From Phycisphaerales bacterium (lineage in GTDB: Bacteria > Planctomycetota > Phycisphaerae > Phycisphaerales > UBA1924), in assembly GCA_029260555.1 (NCBI GenBank), contig JAJDCZ010000052.1, positions 95,199 through 159,198 on the forward strand: a stretch of 64,000 nt of DNA, in the 5' to 3' direction. Below the pieces are notes generated by a model. It worked only from the letters and a program-made list of their open reading frames with translations, did no database searches and had not been told where the DNA came from. The position numbers and the translations under genes were made by a program. Positions 1 to 64,000 of the stretch are shown one piece after another. Each line of letters begins with the position of its first letter. Positions within the stretch are counted from its first letter, which is position 1.

Positions 1-1869
1 GAGCGAGGATTGTCAACTGCGGATCTTCTGGCAGCTGCCAAGACATTCACGCCTACCGGCAAGATTGATGAATACCTCATCTTTTCATCGGGCGGACACA
101 GTGGTCAAGTCTTTGTGATCGGCGTGCCCTCTATGAGACTCTTGCGCACGATTGCCGTGTTCACTCCCGAGCCCTGGCAGGGCTGGGGCTATGGCGTTGG
201 AAATGAAATTCTTGCTGAAGGCAATGTCAACGGCAAGGAAAACCTCTGGGGCGACACCCATCACCCCGCACTTTCTGAAACCAACGGCGACTATGACGGC
301 GAATGGCTCTTTGTCAATGACAAAGCCAATGCCCGTATCGCGGTCATCGATCTGCGTGACTTTGAAACCAAGCAGATTATCAAAAATCCGCTCTTCATCA
401 ATGATCACGGCGGCACTTTCGTCACACCCAACACTGACTATGTCTTTGAAACCGCACAGTACAATGTGCCTTGGGGAGCTGAGTACGCACCCATCGAGGA
501 TTACAACGATAGCTACCGCGGTGCAGTTACAATGTGGAAGTTCGATCGCAAAAAGGGACGGATCGACAAAAGCAAATCCTTCGCCATTGAACTGCCACCC
601 TACTGGCATGACATCGCCGATGCTGGCAAGCTTGTCAGCGATGGTTACTTTTTCCTCAACTCAATCAACACCGAACTTGCCACCGGCGGTATCGAGGATA
701 AGAAGCCTCCATTTGAAGCTGGCGTGAGCAAGAACGCGACTGACTACCTGCACATCATCAACTGGAAGAAGGCTGAAAAGATTTTCCAGGCTGGTAATAC
801 CACGATGATCGAGGGGTTCCCGGTCATTTCTCTTGAGACTTCAATCGCTGAAGGATTGATCTACCTCACGCCTGAACCCCGCAGCCCGCACGGCTCGGAT
901 GTGGCTCCCAAGGGCGATTTCATCGTCGTCTCAGGCAAGCTCGATCCACACACAACCATCTACTCATTTGCAAAGATCCAAAAAGCGATCGCAAACAAAG
1001 ATTTCTCTGGCACCGATGATTATGGCCTGTCCATCCTCAACTTTGACAGCGTCATGGAAGCACAGGTTGAAGTTGGCCTTGGCCCTCTACACACCCAGTT
1101 CGGCCCTGATGGTTATGCCTACACCTCGCTGTTCCTCGACTCAGCTGTCGCTCGCTGGACCCTCGGCGGCTCTTATGGCAAAGGCACACCCGAGCCAGAC
1201 TGGACACTCGTTCAGAAAACCCCTGTCCACTATAACATCGGGCACCTTGGCGCAGCTGAGGGTGATACCGTCAGCCCCGATGGCAAGTATCTCGTTGCAT
1301 TCAACAAGTGGTCAGTGGATCGTTTCTTCCACACCGGCCCACTTCTTCCCCAGAACTTCCAGCTGCTCGATATCTCCGAGCAAGGCACCGAGATGCCCGT
1401 GATCTACGACATGCCCATCGGTAATGGTGAACCTCACTATGCCCAGATCGTCAAGGCTGACAAGATCAAGCCATGGTCGGTCTATCCAGAAATCGGCTGG
1501 GATCCGATGACCCAGGCTGTTGATCCGTGGGCACCACGCCCCGGCACGGAGCGCGTTGAGCGCAAGGCTGATGGCACGGTCGAAATCTATATGACCGCTG
1601 TCCGAAGCCACTTCAACCCAGAGCGCATCACTATTAAACAGGGTGACAAAGTCATCTGGCGCATTACCAACACCGAGCGTGCTGTGGATGCGACCCATGG
1701 TTTTGCGGTTCCGCAATACAACATCAACCTGAGTCTCGAGCCCGGCGAAACCGCCAAGTTTGAGTTCGTTGCTGATATTGCGGGTACCTTCCCTTATTAT
1801 TGCACCGAGTTCTGCTCGGCATTGCACCTTGAGATGATGGGCTACTTCCTGGTTGAGCCCAAGGATTAA
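1..1869 (+). CDS. nosZ: Nitrous oxide reductase NosZ, clade II type, 5' end outside window
   Basis: Periplasmic multicopper enzyme that reduces N2O to N2. The frame is open to base 1, and the earliest in-window start (TTG at 10) lies inside the conserved region. The signal peptide and first few dozen residues are therefore missing to the left. Counting from base 10, the N-terminal part carries SGGHSGQ and the HH pair of DTHHPALSE. Later histidine-bearing motifs (LHTQFGPDG, YNIGHLGAAEGDT, GEPHYAQ) fit the seven-bladed propeller that ligates the CuZ cluster. The C-terminal cupredoxin domain ends with the CuA motif C598-x3-C602-x3-H606-x2-M609. The wording around EPWQGWGYG resembles the Sec-exported clade II enzymes, and the Sec/Tat question could be settled by the missing N-terminus. 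It heads the nos operon that continues to 6263. Confidence 0.96.
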   Translation, partial: ERGLSTADLLAAAKTFTPTGKIDEYLIFSSGGHSGQVFVIGVPSMRLLRTIAVFTPEPWQGWGYGVGNEILAEGNVNGKENLWGDTHHPALSETNGDYDGEWLFVNDKANARIAVIDLRDFETKQIIKNPLFINDHGGTFVTPNTDYVFETAQYNVPWGAEYAPIEDYNDSYRGAVTMWKFDRKKGRIDKSKSFAIELPPYWHDIADAGKLVSDGYFFLNSINTELATGGIEDKKPPFEAGVSKNATDYLHIINWKKAEKIFQAGNTTMIEGFPVISLETSIAEGLIYLTPEPRSPHGSDVAPKGDFIVVSGKLDPHTTIYSFAKIQKAIANKDFSGTDDYGLSILNFDSVMEAQVEVGLGPLHTQFGPDGYAYTSLFLDSAVARWTLGGSYGKGTPEPDWTLVQKTPVHYNIGHLGAAEGDTVSPDGKYLVAFNKWSVDRFFHTGPLLPQNFQLLDISEQGTEMPVIYDMPIGNGEPHYAQIVKADKIKPWSVYPEIGWDPMTQAVDPWAPRPGTERVERKADGTVEIYMTAVRSHFNPERITIKQGDKVIWRITNTERAVDATHGFAVPQYNINLSLEPGETAKFEFVADIAGTFPYYCTEFCSALHLEMMGYFLVEPKD

Positions 1870-1959
1870 TACTCAATGCCGCACGCGTGAAAGCGCGGCG
1901 CGGCGTTTTAGCCGGCTGGTTTCATTGCCTAAAATCAAACTTTTCAGGAGAGTCTTTTA

Positions 1960-2625
1960 ATGGCCTCACTTATTGATAAAATCATTGGCCCACGCGTTGA
2001 CCAGACGGACCTTGCAAAGAATGGGCTGAGATATGGAACTCCAGGCTTCTTGCTGCTCATAGCCCGCGTGCTACTGCTTGTTTCACTCTTTGTACCCTTC
2101 TGGCACATGGAACTTGTCGCGCCACAATATCCAGATAATCTGCACCTTGTTGCATATGTCACTCATCTCTCCGGTGATGTCGCTGAGATCGACAGCCTCA
2201 ACCATTACATCGGAATGAGACCTCTTGAGGAAGCCGCCCAGATCGAACGATCAATCGGGGTCTATGTGATGATCCTGTTTGTGGTATTGCTTGAGTTTGC
2301 CAGCTGGATCCATAGCCGATGGGCGGTGCTGTTTATACTTCCCGTGCTGTTTTTTCCTGCAGTATTTCTGATCGATCTCCACCTTTGGATGAGTCACTTT
2401 GGGCAGAATCTTGATCCGGATGCACCGCTTTCCAACTCAATTGCTCCGTTTGTGCCTCCGGTTCTGGGAACCGGCATGGTCGGGCAGTTCAAGACCGTCG
2501 CATCTCCGGGGCTTGGGTTGATTCTGTCAACAGTTGCATCGGCAATCATGATCATCGCACTCTTTTTTCATCGCCGGGCATATCTGCCGCTTGTCAAGGC
2601 AAAGAAAAACACTGTACCCTCGTGA
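1960..2625 (+). CDS. Nos-cluster integral membrane protein, function unknown
   Basis: A 221-residue polytopic membrane protein with about four hydrophobic segments (roughly residues 28-48, 98-115, 118-140 and 182-205). The soluble loop between the first and second carries APQYPDN and NHYIGM, motifs I associate with a membrane protein that commonly accompanies clade II nosZ genes (sometimes called NosB by position). An AGGAG lies 9 bases before the ATG. The gene sits between nosZ and nosD, and its stop overlaps the nosD start by four bases, so co-translation with the Nos maturation proteins is likely. No catalytic motif or heme-binding CXXCH is present. Its role in electron delivery or NosZ maturation is inference only. 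Confidence 0.75.
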   Translation: MASLIDKIIGPRVDQTDLAKNGLRYGTPGFLLLIARVLLLVSLFVPFWHMELVAPQYPDNLHLVAYVTHLSGDVAEIDSLNHYIGMRPLEEAAQIERSIGVYVMILFVVLLEFASWIHSRWAVLFILPVLFFPAVFLIDLHLWMSHFGQNLDPDAPLSNSIAPFVPPVLGTGMVGQFKTVASPGLGLILSTVASAIMIIALFFHRRAYLPLVKAKKNTVPS

Positions 2626-4043
2626 ATGCAACGCGCTCCATCCCGGCATTGATCATCCTGCTGGCGATAGCATTCGGTGTCAGCGCAGAAGCACAACACA
2701 AATCAACCGATGAGATTCTGCGTTTGATCGATGCAGCGGAGCCTCGTGCCGTCGTCGTTGTGCCGCCGGGTGTTTACCAGGGAAATCTTGTACTGGATAA
2801 ACCCATAGAGCTTGACGGCCAGGGGCTTGCCATTCTTGATGGCGGCGGCAAAGGAAATGTCGTCGAACTGCTGGCTGCAAACATCACGATCCGCGGTTTT
2901 GTCATTCGAAACTCAGGCAAAACAGTGAGTGGCGAACCCTGTGGCGTACGCGCCATGGCAGGCCCGATCGTGATCGAAAACAATCGATTTGAAGATGTCC
3001 TCTTTGGCATAGACCTGCGAGAATCACCCGATTCCATCATCCGGGACAATGTCATTCATGGCAAGGATATGGAACTCGGCCGGCGCGGCGATGGCATCCG
3101 CCTCTGGTGGAGCCACAACTGCATCGTCGAGCGAAACGAGGTCAATGGCCTGCGAGATATGGTGTTCTGGTACTCCGAAAACCTGACGATCTCACAAAAC
3201 CATGTCACCAACAGCCGCTACGGCCTGCACTTCATGTACAGCCACAACACCATCCTCAAAGAAAACCAGCTCTCTGCAAACTCCGTCGGAATCTATCTGA
3301 TGTACAGCAACAACATCAAGATGGTGCGCAACAGCATCGTCAACAACCGAGGGGCCAGCGGCTACGGCATCGGCCTCAAAGACTGTGATGGAATCATCGT
3401 TGAAAACAACGACCTGCTGGCCAACCGGGTCGGTATCTATCTCGATAACAGCCCCTCTTCGGTCGATTCCACCGGGCTTGTTACAGGAAACATGGTCGCC
3501 TTCAACGAAATCGGCCTCCTGGCAACACCCATCACGCACGACAACACCATCTCACACAATGTCTTCATCGAAAACGAAGAGCAGGTTTCCGCCCATGGCG
3601 GAGGCAAACTCTCACGCAACCACTTTTCAGCTGATGGCATCGGAAACTTCTGGTCAAACTACGCTGGATTTGACAAAGACGACAACGGCATCGGTGATAT
3701 TGCCTATGAACCACGCAGCCTCTTTCGAAGCCTGCTCGCTCGCGAACCTAACCTCCGCATCTTTTTGCACAGCCCCGCCCAGCAGGCGATCGAACTGACC
3801 GCCCGTGCATTTCCCGATCTTAGACCAGAACCCATGTTCGTTGATCCCGCTCCATTGACACGACTCCCGCAGCTGGATTTACTTGTGCAGTCAAAAACAG
3901 TTGCCCGAACCCCCATGGCTTTGTTAGCTCTCGGGCTTCTCCTCGGGGCGGGTGCTGGAGGCTGGATGATCGCTCGTCAAAGGACATTGCCAGCCTCGGT
4001 GGGGTCTCCAGCGAACCAGCAAGCTCGAAAGGTTCCGGCATGA
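2622..4043 (+). CDS. nosD: NosD, periplasmic beta-helix copper-site maturation protein
   Basis: NosD works with the NosFY ABC transporter to assemble the CuZ centre of NosZ. The protein has 473 residues. A signal peptide spans residues 1-25. It is followed by a long series of CASH/PbH1-type repeats, recognisable as recurring I-x-N-N, Y-S-x-N and G-I-x-L patterns between about 60 and 330, which form a right-handed beta-helix. A hydrophobic segment near 435-455 followed by Arg may anchor it to the membrane. It starts at GTG 2622, overlapping the previous stop (GTGA), and ends overlapping the nosF start (ATGA), so the operon is translationally coupled. Confidence 0.93.
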   Translation: MNATRSIPALIILLAIAFGVSAEAQHKSTDEILRLIDAAEPRAVVVVPPGVYQGNLVLDKPIELDGQGLAILDGGGKGNVVELLAANITIRGFVIRNSGKTVSGEPCGVRAMAGPIVIENNRFEDVLFGIDLRESPDSIIRDNVIHGKDMELGRRGDGIRLWWSHNCIVERNEVNGLRDMVFWYSENLTISQNHVTNSRYGLHFMYSHNTILKENQLSANSVGIYLMYSNNIKMVRNSIVNNRGASGYGIGLKDCDGIIVENNDLLANRVGIYLDNSPSSVDSTGLVTGNMVAFNEIGLLATPITHDNTISHNVFIENEEQVSAHGGGKLSRNHFSADGIGNFWSNYAGFDKDDNGIGDIAYEPRSLFRSLLAREPNLRIFLHSPAQQAIELTARAFPDLRPEPMFVDPAPLTRLPQLDLLVQSKTVARTPMALLALGLLLGAGAGGWMIARQRTLPASVGSPANQQARKVPA

Positions 4044-4927
4044 TCAAAGTATCGCAAGTAACCAAGCGGTTTGGTCGTGTCGTCGCGGTTGATCAACTCT
4101 CCTTTGAGCTTGACAACGCGGAATCAATCGCTCTCTGGGGCAGTAACGGTGCTGGCAAGACCACACTCATCCGCTGTCTGCTCGGCGTGTTCCCTTTCCA
4201 TGGCTCAGTGACAATCAATGGCATTGATGTGGGCAACCATGGAAAACAAACCCGTTCGCTCGTGGGCTATGTCCCCCAGGAACTCGCCTTTCATGATGAT
4301 GCCCGCCTGGGTTCTTCCATGCTTTTCTTTGCAGGTCTGCGCAAGGTCGATCGCCACGCAGCAGCCAACTCGCTCTCCATGGTCGGATTGCAAGGCCACG
4401 AACGCAAACGCGTCCGCGACCTCTCCGGAGGCATGAAACAACGCCTTGCCTTGGCGATCGCATTGCTCGCTGATCCTCCAGTCATCGTCCTTGATGAACC
4501 AACCTCAAATCTTGATGCCTCAGGCCGCGGTGAAGTTGTCCAGACACTGTGCCGACTCCGCGATGCTGGAAAGACACTTGTCTTTGCATCCCATCGCCCC
4601 GACGAAGTAATCACACTTGCCAGTCGCGTCCTGGTCATGGAGCACGGCAAACTGCTCAAAAACACAACCCCCACTGAGCTTTGGCCCACCGATGCAGGCA
4701 TCCAGACCCTGCGTCTGCACATCAGCATGGGGTCTGATGAAGCCGCTGCCACTATACTCAGAGATGCGGGTCATGTCGTCAATCTCAATGGGCATGGCTT
4801 GTGTGTCTCGGTGCCTCGCAACCGCAAAGCTGAGCCAGTCTCGGTTCTTACCCGGGCATCGATCGAAGTTCGAGACTTTGAGATTCTTGATGACATTCAG
4901 CAAAGCCCTCAGGAGAATCCAGCATGA
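4040..4927 (+). CDS. nosF: NosF, ABC transporter ATPase
   Basis: Cytoplasmic ATPase that powers the NosFY transporter needed for CuZ assembly. Its 295 residues show Walker A GSNGAGKTT (34-42), the signature LSGGMKQR (128-135), Walker B VIVLDEP (147-153) and an H-loop histidine (H185 in FASHRPDE). The C-terminal ~90 residues form an extra accessory domain, as in other NosF and related export ATPases. ATGA overlaps couple it to nosD upstream and nosY downstream. Confidence 0.94.
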   Translation: MIKVSQVTKRFGRVVAVDQLSFELDNAESIALWGSNGAGKTTLIRCLLGVFPFHGSVTINGIDVGNHGKQTRSLVGYVPQELAFHDDARLGSSMLFFAGLRKVDRHAAANSLSMVGLQGHERKRVRDLSGGMKQRLALAIALLADPPVIVLDEPTSNLDASGRGEVVQTLCRLRDAGKTLVFASHRPDEVITLASRVLVMEHGKLLKNTTPTELWPTDAGIQTLRLHISMGSDEAAATILRDAGHVVNLNGHGLCVSVPRNRKAEPVSVLTRASIEVRDFEILDDIQQSPQENPA

Positions 4928-5805
4928 CCACTCTTGCGGGTAAGCCTCATCTAACCCGGGCTGGGTCACATCTATCTCGCACTGGCAGCATCATTTCATT
5001 TGCTCGCCGAGAGTTTCGTGATGCTATTTCCAGCCGATGGTTTCTGCTTTACACCGTCGCGTTTACAGTGCTCGCGGTTGCAGTTTCGTTCATGTCACTT
5101 GCAGGCTCTGGATCCCAAGGCTTTGCGGGGTTTGGGCGCACAACCGCAGGTCTCTTGAATCTCATCATGCTTGTTGTGCCGCTCATGGCACTCATCGCTG
5201 GCGCAGGTTCCCTGGCTGGCGAACGCGAACGCGGAACCTTGCTCTACCTGCTGGCACAACCTGTATCACGCATCGAGGTTCTGCTGGGAAAATACTTCGG
5301 CCTTGCACTCGCCCTTTGTGGCTCAATGTGCATCGGGTTCGGACTCAGCGCAGGTGTGCTGGCATGGCGTGCTGGAAGCGTCGGCCTCAGCGCCTTTGCC
5401 ATGCTCGTCGTCTTTACCTGCGGGCTTGCACTGGCCATGCTCTCGGTTGGCATGTTGCTCTCTGTCGTCTCCAGACGCACAGGCGTGGCGACCGGCCTGA
5501 GCCTCTTTGCATGGCTCGTCTTCGTCTTTCTCAGTGATCTGGGACTCATGGCTGGCACCCTCCTCTTTAAACTCCGCGTGCAGGAAGTCTTCGCGATCGG
5601 CATCATCAACCCCCTGCAAGCATTCAAAATGGCTGTCATCGTCAACATGAATGCTTCGCTCGATGTGCTCGGCCCCGTCGGCATGTACGCTTCCCAAACC
5701 CTGGGCAACTCACTTCCCTGGCTTCTCGCATTGGTGCTAGCAATCTGGACCATCATCCCGCTACTCATCGCTGTTATTCTTTTCAGTAAACGAGCTTCCG
5801 TATGA
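4924..5805 (+). CDS. nosY: NosY, ABC transporter permease
   Basis: Membrane partner of NosF. The 293-residue protein has about six hydrophobic segments, typical of the ABC-2 permease family. An N-terminal cytoplasmic stretch precedes the ARREFRDAISSRWF element, which resembles the amphipathic elbow helix of this family. The GSLAGERERGTL motif after the second segment is the usual conserved cytoplasmic loop. It lies between nosF and nosL with four-base overlaps on both sides. Confidence 0.93.
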   Translation: MTTLAGKPHLTRAGSHLSRTGSIISFARREFRDAISSRWFLLYTVAFTVLAVAVSFMSLAGSGSQGFAGFGRTTAGLLNLIMLVVPLMALIAGAGSLAGERERGTLLYLLAQPVSRIEVLLGKYFGLALALCGSMCIGFGLSAGVLAWRAGSVGLSAFAMLVVFTCGLALAMLSVGMLLSVVSRRTGVATGLSLFAWLVFVFLSDLGLMAGTLLFKLRVQEVFAIGIINPLQAFKMAVIVNMNASLDVLGPVGMYASQTLGNSLPWLLALVLAIWTIIPLLIAVILFSKRASV

Positions 5806-6263
5806 GTATCAAAATCCCCATCGCCCTGGGTACCCTCTGCCTCGTGTTCATGCTCACGGGTTGCCGTTCAGATACAGATGGACCGCCAACCATTCGCTAT
5901 GGCGATTCCGTCTGCGATGAGTGTGGCATGATCATCAGCGATGAACGCTTTGCAACCACCACCGTCATCCAAGGCGACCGTGGCCCAGAGCCGATGCTCT
6001 TTGATGACTTCAGTTGCCAGTTGAACTACGAAAATAGCCACTCCGACTTAAACATCCTCACCCGCTGGTCCCATGACCACAACTCAAGCCAGTGGCTGTC
6101 TACCAACGACGCCTTCTTCGTGCGTTCTGATCAACTGCAAACACCCATGGCCTCACACATTGCTGCATTTGGGTCCAGCGCTGAAGCAGATGCCTTTGCC
6201 AAATCCCTCAACGATGAATCCGTTGAAAGGCTTGAGTTCAAATCGCTCTACACTGACAAGTAA
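5802..6263 (+). CDS. nosL: NosL, copper-binding outer lipoprotein
   Basis: Copper(I) chaperone that delivers copper to the Nos apparatus. A lipoprotein signal peptide ends in the lipobox LTGC, with the lipidated cysteine at residue 21. The mature protein starts with the conserved CDECGM motif (C38, C41, M43), the copper-binding element of the family, followed by ISDERFATT. At 153 residues it is about normal length. It is the last gene of the nos operon, and a 265-base gap follows. Confidence 0.92.
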   Translation: MSIKIPIALGTLCLVFMLTGCRSDTDGPPTIRYGDSVCDECGMIISDERFATTTVIQGDRGPEPMLFDDFSCQLNYENSHSDLNILTRWSHDHNSSQWLSTNDAFFVRSDQLQTPMASHIAAFGSSAEADAFAKSLNDESVERLEFKSLYTDK

Positions 6264-6528
6264 TCCACCAGCAACCCCTCCAAAGTGGATCATCACTTCA
6301 GCTTGTTTCGCAATCCTCCAACTGCCAACCAATTGCCAGACCCCATTCCAGGGCTGGATCGATCAAGTGCATATACATGCAAGCAGATCATGCCCCCTTG
6401 CAACCACAGCCAATCCCAGCCCATAAACTGCCCTCAGAGGGCTTGAGAACGACCGATAGCCAAAATCCCTTGCCAATCGCATCCGGAGGGAATAAAGTCC
6501 AAGTGGTTCCAGTTTGCACAGGTGACTT

Positions 6529-6993
6529 ATGACACGCCTTGTATCTCCACAACTCCGATGGCTGGTCGCAACCATGATGATGGTTGCTCTGCCCTTGTGC
6601 TGCTGCAATAACCAGTTTCTGTCACAGATACTTTCGCGGATCATCGTCAGCCAAAGTGCTGTGCACGAATCTGACCACCACACTCAAGACACCCAGATGC
6701 AGGTGGCAGGCCATCACCAATCCACACAGGGAAGCTGCTCAACTGATTCTGATGAAAACTCACCCTGCGACGATCAAAGCACCTGTGGCTGTGATCAGTA
6801 TGCTCAACTCAAATCCCTGCCTGGTGCCCCACCAACAGTTTTCGCCCCGACAACTCCCATTACGATCCTGCCAACTTTCTCGCTGAAACTTGTAGATAAC
6901 TCTCAGCAATTTGAACTGGCCCAGGCAGAAAATCAGGCTGTTCTCAGGCCTGAAATGTCACTGCTGCGCCTGCGTTGTGCGCTGATCATCTAG
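6529..6993 (+). CDS. Small exported Cys/His-rich protein, function unknown
   Basis: A 154-residue protein not recognised as any family. Residues 1-27 look like a signal peptide or lipoprotein signal, with a CCC run at its end. This is followed by a hydrophilic stretch rich in His and Cys (HESDHH, GHHQST, then CSTDSD and CDDQSTCGCDQ at about residues 63-87). The remainder is a low-complexity Pro/Thr stretch and a hydrophobic tail ending in RLRCALII. The composition and position between nosL and the Cys-repeat proteins suggest metal binding in the periplasm or at the membrane, but that is inference. An AGGTG precedes the ATG at short distance. Confidence 0.6.
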   Translation: MTRLVSPQLRWLVATMMMVALPLCCCNNQFLSQILSRIIVSQSAVHESDHHTQDTQMQVAGHHQSTQGSCSTDSDENSPCDDQSTCGCDQYAQLKSLPGAPPTVFAPTTPITILPTFSLKLVDNSQQFELAQAENQAVLRPEMSLLRLRCALII

Positions 6994-7148
6994 CAGCTCA
7001 ACCTGACGACCCTTCGTGTATGCCCTTTTGTATACACCGATGTCGCAAATCACATCATCTTAAACTTGTTTATTGTCTGTCTGACTGTTTCCCAGTCAGT
7101 CCCCGGTTCATGTTCCCATTGCGCCCACGGCGCATAAAGGAGTTCGAT

Positions 7149-8072
7149 ATGTCACATTCCCGTTTTAGTCACATCGTGGCAGCTTTGGCTGTCTCAGCCA
7201 TAAGTTCCGCAGCTTTCGCTCAACACGAAGGTCACCAGCAAAAAAAAGATCCGCCAGCCTCACAACACCAGGCTCACGACAAAAAAATGGCTGACCATCC
7301 AGCTGAGCATGCTCAATCTCAGCGTCCGTCTGATCCGTACCCACTTGGAACCTGCCCCATCTCTGGCGAGCCCCTCGGCGCTATGGGCGAGCCCCTCGTG
7401 AAATTCTACGATGGTCGCGAAGTGCGCTTCTGTTGCAAAATGTGCACCCCCAAGTTTGAAGCTGCACAGGCTGACAATTTCAAAAAAATCGACCAGCAGA
7501 TCATTGCTCAACAGCTACCATACTACCCCCTGACCACCTGTGCAGTATCCAAAGAGCCACTCGTCGAAGATGGCGAGGACATTGCCATCAACTATGTCTA
7601 CCAAAACCGTCTGATCCGTTTCTGCTGCAAAGGCTGCATCAAGGACTTCAAAAAAGATCCTGAAGCGACGCTCAAAAAGCTCGATGCTGCCATCATTGCA
7701 CAGCAAAGCAAAAACTACCCACTCAAAACCTGTGTCGTCTCTGGCGAAGAGCTCGGCACCTCAATGGGCGACCCCTTTGATATCGTCATCGGCAATCGCC
7801 TCGTCCGCCTGTGCTGTAAACGCTGCGAAAAGAAAGTTCGCGCAACACCTCTGGCCTATCTGCCCGCTCTTGATGCAGCCTGGAAAGCGCAAGGCTTCCC
7901 CTCGCCAACCAATGTCATCCCCGAAGCCGCAAACAAAGACCATGACAGGAACAAAATGAAGGGGCACGACATGGGTAAAGCCAACAAGGATCATGGTGAT
8001 CACAAGCAAGGCCATGACATGGGCAAAGCCGACAAAGATCACAACGATCATGGCGATCACGACGACGACTGA
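7149..8072 (+). CDS. Exported triple-repeat YHS-like metal-binding protein
   Basis: The ATG at 7149 is chosen because AAGGAG precedes it and it opens a good signal peptide (cleavage near residue 24). Frame-open codons upstream do not look coding. The 307-residue product contains three homologous units at residues 64-122, 126-186 and 190-249. Each opens with YPL-x-TC-x-(I/V)S-x-E and has a CC-K-x-C cluster (95-99, 159-163, 222-226) about 30 residues later, resembling YHS/TRASH-type metal sites. A signal-proximal His-rich stretch and a C-terminal tail rich in His, Asp and Lys (about 262-307) add further metal-binding capacity. It is the first of several Cys-domain genes before a copper ATPase, so periplasmic copper binding is the likely job. 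Substrate identity is inferred. Confidence 0.8.
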   Translation: MSHSRFSHIVAALAVSAISSAAFAQHEGHQQKKDPPASQHQAHDKKMADHPAEHAQSQRPSDPYPLGTCPISGEPLGAMGEPLVKFYDGREVRFCCKMCTPKFEAAQADNFKKIDQQIIAQQLPYYPLTTCAVSKEPLVEDGEDIAINYVYQNRLIRFCCKGCIKDFKKDPEATLKKLDAAIIAQQSKNYPLKTCVVSGEELGTSMGDPFDIVIGNRLVRLCCKRCEKKVRATPLAYLPALDAAWKAQGFPSPTNVIPEAANKDHDRNKMKGHDMGKANKDHGDHKQGHDMGKADKDHNDHGDHDDD

Positions 8073-8104
8073 GTAATTGATTCCCCATGCAGAAGGAGTA
8101 AACC

Positions 8105-9046
8105 ATGAACGGTATTGCAAATCTTTTCCCCCGTGTCGTAGCTGTGACGATGTCGTTTGTGGTGGTTCTTTCTGCTCAAGGGCAGACCCGGGACACCTCC
8201 CCGGAACCCGCCGGGGAGGTGCAGGGTCCTGTCAACCAGATGTGCCCTGTAAGCCCTGATGAAGAAATCGATCCTCGCTTTGTTGTTGAGTATCAGGGCA
8301 AAAAAGTCGGCTTGTGCTGTCGCAAATGCCGCAGAAAGTTCCAGGAAAATCCTGAAGCATTTATTGCCAACCTTCCCCAGATCAAGACTGTCGCTCTTGA
8401 GCAGGACGCCGCTCCTCAAGAAGATCATGCCTCAGGTGCTGAGCACGATCATCCCCAGAACACCCCCGCTGATGACACCAGCAAACCGGCTGGCCATCAA
8501 GAGCCTGACACCAGTTCACACGAACACACAGATGCAAGCGAAATCTCACCTGACACCGCCGCCGATGCCTCAACAGAGCATGATCACAACAAAGACCATG
8601 ACTCAGATTCGCCTCGGATCTTCTCATGGCTCGGCAAGTTTCATCCACCCACAACACATATCCCCATCGGCATGCTGATCGGTGCTGCCCTGGCTGAGAG
8701 TCTCTTTATCCTTACAAGGCGTGAGTTGTTTCAGCACGCTGCAGCTTTTTGCGTATCAATCGCAGCTGCCGGCGCTCTTGCCGCTGTCACACTCGGCTGG
8801 TTCAACGGCGGGTTCACACTCACCGATGATGACTGGGTCCAGACCCTCCATCGCTGGCTCGGTACCGCCACCGCCACCATGGCTCTGATCACGCTCATGC
8901 TGCTCATTCGGTCTTCCAAAAAAGACTCACCCCCTATGCACAGGCGCTGGTTCCGCGTCGCTCTTTTCTCAACTGCAACTCTGATCGGCATCACCGGATT
9001 CTTCGGCGGCGCCCTGGTCTACGGCCTGAATCACTATGCTTGGTAA
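8105..9046 (+). CDS. YHS-like domain fused to DUF2231-like membrane domain
   Basis: A GAAGGAG precedes the ATG at 8105. The 313-residue protein has an N-terminal signal or membrane segment (about 8-26). One Cys unit follows (MCPVSPDEE near 47, CCRKC at 71-75, KFQENPEAFI), matching the units of the preceding gene. A His/Asp/Glu-rich linker spans about 100-165. The C-terminal membrane domain from about 175 opens with KFHPPTTHIPIG and has four hydrophobic segments, the pattern of DUF2231 proteins. Linking a metal-binding module to a membrane domain suggests metal sensing or transfer at the inner membrane, but no reaction is known to me. It is probably co-transcribed with 7149-8072. Confidence 0.78.
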   Translation: MNGIANLFPRVVAVTMSFVVVLSAQGQTRDTSPEPAGEVQGPVNQMCPVSPDEEIDPRFVVEYQGKKVGLCCRKCRRKFQENPEAFIANLPQIKTVALEQDAAPQEDHASGAEHDHPQNTPADDTSKPAGHQEPDTSSHEHTDASEISPDTAADASTEHDHNKDHDSDSPRIFSWLGKFHPPTTHIPIGMLIGAALAESLFILTRRELFQHAAAFCVSIAAAGALAAVTLGWFNGGFTLTDDDWVQTLHRWLGTATATMALITLMLLIRSSKKDSPPMHRRWFRVALFSTATLIGITGFFGGALVYGLNHYAW

Positions 9047-9085
9047 ACAAACCACAAGAGGCACCTGCCTCAACGAGATATCATA

Positions 9086-10543
9086 ATGCCCAGGTCTTTT
9101 ATCCCGAAACTCATCACCCGCTTTCATCGGGCTCGCCTTCGGACGCAACTGCTCCTGGCAATCAATCTGTCAGTTGCAATCGTCATGGCAGGTTTCCTCT
9201 ACTTTGACTATCAGCAAGGCCTTCAATCCAGACTGAGTGAAAAAACCATCGCCCTCAGCGAAGAATCCCGCACCATCCAGGCGGCTGTGCAAGAACTCAA
9301 AGCACTCGGGGCTGACGCTGTCCAACGCCACATCAATACAATCTGCAGCACCATGACTTCGCGTGAATCTCCCGGACACACCATCCAGGTCACACTTGGC
9401 GATGTCGTTCTCACCGCTGACCCTTCCTCCCATGGCCATGAGCAAAGCACACCATGGTCAGAGTTGGTCTCCGGCTCAGCATCCTCCGGGGAGATCCAGG
9501 TCCGCGTAGGGGAACAACGCCAGCCTGTCATCGCCGCTGCTCGACACGCTGAGCTGGCACGCATCGGTGCTCTTACCGTCGCAGCGTTCTTTGGAGCCAT
9601 CATTCTTAACATCCTGCTCGTCCATCTTGTCACTCGACCACTTGAACGCACAGCACGGGCTGTTCGTGAAGTTGGTTCCGGCAAACTTGGTACGACCGTT
9701 CATATCAACGCCAACCGCGAGCTCTCAGATCTGGCTGATGATGTATCGCGCATGAGCCGTGAACTGGCAGGCAGAGATGCTGAACGCCATGCTCAGTTTG
9801 ACCGCGCCCGGCGACTGCAATCGCACCTGCTCCCGCGAACCGCCAGCCACCACGGCGCAGGCATCGCCATCGAATATCACCCCGCTGACGAAATCGCAGG
9901 CGACTTCGTTGATGTCATCGATTGCCCCAACGGCGATACCCTGCTCTGTGTCGCTGATGTCGTAGGCCATGGCATTCACGCAGCTATGGGCTCTGCAGTA
10001 CTCAAAGCTCTCCTGCTCGCGACCGATCTGAACGAACCCTCGCCCGCAGCCATGATCGAATCAATCAACCGACGCTACTTTCTCACCAGCCTCCCCGAAG
10101 ACTTCGCTTCCATGATCCTCTTGCGAGTCTCCTCGGATGCAAAGCACGCCATCTACGCCAGCGCCGGGCACGAACTGGGCTACCGACGAAGTGCCCAGGC
10201 TTCTTGCATGGAGATCTCCTCTACAGGACTCATCCTGGGTGTTGACGAGCAGGCTCCCTACACCGATGTCAAACTGCAACTGGACCACGGCGATCTGCTC
10301 GTTCTCCTCTCTGATGGGATCACCGAGTCAGCAAACAGCCAGGGCAAACTCTTCGGCCGACGCACCGTCGCATCCGTTGTCGAGCTCTCCAAACAACCCG
10401 ATGCTGCCAGCCTTGCCCGGGAACTCGTGGCAGCGGCAACTCAACACCGAGGTGATGCCCCCCTGCTTGATGACATGACTGTTCTGGTTCTTGCCGTCTC
10501 TCATTCTAAAGCAGATATGAAAGCACCACAGTGCACCACATAA
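9086..10543 (+). CDS. Membrane HAMP-SpoIIE/PP2C-type serine phosphatase
   Basis: A 485-residue membrane sensor-phosphatase. A transmembrane helix at about 22-41 is followed by a ~110-residue extracytoplasmic region, a second helix at about 155-177, a HAMP linker (RPLERTARAVREV onward, about 178-232) and a PP2C/SpoIIE/RsbU-type domain (about 240-475). Metal-ligand signatures include the ADEIAGDFVD and CVADVVGHG stretches and the late LLSDGITE and LDDMTVLVL motifs. Such proteins dephosphorylate anti-sigma-factor antagonists in partner-switching systems, and no such partner is visible nearby. Its position between metal-binding genes and the copper ATPase suggests it senses metal or envelope stress, which is inference. 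Confidence 0.88.
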   Translation: MPRSFIPKLITRFHRARLRTQLLLAINLSVAIVMAGFLYFDYQQGLQSRLSEKTIALSEESRTIQAAVQELKALGADAVQRHINTICSTMTSRESPGHTIQVTLGDVVLTADPSSHGHEQSTPWSELVSGSASSGEIQVRVGEQRQPVIAAARHAELARIGALTVAAFFGAIILNILLVHLVTRPLERTARAVREVGSGKLGTTVHINANRELSDLADDVSRMSRELAGRDAERHAQFDRARRLQSHLLPRTASHHGAGIAIEYHPADEIAGDFVDVIDCPNGDTLLCVADVVGHGIHAAMGSAVLKALLLATDLNEPSPAAMIESINRRYFLTSLPEDFASMILLRVSSDAKHAIYASAGHELGYRRSAQASCMEISSTGLILGVDEQAPYTDVKLQLDHGDLLVLLSDGITESANSQGKLFGRRTVASVVELSKQPDAASLARELVAAATQHRGDAPLLDDMTVLVLAVSHSKADMKAPQCTT

Positions 10544-10603
10544 CCGAATAACACACGCAGCATGATCTTCCAGCCGTCGATGTTTCCAACGGAGCTTCTC
10601 CCC

Positions 10604-12925
10604 ATGCAAGACAACCCTGACCAAAACAACCAGCAAGTCCACGATCCTGTCTGTGGCATGTTGATTGATCCTGAATCCGCAAAACAAACAATCACGCGTG
10701 GAGCTACGGTCTACCACTTCTGTAGTAAAAAGTGTGCCACAAAGTTCAAAGCAGATCCCGATCAATATCTCAAGCCTGCTGAAGACCAACCCGCCAAAGC
10801 TGCACTCAAAGATGCCATCTATACCTGCCCCATGCACCCTGAAATCAGGCAGGTCGGCCCCGGCTCATGCCCCAAGTGTGGCATGAATCTTGAGCCTGTT
10901 GACGCTGATGCGGAGCAAGACGACACCGAACTTAAAGACATGACAAAACGGTTCATCATCTCCGCCATCCTCACGGTTCCGCTGTTGATTATTTCGATGG
11001 GAAACTATCTCCCCGGCCAGCCCTTTGATCGCCTGCTGGGAGCCGTTGGCGAGCGCTGGGCTGAACTCGTGCTTGCCACACCCGTGGTCTTGTATTGTGC
11101 ATGGCCTTTCTTTGTGCGAGGCGTGCAATCGGTCAAAAATATGAGCCCCAACATGTTCACCCTTGTCGGCATGGGTGTCGGGGTTGCTTATGTATTCAGT
11201 GTCGTCGCCACACTTGCACCGGGCATCTTTCCAGAAGCCTTCCGTGATGAAGCCGGGCAGGTCGCGGTTTATTTTGAAGCCGCAGCCTTTATTATCATGC
11301 TCGTCCTTCTCGGTCAGGTTCTTGAACTCCGCGCCAGATCACAAACCGGCTCTGCCATTCGTGAACTGCTTGAGCTTGCACCTCCCACCGCCATGCTGAT
11401 CAACGCTGACGACACCGATACCGAGGTTCCCGTCGAGCAACTCAAAAAAGGTGATCGCGTCCGCGTTCGTCCCGGCGACAAAGTCCCCATCGATGGCATC
11501 GTTGTGCTAGGTCACAGCACCGTCGATGAATCCATGCTGACCGGCGAGCCTCTTCCTGTCACAAAGGACCAGGACAAGCAGGTCACCGGTGGCACCGTCA
11601 ACCTCACCGGCTCGTTCGTCATGGAAGTCCAGCATGTCGGCTCAGAGACCATGCTCGCGCAGATCGTGCAGATGGTCGCAGATGCCCAGCGATCCCGTGC
11701 CCCGATCCAGAAGCTCGTCGATGCTGTCGCTTCATGGTTCGTTCCCGCGGTCATTCTCATCGCCATCATCTCGTTTATAACCTGGTCACTTGTAGGCCCA
11801 GCACCCGCCATGGCATACGCCCTCATCGCAGCCATCTCCGTGCTCATCATCGCCTGCCCCTGCGCTCTGGGGCTGGCCACCCCCATGTCCATCATGGTCG
11901 CTGCAGGCAAAGGTGCCCAGAACGGCGTGCTCATCAAGGACGCCCAGGCTCTGGAATCCTTTGAAAAAATCTCAACCATCGTCGTCGACAAAACCGGCAC
12001 ACTCACCGAAGGCAAGCCCCGCCTGATCGATGTCCAAACCATTCAAGACATCGACGAACACCACATGCTCTCAATCGTCGCTGCAGCTGAACGCTCCAGC
12101 GAACACCCCTTAGCCAGCGCGATTGTCCAAGGTGCTGTCGAGCGTGGAATCGACTCCATGCAGGTCGATGACTTCAACTCCGTCACAGGCAAAGGCATTC
12201 AGGCAACCGTCGACTCGATCAAAATGGGTATCGGTTCACCCAAAATGATGCAGACGCTGGGGATTGATCCTTCACCACTGGAGCCTGCTGCCAACAAAGC
12301 CAGGCGTCAGGGTCAAACCGCCATGCTCATCGCCATCCAAGGCAAACTCGCAGGAATGATCACCGTCGCTGATCCCATCAAACAATCAACACCCGATGCC
12401 ATCAAAGCCATGCACCAACTCGGACTCCGCGTGGTCATGCTTACGGGCGACAACTTGATCACCGCCAACGCCATCGCAGCCACACTCGACATCGACGATG
12501 TCATTGCTGATGTCCTCCCTCAGCAAAAAGCCGATGTCATCAAACAGCTTCAAGCCAAAGGCGAGCTTGTCGCCATGGCTGGCGATGGTGTCAACGATGC
12601 CCCCGCACTCGCCCAGGCAAACATCGGCATCGCCATGGGCACCGGCTCAGGCGTCGCTATCGAAAGCGCAGGCATCACCCTTGTCTCAGGGAATCTCTCG
12701 GGGCTTGTCCGCGCCCGCAAGCTCAGCTCCTCGACCATGCGCAACATCCGCCAGAATCTATTTTTCGCCTTTATCTACAACGCTGCGGGCGTACCCATTG
12801 CTGCGGGCGTGCTCTATCCCGTCTTTGGATTGCTTCTCAGCCCCATCATCGCTGCTGCAGCCATGAGTTTGAGCTCCGTTTCCGTCATCGCCAACTCATT
12901 GAGACTCAAAAGCATCCAACTCTAA
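10604..12925 (+). CDS. P1B-type copper-transporting ATPase with YHS and metal-binding N-terminus
   Basis: Pumps copper (or silver) across the inner membrane using ATP. The ATG at 10604 is preferred over 10562 because a GGAG lies about nine bases before it. The 773-residue product starts with a YHS domain (VHDPVCGM... CSKKC), then a short heavy-metal-binding domain with CPMHPE and [10 protein letters not shown], instead of the usual HMA domains. It then has the transmembrane CPC (C418 region), the phosphorylated Asp of DKTGT (about D462), the SSEHPLASA motif and GDGVNDAP (about 660). The CPC and the conserved Asn/Tyr and Met-Ser-Ser residues of the last helices point to Cu(I). It may provide periplasmic copper for NosZ or efflux. 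Confidence 0.93.
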
Positions 12926-13117
12926 CCCCCTTCCTCACACCCCCTTCCACACCACTCTGATTCTCCATTAGATCCTGCTGATTCAACTCAAAACGCCCTT
13001 TCAATTTTCATCTCTATTAGCTGTAGATCCAGTTAGCGAGGCTACCCTTATCCAAGGCTCCATCGCCGAGCTGTCATCCCGTCCCATCTCATACCCTCCC
13101 TCATTGCCAGGAATCCC

Positions 13118-15052
13118 ATGGCTCCCAAAGACGCACGAAACAAACCCGATCGCTCTCGCTCAGCCCGCCCCTCGCGACCCGCAGGGGGCAAACGACCAGC
13201 ACCATCGCGATCCTCAGATTCCTCCAGCCCTTCAGGCCCTTCGCGTGGCAAACGCCCCAGTTCAACTCGATCCTCAAACTCTCCCAGATCAGCTGGTCCT
13301 CCTCGATCAAAAGGACCATTCAAACCTCGGTCCGGTTCCAAACCCCCATTCTCTGGTTCACCCCACCGCGCCCACTCAAACCAGCGCGGCCCCTCTACAA
13401 ACCGAGATCGCATCAACACCGGGCGCGTACGGCTCGTCCACGAAGATGAGCAGTTCTTCATTGTCGACAAACCCGCGGGCCTACCCGTCTATGAAGAATC
13501 CGATGCACCCTGCGTCGTCTCCATCGTCTGCTCCATCCTCAAAAAACAAGGCATCAACCGACCCAATATCCTCGCCTCCAGCCATCTTGACACCGATGCC
13601 TCAGGTCTTGTCCTGCTCTCAAAAAATAAATACATGTTCGAAAAGCTGCGAACCCAAGGCAGCAAAGGCACAATCGACCGCACCTTCATCGCTGTCACTG
13701 AAGGACACATCCCCCCTCCCCCCCCACTCACCCCAGCCACTCCATCAGAAACCGATGATCCTTCACCCATCAGCAAAGCCCAGGCAGACCTGGCCTGTGC
13801 AACCATCCAGAGTGATCTGGTGATGGACCGCCACGCTAAGGTCTCAACCCTCCCCCCCGGCTCACCTCGCCAGCATCATCGATTCGCTGCAGGCCCCTGG
13901 GGTGCAACAACGCTCTACCGCATCTGCCGATATTCCGACGATGCACCTTCCTCAAGCAAATCCGGTTTAACGCTGGTTCGTCTGACCCCTCGCACCGATG
14001 TCCCTGATCAATTGCGTGTGCACATGGCAGACCTGGGTCATGCCATCATTGGTGATGATCGCTATGGCACCGGCCCTCACACCGCTGAACCCCTGGCTTT
14101 GCACCTGACTGACCTCTCATTCATTCATCCGAACACCGCCAAACGCGTTCACTACATCAGCAAGCCCCCCAAACAATTCGATGATCTGATCAATAGCCCA
14201 CCCCCAGGTTTGCTCAATGAACCTGAAGTTGATCAATCCGCTGAAAAACCCGCTGTCCCCGGCTCGTGGGACAATGTCGCAGACTGGTACGATCGCTACC
14301 TCTCCTCAGATCGATCTGACCACCACGACCAGATCATTCTGCCAGGTGTTGAACAGATGCTCAATCTCAGTGCTGGCAAATGCCTGCTTGATGTCTGTTG
14401 TGGCCAAGGCATTCTCTGCGCACGCCTTTCAACCAAAGGCATCAAAACCGTCGGTGTCGATTCATCTGAACACCTCATCCACTCCGCCAGACAACGCACA
14501 CCCGAAGTCACCAATCAGGTCCGTTTCGTCCTTGGCGATGTTCGTGATCTCAACGCGCTGGACCTGGGTTCATTCGATGCTGCTGCCTGCGTACTCGCAA
14601 TGATGAATGTCGATCCCATCAAATCCGTATTCGCTGGTGTAGCTGAACATCTCAAACCCGGCAGCCCGTTTGTCATCGTGCTCATGCACCCGGCGTTTCG
14701 ATCACCTCGCTGCACCTCCTGGGGCTGGAACAACGATGCCACCGGCAAAGTTCGTCAGTTCCGCCGAGTCGATGGCTACCTGTCTGATCGCGCCGAGCCC
14801 ATTGTCATGAACCCCGGCGCAGTTGCACACAACAAACAGGCTGTAACCACAACCACCCACCATCGCCCTATTCACCATTACATCAACGCCCTTGGGGCAA
14901 CGGGCTTCATGGTTGATGCCATGGAAGAATGGGCAAGCAAGAGGCGTTCAACCAGTGGTCCCCGTGCTGCTGAAGAAAACCGCGCCCGCGCTGAAATCCC
15001 CCTCTTCCTTGCAATCCGTGCCATCAGAACAAACTCTTCTCATCAAATCTGA
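13118..15052 (+). CDS. RluA-type pseudouridine synthase fused to a class I methyltransferase
   Basis: One 644-residue frame with three parts. Residues 1-100 are low-complexity, basic and Ser/Arg/Pro-rich, like RNA-binding tails. About 105-365 resembles RluA-family pseudouridine synthases: EDEQFFIVDKPAGLPVY, then SHLDTDASGLVLLSK at 155-169. There the catalytic Asp would be D158, but the Arg of the usual HRLD is His156. The family's later (R/K)-x-H-Q-(I/L)-R-x-H-(M/L) element appears as QLRVHMADLGHAIIGDDRYG. From about 384 (WDNVADWYDRYL) to the end is a SAM-dependent methyltransferase with motif I LLDVCCGQG. It probably modifies RNA, and the target is unknown. The Arg change could mean altered or lost activity in the first domain. 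Confidence 0.82.
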   Translation: MAPKDARNKPDRSRSARPSRPAGGKRPAPSRSSDSSSPSGPSRGKRPSSTRSSNSPRSAGPPRSKGPFKPRSGSKPPFSGSPHRAHSNQRGPSTNRDRINTGRVRLVHEDEQFFIVDKPAGLPVYEESDAPCVVSIVCSILKKQGINRPNILASSHLDTDASGLVLLSKNKYMFEKLRTQGSKGTIDRTFIAVTEGHIPPPPPLTPATPSETDDPSPISKAQADLACATIQSDLVMDRHAKVSTLPPGSPRQHHRFAAGPWGATTLYRICRYSDDAPSSSKSGLTLVRLTPRTDVPDQLRVHMADLGHAIIGDDRYGTGPHTAEPLALHLTDLSFIHPNTAKRVHYISKPPKQFDDLINSPPPGLLNEPEVDQSAEKPAVPGSWDNVADWYDRYLSSDRSDHHDQIILPGVEQMLNLSAGKCLLDVCCGQGILCARLSTKGIKTVGVDSSEHLIHSARQRTPEVTNQVRFVLGDVRDLNALDLGSFDAAACVLAMMNVDPIKSVFAGVAEHLKPGSPFVIVLMHPAFRSPRCTSWGWNNDATGKVRQFRRVDGYLSDRAEPIVMNPGAVAHNKQAVTTTTHHRPIHHYINALGATGFMVDAMEEWASKRRSTSGPRAAEENRARAEIPLFLAIRAIRTNSSHQI

Positions 15053-15328
15053 ACCGTCTGATTAGTCCTTAGTAACTTTTTATATATGTTCTTGCGCGCG
15101 AGTTCTGCTCCTAACGAAACCCTTGTCGCTGCGCCCAGGCAGAATGTGCCTTGAATACCTGCATTTAGATCAGGGATATTTTTGTCAGTTTTTGCCATAT
15201 TTTGATTCCTTTGCGTGATTCATGCAGTTCATTGTCGCCTGTTCCTTGTAAAGTTAATCAGAATCAGCGAGGTTGGCTCGCTGGCAAGAAAAAACTGGCC
15301 CTAATAGCCCCGCAACAAGGAGTTCATC

Positions 15329-16402
15329 ATGAAACAGGCAACCACATCCCGTAAAGCAAGAACCAGCCTCAGTACAAATATCCGCTCACTTTTGAGCCGA
15401 TCAGGCAGCAGGAACCTTGCTCTGACACTCTCCCTTACTGCGATGGCCCTGCCCGCTGCTGCTGACATCGTCTTCACCCAGTCCGTCGATAATTTTTGGA
15501 GCAACGAATACACATGGGATGCACAAGTAGAATCCATTACCCGCGCTCGCAGTGCTGATCTTGTAGGCGATGTCATAGACATCTGGGTTCAAGTCGTCCA
15601 AAAAAACGGCTCGGAAGTCGGTACTGAAATCTACTGTACCACCATGACAAAAACAGGTGCAGGTGCATTCACCGACACATGGGATGTTAATGTTCTTGCT
15701 GGCACAATCCGTGACAAAGACTTCTGGGATGCTGACCGTCTCGGTGTCAAACTCGTCAAATGCAAACGCTCCTCGTCCTATGGCATGAACTCATTTCCCA
15801 CACACTATGGCTCACTTCAAGGCTCAGACTACGCCACCGGCGAACTTGACGAAAACCAGAACACCCGGCATGTCAGTATCGATCCCGTCAACTGGGATGA
15901 TCAGGCGGTTCGCGATGATGGCTTTGACTTTGCAGTCTATGGCTATATGAATGGACCACTTCCCATTATCCTCAACCATGTCGATGAACTCGGCCTGACA
16001 ACCTTCAGCTATGACCAGACCGATGCCTTTGGAACTGGTCAGCCCTACGACCCCAACCAGCTCGTCATCCTTGGCATTGATCTTGACCCCAGCTGGGACA
16101 ACCTCGCCCTGCAATCCAATGGCTTGAACTTCTTTGACTGGCAAGTCATCCCCAACGGCGGCATGCTCTTCACCGATCAAGGCAACTTCCAGATCCTGCG
16201 CATTGAGCCCATCATCCCCGGCTGGATGATCATCTGCCCCGCAGATTTGAATCAGGACGGCAATATCGATGTCCTTGACTTCTTCGCATTCATCGGCTTC
16301 TTCAACGCTGGCGACCCCGCAGCCGATCTCAATGACGACGGTGCCATTGATGTCCTTGACTTCTTTGAGTTCATTCTCGTGTTCCAGGCTGGCTGCCCGT
16401 AA
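15329..16402 (+). CDS. Secreted protein with C-terminal GC-type dockerin-like module
   Basis: A 357-residue exported protein preceded by AAGGAG. A long N-terminal signal peptide (basic region then hydrophobic core at about 32-50, cleavage after AAA) leads into a ~250-residue domain of unknown function. The last ~55 residues are the dockerin-like module: a Cys, then DLNQDGNIDVLDFFAF, a spacer, DLNDDGAIDVLDFFEF and a terminal GCP. The Asp/Asn pattern resembles the calcium-binding loops of dockerins. A Rho-independent terminator follows 37 bases after the stop. Confidence 0.8.
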   Translation: MKQATTSRKARTSLSTNIRSLLSRSGSRNLALTLSLTAMALPAAADIVFTQSVDNFWSNEYTWDAQVESITRARSADLVGDVIDIWVQVVQKNGSEVGTEIYCTTMTKTGAGAFTDTWDVNVLAGTIRDKDFWDADRLGVKLVKCKRSSSYGMNSFPTHYGSLQGSDYATGELDENQNTRHVSIDPVNWDDQAVRDDGFDFAVYGYMNGPLPIILNHVDELGLTTFSYDQTDAFGTGQPYDPNQLVILGIDLDPSWDNLALQSNGLNFFDWQVIPNGGMLFTDQGNFQILRIEPIIPGWMIICPADLNQDGNIDVLDFFAFIGFFNAGDPAADLNDDGAIDVLDFFEFILVFQAGCP

Positions 16403-16439
16403 AACCATTTCCAGCCGCGAAACCAGACTCTCAAGAAAA

Positions 16440-16479
16440 CCCCCTTGCTCACCTCAGGTCAGCAAAGGGGGCTTTTTTT
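16440..16479 (+). terminator. Rho-independent terminator after 15329-16402
   Basis: The stem CCCCCTTGCT (16440-16449) pairs with AGCAAAGGGGG (16461-16471), with one bulged A and an 11-base loop. It is followed by seven T. It lies between two convergent genes; only the + strand has the U-tract. Confidence 0.85.
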
Positions 16480-16496
16480 CATTTGCATATATCAGA

Positions 16497-17603
16497 TCAA
16501 GCTCGAATAGATCGTTTGCGTTTGAGTTCTGCATCAATGAACCCGCCGAGCTGCCCATCAAGAACCGCTTGCGGATTGCCGATTTCAAAACCCGTTCGAT
16601 GATCCTTCACCCGATTGTCATAGATCACATAGCTTCGGATCTGCGTGCCCCAGCCCCGCCCCACTGCACCACCAGTCGCTTCAGCGATCTCTTTCTCGCG
16701 TTCTTCCTCTGCAAGCTGCTCAAGCTTGGCCTGCAAAATCGACATCGCCTGCCTGCGATTCTGTGGCTGCTCCCGATATGTACTGGAAACAACCATAAAC
16801 CCCGTCGGCTTATGCACCAGCCTGATCGCTGACGCCACCTTATTAACATTCTGCCCCCCAGGTCCTGAAGATCGCGCAAACGCTGTAATCTCAAGATCCT
16901 TCTCGGGAATCTCAATGTCCACTTCCTCAAACTCAGGCGTGACATCCACCGTTGCAAAGCTCGTCTGCCTCTTGCCCTGTGCATTAAACGGGCTCACCCT
17001 CGCAAGTCGATGCGTCCCTCGTTCACACGAAAGATATCCAAATACAAAATCACCACGAATCTGTAGCGTCACATGATCAATCCCCACCTCAGTACCAAAT
17101 GTCTTGGAAACCTCTGAAACCTTCCACCCCATGTTCTCAAAGTAATACAGATACATCCGCAACAGCATCTCAGCCCAGTCGTTAGCTTCGGTCCCGCCAT
17201 CACCCGCATCAATTGTAAAAAAGCAATCTCGCTGATCATGCTTGCCGTTGAGCAAACTCTGCGTCTCAACTTTCTCCATCTGACGAACCAGCTTGTAAAG
17301 ACTCTCATCTGCATCCCCCAAAAGCTCCTCATCATTCTCTTCTTTGGCCAGCTCATAGGTCAGCTTGACATCCTCAAACCCCTCCATCAGCACCTTCAAA
17401 GGCGAAATCTGGACCTTGATCGACTTTAAACGCCCAACCGTCTCCTGGGCAGCATCAGCATTATCCCAGAAATCCATCGCACCCATCAGCTCATCGATCT
17501 CTGCAAGTTGCTCAATCTTCTGGTCATATCCCAAAGATTCTCGAATTGTCGATATCCGCCGTTCCAGATCATCAATCACAGACTGGTGAGTCTCAAAATG
17601 CAT
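16497..17603 (-). CDS. prfB: Peptide chain release factor 2, no programmed frameshift
   Basis: RF2 ends translation at UGA and UAA codons. The 368-residue product has the RF2 specificity tripeptide SPF (204-206) and the peptidyl-tRNA hydrolysis motif GGQ (249-251). The start is placed at ATG 17603 (MHFETHQ), with GGAG seven bases upstream. The longer open frame to 17702 does not look coding. The N-terminal region runs straight through SLGYDQK, the place where many RF2 genes carry an in-frame UGA and a +1 frameshift. Here there is no stop, so the autoregulatory frameshift is absent. Confidence 0.96.
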   Translation of the reverse strand: MHFETHQSVIDDLERRISTIRESLGYDQKIEQLAEIDELMGAMDFWDNADAAQETVGRLKSIKVQISPLKVLMEGFEDVKLTYELAKEENDEELLGDADESLYKLVRQMEKVETQSLLNGKHDQRDCFFTIDAGDGGTEANDWAEMLLRMYLYYFENMGWKVSEVSKTFGTEVGIDHVTLQIRGDFVFGYLSCERGTHRLARVSPFNAQGKRQTSFATVDVTPEFEEVDIEIPEKDLEITAFARSSGPGGQNVNKVASAIRLVHKPTGFMVVSSTYREQPQNRRQAMSILQAKLEQLAEEEREKEIAEATGGAVGRGWGTQIRSYVIYDNRVKDHRTGFEIGNPQAVLDGQLGGFIDAELKRKRSIRA

Positions 17604-17731
17604 AGCGTGCTCCGTTCCTGTCAGCCTCAGTGTAGCCCCGCACTGTCCACGAACTCTAAAACACACAGATTCACATCTCACAGCCCGCACCCTGCAGAAC
17701 ATCAGAACTCACATCCGCGTATCATTCTCAC

Positions 17732-18037
17732 ATGCTCACGCCCCTTGTCACTCTGGCTCAAACACAATCACAACTCCTCTTTGGCGGTCAGCAGTCCCCT
17801 ACTTCACCACCACCCATCCAGACCATCAGCCCCATCATCATCTTCTTCATCGCCATGGTCGCCGCCCTCGTCGTCATACTCACAGGCCTGCTCGTCATCG
17901 GCGCCAATCGCCGCCGCCGACAACGCCTTGCACACATCAAAACACCCGTCGATCCTCGCGCAAACATTGATCCCTGGGCTGAAGCTGGCAGGCGACTTGA
18001 ACCCGAACCTCGCGAAAACACCGAGCCTGAACCATGA
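17732..18037 (+). CDS. Small single-pass membrane protein
   Basis: A 101-residue protein not recognised as any family. It has one strong transmembrane helix (about residues 32-60) followed by a basic RRRRQR stretch, and a Pro/Glu-rich cytoplasmic tail. Its stop overlaps the start of the next gene (ATGA at 18034), which supports it being real and co-translated with the SDR reductase. There is no close Shine-Dalgarno match, so the start is uncertain. Confidence 0.55.
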   Translation: MLTPLVTLAQTQSQLLFGGQQSPTSPPPIQTISPIIIFFIAMVAALVVILTGLLVIGANRRRRQRLAHIKTPVDPRANIDPWAEAGRRLEPEPRENTEPEP

Positions 18038-18822
18038 CCCCCCCTCCCCCCCTCACTCTCCACCCACCCTCTAAACCCCTTGCCCTCATTACAGGCGCAA
18101 CCCGACGCATCGGGTTTGCCATCGCCCACGCCCTTGCAAGTGCAGGCTTTGATCTCATCCTCACATACCGTTCCAGCACCGCCGATGCCAACAGCGCCGC
18201 AGCTGAGCTTCACAAGCTCGGCTCCGCTGTCCGCCTCGAACGCCTCGACCTCGCCCAACCCGATCGCGTCAGCGACCTCATCATTCGCCTCACCGATGAA
18301 CTTGATCGCCTTGATGTCCTCGTCCACAACGCCTCATCCTACGAACCCACCCATGACACAACACCCCTTGACCTCTCAAGTCACACCCAGCAGCTCATGC
18401 ACATCAACGCCATCGCACCACTCATGCTCTCGCTGGGCTTGGCTCCGCTTATCAAAAAATCCATCCTCCCCTCCCTGGGCTCCATCGTCGCCCTCAGCGA
18501 TATCCACGCCTTGGGTCACCCGCGCCTCAACCACGCCAGTTACGCCATGTCCAAAGCAGCCCTCACCGAAATGGTCCGCTCTCTTTCTCGCGACCTCGCT
18601 CCTGACATCCGCGCTAACGCCATCGCCCCAGGCGTCGTCGCCTGGCCAACCCAAGGCACCGATGCCGACCCTGACATGCAAAAACGCTACATCCAGCGCA
18701 TCCCCCTGAATCGCCCAGGCACACCAGAAGACGCTGCCCAGGTCGTCCGCTGGCTCGCAATGGATGCTGCCTACATCACAGGCCAAATCATCACACTCGA
18801 TGGCGGCCGCTCCCTCACCTGA
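18034..18822 (+). CDS. SDR oxidoreductase, pteridine reductase-like
   Basis: A 262-residue short-chain dehydrogenase/reductase. The nucleotide-binding motif is TGATRRIG (about residues 23-30). The Arg-Arg in it, and the DIHALGHPRLNHASYAMSK block containing the catalytic Tyr and Lys (YxxxK), resemble pteridine reductases such as FolM and PTR1. The APGVVAWP stretch fits the same group. The likely reaction is NADPH-dependent reduction of dihydrofolate or a biopterin, but other SDR substrates are possible. The ATG overlaps the stop of the small membrane protein. Confidence 0.82.
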   Translation: MTPPPPLTLHPPSKPLALITGATRRIGFAIAHALASAGFDLILTYRSSTADANSAAAELHKLGSAVRLERLDLAQPDRVSDLIIRLTDELDRLDVLVHNASSYEPTHDTTPLDLSSHTQQLMHINAIAPLMLSLGLAPLIKKSILPSLGSIVALSDIHALGHPRLNHASYAMSKAALTEMVRSLSRDLAPDIRANAIAPGVVAWPTQGTDADPDMQKRYIQRIPLNRPGTPEDAAQVVRWLAMDAAYITGQIITLDGGRSLT

Positions 18823-18853
18823 CCCCCCCCTCCCTCACCCCCTCCATCCCCAA

Positions 18854-19894
18854 TTAACCATCATCCGTGATGGCTGCGATCAACCTGTCCGCCCCAGCAT
18901 GCCCAAGTGACCTTGCTCGCCTTGCAAAGACCATCGCCCGCTCACCCCGCCCCGCCTTTCGGCTCCACACCGCAGCTTCATACGCAAGTTCCGCACTCCC
19001 CACTCTTGCATCTGATGCCCGCCCCGCCAAATCCGCTGCCTGCTCAACCTCATCCAGCATCCCATACGACTCACAAAGCAGCCTCACCACTGGCAACTCA
19101 AACAGCTCCGCAGGCTCCACCGCTCCCAATACCAGCACCGCCTCCTTAACCCGCCCCAATCGTTTCAGTGCCCGCGCCTGCACAAGCCTCCAGACCAGCG
19201 CCTCGGGCGCAAGATCCCGCGCCTTTGCCACATGCTGCAGCGCAAGCTCGGATCGGTTCTTCCTCAGCTCAATCTGGCTCAGCGTCCCCCATGCAATCGC
19301 ATAATCCTCATCCAGTTTGATAACCCGCAAGAGTGTCACCGTTGCAGCTTCAAGCTCATCCATCTTGAACTGAATCAATCCATAATAAAGTGCATATTTC
19401 GCATTGCCAGGCTCAGCTGTTGATGCTGCTGCATAATGCTCAATCGATCGATCAATCTTCCCCGCTGCAGATGCCAGCGTCCCCGCAGAAAACTCAATCG
19501 CTGCCTCTCGAGGTCCAATCACCAGCGCACTCACCTGCTGCTCATACGCCTCATCAAACCGCCCCGCTCCATTCACCCCGGTAGCCAGCGCATTGGCATA
19601 CGCCAACCGCAACGCCTGATCCTCCGGATATACCTTCACCGCATCCCCATACATCTCAATCGCCCGCTCAGCATCCCCCATCACAAGCGCAGCCCCAGCC
19701 TCATCCATTAACTCTTCAAGTGACCGCCCATCAGCCAGCCCGCCCCCACCCACCTCATTGGGCCCATCACCCCCTGTTCCAGACCCATTTGCGAGCCAGA
19801 TCACTCCCCCCGCCACCCCTGCAAGCGCAATCAAAGCCACCCCCACCATCACCCCCCGGGCAATCGAGCCTCGCGATTGTGCATTCATATTCAT
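18854..19894 (-). CDS. Membrane-anchored TPR protein
   Basis: The start at ATG 19894 is chosen because GGGAG lies six bases upstream; an ATG at 19924 lacks one. The 346-residue product has an N-terminal transmembrane helix (about residues 15-35) and a glycine-rich linker. Tetratricopeptide-like helical repeats then run to the end (A-rich units such as ERAIEMYGDAVKVYPEDQALRLAYA and IEHYAAASTAEP). TPR proteins act as scaffolds; no partner is evident. It is convergent with the SDR gene. Confidence 0.72.
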   Translation of the reverse strand: MNMNAQSRGSIARGVMVGVALIALAGVAGGVIWLANGSGTGGDGPNEVGGGGLADGRSLEELMDEAGAALVMGDAERAIEMYGDAVKVYPEDQALRLAYANALATGVNGAGRFDEAYEQQVSALVIGPREAAIEFSAGTLASAAGKIDRSIEHYAAASTAEPGNAKYALYYGLIQFKMDELEAATVTLLRVIKLDEDYAIAWGTLSQIELRKNRSELALQHVAKARDLAPEALVWRLVQARALKRLGRVKEAVLVLGAVEPAELFELPVVRLLCESYGMLDEVEQAADLAGRASDARVGSAELAYEAAVWSRKAGRGERAMVFARRARSLGHAGADRLIAAITDDG

Positions 19895-20007
19895 TGCCTG
19901 CTCCCTCAGTTTCGTCTGGATCATTCATCGGCAGGATCGCCTCAGCCTCTCAAACCAGATAAACTCTCATAGTAGTCCATTTCCATTTAACCACCAACAG
20001 GTGTGCC

Positions 20008-23000
20008 ATGCCCAGCCAACTACCCAAAAAGTACATCCCCGAAGATCACGAAGCCCGCATCCGCCAGCAATGGGATGATGCTCAAGCCTTCCACGCTGAT
20101 CCCTCCCGCGTGCTCTCGGGTGAAAAACCGCCCTACTGCATCCTCATACCGCCTCCCAATGTCACCGCTGCCCTGCACCTGGGTCATGCTCTGAATAACA
20201 CGCTCCAGGATGTACTCATTCGCTCCCACCGCATGATGGGCTACGAAACCCTCTGGATGCCAGGCACCGACCACGCAGGCATCGCCACCCAGACCGTCGT
20301 AGACAAACGCCTCCAGGCTGAAGGCAAGCCCGCACTGGCAGACTACAAACGCATCGAAGTAAAAGACAGCACAGGCCGCGACCAGTTCATCGCCATCGTC
20401 CAGTCCTGGAAAGACGAATACGAACAACAAATCACCGATCAACTCATCGCGATGGGTTGTTCATGCGACTTTGCCCGTCAGCGCTTCACCATGGACCCCC
20501 TCTGTGCCCGGGCTGTCCGCCAAGCCTTCTTCCAGCTCTTCAAAGCCGACCTGATCTATCGTGGCAAACGCCTTGTCAACTGGGACCCCGCCACCCAGAC
20601 TGCCCTCTCAGATGATGAAGTCGAAAATGTTGAAATCCAAGGCCACTTCTACTACCTCCGCTACCCACTCGTCCACAAACCCACCAACCCCGATGATCCC
20701 TTTGACACCGCTCCCGTCACCTGGGATGAACTGGCCACCAGAGGCTACCCCGGCGCCGCTTCCCATGCCCCCAACGAACCCGCATGGGTCACCGTCGCTA
20801 CCACGCGCCCCGAAACCTACCTCGGCGACACCGCTGTCGCGATCAACCCAACAGATCATCGCGCCAAACCTCTCAAAAGTCTCTTTGTTCAGCTGCCACT
20901 CGTGGGTCGTGTCATTCCCATCATCGAAGATTCCTATGTCGTGCTCCCTGATCCCGATTCCAGCGACACCAAAGCAAAGTTCGCCACAGGCTTCCTCAAA
21001 GTCACTCCCGCCCACGACCCCAACGACTGGGAACTGGGCCAACGACACAACCTCCCCATCATCAACATCATGGCTCCCGATGCCTCCATCTCCGCAGACC
21101 ATGGCTGGAATGATTACTCCCCCCACAACGGTGCCCATGTCTTCATTGGTAAATCCCGCGAAGAAGCCCGCAAACTCGTCATCCGCGAGTTCGAAGCACG
21201 CCAGGTCGGGCCAGATTCTTCTGAAACCCTCCTCGAAGACATCCAGCCCCACACCCACAGCGTCGGCCACTCCTACCGCAGCCATGTCGCCATCGAACCC
21301 TACCTCAGCGATCAGTGGTATGTCAAAGTTACCGACGACCGACTCAAAGGCACCGCCCAACGCGCCCTCAACCTTGATCAGCGAACACAAGCCTCACTCA
21401 ACCAATGGCCAGAATCACACCCAAACAATCCATCTCTTAACGAGCCGCGACCGTCAGGGAGCGGTCTTCATTCCACCAACAAACCTCAACCTTCAGAAAA
21501 CCAACCCCTATCTCTTAACGAGCCGCGACCGTCAGGGAGCAGTCTTCATTCCACCAACGAACCTTCATCGTCAGAAACCGGTCCCCGAATCTCCTACCTC
21601 ATCACCTTCACTACCTATGGAACATGGTTACATGGAAACACCAAAGGCTCCGCAGACCGAAACCACAATCTGCCCGGCACCCCATACCTCCCACCAGACA
21701 CTGCACAAGAACTCAAAGAAGAACAAACGCTCAAGCACGACCCCGTTGAACTCGACCAGGTCCATCGAAGCACCGTTGCTGATGCGATCCGCGAAGTCTG
21801 CGAGCATCGCAACTGGGAACTGCACGCCTGTAATGTTCGTTCAAATCATGTCCATGTCGTGGTGAGTGCTGACGCGACACCCGAGCGCGTGATGAACGAT
21901 CTCAAGTCCTACGCAACACGGGCAATGCGTAACTTGAGCCAGCCCATCACAGCAGAACATGTCTGGACCCGCCACGGCTCAACGCGATACCTCAACACAC
22001 CCAACGCATTCAATCACGCAATCAAGTACACACTCGAAGAACAAGGTGAAGACCTTGGCGGTGTCATCCGAGGCACAACAGAAGTTTCAAGACCGCTCCC
22101 TCACGGTCGCGGCTCGTTCAGAGAAGACTCTCTCAACGATAGCTCCCTCTCGTTCCACCCCCCCCGTTATGCCAAAACCTACGAATCATGGCACGACAAC
22201 CTCCAGAACTGGTGCATCAGTAGGCAACTCTGGTGGGGACACAGAATCCCTGTATGGGCTCTTGATAACGAAAACCACAATCATCATCCGGATGTTGAAG
22301 CAGAACTAAGAACAGAAGATTGGGAGCAAACAAAATTCGCCCACTGGGAGAAACAAAATCGCATCAGCATACATCGAAGAGGTAACGCTGGCGGTGTCGA
22401 TCGCAATAAATTATTTAGTGGAATTGGTTTCAAACACCATCTGTTTATTTGTGTTCGAGATATCAATGATTCAGAGATCATAGATTTCATTGAGCAAAAC
22501 AACACCTTCGTCAGAGACCCCGATGTCCTCGACACCTGGTTCTCCTCCGCCCTCTGGCCTCTAAGTACACTTGGTTGGCCCGATGTTGATTCTGCAGCAA
22601 AAATCACCGGGCTTGACGACTTCCCCCAGATGCTCAAAGCCTTCAACCCCTCTACTGTCCTTTGCACAGCTCGTGAGATCATCACGCTCTGGGTTTCTCG
22701 CATGGTCATGTTCAACCGGTTCTTCCTGGGTGAGCAAGAAAGTACACATCCCACAGAACGAGCCGCGACCGTGAGGGAGCGGTCTTCCTCTTCCACGAAT
22801 CAATCGACAGAACTCCAAGGCCCCGCCCCATTCCGCGATGTCTTCATCCACGCCATGATCCAGGATGGTCAAGGCCGAAAGATGTCCAAATCCCTCGGCA
22901 ACGGCGTAGACCCGCGCGACATCATCCACTCCCATGGCACCGACGCCATGCGCTACACACTCTGCCAGATGACCACCCAAACCCAGGATGTCCGCCTGCC

Positions 23001-23994
23001 CGTCTCCACCGACCCGGAATCCGGCAAAAACACCAGCCCCAAGTTCGACATCGGCAGAAACTTCTGCAACAAACTCTGGAACGCTGCCCGCTTCACACTC
23101 AGCATCCTCACCAACGAAAACAACACCAGCGAAAAAGCTGCTGACCAAACAGCCCTTATAGATCAATGGATGGCTTCTCGCGTTCGCCGTACATCCCAGC
23201 GTGTGCGCGATCATCTCAGCGCCTACAACTTCAACCAGATTTCCGAAGAGCTGTACGACCTGCTCTGGCGCGATTTCTGCGACTGGTACCTCGAAGGCAT
23301 CAAATCAACCGTCAGTTCCAACCCTAACCAGCGCGCAATGCTCCGCACCGTGCTCGAAACCATCATCCGACTGCTCCACCCCATCTGCCCCTTCATCACC
23401 GAAGCCATCCATGAACAACTCCGCCAGATCCCCGTTGAAGATGTGCCCGGCTTCACACTTGGCTCTTCTAATCTGCTGGCAACCGCCCCCTGGCCCGAAC
23501 TTGCAGATACATTAGACAACCCCCAGGCAGAATCAGCCTTCATCCGACTCCAGGAACTGGTCACAGCCATACGCGAAGTCCGCGCACAACATCAGGTTCC
23601 TCCCAAGCGCAAAATATCACTGCATGTTTCCAGCGTCAGTGCCCAGGAAATCCAGGCTGCTGATCCCGTTGCCCAACTGCTCGCTGGTCTTGATCAGGTC
23701 ACCACCGAGTCCCCCCCTTCAGATGCAGTAGCCTTCGTGTTTGATTCCGCTCAACTCCACTTGAGCAATCTCGCTGATCAGATCGATGCCAACGCAGAGC
23801 GTCAAAGGCTCGACAGCAAGATCCAGGATCTTGATCAATCCATCAGTGCATTAGAAGCCCGCCTTGCCAATCCGGGTTATTCTCAGCGCGCCCCTGCTCA
23901 TCTTGTCGAACAAACCCGTGAACAACTCGCCCGTGCCCAGGCCGATCGCAAAACCGCTGTAACAACCCTCGAATCCCTCGAGACCCCAGCGTGA
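20008..23994 (+). CDS. valS: Valyl-tRNA synthetase carrying an in-frame RAYT/REP insertion
   Basis: Charges tRNA-Val. One open frame of 1328 codons, against roughly 880-950 for ordinary ValRS. An AGGTG precedes the ATG. HLGH (57-60), the CP1 editing domain with TTRPETYLGD, WCISRQLWWGHRIP (735-748), DVLDTWFSS, KMSKS (958-962) and the C-terminal coiled-coil arm are all present. Between K440 and W735 the usual ~36 residues are replaced by ~294. About residues 456-712 hold translated REP repeats, a complete RAYT transposase domain (about 526-686) and a reverse REP. A second, ~30-residue REP-derived insert (about 909-938) precedes KMSKS, and the stretch from 748 to DVLDTWF is also about 50 residues longer than usual. 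All core motifs are intact, so the enzyme may still work with the inserts looped out. Confidence 0.95.
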   Translation: MPSQLPKKYIPEDHEARIRQQWDDAQAFHADPSRVLSGEKPPYCILIPPPNVTAALHLGHALNNTLQDVLIRSHRMMGYETLWMPGTDHAGIATQTVVDKRLQAEGKPALADYKRIEVKDSTGRDQFIAIVQSWKDEYEQQITDQLIAMGCSCDFARQRFTMDPLCARAVRQAFFQLFKADLIYRGKRLVNWDPATQTALSDDEVENVEIQGHFYYLRYPLVHKPTNPDDPFDTAPVTWDELATRGYPGAASHAPNEPAWVTVATTRPETYLGDTAVAINPTDHRAKPLKSLFVQLPLVGRVIPIIEDSYVVLPDPDSSDTKAKFATGFLKVTPAHDPNDWELGQRHNLPIINIMAPDASISADHGWNDYSPHNGAHVFIGKSREEARKLVIREFEARQVGPDSSETLLEDIQPHTHSVGHSYRSHVAIEPYLSDQWYVKVTDDRLKGTAQRALNLDQRTQASLNQWPESHPNNPSLNEPRPSGSGLHSTNKPQPSENQPLSLNEPRPSGSSLHSTNEPSSSETGPRISYLITFTTYGTWLHGNTKGSADRNHNLPGTPYLPPDTAQELKEEQTLKHDPVELDQVHRSTVADAIREVCEHRNWELHACNVRSNHVHVVVSADATPERVMNDLKSYATRAMRNLSQPITAEHVWTRHGSTRYLNTPNAFNHAIKYTLEEQGEDLGGVIRGTTEVSRPLPHGRGSFREDSLNDSSLSFHPPRYAKTYESWHDNLQNWCISRQLWWGHRIPVWALDNENHNHHPDVEAELRTEDWEQTKFAHWEKQNRISIHRRGNAGGVDRNKLFSGIGFKHHLFICVRDINDSEIIDFIEQNNTFVRDPDVLDTWFSSALWPLSTLGWPDVDSAAKITGLDDFPQMLKAFNPSTVLCTAREIITLWVSRMVMFNRFFLGEQESTHPTERAATVRERSSSSTNQSTELQGPAPFRDVFIHAMIQDGQGRKMSKSLGNGVDPRDIIHSHGTDAMRYTLCQMTTQTQDVRLPVSTDPESGKNTSPKFDIGRNFCNKLWNAARFTLSILTNENNTSEKAADQTALIDQWMASRVRRTSQRVRDHLSAYNFNQISEELYDLLWRDFCDWYLEGIKSTVSSNPNQRAMLRTVLETIIRLLHPICPFITEAIHEQLRQIPVEDVPGFTLGSSNLLATAPWPELADTLDNPQAESAFIRLQELVTAIREVRAQHQVPPKRKISLHVSSVSAQEIQAADPVAQLLAGLDQVTTESPPSDAVAFVFDSAQLHLSNLADQIDANAERQRLDSKIQDLDQSISALEARLANPGYSQRAPAHLVEQTREQLARAQADRKTAVTTLESLETPA
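21432..21480 (+). repeat. REP copy A (forward, in valS)
   Basis: A 49-base unit with hairpin GACCG / CGGTC around an eight-base loop. It repeats 78 bases later as copy B with one mismatch. It is translated as NEPRPSGSGLHSTN (478-491). Confidence 0.85.
21510..21558 (+). repeat. REP copy B (forward, in valS)
   Basis: Same 49-base unit as copy A, offset by exactly 78 bases (26 codons), differing at 21541 (A for G). The similarity continues weakly into the following ~25 bases, which suggests a tandem duplication of a 78-base unit. Translated in the same frame as copy A. Confidence 0.85.
22091..22118 (-). repeat. REP copy C (reverse, right side of RAYT)
   Basis: Reads GACCGCTCCCTCACGGTCGC then GGCTCGTT on the + strand, the reverse complement of the forward copies. 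It closes the RAYT domain and is translated as SRPLPHGRGSF in the valS frame. Confidence 0.85.
22757..22786 (+). repeat. REP copy D (forward, second site in valS)
   Basis: A forward copy with the GTGAGG loop version, translated as ERAATVRERSS (917-927). This is a different frame from copies A and B. It sits between the ValRS stretch MVMFNRFFLG and PFRDVFIHAM, shortly before KMSKS. Confidence 0.85.
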
Positions 23995-25130
23995 TTGCAT
24001 CTGGTCGTCAAAGTTTTCAGCCGCATCACAAACCAAAGCACCGTTGCGCACTCACATGCACAATCCTGCTCATCTCTTCAAGTTTGAGCACCGTCAGCTG
24101 CACTTCCCAACCCCAACATTCCAATACCCTCACTCAGCAGGCACAACACAAACTTCCCTCCCACGAACCACTCATCGATGTTCAACCCGTCCAGCTCGCA
24201 GGCAGTCCGGGCCAAGCCATCAGCACACCCAGTTGGATCATCCGCACCACCGTCACCAGAAAAAATCTCCTGGACCGCCTGCCTCTGTTTCTTGAAGCGG
24301 CTCACGACAACTACTCATCATCACTTGCCATCCTCCCCAAGCCAGACCATCCACTTGAGCTCTATCTTCTCCAGACCCGTTCTCAGTGGGCATTGCTCAC
24401 CCGTCTCCTGCTAGGAGACCGGGCTGACCGTTTCCTCCGTATAGACCGTGGAGGCTTCACCACCGCAGGCCGAGCTGTCCTCTTCAATATTGGCGCCCAC
24501 GACACCTTCGCCCTCACCGCCCACGAAGGCTGGCATCTTTACTCTCAATCCATCCTGAAGCCAGGCACCCTCCCCGTCTGGCTCGAAGAAGGCATCGCAA
24601 CACTCATGGAAGGCTTCCGCTGGTCCGCTGCCAACCCCATGCGGGCTTCCTTCAGCCCCTGGGCCAACCCCGAACGCTTTGATCAACTCCGTGATGCCTA
24701 CGCCCGCAAAAATCTGCTCTCACTCACCCAGCTACTTGACGCATCCCCAGCCACACTCATCGACACATCTTCCATCAGCACACTCGACTACTACGCCCAG
24801 GTCTGGGCACTAACACTTTTCCTGAGTGAAGGCGACAGCCGGGCTTATCGCAACGATCTTGAACGCCTGCTCACCGATGCTGCTGCAGGAAGCATCAATC
24901 GCCAGATGGTTCGCGCCATCGGCATCCAGGCCAGCCGTAAAGCCCTCCGCTCACGCAAAGGTCCGGGCATCTTCCACACCTACTTCTCCACTGATCTCAA
25001 TCAGATGAACGCCCGCTATCAGCACTTCATCAAGCAGCTCGTCAAAACTGGCTCCCGCGATGCCATCATCCAAGGCCGTTCGCCCTTTTATCAATCGCCT
25101 CGCCCCGCTTCAACTGATACCAGCGACTGA
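23991..25130 (+). CDS. Putative lipoprotein metallopeptidase (HExxH...E)
   Basis: Starts at GTG 23991, overlapping the valS stop (GTGA). The 379-residue product has an N-terminal basic and hydrophobic segment with a possible lipobox LSTVSC (Cys near 38). In the middle, TAHEGWHLYSQ gives an HExxH zinc motif. WLEEGIATLMEG, about 25 residues on, supplies the Glu expected of gluzincin-type peptidases. I do not recognise the family further. The last 40 bases overlap the 3' end of the convergent ftsI gene. A zinc peptidase at the cell envelope is inferred from these motifs alone. Confidence 0.68.
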   Translation: MIASGRQSFQPHHKPKHRCALTCTILLISSSLSTVSCTSQPQHSNTLTQQAQHKLPSHEPLIDVQPVQLAGSPGQAISTPSWIIRTTVTRKNLLDRLPLFLEAAHDNYSSSLAILPKPDHPLELYLLQTRSQWALLTRLLLGDRADRFLRIDRGGFTTAGRAVLFNIGAHDTFALTAHEGWHLYSQSILKPGTLPVWLEEGIATLMEGFRWSAANPMRASFSPWANPERFDQLRDAYARKNLLSLTQLLDASPATLIDTSSISTLDYYAQVWALTLFLSEGDSRAYRNDLERLLTDAAAGSINRQMVRAIGIQASRKALRSRKGPGIFHTYFSTDLNQMNARYQHFIKQLVKTGSRDAIIQGRSPFYQSPRPASTDTSD

Positions 25131-27061
25131 TCCCGTGCTGTTGCCCCCACCCCCATGTACGCAAGCGACCGCTCCATCACCCGGCGAACAATTGGCCCCG
25201 CTGTTCCAGATCCATAATGCCGACGCTGTGAAATAAACTCATGCCCCGGATCATCCACCACCACCAGACACACAAGCTTCGGAGCTTCCATAGGCCCCGC
25301 TGCAATATAGTTTGGTCGATACTGACCCTCAAAGTACCCGCTCCAGCCCCGAGGCCGACGCTTCCCCTTTGGTGCATTTGACACCGGAATCTCAGGCGTT
25401 CCCGACTTGCCAAAAAGCTCATAACGCCACCCCGCCTCAGACGGATCCCGGCGCTTCATCGCCTTCTCCACCCGCTCCATCACCTCATGCATCGGCGCAC
25501 GCACCAGCCTTGCCACCTCAGGCGATACCACCCTCTGAATAATCCGCGATTCCCCAAGGCTCTCATCAACCGCTGTCAACAACACCGGAGGCAGCGTCCC
25601 CGCTCTATCACCCTCCCGGGCAAACGCACAAAACGCCCGCAACATCTGAGGCATCGTCACTGCCACCTCATCTCCAAACGCCACCGATGTCTGTGAATAT
25701 TTGCTCCACCTCTTTTGCGATGTCACCAACCCCGATGCCTCGCCCGCAAGCCCCGTCCCCACCGGCGCACCAAACCCAAAGCTCAACACCGCATTGCGAA
25801 GCTCATCAAAGCTCAACCTCGATGTCACCTTCACCATCCCGATATTCGATGAGTTGGTCAACACCTGCGACCATGTCATCTCAGGCCGCTTGGTCACATC
25901 CTCAATATACCTCCCGTAAGGCGTCCGCCATCGCCCACCCTCGGTATCAATCATCTCATCAGGCGTCGCCTTGCCCAGCTCCGTTACCGCAGACCACACG
26001 ATCACCTTAAAAGTCGAACCCGGCTCATACACATCCTCAACACATCGATTGTGCCCAAGCGATGGATGAATCTCCCTCATCGCATCTGGCTCCACCGTGC
26101 GATACCGCGGACGATCCTTCCCCATCGGCTCGGTCAACCTCGCATCACCCCGCTTGCCCGCTTCAAAATCTTCCCACGGATACTCCTCCAGCCCCGGTAC
26201 ATCACGCACCAGATCCACCATCGCCAGAACCTCGCCCGTCTCCGGGTCCATCATCATCAATCGACCCGCAACCGCATCCGCTTCCTCAATCCCCCGCTTG
26301 AGTTCCTCAATCGCGATCCGTTGCAGCTCAAGATCGATCGACAACCGAACCCGCTCGCCATGCCTGGCAGGAACCCATGACCCCGGCTCTGTCCACAGCG
26401 CACGCCCCCGAGCATCCGTCACAAAACGCGCCGACCCGTCCGCAGCCACAAGCTCACCCTCATACGCAAGCTCTACCCCGCCCATCCCCCGCTGCTCAAA
26501 CCCCACCTTCCCCACGATCGAATCCGCCAACCCCTCCGCTGGATACTCCCGCACCGACACCCGCTCAAGAAACACACCCTTGATCCCCGCACTCGCCACC
26601 GCTTCAACCCGGTCATCATCCAAAACCCCGCCCACAGGCACATACCGAATCAAAGGCTTGCTCTTGCTCCCCGCAGCCTTGAGCACCTTTCGTTCCTGAT
26701 TCAACATCAGCTTGGGAACAATTCGTCCCCCGACTTCATCCGCACCGATCCCCATCGCCTCTGCCAGCTTCACAATCGCCTCATCCGGAGGCTCAGCAAA
26801 CCGCAGCGGATCGACTATCACCCTCTTGGCAAACCGCGTCACCGCAATCGTGCGACCCCGCCTGTCAACCACCGGTCCTCGCAACCCGGGCTCTGTCGTC
26901 GCCATCACCCGCCGACCACCAGGCACACCCAGCCCCACCTGTAAATACACCACCCTCCCCAGCACCCCAGCCATGATCAGCATGATCAAAACCAGCACCA
27001 AACTGACCATCCGATCAGTCTTCACCCCCACCCCCTCAACCTGACCACGCTCATGACTCAT
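25091..27061 (-). CDS. ftsI: FtsI/PBP2B-type peptidoglycan transpeptidase
   Basis: Class B penicillin-binding protein that cross-links septal peptidoglycan. The ATG at 27061 overlaps the stop of the FtsL-like gene by one base (TGATG). The 656-residue product has an N-terminal transmembrane helix (about 17-40) and a dimerisation region with GRTIAVTRFAKRVIVDP. The transpeptidase domain has STFK (active Ser349), SSN (404-406) and KSG (552-554). No PASTA repeats are seen at the C-terminus. It is the last gene of the minus-strand run rsmH, LysM protein, FtsL-like, ftsI, the usual order of the division cluster start. Confidence 0.93.
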   Translation of the reverse strand: MSHERGQVEGVGVKTDRMVSLVLVLIMLIMAGVLGRVVYLQVGLGVPGGRRVMATTEPGLRGPVVDRRGRTIAVTRFAKRVIVDPLRFAEPPDEAIVKLAEAMGIGADEVGGRIVPKLMLNQERKVLKAAGSKSKPLIRYVPVGGVLDDDRVEAVASAGIKGVFLERVSVREYPAEGLADSIVGKVGFEQRGMGGVELAYEGELVAADGSARFVTDARGRALWTEPGSWVPARHGERVRLSIDLELQRIAIEELKRGIEEADAVAGRLMMMDPETGEVLAMVDLVRDVPGLEEYPWEDFEAGKRGDARLTEPMGKDRPRYRTVEPDAMREIHPSLGHNRCVEDVYEPGSTFKVIVWSAVTELGKATPDEMIDTEGGRWRTPYGRYIEDVTKRPEMTWSQVLTNSSNIGMVKVTSRLSFDELRNAVLSFGFGAPVGTGLAGEASGLVTSQKRWSKYSQTSVAFGDEVAVTMPQMLRAFCAFAREGDRAGTLPPVLLTAVDESLGESRIIQRVVSPEVARLVRAPMHEVMERVEKAMKRRDPSEAGWRYELFGKSGTPEIPVSNAPKGKRRPRGWSGYFEGQYRPNYIAAGPMEAPKLVCLVVVDDPGHEFISQRRHYGSGTAGPIVRRVMERSLAYMGVGATARDQSLVSVEAGRGD

Positions 27062-27399
27062 CAAGGCCCATCCATGACACCCCCAACCCCCACATCAACC
27101 TCCGACGAATCCTGCACCAACTGCTCCAGCCGCTCAGGCACACCAGGTTCCATCGGCCCAAGTGACTCAATCAACTCGCCCAGATGCCCAGGTGTGACCT
27201 GCTCTGCGATCTTCGCGCGAATCATAAAAAGCTCAGCATCCCGCTGCACGACCCGGCCCCGCGCCTCTGCCATTTCATGAATCGCCTGAATCCGCAGCTG
27301 CCTCAGCCCCAGAAGCGCACTGCCACACAACCAGACGAAAATCACCATCACAAACAGTTTGATAAAAATCACCCGATTGATCGCATCCGGCTTTGTCAT
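27061..27399 (-). CDS. FtsL-like small membrane protein
   Basis: A 112-residue protein with one transmembrane helix (about residues 11-32) followed by a heptad-like, charged helix (about 33-75). This is the architecture of FtsL/DivIC divisome proteins, which show little sequence conservation. The assignment rests mainly on its place directly before ftsI, with a one-base overlap, and on the downstream order of rsmH. Confidence 0.65.
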   Translation of the reverse strand: MTKPDAINRVIFIKLFVMVIFVWLCGSALLGLRQLRIQAIHEMAEARGRVVQRDAELFMIRAKIAEQVTPGHLGELIESLGPMEPGVPERLEQLVQDSSEVDVGVGGVMDGP

Positions 27400-27402
27400 G
27401 GA

Positions 27403-28395
27403 TCAATCCGCAGGCACTCGAAGCTTCAATCCCACATAAATCTCGTCAGCATCGCTGATCACGCTTTTATTCAGCGAAATCAGATCGGTCAGCTTCCGCG
27501 ACGACCCCAGCAATCGCTGGGCAATCTCACCCAGCGTGTCACCCTTTTTCACCGTATAAGTTGCATACCGCGTGGGCTGACTTGATGACCCACGCCCGGG
27601 TCTGTTTCGTTGCTGGCTGGGCTGAGCTGCAGGCTTGACTGGTTGAATCGCTTTGCCCGCGCTCTTGAACGCAGGAATCCGCAACGCCAGCCCCACATTC
27701 AACCGATTCCTGTCAGGCACACGGTCCTTGTTGGCAAGATACAGCTGATGCCACAGCGAACCGTCCCCATAGTACTGTCTGGCGATCGATGTCAGTGTCT
27801 CACCCTTGCGAACATGATGCACGAGCGTCCTGCCAGTCTGCTGTGCATTTCTATTTTGCAAACTTGTGCTGTTTTTGACATTCGGGTTACGCGTTTTGCC
27901 TGTCTGGGCCAATGCTGTGCCGGGGTTGAGCCTGTCTGTGCCCCAGGATGCCAGTTTCTGTTCAGTTCCGCCACGCTGCGTACCCATGCTGCCCTGTCGC
28001 GTGGCAGGTGACTGGTTCAGGCTGTAAAACAACTCCGGCTCACGAGAATCCTTCTGGTCAGTGGCTCTCGAATCCGCATTCCTTTGCGCAACCGTTCTCG
28101 ATTCCTGCGCATTTGCATTGCTGTTTTCAGCAGTCACAGGTCCAGCCTGCCTGACTGGCATCTCGCCCGCAAGCGGGTCTTTTAGCTCAAAGACGGGCCG
28201 GGCTTTTTCTCCGCCAGAGCTCGCCATCTCGCCATAGCGCGTTTCACGCCCTGCCTGCGAAAAATGGTCGCTGATGAGCACACCCACCACCAGTACAACC
28301 GCAAAACCAATAATCAATGCCAGCTTGTGTTCCCGAGTCACTTGTTTCCGCGTCCTTGCGTCTTTAAAAACCTTCGTCTCACATACCGTATCCAT
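27403..28395 (-). CDS. Membrane-anchored protein with two LysM domains
   Basis: The start at 28395 is preferred; the longer frame to 28521 overlaps rsmH coding sequence. The 330-residue product has a transmembrane helix at about 26-46 and a ~150-residue low-complexity, Ser/Thr/Gln-rich linker. Two LysM domains follow: one opening VRKGETLTSIARQYYGDG, the other VKKGDTLGEIAQRLLGSS, each ending in the typical GLxLRIP or GLKLRVP. LysM binds N-acetylglucosamine-containing glycans such as peptidoglycan. Its place inside the division cluster, between rsmH and the FtsL-like gene, suggests a role at the septum, which is inference. Confidence 0.82.
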   Translation of the reverse strand: MDTVCETKVFKDARTRKQVTREHKLALIIGFAVVLVVGVLISDHFSQAGRETRYGEMASSGGEKARPVFELKDPLAGEMPVRQAGPVTAENSNANAQESRTVAQRNADSRATDQKDSREPELFYSLNQSPATRQGSMGTQRGGTEQKLASWGTDRLNPGTALAQTGKTRNPNVKNSTSLQNRNAQQTGRTLVHHVRKGETLTSIARQYYGDGSLWHQLYLANKDRVPDRNRLNVGLALRIPAFKSAGKAIQPVKPAAQPSQQRNRPGRGSSSQPTRYATYTVKKGDTLGEIAQRLLGSSRKLTDLISLNKSVISDADEIYVGLKLRVPAD

Positions 28396-28417
28396 CTTCG
28401 ACCCAATCCGTGGATCT

Positions 28418-29446
28418 TTAAGCAACGCCCCCTTCCCCCCCGCTCTCGTTGACATGAAGCACGCGCAGCTTAGCAGATCTCGCCCGAGGATTGGCAGAAA
28501 GTTCCGTTTCTTCTGCAACAATCGGCTTGCGAGAACAACTCCTGGCCAATCCCTCCTGCACCAGCTTTGAAAAACACTGCTTCACCGGCCGATCCTCCAG
28601 CGAATGAAACGAAATAATCCCAACTCGAGCGCCTGCTGCCAGCCAACCCGTACTGCCCTGAACAACCGCCTGAGCTCCACGACGGATCTCAGCCATCAAC
28701 CCCTCCAAGTGTCCCAGCTCATCGTTCACCGCAATGCGCAACGCTTGAAATGTGCGCGTCGCTGGATCGATCCGGGTCCTGCCAAAGGAAACCGATCGCA
28801 CGAGCTGAGCCAACTCGCCTGTCGTTTGTATCGGCGATTCCTGGCGCGCTTGGACAAGTTTTCGTGCGATCCGTCGCGACTGCCTTTCCTCGCCATATTC
28901 ATACAAAATCCGGGCCAACTCTTCCTCAGGAGCCTCTGCGATCAGATCCGCTGCGGTCATCCCCACACTTCGGTTCAGCCTCATGTCCAGTGGGCCATCA
29001 TTGCGAAACGAAAGCCCCCGCGCAGCCTCAGCGACCTGATTTGAGCAAAACCCAAGATCCGCCAGCACCATATCTGCACGAATCCCCCGCTCTCGCAATG
29101 TCCGAGGCAGTGCTGCAAACGAACCATGAACCCCCACCACCTCCACCCCTTCAGCTTCATTCCTCAGCAGGCGCTCTGATTCGTGCAGATTCTCCTCATC
29201 CAGATCGTTCAACACAATCATTCCCCCTGGCTTGACATGCTCTGCTAACACAATCGCATGGCCACCCAACCCCGCAGTGCAATCCACAAATACCCCCCCA
29301 GGCTCTGGAGCCAGCTCAGCAAGCACCCGCTCAGTCAAAACCGGCACATGCCCCCCCCTCCCTACCCCCCGCCCAATCCCCTGCCCCATTTCCCTTACAT
29401 CCCCCTTCACATCATTTTGTCGTTCTGGATCTTTCATCACATTCAT
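28418..29446 (-). CDS. rsmH: 16S rRNA (cytosine-1402-N4) methyltransferase RsmH
   Basis: SAM-dependent methyltransferase (formerly MraW) that modifies C1402 of 16S rRNA. Conserved blocks are GGHVPVLTERVL at the start, FVDCTAGLGGHA (SAM motif I), DLGFCSNQ, GPLDMRLNR and the C-terminal ISFHSLEDRPVKQCF. There are 342 residues if the first ATG is used. HVPVL sits at residue 33, later than usual, so the ATG at 29389 (residue 20) may be the true start. It heads the division cluster. Its first ATG is only 8 bases from the divergent SppA-like start. Confidence 0.95.
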   Translation of the reverse strand: MNVMKDPERQNDVKGDVREMGQGIGRGVGRGGHVPVLTERVLAELAPEPGGVFVDCTAGLGGHAIVLAEHVKPGGMIVLNDLDEENLHESERLLRNEAEGVEVVGVHGSFAALPRTLRERGIRADMVLADLGFCSNQVAEAARGLSFRNDGPLDMRLNRSVGMTAADLIAEAPEEELARILYEYGEERQSRRIARKLVQARQESPIQTTGELAQLVRSVSFGRTRIDPATRTFQALRIAVNDELGHLEGLMAEIRRGAQAVVQGSTGWLAAGARVGIISFHSLEDRPVKQCFSKLVQEGLARSCSRKPIVAEETELSANPRARSAKLRVLHVNESGGEGGVA

Positions 29447-29454
29447 TTATACTC

Positions 29455-30474
29455 ATGACCATGAACCAACACCGGCTCTCAACCATAATCATCGCGCTCT
29501 TTTCAGTTTTCTGTCTGCTTGCAAGCCTGGGCTGTACACCCGTTACCGTTTCGTTCACACTTGGCGAGAAGCACGCACTCAAACCTGCACTTGTCATGGG
29601 CGATAAAGGCGCACAATCCAAAATTGCACTCATCCAGGTCCGAGGCCTCATCTCAGACACACCAAAGCCAGGTCTCATCTCGTCATCACCAAGCGTCATC
29701 CACCAAATCGTCGCCAGACTCCGACAGGCAGAGCACGATCCCAGCGTCAAAGCTGTCATTCTCCGCATCAACTCACCCGGAGGCACCGTCGCAGGCAGCG
29801 AAACCCTCTATCACGAACTCCAACACTTTCGCCAAACCACAAACAAGCCCATCGTCGCATCCATGGGCGAAGTCGCAGCCAGCGGCGGCTACTACATCGC
29901 CCTCGCCGCTGATCGCATCATTGTCCAGCCCACCACACTCACCGCCTCCATCGGCGTCATCTTTCCGACCATCAATGTCTCAAAGGGGCTCAACAAACTG
30001 GGAATCCACTCCCGAGCTGTCACATCAGGGCCAAATAAGGACATGGGGAACCCGCTTGAACCCATGAATGATGCCCACTATGCACTGATTCAACAGATCG
30101 TCGACGAGTTCTACACCAGTTTCAAAGAGCTTGTGATCCAACGCAGACCAAATCTTCCCAAAGCCATGCAGGATCTTGCAACTGATGGCCGAATCATGAC
30201 CGGTGTGCAAGCTCACGAGCTCAAGCTTGTTGATGACCTGGGCACACTCCGCGATGCCTTTGCTATCGCCAAAGATCTGGCTGACCTGACCTCTGCACAA
30301 CTGGTCTCGTACACCGCTACGCCTGCAAAATCACGAACTGCCTACGAACAATCCGAACTCGCTGTTCCCAGTTCGTCCGTTGAGATGAATCTGCTCAAAA
30401 TTGATGCTCTGAGTTCATGGAATCAACTATCCACTCCCGGGGCATACTACCTCTGGCTGCCTCCAACACCCTGA
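29455..30474 (+). CDS. SppA-like signal peptide peptidase, lipoprotein
   Basis: Family S49 serine peptidase of the short (single-domain) SppA type, 339 residues. A lipobox LASLGC places the lipidated Cys at residue 27. The S49 core shows RINSPGGTVAGS, then ASGGYY with the nucleophile Ser143. The candidate general base is Lys195 in SGPNKDMG. It would cleave leftover signal peptides or other membrane-associated substrates. The lipoprotein anchor instead of a membrane helix is less common. It is divergent from rsmH. Confidence 0.88.
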   Translation: MTMNQHRLSTIIIALFSVFCLLASLGCTPVTVSFTLGEKHALKPALVMGDKGAQSKIALIQVRGLISDTPKPGLISSSPSVIHQIVARLRQAEHDPSVKAVILRINSPGGTVAGSETLYHELQHFRQTTNKPIVASMGEVAASGGYYIALAADRIIVQPTTLTASIGVIFPTINVSKGLNKLGIHSRAVTSGPNKDMGNPLEPMNDAHYALIQQIVDEFYTSFKELVIQRRPNLPKAMQDLATDGRIMTGVQAHELKLVDDLGTLRDAFAIAKDLADLTSAQLVSYTATPAKSRTAYEQSELAVPSSSVEMNLLKIDALSSWNQLSTPGAYYLWLPPTP

Positions 30475-30635
30475 GCATGATGATGCACGCAATGGTTCAT
30501 CGCCTGGCATTCTCTGCTGAGATTGGGATATTTTTGTCACAATCCTGCGTAAATCGGGTGTGGGCGGATCAATCAATGCCTCAGATGGCTTCCTTTGCAT
30601 GATCTTCACACTCAACCCGGTACAATCGCTCCGCC

Positions 30636-31232
30636 ATGCCTACGCGATGGAAAAATCTGGGTAACGCTGAACTGGTCCAGGCCTGTCTCAGCGATGAACC
30701 CTTCGCATGGGATGCGTTTGTTGAACGCTTCCAGGGGCTTGTCTACTCGGTTGCCAAAACTCGAGGCCTCCGCCCTGATCAACGCGAGGATGCAATGCAG
30801 GTGGTTTTTCTGCTTGCTTTACGCCATCTCAAGCAGCTCAAGAATCATGATGCGGTCACTTCCTGGCTGATCAAAACCACCCAGAGAGAATGCACAAGGC
30901 TCATTAAGGCAGCCAATCGCAAGCTGCCTGATGATCTGAGAGTGGCAGCTGAGCCTTCGCCTGAGATCTCGGCTCAGCTCGAACAGATTGAAGCAATCCA
31001 GGTCATGCAGCAATCGCTGGATCAGCTGGGAGGCACCTGTCAGCAACTCCTCACAGCCTTGTTTAAAAGCGATCCCCGCCCCAGTTACGACCAGATTGCT
31101 GAGCAGGTGGGCATCGCCCGAGGCAGTATCGGACCCACCCGGGCGCGCTGCCTTGAAAAACTCGCCCGGATCTTTCAGCAGGCAGGCCAAGGCCCACCTC
31201 CAAGCCCATCCCAACCCTCCCAATCAGGATAA
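30636..31232 (+). CDS. ECF-type RNA polymerase sigma factor
   Basis: A 198-residue sigma-70 family protein. Region 2 spans about residues 20-90 (FVERFQGLVYSVAKTRGL, DQREDAMQVVFLLALRHL, the latter equivalent to the DxxQxxF core-binding element). Region 4 spans about 125-180 (QQLLTALFKSDPRPSYDQIAEQVGIARGSIGPTRARCLEKL) with a helix-turn-helix. It is followed by an anti-sigma-like gene and a TPR-CHAT protease gene, which suggests one regulatory unit. Confidence 0.9.
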   Translation: MPTRWKNLGNAELVQACLSDEPFAWDAFVERFQGLVYSVAKTRGLRPDQREDAMQVVFLLALRHLKQLKNHDAVTSWLIKTTQRECTRLIKAANRKLPDDLRVAAEPSPEISAQLEQIEAIQVMQQSLDQLGGTCQQLLTALFKSDPRPSYDQIAEQVGIARGSIGPTRARCLEKLARIFQQAGQGPPPSPSQPSQSG

Positions 31233-31330
31233 AACAGCGTAATTACGGTTGCAAAATGTATCCAGATTGTTCTGAACGGCTCGTCTGTTGCAAAGCGCCA
31301 CGAAGCACTCGTAGAAAACGGATTGTTGCA

Positions 31331-31951
31331 ATGAATGATCAAATCTTTGAAAAACTGATTGCCTACGAACTCGACGAACTGAGCACCGAAGACCGCCAGG
31401 CAGTTCAAAAGCTGCTCGACACGGATGCTGCCATTGAAAGTCAGTTCAAGCTCGTCCAGCAACTCATGACCACCATCGGCTTGCCCGAACTGGATGACGC
31501 ACCACAATCTGTCATCCGTCAGCTCAAACAACTGTATCGCACGCGTAAACCCACTCTGGCCCAGACCCTCCGTCAGGGTGTAGAGCACATCATCGCCTCG
31601 CTTGAGATGGACAGCAGGCTTTCGCCAGCTCTGGTCGGATTCCGAGGCTGTGCTCAGACAGCACATCTCGTCTTTGAATCCACGCTGGGCGAAGTCGACC
31701 TTCAACTGACCCCTGGCGATGAGTCTGAAACACAATCCTGGACCGTGCAGGGTCAGGTCGACACTGATAAACACCCCTGTGGAGTACAGCTGGTGTCGAT
31801 GGATGAGGAGATGTGTGATCCATCGACATCAGCTCGTACCGACTGTACCTGCCGTGGACGATTTACGCTGAGCACGCCTCCGGGAACTTATGTTCTCATG
31901 GTTGATTTTGATGATGCCCAACTGGAAGTTGGGCCGATTCAGATTCCATGA
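31331..31951 (+). CDS. Anti-sigma-factor-like protein
   Basis: The start at ATG 31331 is preferred over the frame opening at 31256. The 206-residue product begins with a helical segment (IFEKLIAYELDELSTEDR) similar in pattern to anti-sigma domains of planctomycete ECF systems, but without a zinc-binding HxxxCxxC. The C-terminal half (about 105-206) is beta-rich. No transmembrane helix is evident, so it would act in the cytoplasm. Role inferred from position: directly after the sigma gene, and overlapping the CHAT gene start (ATGA). Confidence 0.6.
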   Translation: MNDQIFEKLIAYELDELSTEDRQAVQKLLDTDAAIESQFKLVQQLMTTIGLPELDDAPQSVIRQLKQLYRTRKPTLAQTLRQGVEHIIASLEMDSRLSPALVGFRGCAQTAHLVFESTLGEVDLQLTPGDESETQSWTVQGQVDTDKHPCGVQLVSMDEEMCDPSTSARTDCTCRGRFTLSTPPGTYVLMVDFDDAQLEVGPIQIP

Positions 31952-34767
31952 CCCGGAACCCTGATGAAGTGCCACTCACACCCGCGCAAGCGATCTGGGG
32001 GGACAAGGAGTCAATTTGCTCTTTTCTGGCTGCCGAGGAGGACGGCCAGGGAGCTTTTGACGCCCTTGTCGGCGAAGTCCGCAATCTGATTCTTCAGGAT
32101 CTGGACAAGGCACTTGATCGCTGTCAATTGCTGCACGATATTGCAGATACTCAGGACAACACGCTGAACATGGTTCGTGCCCGCTGTGTTCATGCCCACG
32201 CACTGAGCTATGCCAACCAGTTTGACCAATCACTGGCCATGCTCGATGAAGCGTGCGAGCTTGCGCAAAAGGATAATCTGCGTCAGGATCTGGCCCGGGC
32301 AAAGCTTGCCAAGATCCAAAGCCTGGCCCGGCTGGGCAGGCTTGATGAAGCTCTGGAGCAGACAACGCAGGCTCGCGATGTTTTTGGGGAACTTGGCAAT
32401 AATGAATGGCTTGCCAAAGCCGAGACCAACCTGGGCGTACTCAAACGCATGGTTGGCCAACCTGAGCCTGCGGTGGAGCACTTTGATCGTGCGTTGGCTC
32501 TTGAAACTGATGCGGTCACGATCGCTCAGATTCAGAGTAATCGTGCCCAGACCTTGCTGGAACTCTTTCGCTTTGATCAGGCAGAGCAGGCCTATCACGC
32601 AGCGATTGAAGCCTTTGATCAGGCGTTGATGCACCGGGCGGGCGCCATCGCGCGAGGCAATCTGGCTGAGCTTTTAGGTCGTCAGGGTCGGCTGCGTGAA
32701 GCGGGCATCTGGTATGAAAAAGTCAGGCGGTTCTTTGATGAAGATCAGGCCAAAGGCGAACGAGCGCGAATCCAGGCTGAGCAGGCTCAGATTCTCTGTG
32801 AGGTTGGGCTCCATGAACAGGCCCGTGAAATTCTCGATCAGGCGATCATCGATCTGCATGAATCAGGCATGGTCCACGAGCATGCTGCAGCTTTGATCAC
32901 ACTCAGCCAGTCAGCTGTTCAACACAATCGTGAGCAGGCGTCCAAGGCACTGCATGATGCTGAGTCGCTTTTGCTCAGCCAGGGAAACCCGGCACTGCTT
33001 CACCGGGTAAGGCTGCTTCTGGCCTGGCTTAAACTTGAAGCTGGCGACATTGATCAGGCTCAGTCGCTGGCAGAACTCGCCAGCGAAGCGGAGCAAGAGC
33101 CCGCCAATAGCGATGTTCTGACGCTTCGGCTGCGCGCCGAGATCGCAATCAGGCGTCAGCAATGGGATCTTGCAGAAAACCTCATTGCTCAAGCTCTTGA
33201 TCTGACACAGCGTGCAGATCTGGCACCGATGACCAGCGATCTGCTGCACGCCAAAGCACGCATCTGTAAATCGCAGGGGCAGGCTGATGTCGCCTTTGAT
33301 CTGATCCGTTCTGCGATTGATCATATCGAGAGGGTTCGAAGTTCATTTCAGGGAGATCGGCTGCGCACTGCGTTTCAAAGCAGCAAGATGTGCATCTTTC
33401 ATGACGCACTGGATCTTGCCCTTGAACTTGGTCAGACTCATCAGGCACTTGAAATCGCTGAGCAAAGCAAGAGCCGCTCAGCGCTGGACATGACCCAAGG
33501 CGGCATCGAGCTGGACCACTCGGGATCATCCGCTTCGCAAAGCCCCGATGAAATGCTCATTGCGCCACTCATTGCTCAACGAGCCAGACTTAACGCCATC
33601 TACAGCCGAATCGATCCCTTTGCAGGCATCATGCAAACCGCTTCTGCCCAATGGGTGGATCAGCTGCACGATTGTGAATCAAAAATCAATCAGCTGGAAA
33701 CTCGGATTGCTTCGATCAGTCAGAATACGCCTTACCTTGCTAGATCGATTACCGCTGAGCAGGCACTGAGCCTGCCTGATGCTAATGAAGTCATCATCGA
33801 GTATGCCTGCACTGAAACACATATCCACGCCTTTGTTTTGACAGCGCAAGGCATCGAGAGCTTTGGTGCAATCGCAACGATGGATCAGGTCCAAGAAGCT
33901 GTTGACGAGTTTACATTTCAAGTATCTCGGGCCATCATGCGCCACAAACCGCCCAGCCAGGCCATGATTCAGGGGGCCAATCAGGCACTTGAGGATCTCT
34001 ATGGCCTGCTCTTTGCGCCGCTGGCAGATGCCATTGCCACCAGCACCCAGAGTCTGACTTTTATCCCGTCTGGTGTGATTCATCAGATCCCGCTTGGTGC
34101 CCTTCTGCACGACAATCAACACCTGGTTGAGCGTTTTACCATCAGACGGGCACTGAGTCTGAGCATGATCCAGGCAACAAGGCATCAGACACCAAAGCCC
34201 GGCGAGTTGGTGGTTGGCGTTGCAGATGAACACACGCCCAGTATCGAAACCGAAGCTCATCAAATTTCACTGACGCTCAATAACGCCACGCTCTTGCTTG
34301 GTGAAAACGCTTCCACTAGAACAGTGCTCGATCAGATGAGCCAGCATGGCTTGATCCATCTGGCCTGCCATGGCATGTTCTTTTCAGCAAGTCCCATGGC
34401 TGCTGGATTGAAGCTTCACGATGGATGGCTCACTGTTCGTGATATCTACAACCTTAACCTTCAAGGCTCAATCGTTACGCTCAGTGCCTGTGACTCGGGC
34501 CGATCTGCCATTGTCCAAGGCGATGAAGCTCTTGGGTTCATCCGCGCTTTTCACGCAGCTGGTGCATCGTCGATCATCTCTACGCTCTGGAGTGCCCATG
34601 ATGAGACTACACGAAAGCTCATGGACCATGTGTATCAACTTATTCAGCAAAACCAGAAGCCGATGCAATCCCCCACTATGCATCACGCCCTCAGAAACGC
34701 CCAACTGACGCTCATAAAACAAGGAACCCACCCCGCATACTGGGCTCCGTTTGTTGTATTCAATTAG
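31948..34767 (+). CDS. TPR-CHAT caspase-like protease
   Basis: A 939-residue protein with N-terminal tetratricopeptide repeats (about residues 40-520) and a C-terminal CHAT domain (about 630-939), a clan CD cysteine peptidase related to separase and caspases. The catalytic dyad is visible as H808 in HLACHG and C848 in LSACDSG. The tail YWAPFVVFN is also characteristic. The ATG overlaps the stop of the anti-sigma-like gene. A plausible model is that TPR-sensed cues activate the protease to cleave the anti-sigma protein and free the sigma factor. This is inference. No signal peptide is seen. Confidence 0.88.
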   Translation: MTRNPDEVPLTPAQAIWGDKESICSFLAAEEDGQGAFDALVGEVRNLILQDLDKALDRCQLLHDIADTQDNTLNMVRARCVHAHALSYANQFDQSLAMLDEACELAQKDNLRQDLARAKLAKIQSLARLGRLDEALEQTTQARDVFGELGNNEWLAKAETNLGVLKRMVGQPEPAVEHFDRALALETDAVTIAQIQSNRAQTLLELFRFDQAEQAYHAAIEAFDQALMHRAGAIARGNLAELLGRQGRLREAGIWYEKVRRFFDEDQAKGERARIQAEQAQILCEVGLHEQAREILDQAIIDLHESGMVHEHAAALITLSQSAVQHNREQASKALHDAESLLLSQGNPALLHRVRLLLAWLKLEAGDIDQAQSLAELASEAEQEPANSDVLTLRLRAEIAIRRQQWDLAENLIAQALDLTQRADLAPMTSDLLHAKARICKSQGQADVAFDLIRSAIDHIERVRSSFQGDRLRTAFQSSKMCIFHDALDLALELGQTHQALEIAEQSKSRSALDMTQGGIELDHSGSSASQSPDEMLIAPLIAQRARLNAIYSRIDPFAGIMQTASAQWVDQLHDCESKINQLETRIASISQNTPYLARSITAEQALSLPDANEVIIEYACTETHIHAFVLTAQGIESFGAIATMDQVQEAVDEFTFQVSRAIMRHKPPSQAMIQGANQALEDLYGLLFAPLADAIATSTQSLTFIPSGVIHQIPLGALLHDNQHLVERFTIRRALSLSMIQATRHQTPKPGELVVGVADEHTPSIETEAHQISLTLNNATLLLGENASTRTVLDQMSQHGLIHLACHGMFFSASPMAAGLKLHDGWLTVRDIYNLNLQGSIVTLSACDSGRSAIVQGDEALGFIRAFHAAGASSIISTLWSAHDETTRKLMDHVYQLIQQNQKPMQSPTMHHALRNAQLTLIKQGTHPAYWAPFVVFN

Positions 34768-34819
34768 TAATTGAACCAAGCCTGCTGAACGACTCTAAGC
34801 AGGTTGAGTGTGGCACAGA

Positions 34820-36190
34820 TCAGGGACAGCCGGTATTGAACAGCTGAATAAACTGGAAGAAATCCAGCACATCAACGATCTTGTCATCATTGAAATCTGC
34901 ATCCGAATCCTGATTTGCATAGAGACCGACGAACAGGAAGAAGTCTGCCACATCAAAGGTGCCATCAAAGTTGATATCGGCATCGTTGCCACAGGTTATG
35001 GATGCCAGGAGGGCAGCGGCTGCAACATCGAGCCTGCCCATACCGATCTCGCCTTGCACGCCCGGGTTGATCCCATCGATATCGACAGCGGTATTATTGA
35101 TGATATTGCGGAAGTCACTTCGTGTACGCACACTGCCAATAGACTTCAGGATTGCAGCGGCTCCACTGACAAGTGGCGTTGCGTAGCTTGTCCCGCTGCT
35201 GGTTCCATACTGGTTGCCCGGCAGCGTGCTGATAAGATTCACGCCAGGAGCTGTCAGATCCACATACCCGCCATAGTTGGAAAAACTTGCCAGATGGTCT
35301 GTGGTGTCCACAGCTGAGGTTGCAATCACACTGGAGAACTTTGCGGGAAACATCGGAACGGTGCTGGCGAAGTTCCCGGTTGAAGACACAACGATCACGC
35401 CGAGTTCTGCAGCGTAATCACTCGCCATTTTGATCATCTCGTCTTGTGCCAGTGTGCCCAAACTGAGATTGATAACCGAAGCACCCTGATCAACCGCGTA
35501 GTAGATGCCTTGGGCAACTATGAACGAGGTTGTGATGCCATCAGCGTTCATCACGCGAACAGGCAGGATCGAAGCGTCCGGCGCTACCATGTGGATGAGC
35601 CCAGCGACGAAAGTGCCATGGCCCAGGAGTTCGTCGATCTGGTTGTTGTTGTTGTCGTCCAGACCATTGCCAACATCTGAAGAATCTGTGGTGTTGTTGA
35701 TGAAGTTGTAGCCGCCGGGCGCTATCGCCCCAGCCAACTGAGGATGGGTCGCATCCACGCCAGTATCGACCACCGCCACCATCACACCCGCGCCTGTAGC
35801 AATACCATGAGCAGCAGACAAGCCAAGTGAATAGCGTGAAGGCTGAAGTGAAAACTCAAGCATTGAGCCTGCCAGGAAAAAGCTCTGGCCGCCAGGGCCG
35901 GGGTCACCACTCTCATAATCAAGTTCGGATTCATCAATCGCGGGATCATTAATGAATAGCTGCTCAAACTGCAACTCTGTCATTGTTGTGGGAAGCGAGA
36001 CAAGATAGATGCCATGCGCTGGGATCGAAGCGATAGTGCTCAGACCATATTGTGCGTTGACCGCATCAATCGATGCACCTGGGGCAAGTCCAAGGATGCC
36101 TCTGTTCGAAGCTGAATCACCGTTGTCGCCGAAAGCTCCAGCGCATACACCCACACTGGCTATCAGACCGAGTATCAGTTGACGAGTCAT
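34820..36190 (-). CDS. Secreted subtilisin-like serine protease with GC-type dockerin-like module
   Basis: The start at ATG 36190 (MTRQLILGLIASVG) opens a clear signal peptide; the frame upstream is non-coding in character. The 456-residue product carries a propeptide-like segment (about 20-100). The S8 catalytic triad is D142 (VAVVDTGVD), H191 (LGHGTF) and S335 (GTSYATP). The C-terminal ~55 residues are the dockerin-like module, starting at CGNDADINFDG and ending GCP. It is convergent with the CHAT gene. Confidence 0.88.
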   Translation of the reverse strand: MTRQLILGLIASVGVCAGAFGDNGDSASNRGILGLAPGASIDAVNAQYGLSTIASIPAHGIYLVSLPTTMTELQFEQLFINDPAIDESELDYESGDPGPGGQSFFLAGSMLEFSLQPSRYSLGLSAAHGIATGAGVMVAVVDTGVDATHPQLAGAIAPGGYNFINNTTDSSDVGNGLDDNNNNQIDELLGHGTFVAGLIHMVAPDASILPVRVMNADGITTSFIVAQGIYYAVDQGASVINLSLGTLAQDEMIKMASDYAAELGVIVVSSTGNFASTVPMFPAKFSSVIATSAVDTTDHLASFSNYGGYVDLTAPGVNLISTLPGNQYGTSSGTSYATPLVSGAAAILKSIGSVRTRSDFRNIINNTAVDIDGINPGVQGEIGMGRLDVAAAALLASITCGNDADINFDGTFDVADFFLFVGLYANQDSDADFNDDKIVDVLDFFQFIQLFNTGCP

Positions 36191-36500
36191 GGCGAAAGAT
36201 CCCCTCATTGCCAATATCAGTTGTTCGTTGGCTTTGCTTATGATATCGGCAAGCTGGGCCAAACACAATCTAAAACCTGCTGATTCTCAAAGTTATACGA
36301 CAAATTTGCTCAGCTGTTTCTAAACGCTGAATATGGGCTCCGAAAGCAGCCTGCGAAAATGAGAGTTTGCGATACTTTTTTCATCTTTGTCTGTATCCAG
36401 ATGATTGCTGAACCGCTCTTCTACCTAGACCGGACATGCCTTGCCGGTCCAGCGCGCGAATGGTGCCCGGTCCCATAACAATGACCTAAAGGATGCATGA

Positions 36501-38276
36501 ATGGAAAACTTCACCTCTTGTATAAAGACCAAATCCATCCGCATGATCCTGAGCATCGTGGCTCTCGTCATCCTGTCAAACCAGTCACTCGGCCAAACAG
36601 TTTTTTATGTTGATACCGATGCCACTGGACAAGCCAATGGCTCATCATGGACAGATGCTTTTCTGCAGCTTTCATCTGCTCTTTTCTTTGCACAGGCTGG
36701 TGATGAAATCTGGATCGCACAAGGGACATACCCGCCTGAGACCGAAGGGACAACATATACACTACCCAGCGGCGTGGGAATCTTCGGTGGGTTTGCAGGC
36801 AACGAAACCAGTCGCTCACAAGCAGACCCTGCCAGCAACCCGGTGATCTTCGATGGAAGCCTGGGAAACTTCGGCCACATCTTCACACTCACAAACTCGA
36901 GCCCCACCACAACCATCCAGGGTATTACAGTTACTTCAGCGGTTGCAGGTGATGACACTATTGGAGGCATCGGTGGTGCGGGTGCTGTCATGCTCATCAC
37001 CAACGGCTCACCCCTTATCAAAGACTGCATCTTCACGAGCAACTCTGCAAGACTCGGGAGCGTGGCGATGGTCATCGACTCCGGCCCTACCTTCCAGAGC
37101 TGCTTCTTTGGCAGCAACTTTTCAACACGCTCTGGTGAAGGTGGCGCGATCTATAGCCACATTACAATTCCAAATACGCAACAGCTGCTCTCAATAGCAG
37201 ACTCTACTTTTGATGCCAACTTTGTCATGCAGGGTCACTGGGCGACTGGCAATGGCGGGGCGGTGTATGGCGGAACGGGTGTGAGCATTGAGATAACCGG
37301 CTGCATATTTGATCGCAACGCTGGATACCACAATATGACCTATGGAAATGCTGTCAAAGGCGGGGCGATTTTTTCTGACGGACCCATAGTTATCAAAGAT
37401 TCTATTATCAGTAGAAGCTACTCAGCGCTCGGCGCGGGTGTTTATGCTGGAACCAGTATTGTATGCCAAAACACAATCTTTACAGGCAATCGAGCTGTCT
37501 GGAATGGGTGTACTGGCCCGGAATGTGGTGACACGAATACCGGCTCGGGCTATGGTGGCGGAATCTATATACAATATGGTGCTGCGAATCTCACAAGCTG
37601 TATCTTCGCAGGGAACTGGGCTGTCAAAACCGGAGGTGGTGCTTACATGAACGGCACCATCACCAACTCTATCTTCTGGGCTAATGAATCTGCCCCCGTC
37701 GAACCGGGCGAAGACCCCGTACTCACACTTCGCAAACAGATCAACGGAAACGGGTTTGGAACCATTGACATCACCTATTGCAATATTCAGGGACTTTTTG
37801 AGCAGATCCCGGGCGAAGACCCTGTAGACCCTGCCAACTTCCCAGGCACACTCGATCAGGATCCCGGTTTTACTGTCATGCCTGTTGTATTTGTCGGCAA
37901 CGGTATCCTTGCCACACATGGCGAGTTTCATTTTTTACCCAACTCTCCAAGTATCGATGCTGGCAATAACACTGTTGTCCCGGTGGATATGACGCTGGAT
38001 CTTGACGGCTTGCCTCGATTCTTTGATGATCCCGCCACAGCTGACACTGGCGTGGGCCCCGCACCCATTGTGGACATGGGTGTGTATGAGTACGGTTCAA
38101 GCCTCCCCTCATGCGTTGTTGATATCAACAATGACGGCAATGTCGATGTGCTAGACTTCTTTGCCTTTATCGTCGCGTTCAACTCGGGTGATCCACTGGC
38201 TGATCTGGATGCCAGCGGCACCATCGATGTGCTCGACTTCTTCACTTTTATCACGCTCTTTAGTGCTGGCTGCTAG
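36501..38276 (+). CDS. Secreted right-handed beta-helix protein with GC-type dockerin-like module
   Basis: A 591-residue exported protein. AAAGGA precedes the ATG. A signal peptide (about 1-32) is followed by YVDTDATGQANGSSWTDAF, the entry motif of parallel beta-helix proteins, and many short repeats (GGAIYS, GGAVYGG, GGAIFSDG, GGGAYM). The final 54 residues form the dockerin-like module beginning CVVDINNDGNVDVLDFF and ending GC. This architecture often belongs to surface adhesins or polysaccharide-active proteins. No catalytic residues were recognised. Confidence 0.8.
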   Translation: MENFTSCIKTKSIRMILSIVALVILSNQSLGQTVFYVDTDATGQANGSSWTDAFLQLSSALFFAQAGDEIWIAQGTYPPETEGTTYTLPSGVGIFGGFAGNETSRSQADPASNPVIFDGSLGNFGHIFTLTNSSPTTTIQGITVTSAVAGDDTIGGIGGAGAVMLITNGSPLIKDCIFTSNSARLGSVAMVIDSGPTFQSCFFGSNFSTRSGEGGAIYSHITIPNTQQLLSIADSTFDANFVMQGHWATGNGGAVYGGTGVSIEITGCIFDRNAGYHNMTYGNAVKGGAIFSDGPIVIKDSIISRSYSALGAGVYAGTSIVCQNTIFTGNRAVWNGCTGPECGDTNTGSGYGGGIYIQYGAANLTSCIFAGNWAVKTGGGAYMNGTITNSIFWANESAPVEPGEDPVLTLRKQINGNGFGTIDITYCNIQGLFEQIPGEDPVDPANFPGTLDQDPGFTVMPVVFVGNGILATHGEFHFLPNSPSIDAGNNTVVPVDMTLDLDGLPRFFDDPATADTGVGPAPIVDMGVYEYGSSLPSCVVDINNDGNVDVLDFFAFIVAFNSGDPLADLDASGTIDVLDFFTFITLFSAGC

Positions 38277-38299
38277 CGAACAGGATTAGGAGAACGATC

Positions 38300-40804
38300 A
38301 TGCTCTTGAACAAACTTGCTTGTGTTTCAATTGCTGCAACTTTGCTCTTTTCATTATCGACATTCGCACAAATCTGGGAACCAGGTCCGACTCTCCCGAC
38401 CAACAGCCTGGCGAAGATCCACGCTATAGGTGTGACGAGCAACGGCACAATCTACGCGATGGGCGGGCCGCCCTGGATCAATGGCACGGAAGATGGCTCG
38501 GTCTTTTCACTTGCACCGGCTGCTACAGCCTGGGTTCAGGAACTCGGCTTTGATGGCTATGGCGGGTTAATTGCTCAAGGTGGTGGGCAAGATGCACTGG
38601 GTAGAATAATCATCTTTGGTGGTGATGACCCTTTCAATCCGGGGAGTAACAAGCCGCCGTTTGAATGGAATCCCATTGAAGGCCCATGGCATCAGCACGC
38701 TGCCCGAAATCCGCTGGCACCCAGGACCTACTTTGCATACTGCACCGATGATTTTGGCAGGATTTATTCACTCGGTGGTGGTCCCGGCGAAGCGGCTACA
38801 ACCCTCGATCCCAACTCCAACTTTGCAGAGAGGTTTATCGGCAACGCTGATGTCTGGGAAGTCATTGCTCCACTTCCCTTAGCTGTGGGTGATGCGGCAG
38901 CCGCTTATGATGGCATGGGGCACATCCTTGTCTTTGGTGGCGTTTCAGCAGACGGTTCAACACGCAATTCAGCTGTCCAGCAATACGACATCGCTACCAA
39001 TGTATGGTCAACAACGATGGTTCCAGATATGCCCTCAGCACTTTCAGGGCATCGCGCCATGCGCGGTGCTGACGGGCGCATCTATGTCATGGGTGGAGCA
39101 ACTGGTCCCATCGGCACGGAGACGATCCTTAGCGAAGTCCATGCCTACAACCCGTTAACCAACACATGGTCTATCGCACCTTCCATGAGCACACCTCGGC
39201 GCTGGTTTGCAACGGCACTGGGGCCAGATGATCACATTTATGCCATTGGTGGAGACAACGCAACCGGTGGCACCAACGCTGTGGAACATATCTACACAAC
39301 CCCCTGTCCGGGGTTCAATCAACAACCCGCAGACAGCACCCTCTGGAGAGGTGGCACTATCGCATTCCAAACCGTCGTCAGTGGCGGCGGGACCATCACC
39401 TATCAATGGAAAGTAGATGGTCAACCTCTTTCTGATGGGCCTTCCGCTGGTGGCGGAACCATCACGGGGGCACAAGCCACAAGCTTGACCATCACACAAT
39501 CCATAGCTACTGATGCTGGAAGCTATACGCTGGAAGCAACCAATACCTGTGGCACAACCACGAGCAGCCCTGCGCTGGTCACAATCCAGATTCCCCCTGC
39601 CATCCCAACAAACTGGACCGTAACCAACCTACATCCTGCATGGGCGCAGCAGTCTTATGCTTACGCCGTAGATAATGGCGTTCAAGTTGGTAATGCTGTC
39701 TTTGACACGCCTGAATACAACATGATCGATCATCCATTCATGTGGCAGGGCAGCGCACAATCCGTGCAGGATCTGACCCCCGCGGGCTCGCAGGGTGGGG
39801 TCATAGATGACATCGCGGGCAACTACATGGTCGGCTGGTGGTGGGAGCCAGTACAATGCTACATCAACGGTCAGTGGTACACTTGCTACTACCGCAGAGG
39901 CAGCACCTGGCGACTTGATGGCACTCATCTTCCCTCAACCTTTTCAGGGTGGGAATACTCAACTATTCTTGGAACCAACGGCACAAACCATGTTGGACGC
40001 GTCTGGCGCGATGATGCGGGTGGCAACATCACCAATCATGCGTATATGTGGATGCCTCCCAACTACACCTCCGGCATAGATCTTCATCCTGCCACTGCGA
40101 GCGTCTCCAACAGCTATCTCACCGCGATCGATGGCATCTACCAGTATGGCACAATCCTCACTCCATTTCCCGGGCCTTCGCCTCATGCTGCCAAATGGGC
40201 AGGATCACGCAATACTTATGAAGATATGCATCCAATGGTTGCAACCAACAGCTCCATCACCGATGCCAGTGATGGTCAGCAGGTCGGCACCATCAACCTG
40301 TGGAACAACCCGCATGCAGCTCTGTGGGCTGGCTCATACCTGAGCTTTGTCGATCTCAATCCAGTCGGTGCTGATTCAAGTTCGCTCAGCGCGTGTGAAG
40401 GTGGCTTGCAGATTGGAACTGTGACTTTCCAGGGGCAGCCTGCTTCACCTTGTATCTGGGCAAGCAGCAAGGACACCTTTCTTGACATGGCTCCCTACAA
40501 ACCGGCGGGCTTCTCTTCCATCACGATCAATGATCTGGACATCGAAGCTGATGGCACAATCGTCCTCGTCGGGTCTGGTTACAATATTGCCAATGCTCGC
40601 TCTGAAGCACTCGTGTGGCGATCATCACCCACCAACCCGTGTCCGGCTGATCTCAATAACGACGGCGTCGTTGATGTGCTTGACTTCTTTGCCTTCGTCA
40701 CACTCTTTAATGCCTCTGACCCTCAGGCTGACCTCAACGCTGACGGCAATATCGATGTGCTTGACTTCTTTGTCTTCATCACGGCATTCAATAACGGCTG
40801 TTGA
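38300..40804 (+). CDS. Secreted Kelch-repeat / Ig-like protein with GC-type dockerin-like module
   Basis: 834 residues, AGGAGA upstream of the ATG, signal peptide about 1-23. Residues about 40-340 contain Kelch-like repeats (YAMGGPPW, IIFGGDDP, ILVFGGVSADG, IYVMGGATG, IYAIGGDN). About 345-435 looks like an immunoglobulin-like domain (QPLSDGPSAGGGTITGAQ, ATDAGSYTLEATN). The part after 450 has repeats of the WxGSxxxxxDLxP type seen in extracellular HAF repeats. It ends with CPADLNNDGVVDVLDFF...NNGC. It follows the beta-helix gene by 23 bases and is probably co-expressed with it. Confidence 0.82.
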   Translation: MLLNKLACVSIAATLLFSLSTFAQIWEPGPTLPTNSLAKIHAIGVTSNGTIYAMGGPPWINGTEDGSVFSLAPAATAWVQELGFDGYGGLIAQGGGQDALGRIIIFGGDDPFNPGSNKPPFEWNPIEGPWHQHAARNPLAPRTYFAYCTDDFGRIYSLGGGPGEAATTLDPNSNFAERFIGNADVWEVIAPLPLAVGDAAAAYDGMGHILVFGGVSADGSTRNSAVQQYDIATNVWSTTMVPDMPSALSGHRAMRGADGRIYVMGGATGPIGTETILSEVHAYNPLTNTWSIAPSMSTPRRWFATALGPDDHIYAIGGDNATGGTNAVEHIYTTPCPGFNQQPADSTLWRGGTIAFQTVVSGGGTITYQWKVDGQPLSDGPSAGGGTITGAQATSLTITQSIATDAGSYTLEATNTCGTTTSSPALVTIQIPPAIPTNWTVTNLHPAWAQQSYAYAVDNGVQVGNAVFDTPEYNMIDHPFMWQGSAQSVQDLTPAGSQGGVIDDIAGNYMVGWWWEPVQCYINGQWYTCYYRRGSTWRLDGTHLPSTFSGWEYSTILGTNGTNHVGRVWRDDAGGNITNHAYMWMPPNYTSGIDLHPATASVSNSYLTAIDGIYQYGTILTPFPGPSPHAAKWAGSRNTYEDMHPMVATNSSITDASDGQQVGTINLWNNPHAALWAGSYLSFVDLNPVGADSSSLSACEGGLQIGTVTFQGQPASPCIWASSKDTFLDMAPYKPAGFSSITINDLDIEADGTIVLVGSGYNIANARSEALVWRSSPTNPCPADLNNDGVVDVLDFFAFVTLFNASDPQADLNADGNIDVLDFFVFITAFNNGC

Positions 40805-40907
40805 ATCATGCACTTGCCCGGCAGTTTCATGAGGATTAGTGCAGGATCGTGACAATCTTTGCCCTGTCGCGGTGACAGCCAACCGGCATCCGCTGTAAAC
40901 TCTGGCT

Positions 40908-41948
40908 ATGTCAACTGCGCCATCGTTACGCACAATTGTCTGGCTCAGGCCCGATCAGACCCGGCTCATCAGCGATGTGGCCTTGCTTGCAGGCTTGACC
41001 ATCACTCAAGCTGGGACATCTGAAAAAGGGCAGTCCCAGGCAATCGCAGACGATCTCAAAACCGAGGCGTGTCAGGACATCCGAGCCGCGATTGCACAAG
41101 CTGACGCTGAACTCATCCTTCTTGCAGATCAATACGACCTCTGGAGCGAACCGGCTGACATTGCCACTCTTCCACATGCTCATGCCAAAGGCCTGACCAT
41201 CGCGACCCTCGAACCCATCCCCGCCAACGCACTGGATCTTTTCAGTAACGGCTGGCTTCGGATTTCTGCGGGAAAGCCTCCTGTAGATGCAATTAACTTC
41301 ATCCCGAGGGATCGGCTCAGCAAAGTCATCACGCCCATCTTCGAGATGCTCGAATCGTTCAAAACCATTCGGTCGCTCAGCATCGAACTGCTCGGTGCTC
41401 CCCACCAAGGCTCGCTGGCTGCCAGGCTTTTGAATGCGATGGATCTCATCTACTCCATCATGGGCGAGCCCGAACACATCGATGCAGCCTGTGTCAGCCC
41501 CATCACCGCCCGTGGCCTACATGCTCTACCCGGTCAAAGCCTGCGCGATCTCCATGGCGACTTGACCATCAATGCCCGCTTTAGTGATGGTCGAGCAGCA
41601 ACATGCCATCTCTCAGATATGGCTGGTGCCTTTAGTCGGCGTTTGACACTGCTGGGCGATGCGGGCAGGCTCACGCTCAGCGATCAGGATCTCCTCTGGA
41701 TCGACCCTTCAGGAAAGACCATCGAACACCAGTCACACACTCCCGGATCGCACACGATCACGGATCGAGCTGTCCATGCCATTGCTCAGGCTCTTTCACA
41801 AGTTGTCTCCCCCAGCACCTCCCCAGCATCACCCCTTAACCACGAGGCTTTGTATTCCATGTGCCAGGCAGCATTGCTCAGCACCCGGACGGGTCAGTGC
41901 GAATCACCGGACACCATTCGCCGCATGGCTGTGCCTTCGAGTTTGTGA
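40908..41948 (+). CDS. Divergent oxidoreductase-like protein (possible Gfo/Idh/MocA type)
   Basis: A 346-residue cytoplasmic protein. An N-terminal Rossmann-like region (LRTIVWLRPDQTRLISDVALL) lacks a clear GxGxxG. The helical middle and the beta-rich C-terminal part (DLTINARFSDGRAATCHLSD, RLTLLGDAGRLTLSDQDLLW) resemble the arrangement of Gfo/Idh/MocA proteins. The similarity is weak, so this is a tentative call and the substrate is unknown. No operon partner is evident. Confidence 0.5.
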   Translation: MSTAPSLRTIVWLRPDQTRLISDVALLAGLTITQAGTSEKGQSQAIADDLKTEACQDIRAAIAQADAELILLADQYDLWSEPADIATLPHAHAKGLTIATLEPIPANALDLFSNGWLRISAGKPPVDAINFIPRDRLSKVITPIFEMLESFKTIRSLSIELLGAPHQGSLAARLLNAMDLIYSIMGEPEHIDAACVSPITARGLHALPGQSLRDLHGDLTINARFSDGRAATCHLSDMAGAFSRRLTLLGDAGRLTLSDQDLLWIDPSGKTIEHQSHTPGSHTITDRAVHAIAQALSQVVSPSTSPASPLNHEALYSMCQAALLSTRTGQCESPDTIRRMAVPSSL

Positions 41949-42065
41949 AGTACGATCCAGGATCCAATGCCAAGAGCAAACTTACGCATGGATGAAAGAT
42001 CGTCTTGTCAGCCATACATCATTCTATTTAAAGCATGAACAAAGAGAAGTTTTACCGTTTGGTGT

Positions 42066-43037
42066 TTATGGGCAACCCGCTGCGAACAAGGTGATAAATG
42101 CGAAGAAGTCCAGCACATCGATCGAGCCGCTACCATCAAGATCCGCGATGAGATCATCGCTATCAAACAGGCTGATGAAAACGAAGAAGTCCAGGACATC
42201 AACCGCGCCATCACAGTTGAAATCAATCGGGCAGGATACGGCACCGATGACGAAAATAGTGTCACCAGCATCGCCAGAGGTCGCCAGAAGATGGTTGTTG
42301 ACCGGGTCATACCCAAGCCCCAGCAGGCGAGGTGCAAACACGAACGATGACAAGACCGAGCCATCGGGAGCAACCTCATAGACCTTGCTCTGACCCAGAC
42401 GGCCCCTCGCCACCCAGAAGTTGGTGCCATCATAAGTGACCGCATCAGTCGCAGGAAATGTGGAATCCAGTGCGTTTGAATCTATTGCAAGAAATCCGAC
42501 ATAGGTGCCGTCAGGCTGATATTGGTGAATCCCGGGATTGTTTGGAGCCACTACATAGAGATTGCCGTTGCGCATGGTCAGATCATTGGGATTACCAAGG
42601 TTGCCAATATCAAAGGTCGATGTGATCGAGCCGGAAGTCGTGTGCCGCACCGTTCGTTCGAAGCTTCTTCGATCGATCAGCCACAGCTCGCCACTGGCAT
42701 CCATTACGATTCCCTGCGGAATAGCTACGGGTGAGTTAGCTCGTGTGCCTGACATTTCAGTGCCAAAAAGATCGATCTGTGTGAACTGAATTGGGCCATT
42801 CCCTCTTTTGTTAACCCAAGCGTGTACACCATCATTATCCATGCCGATGCCATAGGTTCCCACCCCCAGAGGCGATACAAACGACCTGACGACCGTGCCA
42901 TCAATCACGCTGTCACATGCATTTGAACTGCCTGCAGTTCCAAAAGCCACTACCGACCCAACCAATGCTGCCAGCACTTTGATCTTCCCGGATCGCTTGA
43001 AGCATCCACACCTATTTAGATTCTGCTGCCTGTTCAT
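42066..43037 (-). CDS. Secreted NHL/propeller-like protein with GC-type dockerin-like module
   Basis: The start at ATG 43037 is chosen because AGGAG lies seven bases before it and it begins a signal peptide (about residues 12-40, cleavage near SSNA). The 323-residue protein has propeller-like strands (GIVMDASGELWLIDRRS, VTYDGTNFWVARG, GLGYDPVNNHLLAT) and ends with the dockerin-like module starting CPIDFNCDGAVDVLDFF and ending GCP. It stands alone between the oxidoreductase-like gene and prfA. Confidence 0.75.
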   Translation of the reverse strand: MNRQQNLNRCGCFKRSGKIKVLAALVGSVVAFGTAGSSNACDSVIDGTVVRSFVSPLGVGTYGIGMDNDGVHAWVNKRGNGPIQFTQIDLFGTEMSGTRANSPVAIPQGIVMDASGELWLIDRRSFERTVRHTTSGSITSTFDIGNLGNPNDLTMRNGNLYVVAPNNPGIHQYQPDGTYVGFLAIDSNALDSTFPATDAVTYDGTNFWVARGRLGQSKVYEVAPDGSVLSSFVFAPRLLGLGYDPVNNHLLATSGDAGDTIFVIGAVSCPIDFNCDGAVDVLDFFVFISLFDSDDLIADLDGSGSIDVLDFFAFITLFAAGCP

Positions 43038-43237
43038 TTTCATGCTCCTGTTTGATCGCTTTGTGCGTGCAACCGCATTTTTATTCATGCCCGGCTGCTG
43101 AGAATCGGTCGCCATGATGGGCTCCATCTGTACTCGCACGGTTTGCACACATCGCCCGCCATGAAAACATCAAATTGGAGCGATTTTCATGTCTGGTTTT
43201 TGAAATCATCCCCCCATCCCACCCCCTCGCCTGCGAC

Positions 43238-44347
43238 TCAGAGTGCTGCCAGCCTTTGGGCTATTTCCTGCTGAATCAGTGCCTGCATCATGGGTGCCAG
43301 TTCGCCATTGAGCGTTTTTTGCAGGTTGAAGCGTTCGTCGAGCCTCTGGTCCACGACGATCCCTTCCTGATAGCGATAGGTTCGTATCTTTTCGCTGCGC
43401 CCGCCTGAGCCGATCTGGCTGGAGCGCTGGCTTGCTCGTTCATCGCTAATTTTTTGTTGTTCCAGATCAAACACCCGGGCCATGAGAAGCCGTCGTGCTT
43501 TCTCGCGGTTCTGGTGCTGACTCTTGGATTCCTGCATCCGCACTTCGATGCCGGTGGGTTTATGAATCAGATGGCAGGCGGTCGCGACTTTATTAACATT
43601 TTGTCCGCCCGGCCCCTGCGCAGTTGTAATGTGTTCTTGCACATCAGTCGCCCAGTCGATGTTCACCTGCACCTGTTCTGGCTCGGGCAAGACCGCCACT
43701 GTCGCTGTGGATGTATGAATACGACCCTGGCTTTCAGTCATCGGTACGCGTTTGACGCTATGCACACCCGCTTCAAAGCAAAGCTCCGCCCAAACACCCT
43801 CACCCCGCAAATTGGCAATTGCGCTGCGAACCCCGCCTGTACCATCATCAACGCTCATCTCCAGCATCTCAATCTTCCACCCCTGGCTGGCAGCATATCG
43901 CTCGTACATCGCCAGGAGATCCCGCGCCCATAGCCCCGCTTCATCGCCACCCGTCCCCGCGCGAATCTCCAGCATCACCGAACCAACCTTGCGATCCTCC
44001 GTCGTCACCAGATGACCCACAACCCGTTGAGCAAGTTCAACAGCTTCATCTTCAAGCCCCCCCACCTCTGCCCTGGCCATCTCAACCAACTCGGCATCCT
44101 CATTGGCGCCGATGACCTGGCCCAGTTCTACAAGCTCAGCTTCGATCGCCAGAATCCGCTGATACCCTGCAGCTACAGGCTCAAGTGCAGCTTTTTTGAT
44201 CGAAATCTCGCGCACCAGATTGTGATCGCTCAACACTTCAGGAGCTTCGAGTCGCTGCTCTAGCTCTGCGAACTGGTCGATGATTTCATCGAGCTTTGCC
44301 ACCACCGTGGCTGTCAGAATGTCCCGTGCTGATGACATGCGTGACAC
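43238..44347 (-). CDS. prfA: Peptide chain release factor 1
   Basis: RF1 ends translation at UAG and UAA. In 369 residues it has the RF1-type PxT tripeptide (PMT in KRVPMTESQGR), the GGQ motif in GPGGQNVNKVAT, and the REKARRLLMAR block of the C-terminal domain. The first ATG (44347) and the third-codon-later ATG (44338) are both possible. It is divergent from the transglutaminase gene with a 118-base gap. Confidence 0.96.
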   Translation of the reverse strand: MSRMSSARDILTATVVAKLDEIIDQFAELEQRLEAPEVLSDHNLVREISIKKAALEPVAAGYQRILAIEAELVELGQVIGANEDAELVEMARAEVGGLEDEAVELAQRVVGHLVTTEDRKVGSVMLEIRAGTGGDEAGLWARDLLAMYERYAASQGWKIEMLEMSVDDGTGGVRSAIANLRGEGVWAELCFEAGVHSVKRVPMTESQGRIHTSTATVAVLPEPEQVQVNIDWATDVQEHITTAQGPGGQNVNKVATACHLIHKPTGIEVRMQESKSQHQNREKARRLLMARVFDLEQQKISDERASQRSSQIGSGGRSEKIRTYRYQEGIVVDQRLDERFNLQKTLNGELAPMMQALIQQEIAQRLAAL

Positions 44348-44465
44348 GATAGACCTATCTCCCCCATCAAACGACCTCGCCTCCCACCCCCCTCCCTGCC
44401 CACATCTCTCCTATTCGCAGATTGCATAATGAAACCCGCTGTGCACTTTCCCATACCATTCCAAC

Positions 44466-46007
44466 ATGAACACCAGCACCCATTCAGCACAAGGCTTCCC
44501 TTGCTCCCCCATACGCCAGCTCTTTACAAGTATCTGGGCGGGTATCAGTGCTGCACTGCTTGTGCTTCTCTGGCTGCCCGCTGCTCTGGCGAATCCTGTT
44601 GATCTTGACATCTGGTACATCCTGGAAATGTCTGGCTCGCGTGCTGGCTACAGCCAATACCAGGAAGTCCATCAGGACAACACCATCACCACGAACACCT
44701 CCATGTATCTGCTCATCAAGCGAGGCACGCTCGAAATTCCCATCTCCATGCAAGGCTCATTCATCGAATCACCCGATGGCAAACCCATCTCCATGCGCTC
44801 TGTCCAGGAACTCGGTGCCGCTCCCGTCACCACTACGGTCCTTTTTCAAGATAACCAGATGATCATCACTACGCAGCAAAACGAACAAACAACCACAACC
44901 ACTCAAACCCTCCCCGATGAACCCTGGCTTACTCCCGCAGCAGCCCGCACCACCATCGCAATCGCTCTCAAGCAAAACCAGACCACCTTCAAGTTCTCCT
45001 CCATCGACCCCCTCAGCGGCATCATGCCCATCACACAATCGTTCACCATCCTCGATCAGCTCACCATCAAAACCCTCGGTAAAGCACTGCCCGCGTACAA
45101 AGTCTCCTCAACCAACAGCCTTATGCCCAACATCACGACCATCCAGTTCTTCAGCACCGACGGCACCTTGATCCGCTCAACGGTCAACCTTGGAGGCATG
45201 ACCATCACCACCATCGCTGCGGACAAAGACCTTGCCCTGTCCAAGCTTTCACCCCCCGAGATCATGGCTTCGACGCTCGTCAAGCCTGACAAAAACATCA
45301 AAAACCCGCGCCACACAAGGCAAGCTCAGTTCCTCTTGAGTATCCAAGAAGGTCAGTTTCAACTGCCGCCTGACACTGCGGTTCAAAGAACCCAGCGCGT
45401 CAGTCCGTCCTCCATCATGCTCACAATTGATCTGGATCAGCCCGTAGAGGCTGACGCTTCAGAAGATGCAGCGGCTCTGCTTGAATCCTCAACCATGCTC
45501 AATGCCAGCGACCCTGCTATCAAGGCGCTTGCAGATCAGGCTTTGAAAAACCATGCGCCTGACGACATCGCTGATCGTGCTGAGGCTCTTCGCGTGTTTG
45601 TCAACAGCTATATCAACGAGAAATCGCTCAGCGTCGGCTTTGCCTCAGCTTCGCAAGTCGCCCAGACTCGCGAGGGTGATTGCTCCGAGCACGCCTGCCT
45701 GCTGGCAGCCATGCTCCGCGCAGACAAGATCCCCGCCCGTGTCGTTTCCGGGCTGATCTATGTCCCTCGCTTTGGAGGAAAAAGCAACATCTTCGGCTAC
45801 CACATGTGGGCTCAGGCACTCATTACCATCGATGGCAAGCCTCGCTGGGTTGATCTTGATGCCACACTCCCCAAAGCCACGCCGTTTGATGCTTCACACA
45901 TCGCGCTGAGTACCTCAACACTCAACGACGGCCAGGTCGATAACGGCCTTCTCCAGATCACACCCATCCTCGGCCAGCTCTCCATCAGTGTGCAAAGCAT
46001 CAAATAA
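44466..46007 (+). CDS. Exported transglutaminase-like protein
   Basis: 513 residues with an N-terminal hydrophobic segment (about 20-42) that looks like a signal peptide or anchor. The long middle domain is beta-rich and not recognised. The C-terminal domain has the Cys-His-Asp arrangement of transglutaminase-like proteins: C406 in GDCSEHACLL, H446 in YHMWAQ and D463 in WVDLDAT. Many such bacterial proteins are peptidases or of unknown function rather than cross-linkers. No operon partner is seen. Confidence 0.82.
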   Translation: MNTSTHSAQGFPCSPIRQLFTSIWAGISAALLVLLWLPAALANPVDLDIWYILEMSGSRAGYSQYQEVHQDNTITTNTSMYLLIKRGTLEIPISMQGSFIESPDGKPISMRSVQELGAAPVTTTVLFQDNQMIITTQQNEQTTTTTQTLPDEPWLTPAAARTTIAIALKQNQTTFKFSSIDPLSGIMPITQSFTILDQLTIKTLGKALPAYKVSSTNSLMPNITTIQFFSTDGTLIRSTVNLGGMTITTIAADKDLALSKLSPPEIMASTLVKPDKNIKNPRHTRQAQFLLSIQEGQFQLPPDTAVQRTQRVSPSSIMLTIDLDQPVEADASEDAAALLESSTMLNASDPAIKALADQALKNHAPDDIADRAEALRVFVNSYINEKSLSVGFASASQVAQTREGDCSEHACLLAAMLRADKIPARVVSGLIYVPRFGGKSNIFGYHMWAQALITIDGKPRWVDLDATLPKATPFDASHIALSTSTLNDGQVDNGLLQITPILGQLSISVQSIK

Positions 46008-46600
46008 CCACTCTCGGCATTTCCATGGTCCGGTTGCTGATGTTTCCAGGGTTCAACAGAGCTGTCACAACGATCGTTTTATCAGCAAATGCGACAAAAC
46101 TATCTAGTTAGTTAAAAGGTGCAGCGATGGCATCAAGCGTGTCCAGAGGCACAGCTTGATGAGCTGGCAAACAGGTGCTTCAGGCACTTTTTTTGGGTTG
46201 CTGGCTTGCTTCAGGTGCTGTTTTTACCGGGCTCTCGGTGCCTTTGGCCTGAGGGATGCGGATAATCATGCCACAGTTTTTACAGCGGACCGCTTTACCT
46301 CGAGCTGCGGGGGGAACGGAGAGTACCTTCCGGCATGTCAAGTTTGGACACATGATGCGAATGTGATCATCTGACATAGGGTGCTCCGGTCTGCAGACAT
46401 TTTTCATATCGTCCACACAGGTGCCCAGCTTGACCTCTGGAATGGCCTTCCAAGTCATTAATCCACAAGATCATGCTTTCAAACCATGCTGGCGATGCGA
46501 TTTATCCCGCCAGCCATGCAACAATCGCAAGGTGATTGACAAATCCCGGCGAAAGGAATCAATGAGCGTTCAAGAATCATGTAAAGACTCCGTTCAGTGT
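46008..46600. other. Strand-composition switch region, possible replication origin
   Basis: By hand count, 45901-46020 has 23 G and 44 C on the + strand, whereas 46621-46740 has 47 G and 32 C. The pattern holds regardless of gene direction: the minus-strand ftsI region (e.g. 25741-25800: 11 G, 29 C) is C-rich and the minus-strand nnrD region (52021-52080: 21 G, 10 C) is G-rich on the + strand. A C-rich to G-rich change read left to right is what an origin gives. No DnaA-box cluster was found, so this is tentative. Confidence 0.4.
46180..46377 (-). CDS. Small zinc-ribbon protein
   Basis: The start at ATG 46377 is chosen because GGAG lies about six bases upstream. The 65-residue product has two cysteine pairs, CPNLTC and CKNC, about 20 residues apart with VPPAARGKAVRC between them. 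This resembles the short zinc-finger modules found in many planctomycete proteins. A Pro/Lys-rich tail follows. Function unknown. Confidence 0.68.
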   Translation of the reverse strand: MSDDHIRIMCPNLTCRKVLSVPPAARGKAVRCKNCGMIIRIPQAKGTESPVKTAPEASQQPKKSA

Positions 46601-47935
46601 CACAACACCCCTTCTCAGACAGCCCCGGCGGCTCATGCCAGTGCTGTCGTGGGGCTGCAATGGGGCGATGAAGGCAAGGGCAAGATCGTGGATCTGCTGG
46701 CTCAGGACCACGATGCGGTGGTCCGATACAACGGCGGCGCCAACGCGGGTCATTCCGTCGTCGTCAACAAAAAAAGATACGCTCTGCATCTTGTTCCCTC
46801 TGGCATTCTTTATCCCGGTAAACACGCCATCGTCGCCAACGGCGTGGTGATCGACCCGGCCAAGATCATCCAGGAAATTGACCAGCTTGAAGAAGCGGGT
46901 ATCGATACCTCCGGGTTAGTTCTATCGAGCCGGGCTCATGTTGTATTGCCATATCACAAACTCGAAGACCAGGCCCGTGAAACCTTGCTCGCAGGCAAGA
47001 CAACCGAGCAAGGCGATGCAAGCATTGGCACGACCAAGAGAGGCATCGGGCCTTGCTATGCTGAGAAGATTCAGCGAGCTGCTGCGGTACGCATGGGCGA
47101 CCTGCTCAGACCCGAAGTGCTTAAAGAGCGTGTAGCACGGGCTTGCACTTTGCATCGAACAGAGCTTGGAAGCGATCTGGATGACAAAGCGATTGTTGCG
47201 GATGCCCTGGCCCAGGGTGAGAAGTTGAGCGCTCGCATCCAGGACACGACTTATTTGCTGCACGATCTGGTTGCCAGCGGTAAAAAGTTGCTGTTCGAGG
47301 GTGCCAACGCCACCATGCTCGATGTGGATCATGGAACCTATCCATATGTCACCAGCTCAAGCACCACCGCGCTGGGCATTGGCCCAGGCACCGGAATTCC
47401 TACCAGGCATATCAGCCGAACTGTGGGTGTTATCAAGGCGTATTCAACCCGCGTCGGTCATGGCCCCATGCTCACAGAGCTTGACAATGAAATCGGTGAG
47501 CAGATCCGAACCATCGGCAACGAGTTTGGAACCACCACCGGCAGACCCCGGCGTGTAGGCTGGCTCGATCTGGTCGCTGTGAAGTATGCTGCCATGATCT
47601 CAGGCGTAAGCGAGCTTGCCTTGACGCTCCTGGATGTGCTGGCAGGATTTGACGAGCTGCTCGTGTGCACCGGCTATCGCTATCAAGGCAATGTAATCGA
47701 CAGGTTTTTGCCTGATGCCAGTGATTTGGCTGAAGCTGAGCCGATCTACGAAACGCTGCCTGGTTTTTCCCAAGATATTACTGCATGCCGTCAGATGAAC
47801 GAACTTCCTGCTGAGGCTTTGCGTTATATCGAGCGAGTTGAGTCATTTGTGGGTGTTCGCGTGGGACTGATTGGTGTTGGCCCGGGCCGAGAGCAGACCA
47901 TCCGCCGGGACGCTCAGGCTGGGAGCACTTTGTGA
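46562..47935 (+). CDS. purA: Adenylosuccinate synthetase
   Basis: Catalyses IMP + Asp + GTP to adenylosuccinate, the first committed step to AMP. The start is ATG 46562, with AAAGGA five bases upstream; the open frame from 46421 is not coding. The 457-residue product has a ~27-residue N-terminal extension before VVGLQWGDEGKGK, the GTP/IMP-binding loop. YNGGANAGHSV and GTTGRPRRVGWLDLV are other family blocks. The stop overlaps the uppS start. Confidence 0.95.
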   Translation: MSVQESCKDSVQCHNTPSQTAPAAHASAVVGLQWGDEGKGKIVDLLAQDHDAVVRYNGGANAGHSVVVNKKRYALHLVPSGILYPGKHAIVANGVVIDPAKIIQEIDQLEEAGIDTSGLVLSSRAHVVLPYHKLEDQARETLLAGKTTEQGDASIGTTKRGIGPCYAEKIQRAAAVRMGDLLRPEVLKERVARACTLHRTELGSDLDDKAIVADALAQGEKLSARIQDTTYLLHDLVASGKKLLFEGANATMLDVDHGTYPYVTSSSTTALGIGPGTGIPTRHISRTVGVIKAYSTRVGHGPMLTELDNEIGEQIRTIGNEFGTTTGRPRRVGWLDLVAVKYAAMISGVSELALTLLDVLAGFDELLVCTGYRYQGNVIDRFLPDASDLAEAEPIYETLPGFSQDITACRQMNELPAEALRYIERVESFVGVRVGLIGVGPGREQTIRRDAQAGSTL

Positions 47936-48762
47936 TGACACCTGCGGAGCTTGAAAGCTCACACGCTTCAGACAGCAAGCTCAAGACGGATGCGCAAGCA
48001 CTTCTTGCTGAGGTCGGTGCTGAGGGCATACCCAGGCATGTCGCCATCATCATGGATGGCAACGGCCGATGGGCTGCCCAGAGAGGCTTTGAACGATCAT
48101 TTGGGCATCGCAATGGTGCTGCATCAGTTCGACGGGCGATTCACGCGGTGAAGGATCTGGGGATCGAAGTGCTCACGCTTTATTCCTTCTCAACGGATAA
48201 CTGGAAGCGCCCCAACAAAGAAGTCGATGCCTTGATGCAACTTTGCGAAACCTATTGCCTGGGAGAGCGTGAAGCGCTGGTCCGCGAGAACATCCGCTTT
48301 CGAGTCATTGGTCGGCGCGAGGGGTTACCTGACAATGTGCTGGAAGCTCTTGATGGCTTGACCCTGACGACTCAGAACAATACCGGGCCAACGCTTTGCC
48401 TGGCGATCAACTATGGCTCGCGCCAGGAAATCGTCGATGCTGCACAAAAGCTGGCTTGCGCTGTGTCCAAGGGAGAGCTCAACCCTGAAGACATTGATGA
48501 ATCAGCACTGAGTTCTGAAATGTACACCGCTGATCTGCCGGACCCGGATCTTTTGATTCGCACTGCTGGGGAACTGCGTTTGAGTAACTTTCTGCTCTGG
48601 CAGCTCAGCTACTGCGAGTTGTATGCGACGGATGTGCTCTGGCCTGACTTCACGCATGAGCACCTGTTCCAGGCAATTCGTGCCTACGCCAACAGACAAC
48701 GCAGGTATGGCGGCCTCAGCGATCAATCATGCACATGCTCGCCTGACTCCAGCACAGACTGA
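47935..48762 (+). CDS. uppS: Isoprenyl transferase (undecaprenyl diphosphate synthase)
   Basis: Condenses isopentenyl diphosphate units onto farnesyl diphosphate to make the lipid carrier for cell wall and glycan synthesis. Cis-prenyltransferase motifs are IIMDGNGRWA (catalytic Asp), GHRNGA, YSFSTDNWKRP and the C-terminal DLLIRTAGELRLSNFL. About 275 residues from ATG 47935; a GTG at 47932 is also possible. The start overlaps the purA stop, so the two are likely co-expressed. Confidence 0.95.
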   Translation: MTPAELESSHASDSKLKTDAQALLAEVGAEGIPRHVAIIMDGNGRWAAQRGFERSFGHRNGAASVRRAIHAVKDLGIEVLTLYSFSTDNWKRPNKEVDALMQLCETYCLGEREALVRENIRFRVIGRREGLPDNVLEALDGLTLTTQNNTGPTLCLAINYGSRQEIVDAAQKLACAVSKGELNPEDIDESALSSEMYTADLPDPDLLIRTAGELRLSNFLLWQLSYCELYATDVLWPDFTHEHLFQAIRAYANRQRRYGGLSDQSCTCSPDSSTD

Positions 48763-48902
48763 CCAATGTTTGATCGCCTTGCCCATGCCAAGGCTCTTTC
48801 AAGTCGTCAGGGATCGTTTCCTGAGCTGATTTTTGCAACAGGTTGTCAGAATCTGCACAAAAAACACTGTTGTTAGATGACGAATGGTCGAAATCACTCA
48901 CA

Positions 48903-49601
48903 ATGGACAGCGACATGCAGCACCAACAACCTCGATTTGCAACAAGAGGCACCGCCTTGCCGATCAAGGCAGGCTTTGTGTTGATGCTGAGCATCATGGT
49001 GCTGGGGCTGACAACAGGTTGTGCGTTTAACCCATGGCAAGGGGGGTATCGCCCTGCACCAACGCAAATGAGCCAAGCGCATGAAATGCGCACACACACC
49101 GCGGTTCGACAGATCCCCTGGCCTCGACTGGAGCAGTTTCTCAATACTGAAGCTGATCTGCTGACCCAGAGCGATGTCGCGGTTGAAGACTGGACGCCTC
49201 AGCAGCAGGCTGAAGCGCGTGACCGGATGATGCGAGCACTCAAACTGGCAGAAAAGCCCGGCGAACTTGAGGTAATCGGCACATCAACATTTCAGACCGA
49301 TCGCAAGATCGACCCGAAAGATGGTCAGCTTGCAGAGTTTGCTCGCAAGATTGGTGCAGATTATGTGGTTTATTCAACCCGATACCTTGGCAAGCAGGAC
49401 ACGATCAGAATGGTGCCTACCTGGACACATACTTCTGGGCGGGTTTATCGGGAATCGCGTCGGAACCGATCATCCAGACGCAGGCACCGCGTTGAGTATT
49501 ACGACGAAACGACTCTGAGTTCAAACCCGGTGCGTGTTCGTGCAGATTTCTACGGCTTCGTCGCGTATTTCGTCAAACGACTTGACGAGTCTGAGCAATG
49601 A
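48903..49601 (+). CDS. Lipoprotein of unknown function
   Basis: Not recognised as any family. The start at ATG 48903 is favoured over TTG 48843. It gives 232 residues with a lipoprotein signal ending in LTTGC (Cys near residue 40). The mature part has a helical region (QQQAEARDRMMRALKLAEKP) and mixed alpha/beta segments such as FARKIGADYVVYSTRYLG. These recall lipoproteins that fold around a TolB-like or nucleotide-independent alpha/beta core, but the similarity is too weak to name. It stands alone, convergent with the CBS gene. Confidence 0.6.
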   Translation: MDSDMQHQQPRFATRGTALPIKAGFVLMLSIMVLGLTTGCAFNPWQGGYRPAPTQMSQAHEMRTHTAVRQIPWPRLEQFLNTEADLLTQSDVAVEDWTPQQQAEARDRMMRALKLAEKPGELEVIGTSTFQTDRKIDPKDGQLAEFARKIGADYVVYSTRYLGKQDTIRMVPTWTHTSGRVYRESRRNRSSRRRHRVEYYDETTLSSNPVRVRADFYGFVAYFVKRLDESEQ

Positions 49602-49614
49602 TCCACCAAAGGAA

Positions 49615-50085
49615 TTACCGGCTGGTGATGTAATCCTGCATGGCTTTTACCGTGATGCTCAGATCGACATTCGAAGCTGCGTTCAGATCACCGATAGAAA
49701 TCATGCCGACGAGGTTGCCCTTGTCGATTACGGGGACATGGCGTATGTGCCGATCCCGCATGACCTGCCTGAGTTCGGTGAGAGTGGTTGAAGGATCGCA
49801 GCTGACGACATCGTGAGTCATGGTATCGGCGACATGTGTGGTGCAGGGATTGCGTTCGGTAGTGACGACGCGGGTGAGGATATCGCGTTCGGTGATGATG
49901 CCAACCATCCCGCCATTGATGCCTGTGACGATGAGAGAACCCACATGCTGTTCGTTCATAAGCCGGGCAGCATCAAGGACACTGGTACGATCTGAAACAG
50001 TGTGGACATTTTCGATTCGGTCTGCGCCGTGGTCGCCTTCATTCCAATGCTTTTTGTTAGCCAGAAGCTGAGAGACGGTATGCAT
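49615..50085 (-). CDS. CBS-domain-pair protein
   Basis: 156 residues containing two CBS domains (about 23-78 and 88-145) of the type MNEQHVGSLIVTG...GIITERDI and MRDRHIRHVPVID...GMISIGD. CBS pairs bind adenine nucleotides and regulate partner proteins. There is no fused effector domain here, so it may act as a stand-alone sensor. Confidence 0.9.
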   Translation of the reverse strand: MHTVSQLLANKKHWNEGDHGADRIENVHTVSDRTSVLDAARLMNEQHVGSLIVTGINGGMVGIITERDILTRVVTTERNPCTTHVADTMTHDVVSCDPSTTLTELRQVMRDRHIRHVPVIDKGNLVGMISIGDLNAASNVDLSITVKAMQDYITSR

Positions 50086-50208
50086 GATCGATTCCTTTCG
50101 ATGCGATCAGCTTTTCCGTATTTTCACGCCTGCGATCTAACAAACTCCATGGAACAACAGCTGATCTCGATCTGACTCCTATTATGCATATTTTTGAGCG
50201 CAGCGAAA

Positions 50209-50287
50209 GCGGTTTAGCAATTTTTCCACCAGAGATGGAAAATCAGCGTTGATTTCGAGTATCTGGGCGGTTTAGATAGCGGTTTGA
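50209..50287 (+). repeat. Repeated GCGGTTT elements and a hairpin in the leader of 50288
   Basis: GCGGTTTAG occurs at 50209-50217 and 50267-50275, and GCGGTTTGA at 50279-50287, ending at the ATG of the glycosyltransferase gene. Between them, TTTTCCA (50222-50228) and TGGAAAA (50236-50242) form a perfect seven-base inverted repeat with a seven-base loop. These could be operator or regulator sites; no known binding consensus is claimed. Confidence 0.4.
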
Positions 50288-51772
50288 ATGTCTGATTTTA
50301 AGCAAATAGTGGGTGTGAGTCGATCACGGAGGCTGATTAAGCTCAGTACTTGGCTTGTACCGATGATTTTGCTGCTTTCGGTCGCGCCTGTTCACCTTGA
50401 ACAAGGGGGATTTCGCGGCGATACGGGGTGGTATTCAGCGATTGGTGTCCAAGCGTGGCGGACGGGTTCATTGTGGACGCTGATGTCTGAACCGGGGGTG
50501 CCTTATTTTAATAAACCGCCATTAGGGCTTTGGATTCATGGGTTGGTGCTGTGGATCTTTGGTGTGGGACTTTTGCAAGCGAGAATGCCGACGGTTCTGG
50601 TTGCTGCAGCGTGTGTGTTCGTTGTGACACGAATTGCGCGGACACTTTCAACTCGGAAAGTTGCGCTGGCATCGGGGTGTTCGCTGGCACTAAGTTACGA
50701 GTTTTTTCGGCGATCGCGCGAAATCTCGCTGGACATGTGGCTGCTGCTTTGGTTTATGCTCGCGCTTTGGTGTGCAGCTTGTGCATTCAAGCGAAATCGA
50801 CCCAGGCTATTGGTAGTGATGGGAGTTCCCATCGGGCTGGCATTGATGACCAAGCCGTTGGTTGGGCTGGTGGGATTGGTGATGATTGGTCTGTGGCTTG
50901 TGTGGTGTGGCCGAAGGCAGTGGCTTGGGTATGTTGCAGCTGCGGGTGCTGTGGGGTTGATGGTTGCAGCACCCTGGCATATCTGGATGGTGCTTCAATG
51001 GGGCGATGTGTTTGTGGGTCAATATTTCGGCGCTGAGACGGTGCAGCGATCCTTGGGGCAAAGGCACGATTCGGGTGGCGAGGTGCCGATCTGGTTTTAT
51101 GTTCAGAAACTTGTGACGACGGGGTGGCCCTGGATTTTGTTTGCTTGCCTTTGGCTCATCAGCATTATGCGAGGCGTGGTTTCAGATCGACACAAGGCAC
51201 TGAGCCGGCTTGCGATCGTGTGGGCTGTTGGCTGGCTCATATTGCTGACTGTTTTTCCCGATCGGCGTGATCGATACAGTCTGGTGTATCAGCCTGGGGT
51301 TGCGATGCTGGCGGGGCTCTGGCTTGGAAGCCTGCCTTGGGGGTGGATTCGCATTCTCAATCGCCCGCGGTTGATGAGACTCTCAGCACTTGTTGCAGGC
51401 GCAGCTCTGGTTGCATGGCTGCTTCCCATTCGCGTACAGCAGCCTGCCAATGAACACTGGATTGCACTTAAAGCATGGCTGAGTGAACGAGACAATGTCA
51501 CGCTCTATCAAGGCGGATTCAATGGCCCACACGGAGCGCGAGTGTATCTGCTCACAGGTCAATGGCCCGTGACCACACGCGATGCAACAGGGCGCGATGT
51601 CAACAGACCTGAACCGGGAGCGTATTTGATTTATCACAGACGAGACGGGCTTGTACCTGGCGAAGGCGAAGATGTGATATGGGAAAATGGTGACCTGCTG
51701 ATCACACAACTTGCAAGTACGAGCTGGCAACCAGTGCCTGTTGATGATCCAGGCGAGCGGGAAGGGGAGTGA
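50288..51772 (+). CDS. GT39/ArnT-like membrane glycosyltransferase
   Basis: 494 residues with about ten hydrophobic segments. The N-terminal extracytoplasmic loop has GDTGWYSAIGVQAWRTGS and NKPPLGLWIH, matching the catalytic loop region of the PMT/ArnT (GT-C) family, which transfers sugars from polyprenyl-phosphate donors to lipids or proteins. RRSREISLDMWLLLWF fits the next conserved block. The acceptor is unknown. The leader shows GCGGTTT repeats that end at the ATG. Confidence 0.85.
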   Translation: MSDFKQIVGVSRSRRLIKLSTWLVPMILLLSVAPVHLEQGGFRGDTGWYSAIGVQAWRTGSLWTLMSEPGVPYFNKPPLGLWIHGLVLWIFGVGLLQARMPTVLVAAACVFVVTRIARTLSTRKVALASGCSLALSYEFFRRSREISLDMWLLLWFMLALWCAACAFKRNRPRLLVVMGVPIGLALMTKPLVGLVGLVMIGLWLVWCGRRQWLGYVAAAGAVGLMVAAPWHIWMVLQWGDVFVGQYFGAETVQRSLGQRHDSGGEVPIWFYVQKLVTTGWPWILFACLWLISIMRGVVSDRHKALSRLAIVWAVGWLILLTVFPDRRDRYSLVYQPGVAMLAGLWLGSLPWGWIRILNRPRLMRLSALVAGAALVAWLLPIRVQQPANEHWIALKAWLSERDNVTLYQGGFNGPHGARVYLLTGQWPVTTRDATGRDVNRPEPGAYLIYHRRDGLVPGEGEDVIWENGDLLITQLASTSWQPVPVDDPGEREGE

Positions 51773-51846
51773 GCTTTGGGATTTTGCGGCAAAGCACGCA
51801 CGACTCGAAGACTCGCTGGGCGTGGCACACTGCTTAGTAGTTTGGG

Positions 51847-52788
51847 TTACTTGGCAGGATGCAGGGCTTGGGGAATGAAGCTGGTAAGGTCCATTGCCAG
51901 GAGGCCTGCGGGTGACTGGTTTTGTTTGATCCATAGTTCACTTGCTGCGCCATGGGTGTAGACAGCCATGCATGTCAGATCAAACAGATCTGGTGATGGC
52001 GGGGTTGAAGGGCTTGGTGTGAGTGATGATTTTGCGTATTGGGCGATGAGGCTTGCGATGATGCCAGTGAGCACATCGCCGGTGCCTGCGGTTGCAAGGG
52101 CGCTTGAGCCTGTGGTGTTGGTCCATTGGCGATGACCATCGGTGACGATGGTGTTTGCACCTTTGAGGACCACGATGCAGCCGAGCCTTTGGGCGAGTGA
52201 AAGGGCTGCTTTTGGCCGCCGGGCGGGATCGACAGCATCCTGTGAGATGCCAAGTGATGCAGCAAGCCTTGCATATTCGCCGGGGTGAGGCGTGAGAATC
52301 ATGGGTGCACTGGTTTGCTGCCAGAACTGAGGCGACTGGGCCAGAGCATTGATGGCATCGGCATCGACAACGACGGGAATATCAGCATGACTGAGTACGC
52401 GGAGTGTAATGGTCGCGATGGCAGGGCTTGCGCCCAGACCTGGACCCAGGGCGATGCACTGGCTGGTGTTGAGCGCGTGGTCTATGAGCGGGGCTGATTC
52501 GTGAGGGATGATCGCAAGATTTTCGTCAACAGCCAGGGCCGAACCTGTACACGATGGTGCGATGGTGAGAGCAGCATCAAGAACGGGCTCGGGCATGAGC
52601 AGGCGGACCAGGCCGGTGCCGGCGCGGTGGGCTGCGATGCCTGAAAGAGCAGGGGCACCGATCATGCGGGTTTGGGGTTGGGCGCAGCCTCCGATGATGG
52701 AGACGGTGCCAAAGGTTCCCTTGTGGCCCTGCGGGTCGCGATCAGGAAGCTGCAAAGGTGCTTGTTCAGAGCGTTGGCTGATCGTCAT
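51847..52788 (-). CDS. nnrD: ADP-dependent NAD(P)H-hydrate dehydratase
   Basis: Repairs damaged (hydrated) NAD(P)H using ADP. The start is at one of two adjacent ATGs, 52788 or 52791. The longer frame to 53160 runs through the FHA gene out of frame and is not used. The ~314-residue product has GHKGTFGTVSIIGG near the start and the phosphate-binding TAGTGDVLTGIIASL motif of the ribokinase-like carbohydrate-kinase fold. The usual partner epimerase domain (NnrE) is not fused here. The start overlaps the FHA gene end by about 23 bases. Confidence 0.9.
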   Translation of the reverse strand: MTISQRSEQAPLQLPDRDPQGHKGTFGTVSIIGGCAQPQTRMIGAPALSGIAAHRAGTGLVRLLMPEPVLDAALTIAPSCTGSALAVDENLAIIPHESAPLIDHALNTSQCIALGPGLGASPAIATITLRVLSHADIPVVVDADAINALAQSPQFWQQTSAPMILTPHPGEYARLAASLGISQDAVDPARRPKAALSLAQRLGCIVVLKGANTIVTDGHRQWTNTTGSSALATAGTGDVLTGIIASLIAQYAKSSLTPSPSTPPSPDLFDLTCMAVYTHGAASELWIKQNQSPAGLLAMDLTSFIPQALHPAK

Positions 52789-53314
52789 CATCCTTGAGGA
52801 GGTCATCAAAGTTGAAATCGGCGAAGCTCGAGCCATCGTTATCAGCATCATCAAAGATGCCCTCGAGCAAATCGCCCGAATCATCCAGATCATCACTCGT
52901 AGAGCTTGCCTGGGAAGCAGTAGCAGCCTGCTTCTGGACGGGAGGCTGCTTTGCTGTCTGGGGTTGATCATTCTTTGCAGCAGCTCGATTGGCCAGATCG
53001 GCAGCGTCTTGATCGTCGGGGAGGCCATCAACGCGGACGACGAAGGAGGCGGGTCCGACACAAAGGACATCGCCCGCCATGAGTTCGCCTTGTTCGACTT
53101 TTTTGCCGTTGACGAGTGTGCCGTTGCTTGAGCCCAGATCCCGCACGATGGCGATATCATCGACGATAGAGATTTCGCAATGTTCGCGGGAGACGCTAGG
53201 CACGGGGATGCGCAGATCGCACTGCTTTTGCCTGCCTATGACCTGGCGATCAGATCCGACTTTGAAGACTCTGGTTGAGCCATCATTTTGTACGAGTACG
53301 AGTTCCAGTTCCAC
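52766..53314 (-). CDS. FHA-domain protein with acidic C-terminal tail
   Basis: The GTG at 53314 is preferred because AAGGA lies about eight bases before it; the ATG at 53347 adds 11 residues. The FHA domain (about residues 15-95) shows VIGRQKQCDLRI, VSREHCEI and LGSSNGTLVNG, the phosphothreonine-binding loops. After a Gln/Ala/Pro-rich linker the C-terminus is strongly acidic (DDLDDSGDLLEGIFDDADN onward). No kinase gene is nearby. The gene is likely co-transcribed with nnrD. Confidence 0.85.
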   Translation of the reverse strand: MELELVLVQNDGSTRVFKVGSDRQVIGRQKQCDLRIPVPSVSREHCEISIVDDIAIVRDLGSSNGTLVNGKKVEQGELMAGDVLCVGPASFVVRVDGLPDDQDAADLANRAAAKNDQPQTAKQPPVQKQAATASQASSTSDDLDDSGDLLEGIFDDADNDGSSFADFNFDDLLKDDDDQPTL

Positions 53315-53412
53315 GCGTTGGATCCTTCTGGCACAAGCCAAAACCATGCCAGACGCACCACACTCAGATCTGCGCGCCTAGAACCCGGTAAGACATCACC
53401 GGATGAAGCGAC

Positions 53413-54678
53413 ATGGCTCCACAATATAACCATATCGTCTTACCTACGCTGGGGCAATGCCCTTCAGCATCTGCAAGGCAGGTCTTTTTAGCGCTGAAAC
53501 CCCAAACCAGCCCGGCCAGGGCGCTGTATATCCACATTCCCTTCTGTTCACACAAGTGCGATTACTGCGATTTCTACAGCCTCGTGGATACCCGCGATCG
53601 CCAAAATGTCTTTACTGACAGACTAATTCGTGAGCTTCGTGCCCTTGGCTCGTTCGCTCCTGAGCCTTTAAACTCAATCTTTATCGGCGGCGGCACACCC
53701 AGCCTGCTGGATGCTTCTCTCTGGGAACGATTGCTGGGCGAGTTGAATGATTCCTTCGATCTGAGCAGAATCCAGACTGGTCAAGGCGAGTTCACCGTTG
53801 AATGCAATCCCGAAAGCACCACGCCTGAGTTTTTGGGCATCCTGAAAGCTGGCAGCGTGGATCGCGTGAGCTTTGGTGCTCAGAGCTTTGAGCCTGAGCA
53901 TCTGAAAACGCTACAGCGGCTGCACGATCCTGACCGCGTGGAACTTGTGATCATCATGGCGCAAGATGCAGGCATCGTACGGCAATCGCTGGATCTGATT
54001 TATGCCATCCCGGGGCAGACGCTGAGACAATGGCAACGGGATCTTCAACGAGCCGTGGCGATCGGCGTTGAACATATCTCGTGTTACAACCTGACCTATG
54101 AGCCAGCCACAGCGATGACCGCGAGGCTCAATCAAGGCGAGTTTACGCCTGCAGATGAAGACCTTGAGATTCAGTCATTTGAGCTGGCAGGCAAGGTGCT
54201 GGGCGAAGCGGGCCTGATGAGGTACGAAATCAGCAACTTTGCGCAGAAAGGGTGCGAATCACTGCACAATCTTGCATATTGGCGGAGCGAATCATGGCTG
54301 GCAGCGGGGCCTGCTGCTGCAGCGCATGTAGGCGGCCATCGATACCGCAATACGCCTCATCTGGGACAGTATCTTGATTTTGATGACCAGGGCTTTGCCC
54401 CGATCATGGATCATGAACAACCTGATACCAGAAGGGCGCTGGCTGAACGACTCATGATGGGGCTTCGGCTGGTGGAAGGCGTTGATTCTGATCCGATTTA
54501 TCGAGCAGGCGAGCAGATCAATGAGCATCTTTGTGATCAACTGCGCGAGTGTGTGCTAAAACAGATAGAAGCGGGATTGATGGCGATGCAAGACGGGCGC
54601 TGGCAGTTGACTGATGCTGGACTCTTGCTGACGGATGGGATTGTGGCGGAGCTGATGGATGTGGTTTATCAAGCCTGA
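53413..54678 (+). CDS. hemW: HemW-like radical SAM protein
   Basis: 421 residues. The radical SAM [4Fe-4S] motif CxxxCxxC is at C45, C49 and C52, followed by F54 as in the HemN/HemW family. Further blocks are IGGGTPSLL, VECNPEST, SFGAQSF and NLTYEPATAMT. HemW is thought to be a heme chaperone rather than the true coproporphyrinogen oxidase. The absence of the extra HemN-specific N-terminal features favours HemW, but the distinction is not certain from sequence alone. Confidence 0.85.
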   Translation: MAPQYNHIVLPTLGQCPSASARQVFLALKPQTSPARALYIHIPFCSHKCDYCDFYSLVDTRDRQNVFTDRLIRELRALGSFAPEPLNSIFIGGGTPSLLDASLWERLLGELNDSFDLSRIQTGQGEFTVECNPESTTPEFLGILKAGSVDRVSFGAQSFEPEHLKTLQRLHDPDRVELVIIMAQDAGIVRQSLDLIYAIPGQTLRQWQRDLQRAVAIGVEHISCYNLTYEPATAMTARLNQGEFTPADEDLEIQSFELAGKVLGEAGLMRYEISNFAQKGCESLHNLAYWRSESWLAAGPAAAAHVGGHRYRNTPHLGQYLDFDDQGFAPIMDHEQPDTRRALAERLMMGLRLVEGVDSDPIYRAGEQINEHLCDQLRECVLKQIEAGLMAMQDGRWQLTDAGLLLTDGIVAELMDVVYQA

Positions 54679-54697
54679 ATCGTGCTGACAGATTCAG

Positions 54698-55351
54698 TCA
54701 GTGTGCTGCTTGCAGCTCCTGGATCAGTTGGGCCATGTTCTGGGCTGCCTGGGCACGATGGCTGATGGCGTTTTTCTCAGCAGGGGTCAGTTCGGCGCTG
54801 GTTCTGGTGTAATCTGGTGCGACGAAAAAGAGCGGGTCGTAACCAAAGCCCTGATTACCTTTGGGGACTTGGCTGGGGGTGCCGATTCTGCCCAGGAATG
54901 AGCCTTGGGATTGGGAGAGGATCAAGCCATTGGGAGCTGCCAGAACCATGGTGCAGACAAACCTGGCTGTGCGATTCTCCAGCGGAACATCGAGTAGATC
55001 CGCCATGAGTTTTTTATTGTTTTGAATGTCGCGCTGGTCGCGGGTCATGCCGACTTCCTGGCCTTGGGTGCAGTAATGGCTTGAAATAACGCCGGGGCTG
55101 CCATCCAGAGCGTCCACACAGAGCCCGGAATCGTCCGCAAGGCAGTTTTTCCCCGTCTGCTGGGCATATGACCGAGCCTTGATGGTGGCATTGAGTAAAA
55201 ACGAGTCGCCGATTTCGTCAGGCTCGGTAAAGGGGCCGGGCAGTTCACTCAGGCTGATCAATCGCACGCCCAGAGGCGTGAGAATGGCACTCATCTCACG
55301 AACTTTATGCTCGTTGGCGGTGGCTATGACGATCGGGCTGAGCTCTGACAT
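54698..55351 (-). CDS. rdgB: XTP/dITP diphosphatase, RdgB/HAM1 type
   Basis: Cleaves non-canonical purine nucleotides (ITP, dITP, XTP) to monophosphates, keeping them out of DNA. The start at ATG 55351 (MSELSPIVIAT) follows AGGA by six bases. The 217-residue product has IATANEHKVREM, NCLADDSGLCVDAL (metal-binding acidic residues), GFGYDPLFF and SHRAQA motifs of the family. Confidence 0.93.
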   Translation of the reverse strand: MSELSPIVIATANEHKVREMSAILTPLGVRLISLSELPGPFTEPDEIGDSFLLNATIKARSYAQQTGKNCLADDSGLCVDALDGSPGVISSHYCTQGQEVGMTRDQRDIQNNKKLMADLLDVPLENRTARFVCTMVLAAPNGLILSQSQGSFLGRIGTPSQVPKGNQGFGYDPLFFVAPDYTRTSAELTPAEKNAISHRAQAAQNMAQLIQELQAAH

Positions 55352-55437
55352 GGCTGGTCCTGTAGCGTCGCGGGTCTGATCTTCTGAATGATCCCTTGTT
55401 CGGGGACCGCTCTGGATTGACAAGCCTAGACTCGATT

Positions 55438-56973
55438 ATGAGTCAAGAAATTATGCAGACACTGGGGCTATGTGATGATGCGCGGTTTGTTGCTGATGTA
55501 ACAGCTGAGACATCCACAGATTCCGGCGTGGTGGTGAGCATCAATCCTGCAACGGGCCTGCCCATCGCAGGCGTGACGCTTGATGATGAAGCATCATACG
55601 AAAAGACGCTTGCACGCTCACGGGAAGCTTTTTTACGCTGGCGCAAGGTGCCGGCTCCACAGCGTGGACTGGTTGTGCGGGCGATGGGCGAAGAGCTGCG
55701 TCGATTCAAGAATCCTCTGGGCACACTGGTCTCTCTTGAAGTTGGCAAGATTTTGTCCGAGGGGCTTGGTGAGGTTCAGGAGACGATCGACATTGCAGAC
55801 TTTGCGGTCGGGCTGAGTCGTCAACAGTATGGCTTGACGATGCCCAGCGAACGACCTGAGCATGCGATGAAGGAACAGTGGCTGCCTCTGGGTCCGATCG
55901 GAATCATCACTGCGTTTAACTTTCCAAATGCGGTGTGGGGCTGGAATGCGATGCTGGCCGCGGTGTGTGGGGATACGAGTGTGTGGAAGCCGAGCCTGCT
56001 GGCGCCGCTGACTGCTCTGGCATCCAATCGCATCGCTGATCGTGTTGCAACGGAGATGGGTCATCCGGATGTGTTTTCGCTGGTGATCGGGACGGATGCG
56101 CTTATTGGCGAACGGATGATTGCTGATCGCAGGCTGCCTTTGATTTCTGCGACGGGTTCGTGCCGCATGGGTCGGTATGTGGGGTCAGTGGTTGCGGGGC
56201 GACTGGGGCGATGTCTGCTGGAGCTGGGCGGGAACAACGCTGTGATCATCGAGCCAGATGCTGATCTTGATCTGGCAGCCAAGAGCACGGTGTTCGGCTC
56301 GGTGGGGACCTGTGGCCAACGCTGCACAACCACCCGGCGTCTGATTGTCCATGAATCGATCGCTGATGAGTTCGTCGCAAAGCTTGTGGGGCCTTACCAG
56401 AGTGTCAAGATTGGTGATCCGGTGCAGGCAGGGGTGCTGGTGGGACCACTGATCAACTCAGCAGCAGTGGACGGGTTTGTCTCTGCGGTTGCCCAGGCTC
56501 GTGAGCAGGGCGGCGAAGTGGTCACGGGCGGCAATGTTGCTGAGATAGATGGGGGTAAGGGGTACTTTGTTGAGCCTACGATTGTCAGAGTGCCTGCGAG
56601 CAACACGCTGGCGATTGCGATGAGTGAGACATTTGCTCCCATCTTGTATGTGTTTACCTATAAGACGCTCGATGAGGCGATTGCCATGAACAACGCGGTC
56701 GATCAGGGGCTGAGTTCTGCGATCTTTACATCAAGCGTACGATCTGCAGAGCGATTCCTCTCGCCCAGCGGCACAGGAAGTGACTGTGGCCTTGCTTATG
56801 TCAACTGTGGCACGAGTGGCGCAGAGATCGGCGGAGCATTTGGAGGCGAGAAAGACACCGGGGGCGGGCGTGAATCGGGCTCGGATGCATGGAAGGCGTA
56901 TATGCGTCGCCAGACGAGCACGACGAACTTCGGGACGCAGTTCAACCTTGCACAGGGGATTCGTTTTGAGTGA
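55438..56973 (+). CDS. Aldehyde dehydrogenase of the ALDH7 (aminoadipate semialdehyde) type
   Basis: NAD(P)-dependent dehydrogenase, 511 residues from ATG 55438. The catalytic Cys is C296 in GTCGQRCTTT, and the general-base Glu lies in LLELGGNNA. The ELGGNNA wording and the C-terminal RRQTSTTNFGTQFNLAQGIRF are typical of ALDH7/antiquitin and piperideine-6-carboxylate dehydrogenases, involved in lysine catabolism. The exact substrate is not proven. The stop overlaps the rpiA start region. Confidence 0.9.
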   Translation: MSQEIMQTLGLCDDARFVADVTAETSTDSGVVVSINPATGLPIAGVTLDDEASYEKTLARSREAFLRWRKVPAPQRGLVVRAMGEELRRFKNPLGTLVSLEVGKILSEGLGEVQETIDIADFAVGLSRQQYGLTMPSERPEHAMKEQWLPLGPIGIITAFNFPNAVWGWNAMLAAVCGDTSVWKPSLLAPLTALASNRIADRVATEMGHPDVFSLVIGTDALIGERMIADRRLPLISATGSCRMGRYVGSVVAGRLGRCLLELGGNNAVIIEPDADLDLAAKSTVFGSVGTCGQRCTTTRRLIVHESIADEFVAKLVGPYQSVKIGDPVQAGVLVGPLINSAAVDGFVSAVAQAREQGGEVVTGGNVAEIDGGKGYFVEPTIVRVPASNTLAIAMSETFAPILYVFTYKTLDEAIAMNNAVDQGLSSAIFTSSVRSAERFLSPSGTGSDCGLAYVNCGTSGAEIGGAFGGEKDTGGGRESGSDAWKAYMRRQTSTTNFGTQFNLAQGIRFE

Positions 56974-57664
56974 GCAACAAGTAGCGGACGCACTGGCTGA
57001 GAGAGCTGTCGCGGAAATTCGATCCGGTATGATCGTGGGCGTGGGTGCTGGCAAGACTTCAGCACGGTGCGTGCGAGCTCTGGTAGATCGCGTAAAAAAC
57101 GAGAGACTGGATATTAAGTGTGTCGCTGTCAGCGAGCGATCTGAAGCCTTGTGCATTGAACATGGATTAGCAATTGTTGACTTTGCTCTGGTTGAGCAGA
57201 TTGATTATCTGTTTGATGGTGCAGATGAAGTCGATGGCGACATGAACCTGCTCAAAGGCTCTGGCGGTGCGGTGACGAGAGAACGCATGCTTGCCTGGGC
57301 TGCAAAAAAGAGCGTGTATGTGATCGCAGAGAAGAAACTGGTGCATCGACTTGGTACCAGACACACACTTCCGATTGCGATTATGGTTTATGGCCTGTCG
57401 TCGATCCGGGCAGAGCTGCGCCACTTTGGGCTCAATGGCATCTGCAGACGGTCGATGGATGGAAAGTATTTCATCACCGACAATGCAAACATGATTATTG
57501 ATATCGCACTGGACAAAGACGAACCCCGAGATCTTGAGGAGCTTTCTGGTCTGCTCAACTCGATCCCAGGCGTTATTGACCACGGCTTGTTCTTGTCCGA
57601 GGCTGACGAAGTGCTGATAGATCGAGGTGACAAGATCGACCGCATGGTCCGTGCAACGGATTAG
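56966..57664 (+). CDS. rpiA: Ribose-5-phosphate isomerase A, TTG start
   Basis: Interconverts ribose 5-phosphate and ribulose 5-phosphate in the pentose phosphate pathway. The start is TTG 56966, with AGGGG six bases before it, inside the last codons of the ALDH gene. The 232-residue product has GVGAGKTSA (phosphate loop), DGADEVDGDMNLLKGSGGA and GLFLSEADEVLI. The loop has Ala-Gly-Lys where the family often has Gly-Thr/Ser, a minor change. Confidence 0.9.
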   Translation: MSEQQVADALAERAVAEIRSGMIVGVGAGKTSARCVRALVDRVKNERLDIKCVAVSERSEALCIEHGLAIVDFALVEQIDYLFDGADEVDGDMNLLKGSGGAVTRERMLAWAAKKSVYVIAEKKLVHRLGTRHTLPIAIMVYGLSSIRAELRHFGLNGICRRSMDGKYFITDNANMIIDIALDKDEPRDLEELSGLLNSIPGVIDHGLFLSEADEVLIDRGDKIDRMVRATD

Positions 57665-57725
57665 TTCATCTTGAGACAGGCCGATCGCCCGTCCTGCATT
57701 GAATCCTGCAATAGCTTTGATGATC

Positions 57726-59057
57726 CTAATCGTGGCGGAGTGCTTCGATGGGGTCTTGCCGTGCAGCTTTCAGGGCTGGGTAGATACCAAAGACAAGCCC
57801 TGTAACCAGTGCAACGCCAAACGCCAGCACAATGGACCAGTTTGTAATCTGCGTTGGAAGTGAAAGATCCGCGGGGATAAACCTGCCGATGACGGGGAGG
57901 GTAATAAGCCGAGGCACACCCCAGCTAAAGCCAAAGCTGAGCGAGATGCCGAGCAATACACCTGTCAGACCACCGATCGCGCTAAGGACACCAGTTTCGA
58001 CGAGGAACTGCCAGATGATGTGCTTGCGAGTCGCACCGAGTGCGCGTCTGATGCCGATTTCGCGTGTTCGCTCGGTGACGGTCGCAAGCATGATGTTCAT
58101 GATCCCGATGCCACCGACGAGCAGCGAGATGCCTGCGATCGACGCCAGAATGGCGCTGTAGGTGATCGCGGTCCGCCTGGCGTTTTCAAGAAGCTCATAA
58201 GGCACAATCATGCCAATGTCTGCCATGTTCTTGTGGCGTACAGCCATGAGTCTCTTGAGCCTGGCAGCATCTCTGACAACGCGGTCACGAGAAAGCACAC
58301 GGATGTAAATTTCGGAGATCTGAACTTCGTTAGCCTGGAATGAGCCGCTGGATCTTCTGAAGACGGTGTCGCCAAATGCGACCTTGGCTGTGGTGATGGG
58401 GATGTGCAGATCAAGGTTCAGATCGCGGCCGATGAGTGCGGCACCGCTGCCGCCGGAGAGTCCGACGGGTTCCAGCACGCCGATGATTGTGAAAGCTTTG
58501 GTATCAATGCGAATAGTGTTACCCAGCGGATCATCAAAGGGGAACATTTCCTTGGCGACTTCTCGGCCGATCACCGCGACCATGGCTCTGGTATCAAGAT
58601 CCGTTGCTGTAATGTACCGACCCCGGGCGACCTTCAGCCTCGCGACTTCCTTGAACTGAGGCATCACGCCAAATGACTGGCTGATCTGTTTGCGATCTTC
58701 GCGGAGGATTTGACCACCAACTTCCTTGATGGGGACGATGGCAGTGGCATTGGGGAAGTTTTTCTTTATGACATCAAGATCTTCGCGTGTTAGGCCATAT
58801 TTGCTGATAAAGCCTTTGTTCTGCCCGCCGCCTTGCTGGGTTTCTTCTGCGGGTTTCTGGCTTCGGACGATGATGTTCAGGGCACCAAGTTGTTCGATCT
58901 GTAGCAGGGCTTCGCGTTTGGAGCCTTCGCCGATGGAGACCATTGCGATGACCGCAGCCACGCCGAAGATGATGCCCAGTGCGGTGAGAAACGATCTGAG
59001 CAGATGCAGCCTGAGGTTGGTCAAACCCAGCCGTATGGTTTCGAGTATGAAGGTCAT
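57726..59057 (-). CDS. MacB/FtsX-type ABC transporter permease
   Basis: 443 residues with one N-terminal transmembrane helix (about 20-43), a large extracytoplasmic domain (about 50-305) and three C-terminal helices (about 310-430). ERTREIGIRRALGAT and the IMNIMLATV block are the family's conserved cytoplasmic loop and helix. MacB-type transporters use mechanotransmission to drive efflux or lipoprotein-linked transport. No cognate ATPase is in the window next to it, so it may lie elsewhere. Confidence 0.88.
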   Translation of the reverse strand: MTFILETIRLGLTNLRLHLLRSFLTALGIIFGVAAVIAMVSIGEGSKREALLQIEQLGALNIIVRSQKPAEETQQGGGQNKGFISKYGLTREDLDVIKKNFPNATAIVPIKEVGGQILREDRKQISQSFGVMPQFKEVARLKVARGRYITATDLDTRAMVAVIGREVAKEMFPFDDPLGNTIRIDTKAFTIIGVLEPVGLSGGSGAALIGRDLNLDLHIPITTAKVAFGDTVFRRSSGSFQANEVQISEIYIRVLSRDRVVRDAARLKRLMAVRHKNMADIGMIVPYELLENARRTAITYSAILASIAGISLLVGGIGIMNIMLATVTERTREIGIRRALGATRKHIIWQFLVETGVLSAIGGLTGVLLGISLSFGFSWGVPRLITLPVIGRFIPADLSLPTQITNWSIVLAFGVALVTGLVFGIYPALKAARQDPIEALRHD

Positions 59058-59178
59058 GCGTCTGCTCCAGCAGTTTGTCTTTTTGTTATGAGTTATACCG
59101 GAGGTCTGAATGAAACGAGGGGGCGTCGTGCATGACGGCTAAAAATACGAATGAATTTGGAATCTGAAAGTTCTGCAA

Positions 59179-59236
59179 AGACCACTCCCTTACGGTCGCG
59201 GCTCGTAAAGACCCTGGTTTACGGTCGCGGCTTGTT
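59179..59236 (-). repeat. Two tandem REP copies (intergenic)
   Basis: Two reverse-oriented copies, 59179-59206 and 59209-59236, each ending in ACGGTCGCGGCTCGT or ACGGTCGCGGCTTGT. Both match the 3' part of the valS REP copy C, with more divergence in the 5' half. They lie between the permease and the 59291 gene. Confidence 0.8.
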
Positions 59237-59290
59237 TTTGACTGTCAAACTTTACTCAGGCATGATGATACGATCTTACAGGTTGCTGAT

Positions 59291-59638
59291 ATGTGTGTGT
59301 GGTTGATCGTACCGTGGAGATCGTTGCCGGTGGCAGAGGTTTTGATCATTGAGGAAACAGATTTGAGCCGGGGGTGGTCTTATCTGGTGCAGCTTTGCCC
59401 TGATGGCCCGGATTGTGTGCCCAAAGAACACACGGTGACGCTGAGCTGGGTGGACCATGACCACTGGACCGGCGGGCGGGTGCCTCCATCAAAGTTGATG
59501 GAGAAGCTGATGAGGATTCTTTTGAGCCGCGTGGGCCAAGGCGATTGCCCCCGGGAGATTCCCGCACGGTTTGATGCAACCCAGCTTCGACGCTGGATTG
59601 CTGGAATCGACGAGTTGGTGCAGCGGGGGGAGGATTAG
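59291..59638 (+). CDS. Small hypothetical protein
   Basis: A 115-residue product with no recognised domain. It has a CPDGPDC pair and a DHDHWTGG segment. Start uncertain: ATG 59291, or GTG 59330 giving 102 residues. Its codon pattern looks real, and its stop overlaps the convergent prepilin-like gene by four bases. Confidence 0.5.
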
Positions 59639-60537
59639 GGGAGCGTTGTGTCTTTGTCAAAGCCCAGGCCGTTCCAGAGCGCATTTGAGCCAGCATCGTT
59701 TTCGACGAGGTTCTGGGCTTCATTGATGACCCGATAGCCAAGCTCGCGGAGTGTCAAACCCTGGACATGGCCATCGAGAAACGCCATGTTTGCCTTTGAG
59801 CCATGCCTGGCGTGTGCGGGTGTTTTACCTGATGACTGGGCGAAGGCGTGGGCGTTGTTGTTGATGGTGTCGAGCCTGGGTGGGTCGAGCGTGTAGCTGT
59901 GCTCGCGGAATCCTGTGTCTTTGTAGGTGTTCTGATTGCCCAGGGAGTCGCCCAGAGCGATGGTCTTGCCGGGATTCTGAATCCTTGATTCATTGACGGG
60001 CCAGTTGTTGTATTTGTTCTGGGGGAAGGTGGTTTTGGAGTTGCCGAGGTAGTGGTAGTTGTAGCCATACGAGCCGTTGCGGAGCGCTTCGATTCTGCCT
60101 GTGGTGCCTCGGGTGAAGTCGTCGAGCCTTTGTGTGGGATCGCGAAAGACATCGTTATCAAGCCTGGGGATGGGGCCTGCAGCATTGAAGTCATCAAGTT
60201 CCTGTTGATTGCGAGGCGTAAAAGGCCTGCCAACCTGATCGCCTGCAAACCATTGCCAGCGCGCACGCGGGCGATTCGTATCAGGATGTGATTCACCAGC
60301 GGGCTGACGAAATGCGGGGTAGGTTTCGTAATCAAAAACATACAGCTGAATACCCAGCTGAAGCGAACGCAGGTTCGAGGTGTCCTTGACGCTTTGCGCA
60401 GCTTTGCGCGCTTTGCCCAGCGATGGCAACAAAATGCCTATGAGCAACGCGATGATGGCAATGACAACGAGCAGCTCAATGAGCGTGAAAGCTGAGGAGA
60501 GTGAGGATCGAAAGACAGATGAAGGGCGCGTGTTCAT
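59635..60537 (-). CDS. Prepilin-like protein of the planctomycete type
   Basis: 300 residues starting with a type IV prepilin signal: basic leader, then [20 protein letters not shown]. The residue before Phe is Ala instead of the usual Gly. The pattern [10 protein letters not shown] near the C-terminus is typical of the large family of such proteins in planctomycetes (DUF1559-like). Such proteins are exported and possibly assembled into pseudopili; no specific role is known. Confidence 0.85.
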
Positions 60538-60776
60538 GTCAGACTCCTTCTTTGTTGGAGCCGGATTGTATCTACTTGAGACTGAGACTCAATACTGATT
60601 GAAGATGTTTTTGATATTTTCTGGGTTGGAGACTTTGCGATTTGTCGTAATTGTTTTTCTATTAGGTGTTTATGGAAATTGCGATGCTTCAGGTGAGAGT
60701 GAGATATTGCTGAGGACAATGACAGATGTTGTCTCGTGTTGAAATCTGAGGCTCGCATGTGCCTGCATTGGCTTCC

Positions 60777-60782
60777 TAGAAT
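60777..60782 (+). promoter_or_regulatory. Possible -10 element before rnpB
   Basis: TAGAAT ends ten bases before the P1 helix of the RNase P RNA, a usual distance. No clear -35 box is seen, so this is a weak call. Confidence 0.3.
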
Positions 60783-60792
60783 GGATCCGATC

Positions 60793-61260
60793 GGCACAGC
60801 AAGGCGGTCGCGGGTCTGGTTGTCGAAAGTCAACCGGGTCTGAGGAAAGTCCGAGCACGACAGGACACGGTGATGGGTAACGCCCACCCGCTTGGATCGA
60901 ACCCGCAAGGGCAAACTCAAAAGCGGGGGAAAGGCAGCAGAAAGAATACCGCCGATGACTTGGCTCGCGCATGCGTGAGCTGGGCACAGGCAAGGTTGAA
61001 ATGGTGCGGTAAGAGCGCACCGCTGGGCTGGTGACAGTTCAGGCAAGGCCCCCCCACCGCGTGCAAGCTCAAGCAGTTCCCAGTACGCCTGGCGTCATGG
61101 TCGGTCCGGCCAGAAGGGAACGGGTGGAGTGCTGAGCCAGAGCCTCTTTGAGGCAAAGGCTCGATCACGCTGGCAACAGCGTGACCAGAGAAATGGCTGC
61201 CCCTTGTGACAGGCCCAATGGGAACCATCACAAGGACAGAACTCGGCTTACAGCTGTGCC
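60793..61260 (+). ncRNA. rnpB: RNase P RNA, type A
   Basis: Catalytic RNA that removes 5' leaders from tRNA precursors. The universally conserved GAGGAAAGTCCGAGC lies near 60842-60856. The conserved 3' ACAGAACTCGGCTTACA sits near 61236-61252. GGCACAGC (60793-60800) pairs perfectly with GCTGTGCC (61253-61260) as helix P1, fixing both ends at about 468 nt. Layout and size fit the bacterial type A form. A Rho-independent terminator follows at 61271. Confidence 0.95.
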
Positions 61261-61270
61261 TGTATTTGAA

Positions 61271-61302
61271 GACGGGCTCCTGAAATGGAGCCCGTCGCCT
61301 TT
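61271..61302 (+). terminator. Rho-independent terminator of rnpB
   Basis: GACGGGCTCC (61271-61280) pairs perfectly with GGAGCCCGTC (61287-61296) around a six-base loop, then GCCTTTTG. It ends the RNase P RNA transcript. Confidence 0.85.
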
Positions 61303-61410
61303 TGTAGCATAACTCACCAAGCTCGAAAACTGGCTGCTTGTATGCTGTACACTCTCGAACCTGAGCCGGTGTGGTGCGTAGAAGTTGGGCGTGTTACGAA
61401 GGGAACCTCC

Positions 61411-61875
61411 ATGGCACTGAAAACCCCTGCGGTCCCTGCGGTGATGCTTGCTGTGATGGGCGTGTTCAATCTTGTTGCGGCACTGGCGACATTTATTCCT
61501 TCGTTTGTCCATGATCGTGTTGCCTTGCAGTTCATGCCGATCTGGGCGGTTTTCTTGAAGATGATCTTCGGCGGCGAACCGAGTGAAGCGGGCATCAAAG
61601 TGCTGGCGGTGGCTTCACAGGTTGCCATCGGGTTCAGTGAAGTGATCATCGGGTTGTCGCTTCTTGGAGCTGCGTTTACACCGACACGCCGACTGGCACT
61701 GGCAAACTTCGGGTTGAGCTTTTCAACAGGCATGTTTGGCATGTTCTTGCTGACGATGTTCGCTCTTCACGACAAGAGCCTGCCCGCGTGGCACCAGTAC
61801 CCAGCGATACTGGGCTGGATTGGCGTGACCTGGGTGATGGTGGCGTTGGACCATCAAAAGCCGCTATCAGTATAA
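61411..61875 (+). CDS. Small four-helix membrane protein
   Basis: The start is ATG 61411, with AGGGA seven bases upstream. The 154-residue product has about four transmembrane helices (about 10-33, 63-85, 95-120 and 133-148). No family recognised. The first codons of an open frame further upstream run through the rnpB terminator and are not coding. Confidence 0.65.
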   Translation: MALKTPAVPAVMLAVMGVFNLVAALATFIPSFVHDRVALQFMPIWAVFLKMIFGGEPSEAGIKVLAVASQVAIGFSEVIIGLSLLGAAFTPTRRLALANFGLSFSTGMFGMFLLTMFALHDKSLPAWHQYPAILGWIGVTWVMVALDHQKPLSV

Positions 61876-61927
61876 TCACAATCAGTTTGCATCAACCCGG
61901 CGGCTCAGGATTCTGTCATGCCGCATC

Positions 61928-61991
61928 GGTGAGAGAGCGGTTGATTTTGCATTTGTCCTTGAAGACCGCTCCCTCACGGTCGCGGCTCGTT
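61928..61991 (-). repeat. Intergenic REP copy with partial inverted partner
   Basis: GACCGCTCCCTCACGGTCGC then GGCTCGTT at 61964-61991 is identical to valS copy C. GGTGAGAGAGCGGT at 61928-61941 matches the opposite strand in 12 of 14 bases, so the two form a larger inverted pair, a BIME-like arrangement. Confidence 0.8.
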
Positions 61992-62007
61992 CCTGCGTAG
62001 ACAGAAC

Positions 62008-62496
62008 TTAGTCGTCGTCGTGTTCTGTATGGCTTTCGTGTGATTCTTTTTCTCCAAAGGTTGCGATCAAGCCATCGATCAGAGTTTGACGCTCTGTATC
62101 TGACAATCTGGCTTCTGGGTGAGTTGGCAGATAGAACCAGAGTGGCATTTCACCTTCGCGAAGTTCCTCTGCGGCTTCGTCGCCTTCGTTTTTAGGACGA
62201 TTCCATTCGGACACATTGAACTCTGCGCGGCCTTTATTTACATCGTATTGAACCAGCCATGAAATGGGAGCGACTTTGCTGTACCAGGGCCATGTCGTTT
62301 CGTTGCTGTGACAATCTTTGCATGATCTGAAAAACAGCTCTCGCGTCGTGGGGCTGTCCCATGCTGGTTCAATGGCAACCTTCGGGTTTGAGTGATCACG
62401 ACCATAAGGAACAAGCTGAATCGCAACCAGCAGCACGAATACAGCAACGGCCAGCTTCAAGAAGATTTTTTTTGATACGCAACATTTGAAGCTCAT
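62008..62496 (-). CDS. Haem-binding-domain protein (CXXCH)
   Basis: The start at ATG 62496 (MSFKCC) is preferred, giving 162 residues. A transmembrane or signal segment (about 12-30) is followed by a domain with CKDCHSN (CXXCH heme attachment), [14 protein letters not shown] and NVSEW, matching the small heme-binding domain family. An acidic/His-rich tail ends it. Periplasmic heme protein; its electron partner is unknown. Confidence 0.8.
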
Positions 62497-62895
62497 TCTA
62501 TTTAATTCCCTGCCGAAGCTATATCTGTCAACTGCATTGATATTCACCTTGCTGCAAGATCAGATCGTTATACCAAACTGAACTGACATGAACAAGAACC
62601 TGGGTACCTTTTCTCGCTATCGTGATACACCCTGACCCAAACGATGCTGACTTATTGGGATACCATAGTCTTCTTTTCATTCTCTGGATAGCAATCGACT
62701 GTCATTTGTTCGAGTGAACACTGATGACAAGGCAGCTTTGGATTATCAATGTAAGTCTGGGCCTGGTACGAGGGCGCAGCACAGGCATTGCCATGACTAT
62801 TTATGGCTTTGGGCTTTAGTGACTCAGCAGATACAGCCTGATGTAGGGGGTGTGGAGATGCGGGAGGGGGCGGAATGAGGTGTGGGAGGGGGGGG
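62497..62895. other. Intergenic gap, no convincing gene
   Basis: About 400 bases. A minus-strand open frame at 62652-62918 is proline-rich and overlaps the next gene's end; it shows no domain. A G-rich run near 62865-62895 accounts for the prolines. Nothing else is recognised. Confidence 0.5.
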
Positions 62896-63831
62896 TCAGG
62901 CGACCATTTTTTCTTCATTCTCGCGGGTCTGGAGGCGTCCGATGATCCGAATCAGTTTGCGGATTTCTGTGGACGATTCCTTGGCGGAGCATGATGCATG
63001 AAGCGACTGGACCACGCTTGAGGCAACTGACGAAAGCATGGGATAGCCATATCCTGCACCGGTTGAATGAAGCGAACTGCAAAGCTTGCTGGCCAAAGTG
63101 GAGTCATCGCTTTTGATGCATGTATCAAGCCTCTGGGCGTACTGGGCGACCATCTTCAAATACTCTGCCAGTTGATTGTCCGGGCATTGCGTCGCGGAGA
63201 GTGTTGAGTAGATGACCGCGGTCCCGCTCATGGGATCGCGTGATGCTTCAAACGCATCGCGGAGTTCAGCCAGCAACGAACCAAGCTGGAGCGGGCTTTG
63301 CAACACTGCAGCAGCACCTGCATCCTTGAGCGAGTGATCCCGGTTGTTTTTCGAGCTGGTGTACACGATGATCGGACCTACATAGCCATGAGTCTGCAGT
63401 TTCTGGATTGCGTCCTCAGTTCTGGTGCCACTCTCAAGGGAGTCGCTCAGAATGATGATGTCGAAGGGTTTTTTCTGAACGCGATCGATGGCTGCACCGA
63501 GCGAGTCAGCCTGCTGGACGGTGATGTTCGCGTTGGCGAGTAGCATGGAGAGCACATTGAACTCGAGCTGGGAATCCTCAATGACGAGCGCAGTGCGTCT
63601 TTTCATCCATTCGGTGTCGTCTGTGTCAGCGGGGAGTTGGACCCAGGTGTCGTTGGAAACGAACAGCCTTGGGTCGATCTGATCAATGGGCAGGATTTCG
63701 ACACAGTGCACCTGTTTGTCGAAGTAGCTGCACCACTGAACGATTCCGGGCAGCATGCACATTTCATTGTCGTTGGTGCTTATACGCACCGAGACGGGTG
63801 TGCCTTTGTGTAGATATCCGCGTGTTGCCAT
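62896..63831 (-). pseudogene. PilZ-receiver-HPt regulator truncated by an IS element
   Basis: From ATG 63831 there are 311 residues. They hold the end of a PilZ domain, a receiver domain (about 79-195) with acceptor Asp130, and an HPt-like domain (about 215-300) with the phosphoacceptor His in SSLHSTGAGYG. The receiver's conserved Lys is replaced by Ser in LQSP. Reading upstream in frame, codons for YNIGTNGIW continue the PilZ domain until a stop at the IS junction (63868-63870). The true N-terminus has therefore been cut off. The remaining frame could still be translated from the internal ATG, but c-di-GMP binding by PilZ is lost. Confidence 0.75.
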
Positions 63832-63867
63832 CCAGATGCCGTTGGTACCGATGTTGTAGACTAGAGG

Positions 63868-64000
63868 CTATCCCAGAACCTGTTTGATGAGTAGCAGCGA
63901 GCAACTCAGGTGTAGGAACCCTGCGAAGAGGGCGGTCGACTTTTCCCATCGGATGCACAGCCGACGGTAGTTCTGAAGCCATGCAATCGTGCGCTCCACT
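63868..64000 (-). CDS. IS5-family transposase, C-terminal end only
   Basis: Reading from the right edge, the frame gives VERTIAWLQNYRRLCIRWEK and ends at LLIKQVLG then stop at 63868. This is the conserved C-terminal helix of IS5-family (DDE) transposases. The rest of the element is outside the window. The IS end lies at about 63862-63867. Confidence 0.85.
   Translation of the reverse strand, partial: VERTIAWLQNYRRLCIRWEKSTALFAGFLHLSCSLLLIKQVLG

Follow-up and report, generated by a model that had tools for sequence, protein, structure and literature searches.

A complete unit, consisting of a transposase between inverted REP hairpins, lies in frame within a loop of valS, the gene for valyl-tRNA synthetase (ValRS), in the 64 000-nt stretch of a Phycisphaerales genome analysed here (the window). 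To judge from the sequence, the transposase is likely to be made solely as an internal domain of the synthetase, and it is likely still to cut single-stranded REP hairpins. The kept catalytic residues, the absence of a start of its own, the unbroken frame, the inverted REP flanks, the dozens of relatives in which at least two dissimilar types of transposase fill this loop, and the occurrence of the window's type in AlaRS and a DUF1156 methylase as well together point to a guest that is read through by its host gene. That such a complete unit stands in frame in an essential gene had been put forward in the original prediction, made from the letters of the window, and it is confirmed here.

The features of the locus are listed in Table 1. 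The valS frame is uninterrupted, as originally claimed, and its product matches the Pfam families tRNA-synt_1, Anticodon_1 and Val_tRNA-synt_C, with Y1_Tnp inside. It also scores above the cut-offs of two NCBIfam valS equivalogs (924.6 bits against 704, and 772.4 against 612.1), as is expected of a full-length ValRS. The polypeptide, guest included, is estimated from its length at roughly 147 kDa. A second intact valS was sought as a possible objection; a single valS was found in the genome, which is 92.9 % complete and so leaves a little room for another. Residues D435, Q436, W437 and Y438 of the left host anchor are invariant in an alignment of 44 sequences. The borders first assigned to the insert (21376-22143) were too narrow, the stretch of the window ValRS that is unmatched in an insert-free relative running from about residue 460 to 709.

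Table 1. Features of the valS locus, in window positions; residue numbers are those of the valS product
Feature	Position	Strand	Basis
valS, valyl-tRNA synthetase with embedded transposase	20008..23994	+	single open frame, 1328 codons/aa
Host anchor on the left side of the variable loop, DQWYV (residues 435-439)	21310..21324	+	sequence comparison
Left linker, residues 474-524, predicted disordered	21427..21579	+	pLDDT under 50
Left REP copy 1, read in frame as EPRPSGSGL	21440..21468 (core 21445)	+	pattern match
Left REP copy 2, read in frame as EPRPSGSSL	21518..21546 (core 21523)	+	pattern match
HUH transposase domain (Y1) of TnpA_Y1 class 3 type, residues 529-683	21592..22056	+	Pfam, alignment, fold match 4er8
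HUH motif H614-V-H616	21847..21855	+	alignment
Predicted catalytic tyrosine Y674 in Y----Q motif	22027..22029	+	alignment; motif as in PMC6006769
Right linker, residues 691-709, predicted disordered	22078..22134	+	pLDDT under 50
Right REP, inverted, in-frame reading RPLPHGRGS	22089..22117 (core 22091)	-	pattern match
Host anchor on the right side of the loop, WCISRQLWW (residues 735-743)	22210..22236	+	sequence comparison
Fourth REP, elsewhere in ValRS without transposase, in frame as ERAATVRERS	22758..22786 (core 22763)	+	pattern match

Within the guest, the Pfam Y1_Tnp match covers residues 586-655 (37.1 bits, cut-off 23), and the motifs NHVH, WTRHGS and YTLEEQ are present. Conservation was assessed in 61 distinct ValRS domains of the window's kind (type 1), after removal of 11 duplicates, counted over every host, and of two matches that were weak or short, and in 139 stand-alone rows, mostly the best 120 of 2096. 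The first HUH histidine is kept in 60 of the 61 ValRS domains (Q replaces it in P0093) and the second in all of them, as are the W and the Y of the other two motifs; the N of NHVH is kept in 46. The original prediction was right to name H614-V-H616 as the HUH motif, but its catalytic tyrosine, Y635, is probably wrong and was rejected, since tryptophan occupies that position in 113 of the 139 stand-alone rows. Y674, which lies 60 residues past the HUH motif, is by contrast kept throughout, in 61/61 ValRS, 22/22 AlaRS site-A, 11/11 methylase and 139/139 stand-alone rows, and the Q of the Y----Q motif is nearly invariant (17 rows); the alignments thus favour Y674 over Y635 as the predicted catalytic residue. 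The position of Y635 is itself tyrosine in nearly all embedded copies, and stand-alone copies with this REP nearby are mostly of the tyrosine type.

The guest had been named a RAYT. It is indeed a Y1 HUH transposase accompanied by REPs, but it does not fit the canonical RAYT, as its 26.5-30.1 bits fall below the cut-off of 80 of the NCBIfam RAYT model NF047646; the type-2 guest of L139, described below, exceeds it with 87.9. By its motifs, the window guest appears better placed in TnpA_Y1 class 3. In an AlphaFold model of residues 1-1200 of the window ValRS (mean pLDDT 77, pTM 0.65), whose best PDB match is 1gax, a ValRS, the guest core (residues 581-690) has block means of 76-94, residues 541-561 are weak and the linkers fall under 50. 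The guest modelled alone has a mean pLDDT of 83. Its best PDB match is 4er8, a REP-bound RAYT (E 4.3e-5, with a modest TM of 0.47-0.49), and it also matches IS200/IS605 transposases, i.e. it is predicted to have the HUH fold of a Y1 transposase. Guest and synthetase are therefore both predicted to fold, and the models agree with the earlier proposal that the insert is looped out from the enzyme. It had also been suggested that the transposase may depend on ValRS translation. An ATG-coded methionine (GTG and TTG starts being left out of the count) stands within 15 residues upstream of the domain in 1 of the 61 ValRS copies versus 104 of the 139 stand-alone rows, a difference which suggests that the embedded transposase is probably made only together with ValRS.

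The REP core was searched with the pattern CCGCGACCGTNAGGGAGCGGTC; as a single strand, the REP reads ACGAGCCGCGACCGTNAGGGAGCGGTCTT. The two forward copies to the left of the guest and the reverse copy to its right had been described correctly. Two more copies lie on the minus strand of the window, at 59180 and 61964. No match to the core was obtained in 100 shuffles of the window. At up to three mismatches, 100 copies were found in the window's own genome and none of the reversed pattern. In 35 aligned copies ACGAG is conserved before the core, which is not literally the CnGA foot of class 3 hairpins. Only 7 of 28 own-genome REPs examined lie in frames of at least 400 codons, versus 56 % of 300 random window sites; REPs of this genome thus mostly avoid long frames, and a REP without a transposase is only exceptionally read through. 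The own genome has two Y1_Tnp matches, the window guest included; the other gene (C33) is a weak candidate for the mover of these REPs, as no REP was found in the 2743 bases around it.

Thirty embedded type-1 units were inspected for flanking REPs, namely that of the window and 29 units in 28 of 80 loci (80 having been kept out of 193). At up to five mismatches, all but one of them have the guest between a forward REP to its left and an inverted REP to its right, L189 being without the right copy, and one shuffle of each flank pair gave no REP hits. The same arrangement was seen in 11 of the 52 stand-alone copies considered from these 80 loci, one further copy (in L167) having been passed over. 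In L161 and L162 a REP is read in frame within the embedded transposase, about 361 nt from the start of the domain. Across 400 genomes of the window's order, at least five REPs (up to two mismatches) were found in 16 of the 17 genomes that carry type 1 in ValRS (median 29) versus 36 of the 383 others, a contrast that is partly circular, since the pattern was derived from the window valS, the units bring copies of their own and related genomes are not independent. The 36 comprise 24 of 117 genomes with the transposase elsewhere and 12 of 266 without a match. One genome, G077, has only two REP copies, and both flank its guest. Three genomes without a type-1 match are REP-rich (G131, G137 and G172, with 94, 50 and 41 copies), and the latter two hold other guests in ValRS.

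A type-1 relative was found in 134 of the 400 genomes when these were searched with the transposase piece. The 14 highest-ranking hits, one of them from the own genome, fall in frames of 988-1529 aa; three further ValRS cases (G047, G044, G043) ranked among stand-alone copies. A long frame by itself was rejected as proof of fusion, because stop-to-stop frames here are often long by chance; L112-L115, although in long frames, show a methionine shortly upstream and were taken as stand-alone. Among 21 non-own hits listed in frames of at least 620 aa, 20 were read, the one left out being G064, which has a stop inside. Sixteen of the 20 are stop-free ValRS frames that carry the guest in the same position, two of them being truncated by a contig end, and four look stand-alone. 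Type 1 occupies the ValRS loop in at least 17 of the 400 genomes, own included. Among the matches listed for 294 genomes across the phylum, type 1 in ValRS was seen only in the own genome and in G044, both of this order. Outside the order, a type-1 transposase was observed in a 1614-aa frame (G676:C1:7397668-7398159).

A search of 5.8 billion proteins, in which lengths of 730-2324 aa were eligible and long hosts were thereby favoured, returned 98 long homologues, a number that counts the window's own; 51 are ValRS, 31 AlaRS, 11 DUF1156 methylase and 5 others. The named records of these loci are from Phycisphaerales and other Planctomycetota, with a few other labels. When mapped to insert-free references, the ValRS sites fall at about 435 to 472, mostly 455-472, with P0064 as the exception. 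Those in AlaRS fall near 280-330, mostly 292-301, and five lie near 411-413 (P0098 seen from one side only); both AlaRS sites are filled in P0002 and P0003. The AlaRS of L176 holds two transposase guests that are 61 % identical to each other.

The same ValRS loop holds a different transposase (type 2) in further genomes. No BLASTP alignment was obtained between type 1 of the window and type 2 of L139 (best E 0.31). A type-2 guest with its adjoining piece of ValRS, used as query in the 400 genomes, gave a single continuous match in 27 genomes and two adjacent ones in 3; G007 was added by direct reading, and four more were recognised on reading. A guest other than type 1 is present in the ValRS loop of at least 35 other genomes among the 400, 16 loops having been read and 19 assigned by match span; one of the 16, that of G137, holds a further, divergent type of guest. 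Of the other long-frame hits to this query, 18 were read and comprise 7 LeuRS, 6 Ham1, 4 ValRS and 1 Hsp70, Pfam having been run on two of the LeuRS, three of the Ham1 and the Hsp70. A VFTTRPDT-type motif follows the guest in 6 of the 7 LeuRS. Type-2-like guests were seen in frame in LeuRS just ahead of that motif (L254-L260), in Ham1/RdgB (L261-L265 and L271) and in Hsp70 (L269). Inverted repeats flank the guest in all five such units examined.

Phylogenetic comparison of guests and hosts indicates that the guest, which had been viewed as a single case, is recurrent, partly inherited and partly exchanged. On the transposase tree the 61 ValRS rows need 5 changes, 2 of them forced, and are thus nearly one lineage, with a few stand-alone and other-host rows interspersed. 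They are scattered, by contrast, over the host ValRS tree, which has 118 rows and on which type 1 (60 rows) needs 27 changes, 25 of them forced, and type 2 (14 rows) needs 14. Guest and host distances correlate at 0.42, where 2000 shuffles give at most 0.18, and 16 of 58 host-tree splits recur in the guest tree; the correlation and the shared splits argue for inheritance in part and exchange in part. Exchange is evident in the pairs P0004/P0014 (hosts 92 % identical, guests 64 %) and L111/P0093 (79 and 48 %), and likewise in P0007/L139, where type 1 faces type 2, and L240/L239, where type 2 faces the further type, the hosts being 87 % identical in both of these cases. Within genus g68, type 1 is found in two genomes, type 2 in three, the further type in one and none of these in two. 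The two AlaRS guests of P0003 are sisters (97/81 support), and the guest at the odd ValRS site of P0064 is placed, with modest support, among AlaRS guests, the pattern that movement between sites and genes would leave. Such mobility is inferred from the trees, and homologous exchange of valS segments would yield the same swaps.

A course of events consistent with these observations can be proposed. The guest would enter as single-stranded DNA, or through recombination with another occupied valS, and only in-frame entries into tolerant loops would survive. Once embedded, it would be expressed whenever the host enzyme is, and its deletion would be hard without damage to the host. It would then persist under purifying selection, to which a dN/dS of about 0.1-0.25 among ValRS-embedded guests points, maintain the REP population of the genome, and be replaced or lost through loop exchange, which would account for its patchy distribution. 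Essentiality of the host cannot be the whole answer: it is not known to apply to the DUF1156 methylase.

Alternatively, the guest may be a domesticated domain that is kept because the synthetase, or the host, now makes use of it, for instance as an appendix that binds nucleic acids. Such a role would suit its conserved catalytic residues and low dN/dS (about 0.10 for L161/L162, i.e. 0.20/1.94; 0.19 for L159/L160, i.e. 0.21/1.12; and about 0.25 for the window guest and L162, with dS above 1 in all three informative pairs), as well as its partial co-inheritance with the host. In several close pairs the guest is as conserved as the host enzyme (guest/host identities of 98/92, 96/84 and 93/87 %), but in L097/P0010 it changes faster (84/94 %). 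The loop is, however, empty in close relatives (L138 against L097, hosts 86 % identical; L253 against L111, 87 %), dissimilar transposases replace one another in it, and the guests occupy several host genes, which argues against one enzyme-specific function. Domestication is accordingly considered unlikely.

Less probable still is that the units strike anywhere, that the loop is merely tolerant and that the embedded copies are inactive relics. The loop does vary in length without any transposase, the anchors being 54-135 residues apart in the empty ValRS loops read, and at least one of these (L253) contains, by eye, a REP-like peptide. Relics would be expected to decay, though, whereas the catalytic motifs are kept in 60-61 of 61 copies, dN/dS is low and the carriers are rich in REPs.

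Inteins with homing endonucleases reside in essential genes at recurrent sites, are patchily distributed and exchanged, and carry a nuclease-like guest. The insert shares that habitat, and the original prediction had called it intein-like. That comparison is misleading where removal from protein or RNA is concerned, which we regard as very improbable: no splicing family is among the six Pfam families matched, and the copies read are free of stops and remain in frame, although an insert taken out of the RNA would have no need to be. The guest, unlike an intein, would thus stay in the protein. Finally, the named records come almost entirely from metagenome assemblies, but an assembly or annotation artefact can be dismissed with near certainty, since about 40 kb separate valS from its contig end, neither the frame breaks nor the assembly join that had been raised as possible flaws fits a design repeated in 16 other genomes of the order, and the independent records include single-contig genomes with type 1 (G068) and type 2 (G093) and other carriers on contigs of 3.7-4.8 Mb.

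The read-through guest may be compared with systems already described. The closest published description of the enzyme is class 3 of TnpA_Y1 (PMC6006769), which has NHVH, W[TA] and Y----Q motifs, occurs in Planctomycetes and is accompanied by high-copy hairpin repeats. The REP flanks of 29 of 30 units and the 100 own-genome copies agree with it. The enzymes of that class have a median length of 178 aa and are stand-alone genes, whereas those considered here lie inside host enzymes without a start or stop of their own, that of the window being internal to the 1328 codons of valS. In that paper a few proteins that were longer than expected were set aside by the authors, who took them for fusions or erroneous annotations. 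REPtrons, or REP-associated tyrosine transposases (PMC3733652, PMC8049555, PMC8266576), likewise combine a transposase between inverted REPs with dispersed REPs, but their transposases are genes of their own, and none inside a host enzyme is described in the accessible parts of these sources. Palindromic repeats that read through core genes are represented by the Rickettsia RPE and a REP-decorated uvrA (PMC3733652); those are short repeats, whereas here the read-through takes in a unit together with its transposase. Among the papers listed in searches of a literature collection outside which most subscription papers lie, none deals with a transposase residing in an aminoacyl-tRNA synthetase.

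It is tentatively proposed, with less confidence than is placed in the reading of the valS unit itself, that these guests are mobile elements of a new class, which may be called read-through transposons. Its members would be HUH transposases without promoter, start or stop of their own, existing as translated internal domains of essential enzymes (ValRS, AlaRS, LeuRS, Ham1, Hsp70 and others), catalytically active on dispersed REPs, homing between host genes into tolerant loops that are used repeatedly, and competing with one another for the same loops. The function of REP transposases and the long-term upkeep of REPs in genomes are described as unknown or unclear in PMC8049555. Residence in essential enzymes offers a testable partial answer, in that expression would be guaranteed and deletion would be harmful unless exact. 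The data also suggest that a loop of an aminoacyl-tRNA synthetase can accommodate a folded guest of about 155 residues, and that this has come about repeatedly, in three synthetases or more; guests so tolerated bear on protein evolution, on the annotation of overlong proteins and on the choice of insertion sites in synthetases. Jumping genes, it seems likely, have made essential proteins their home.
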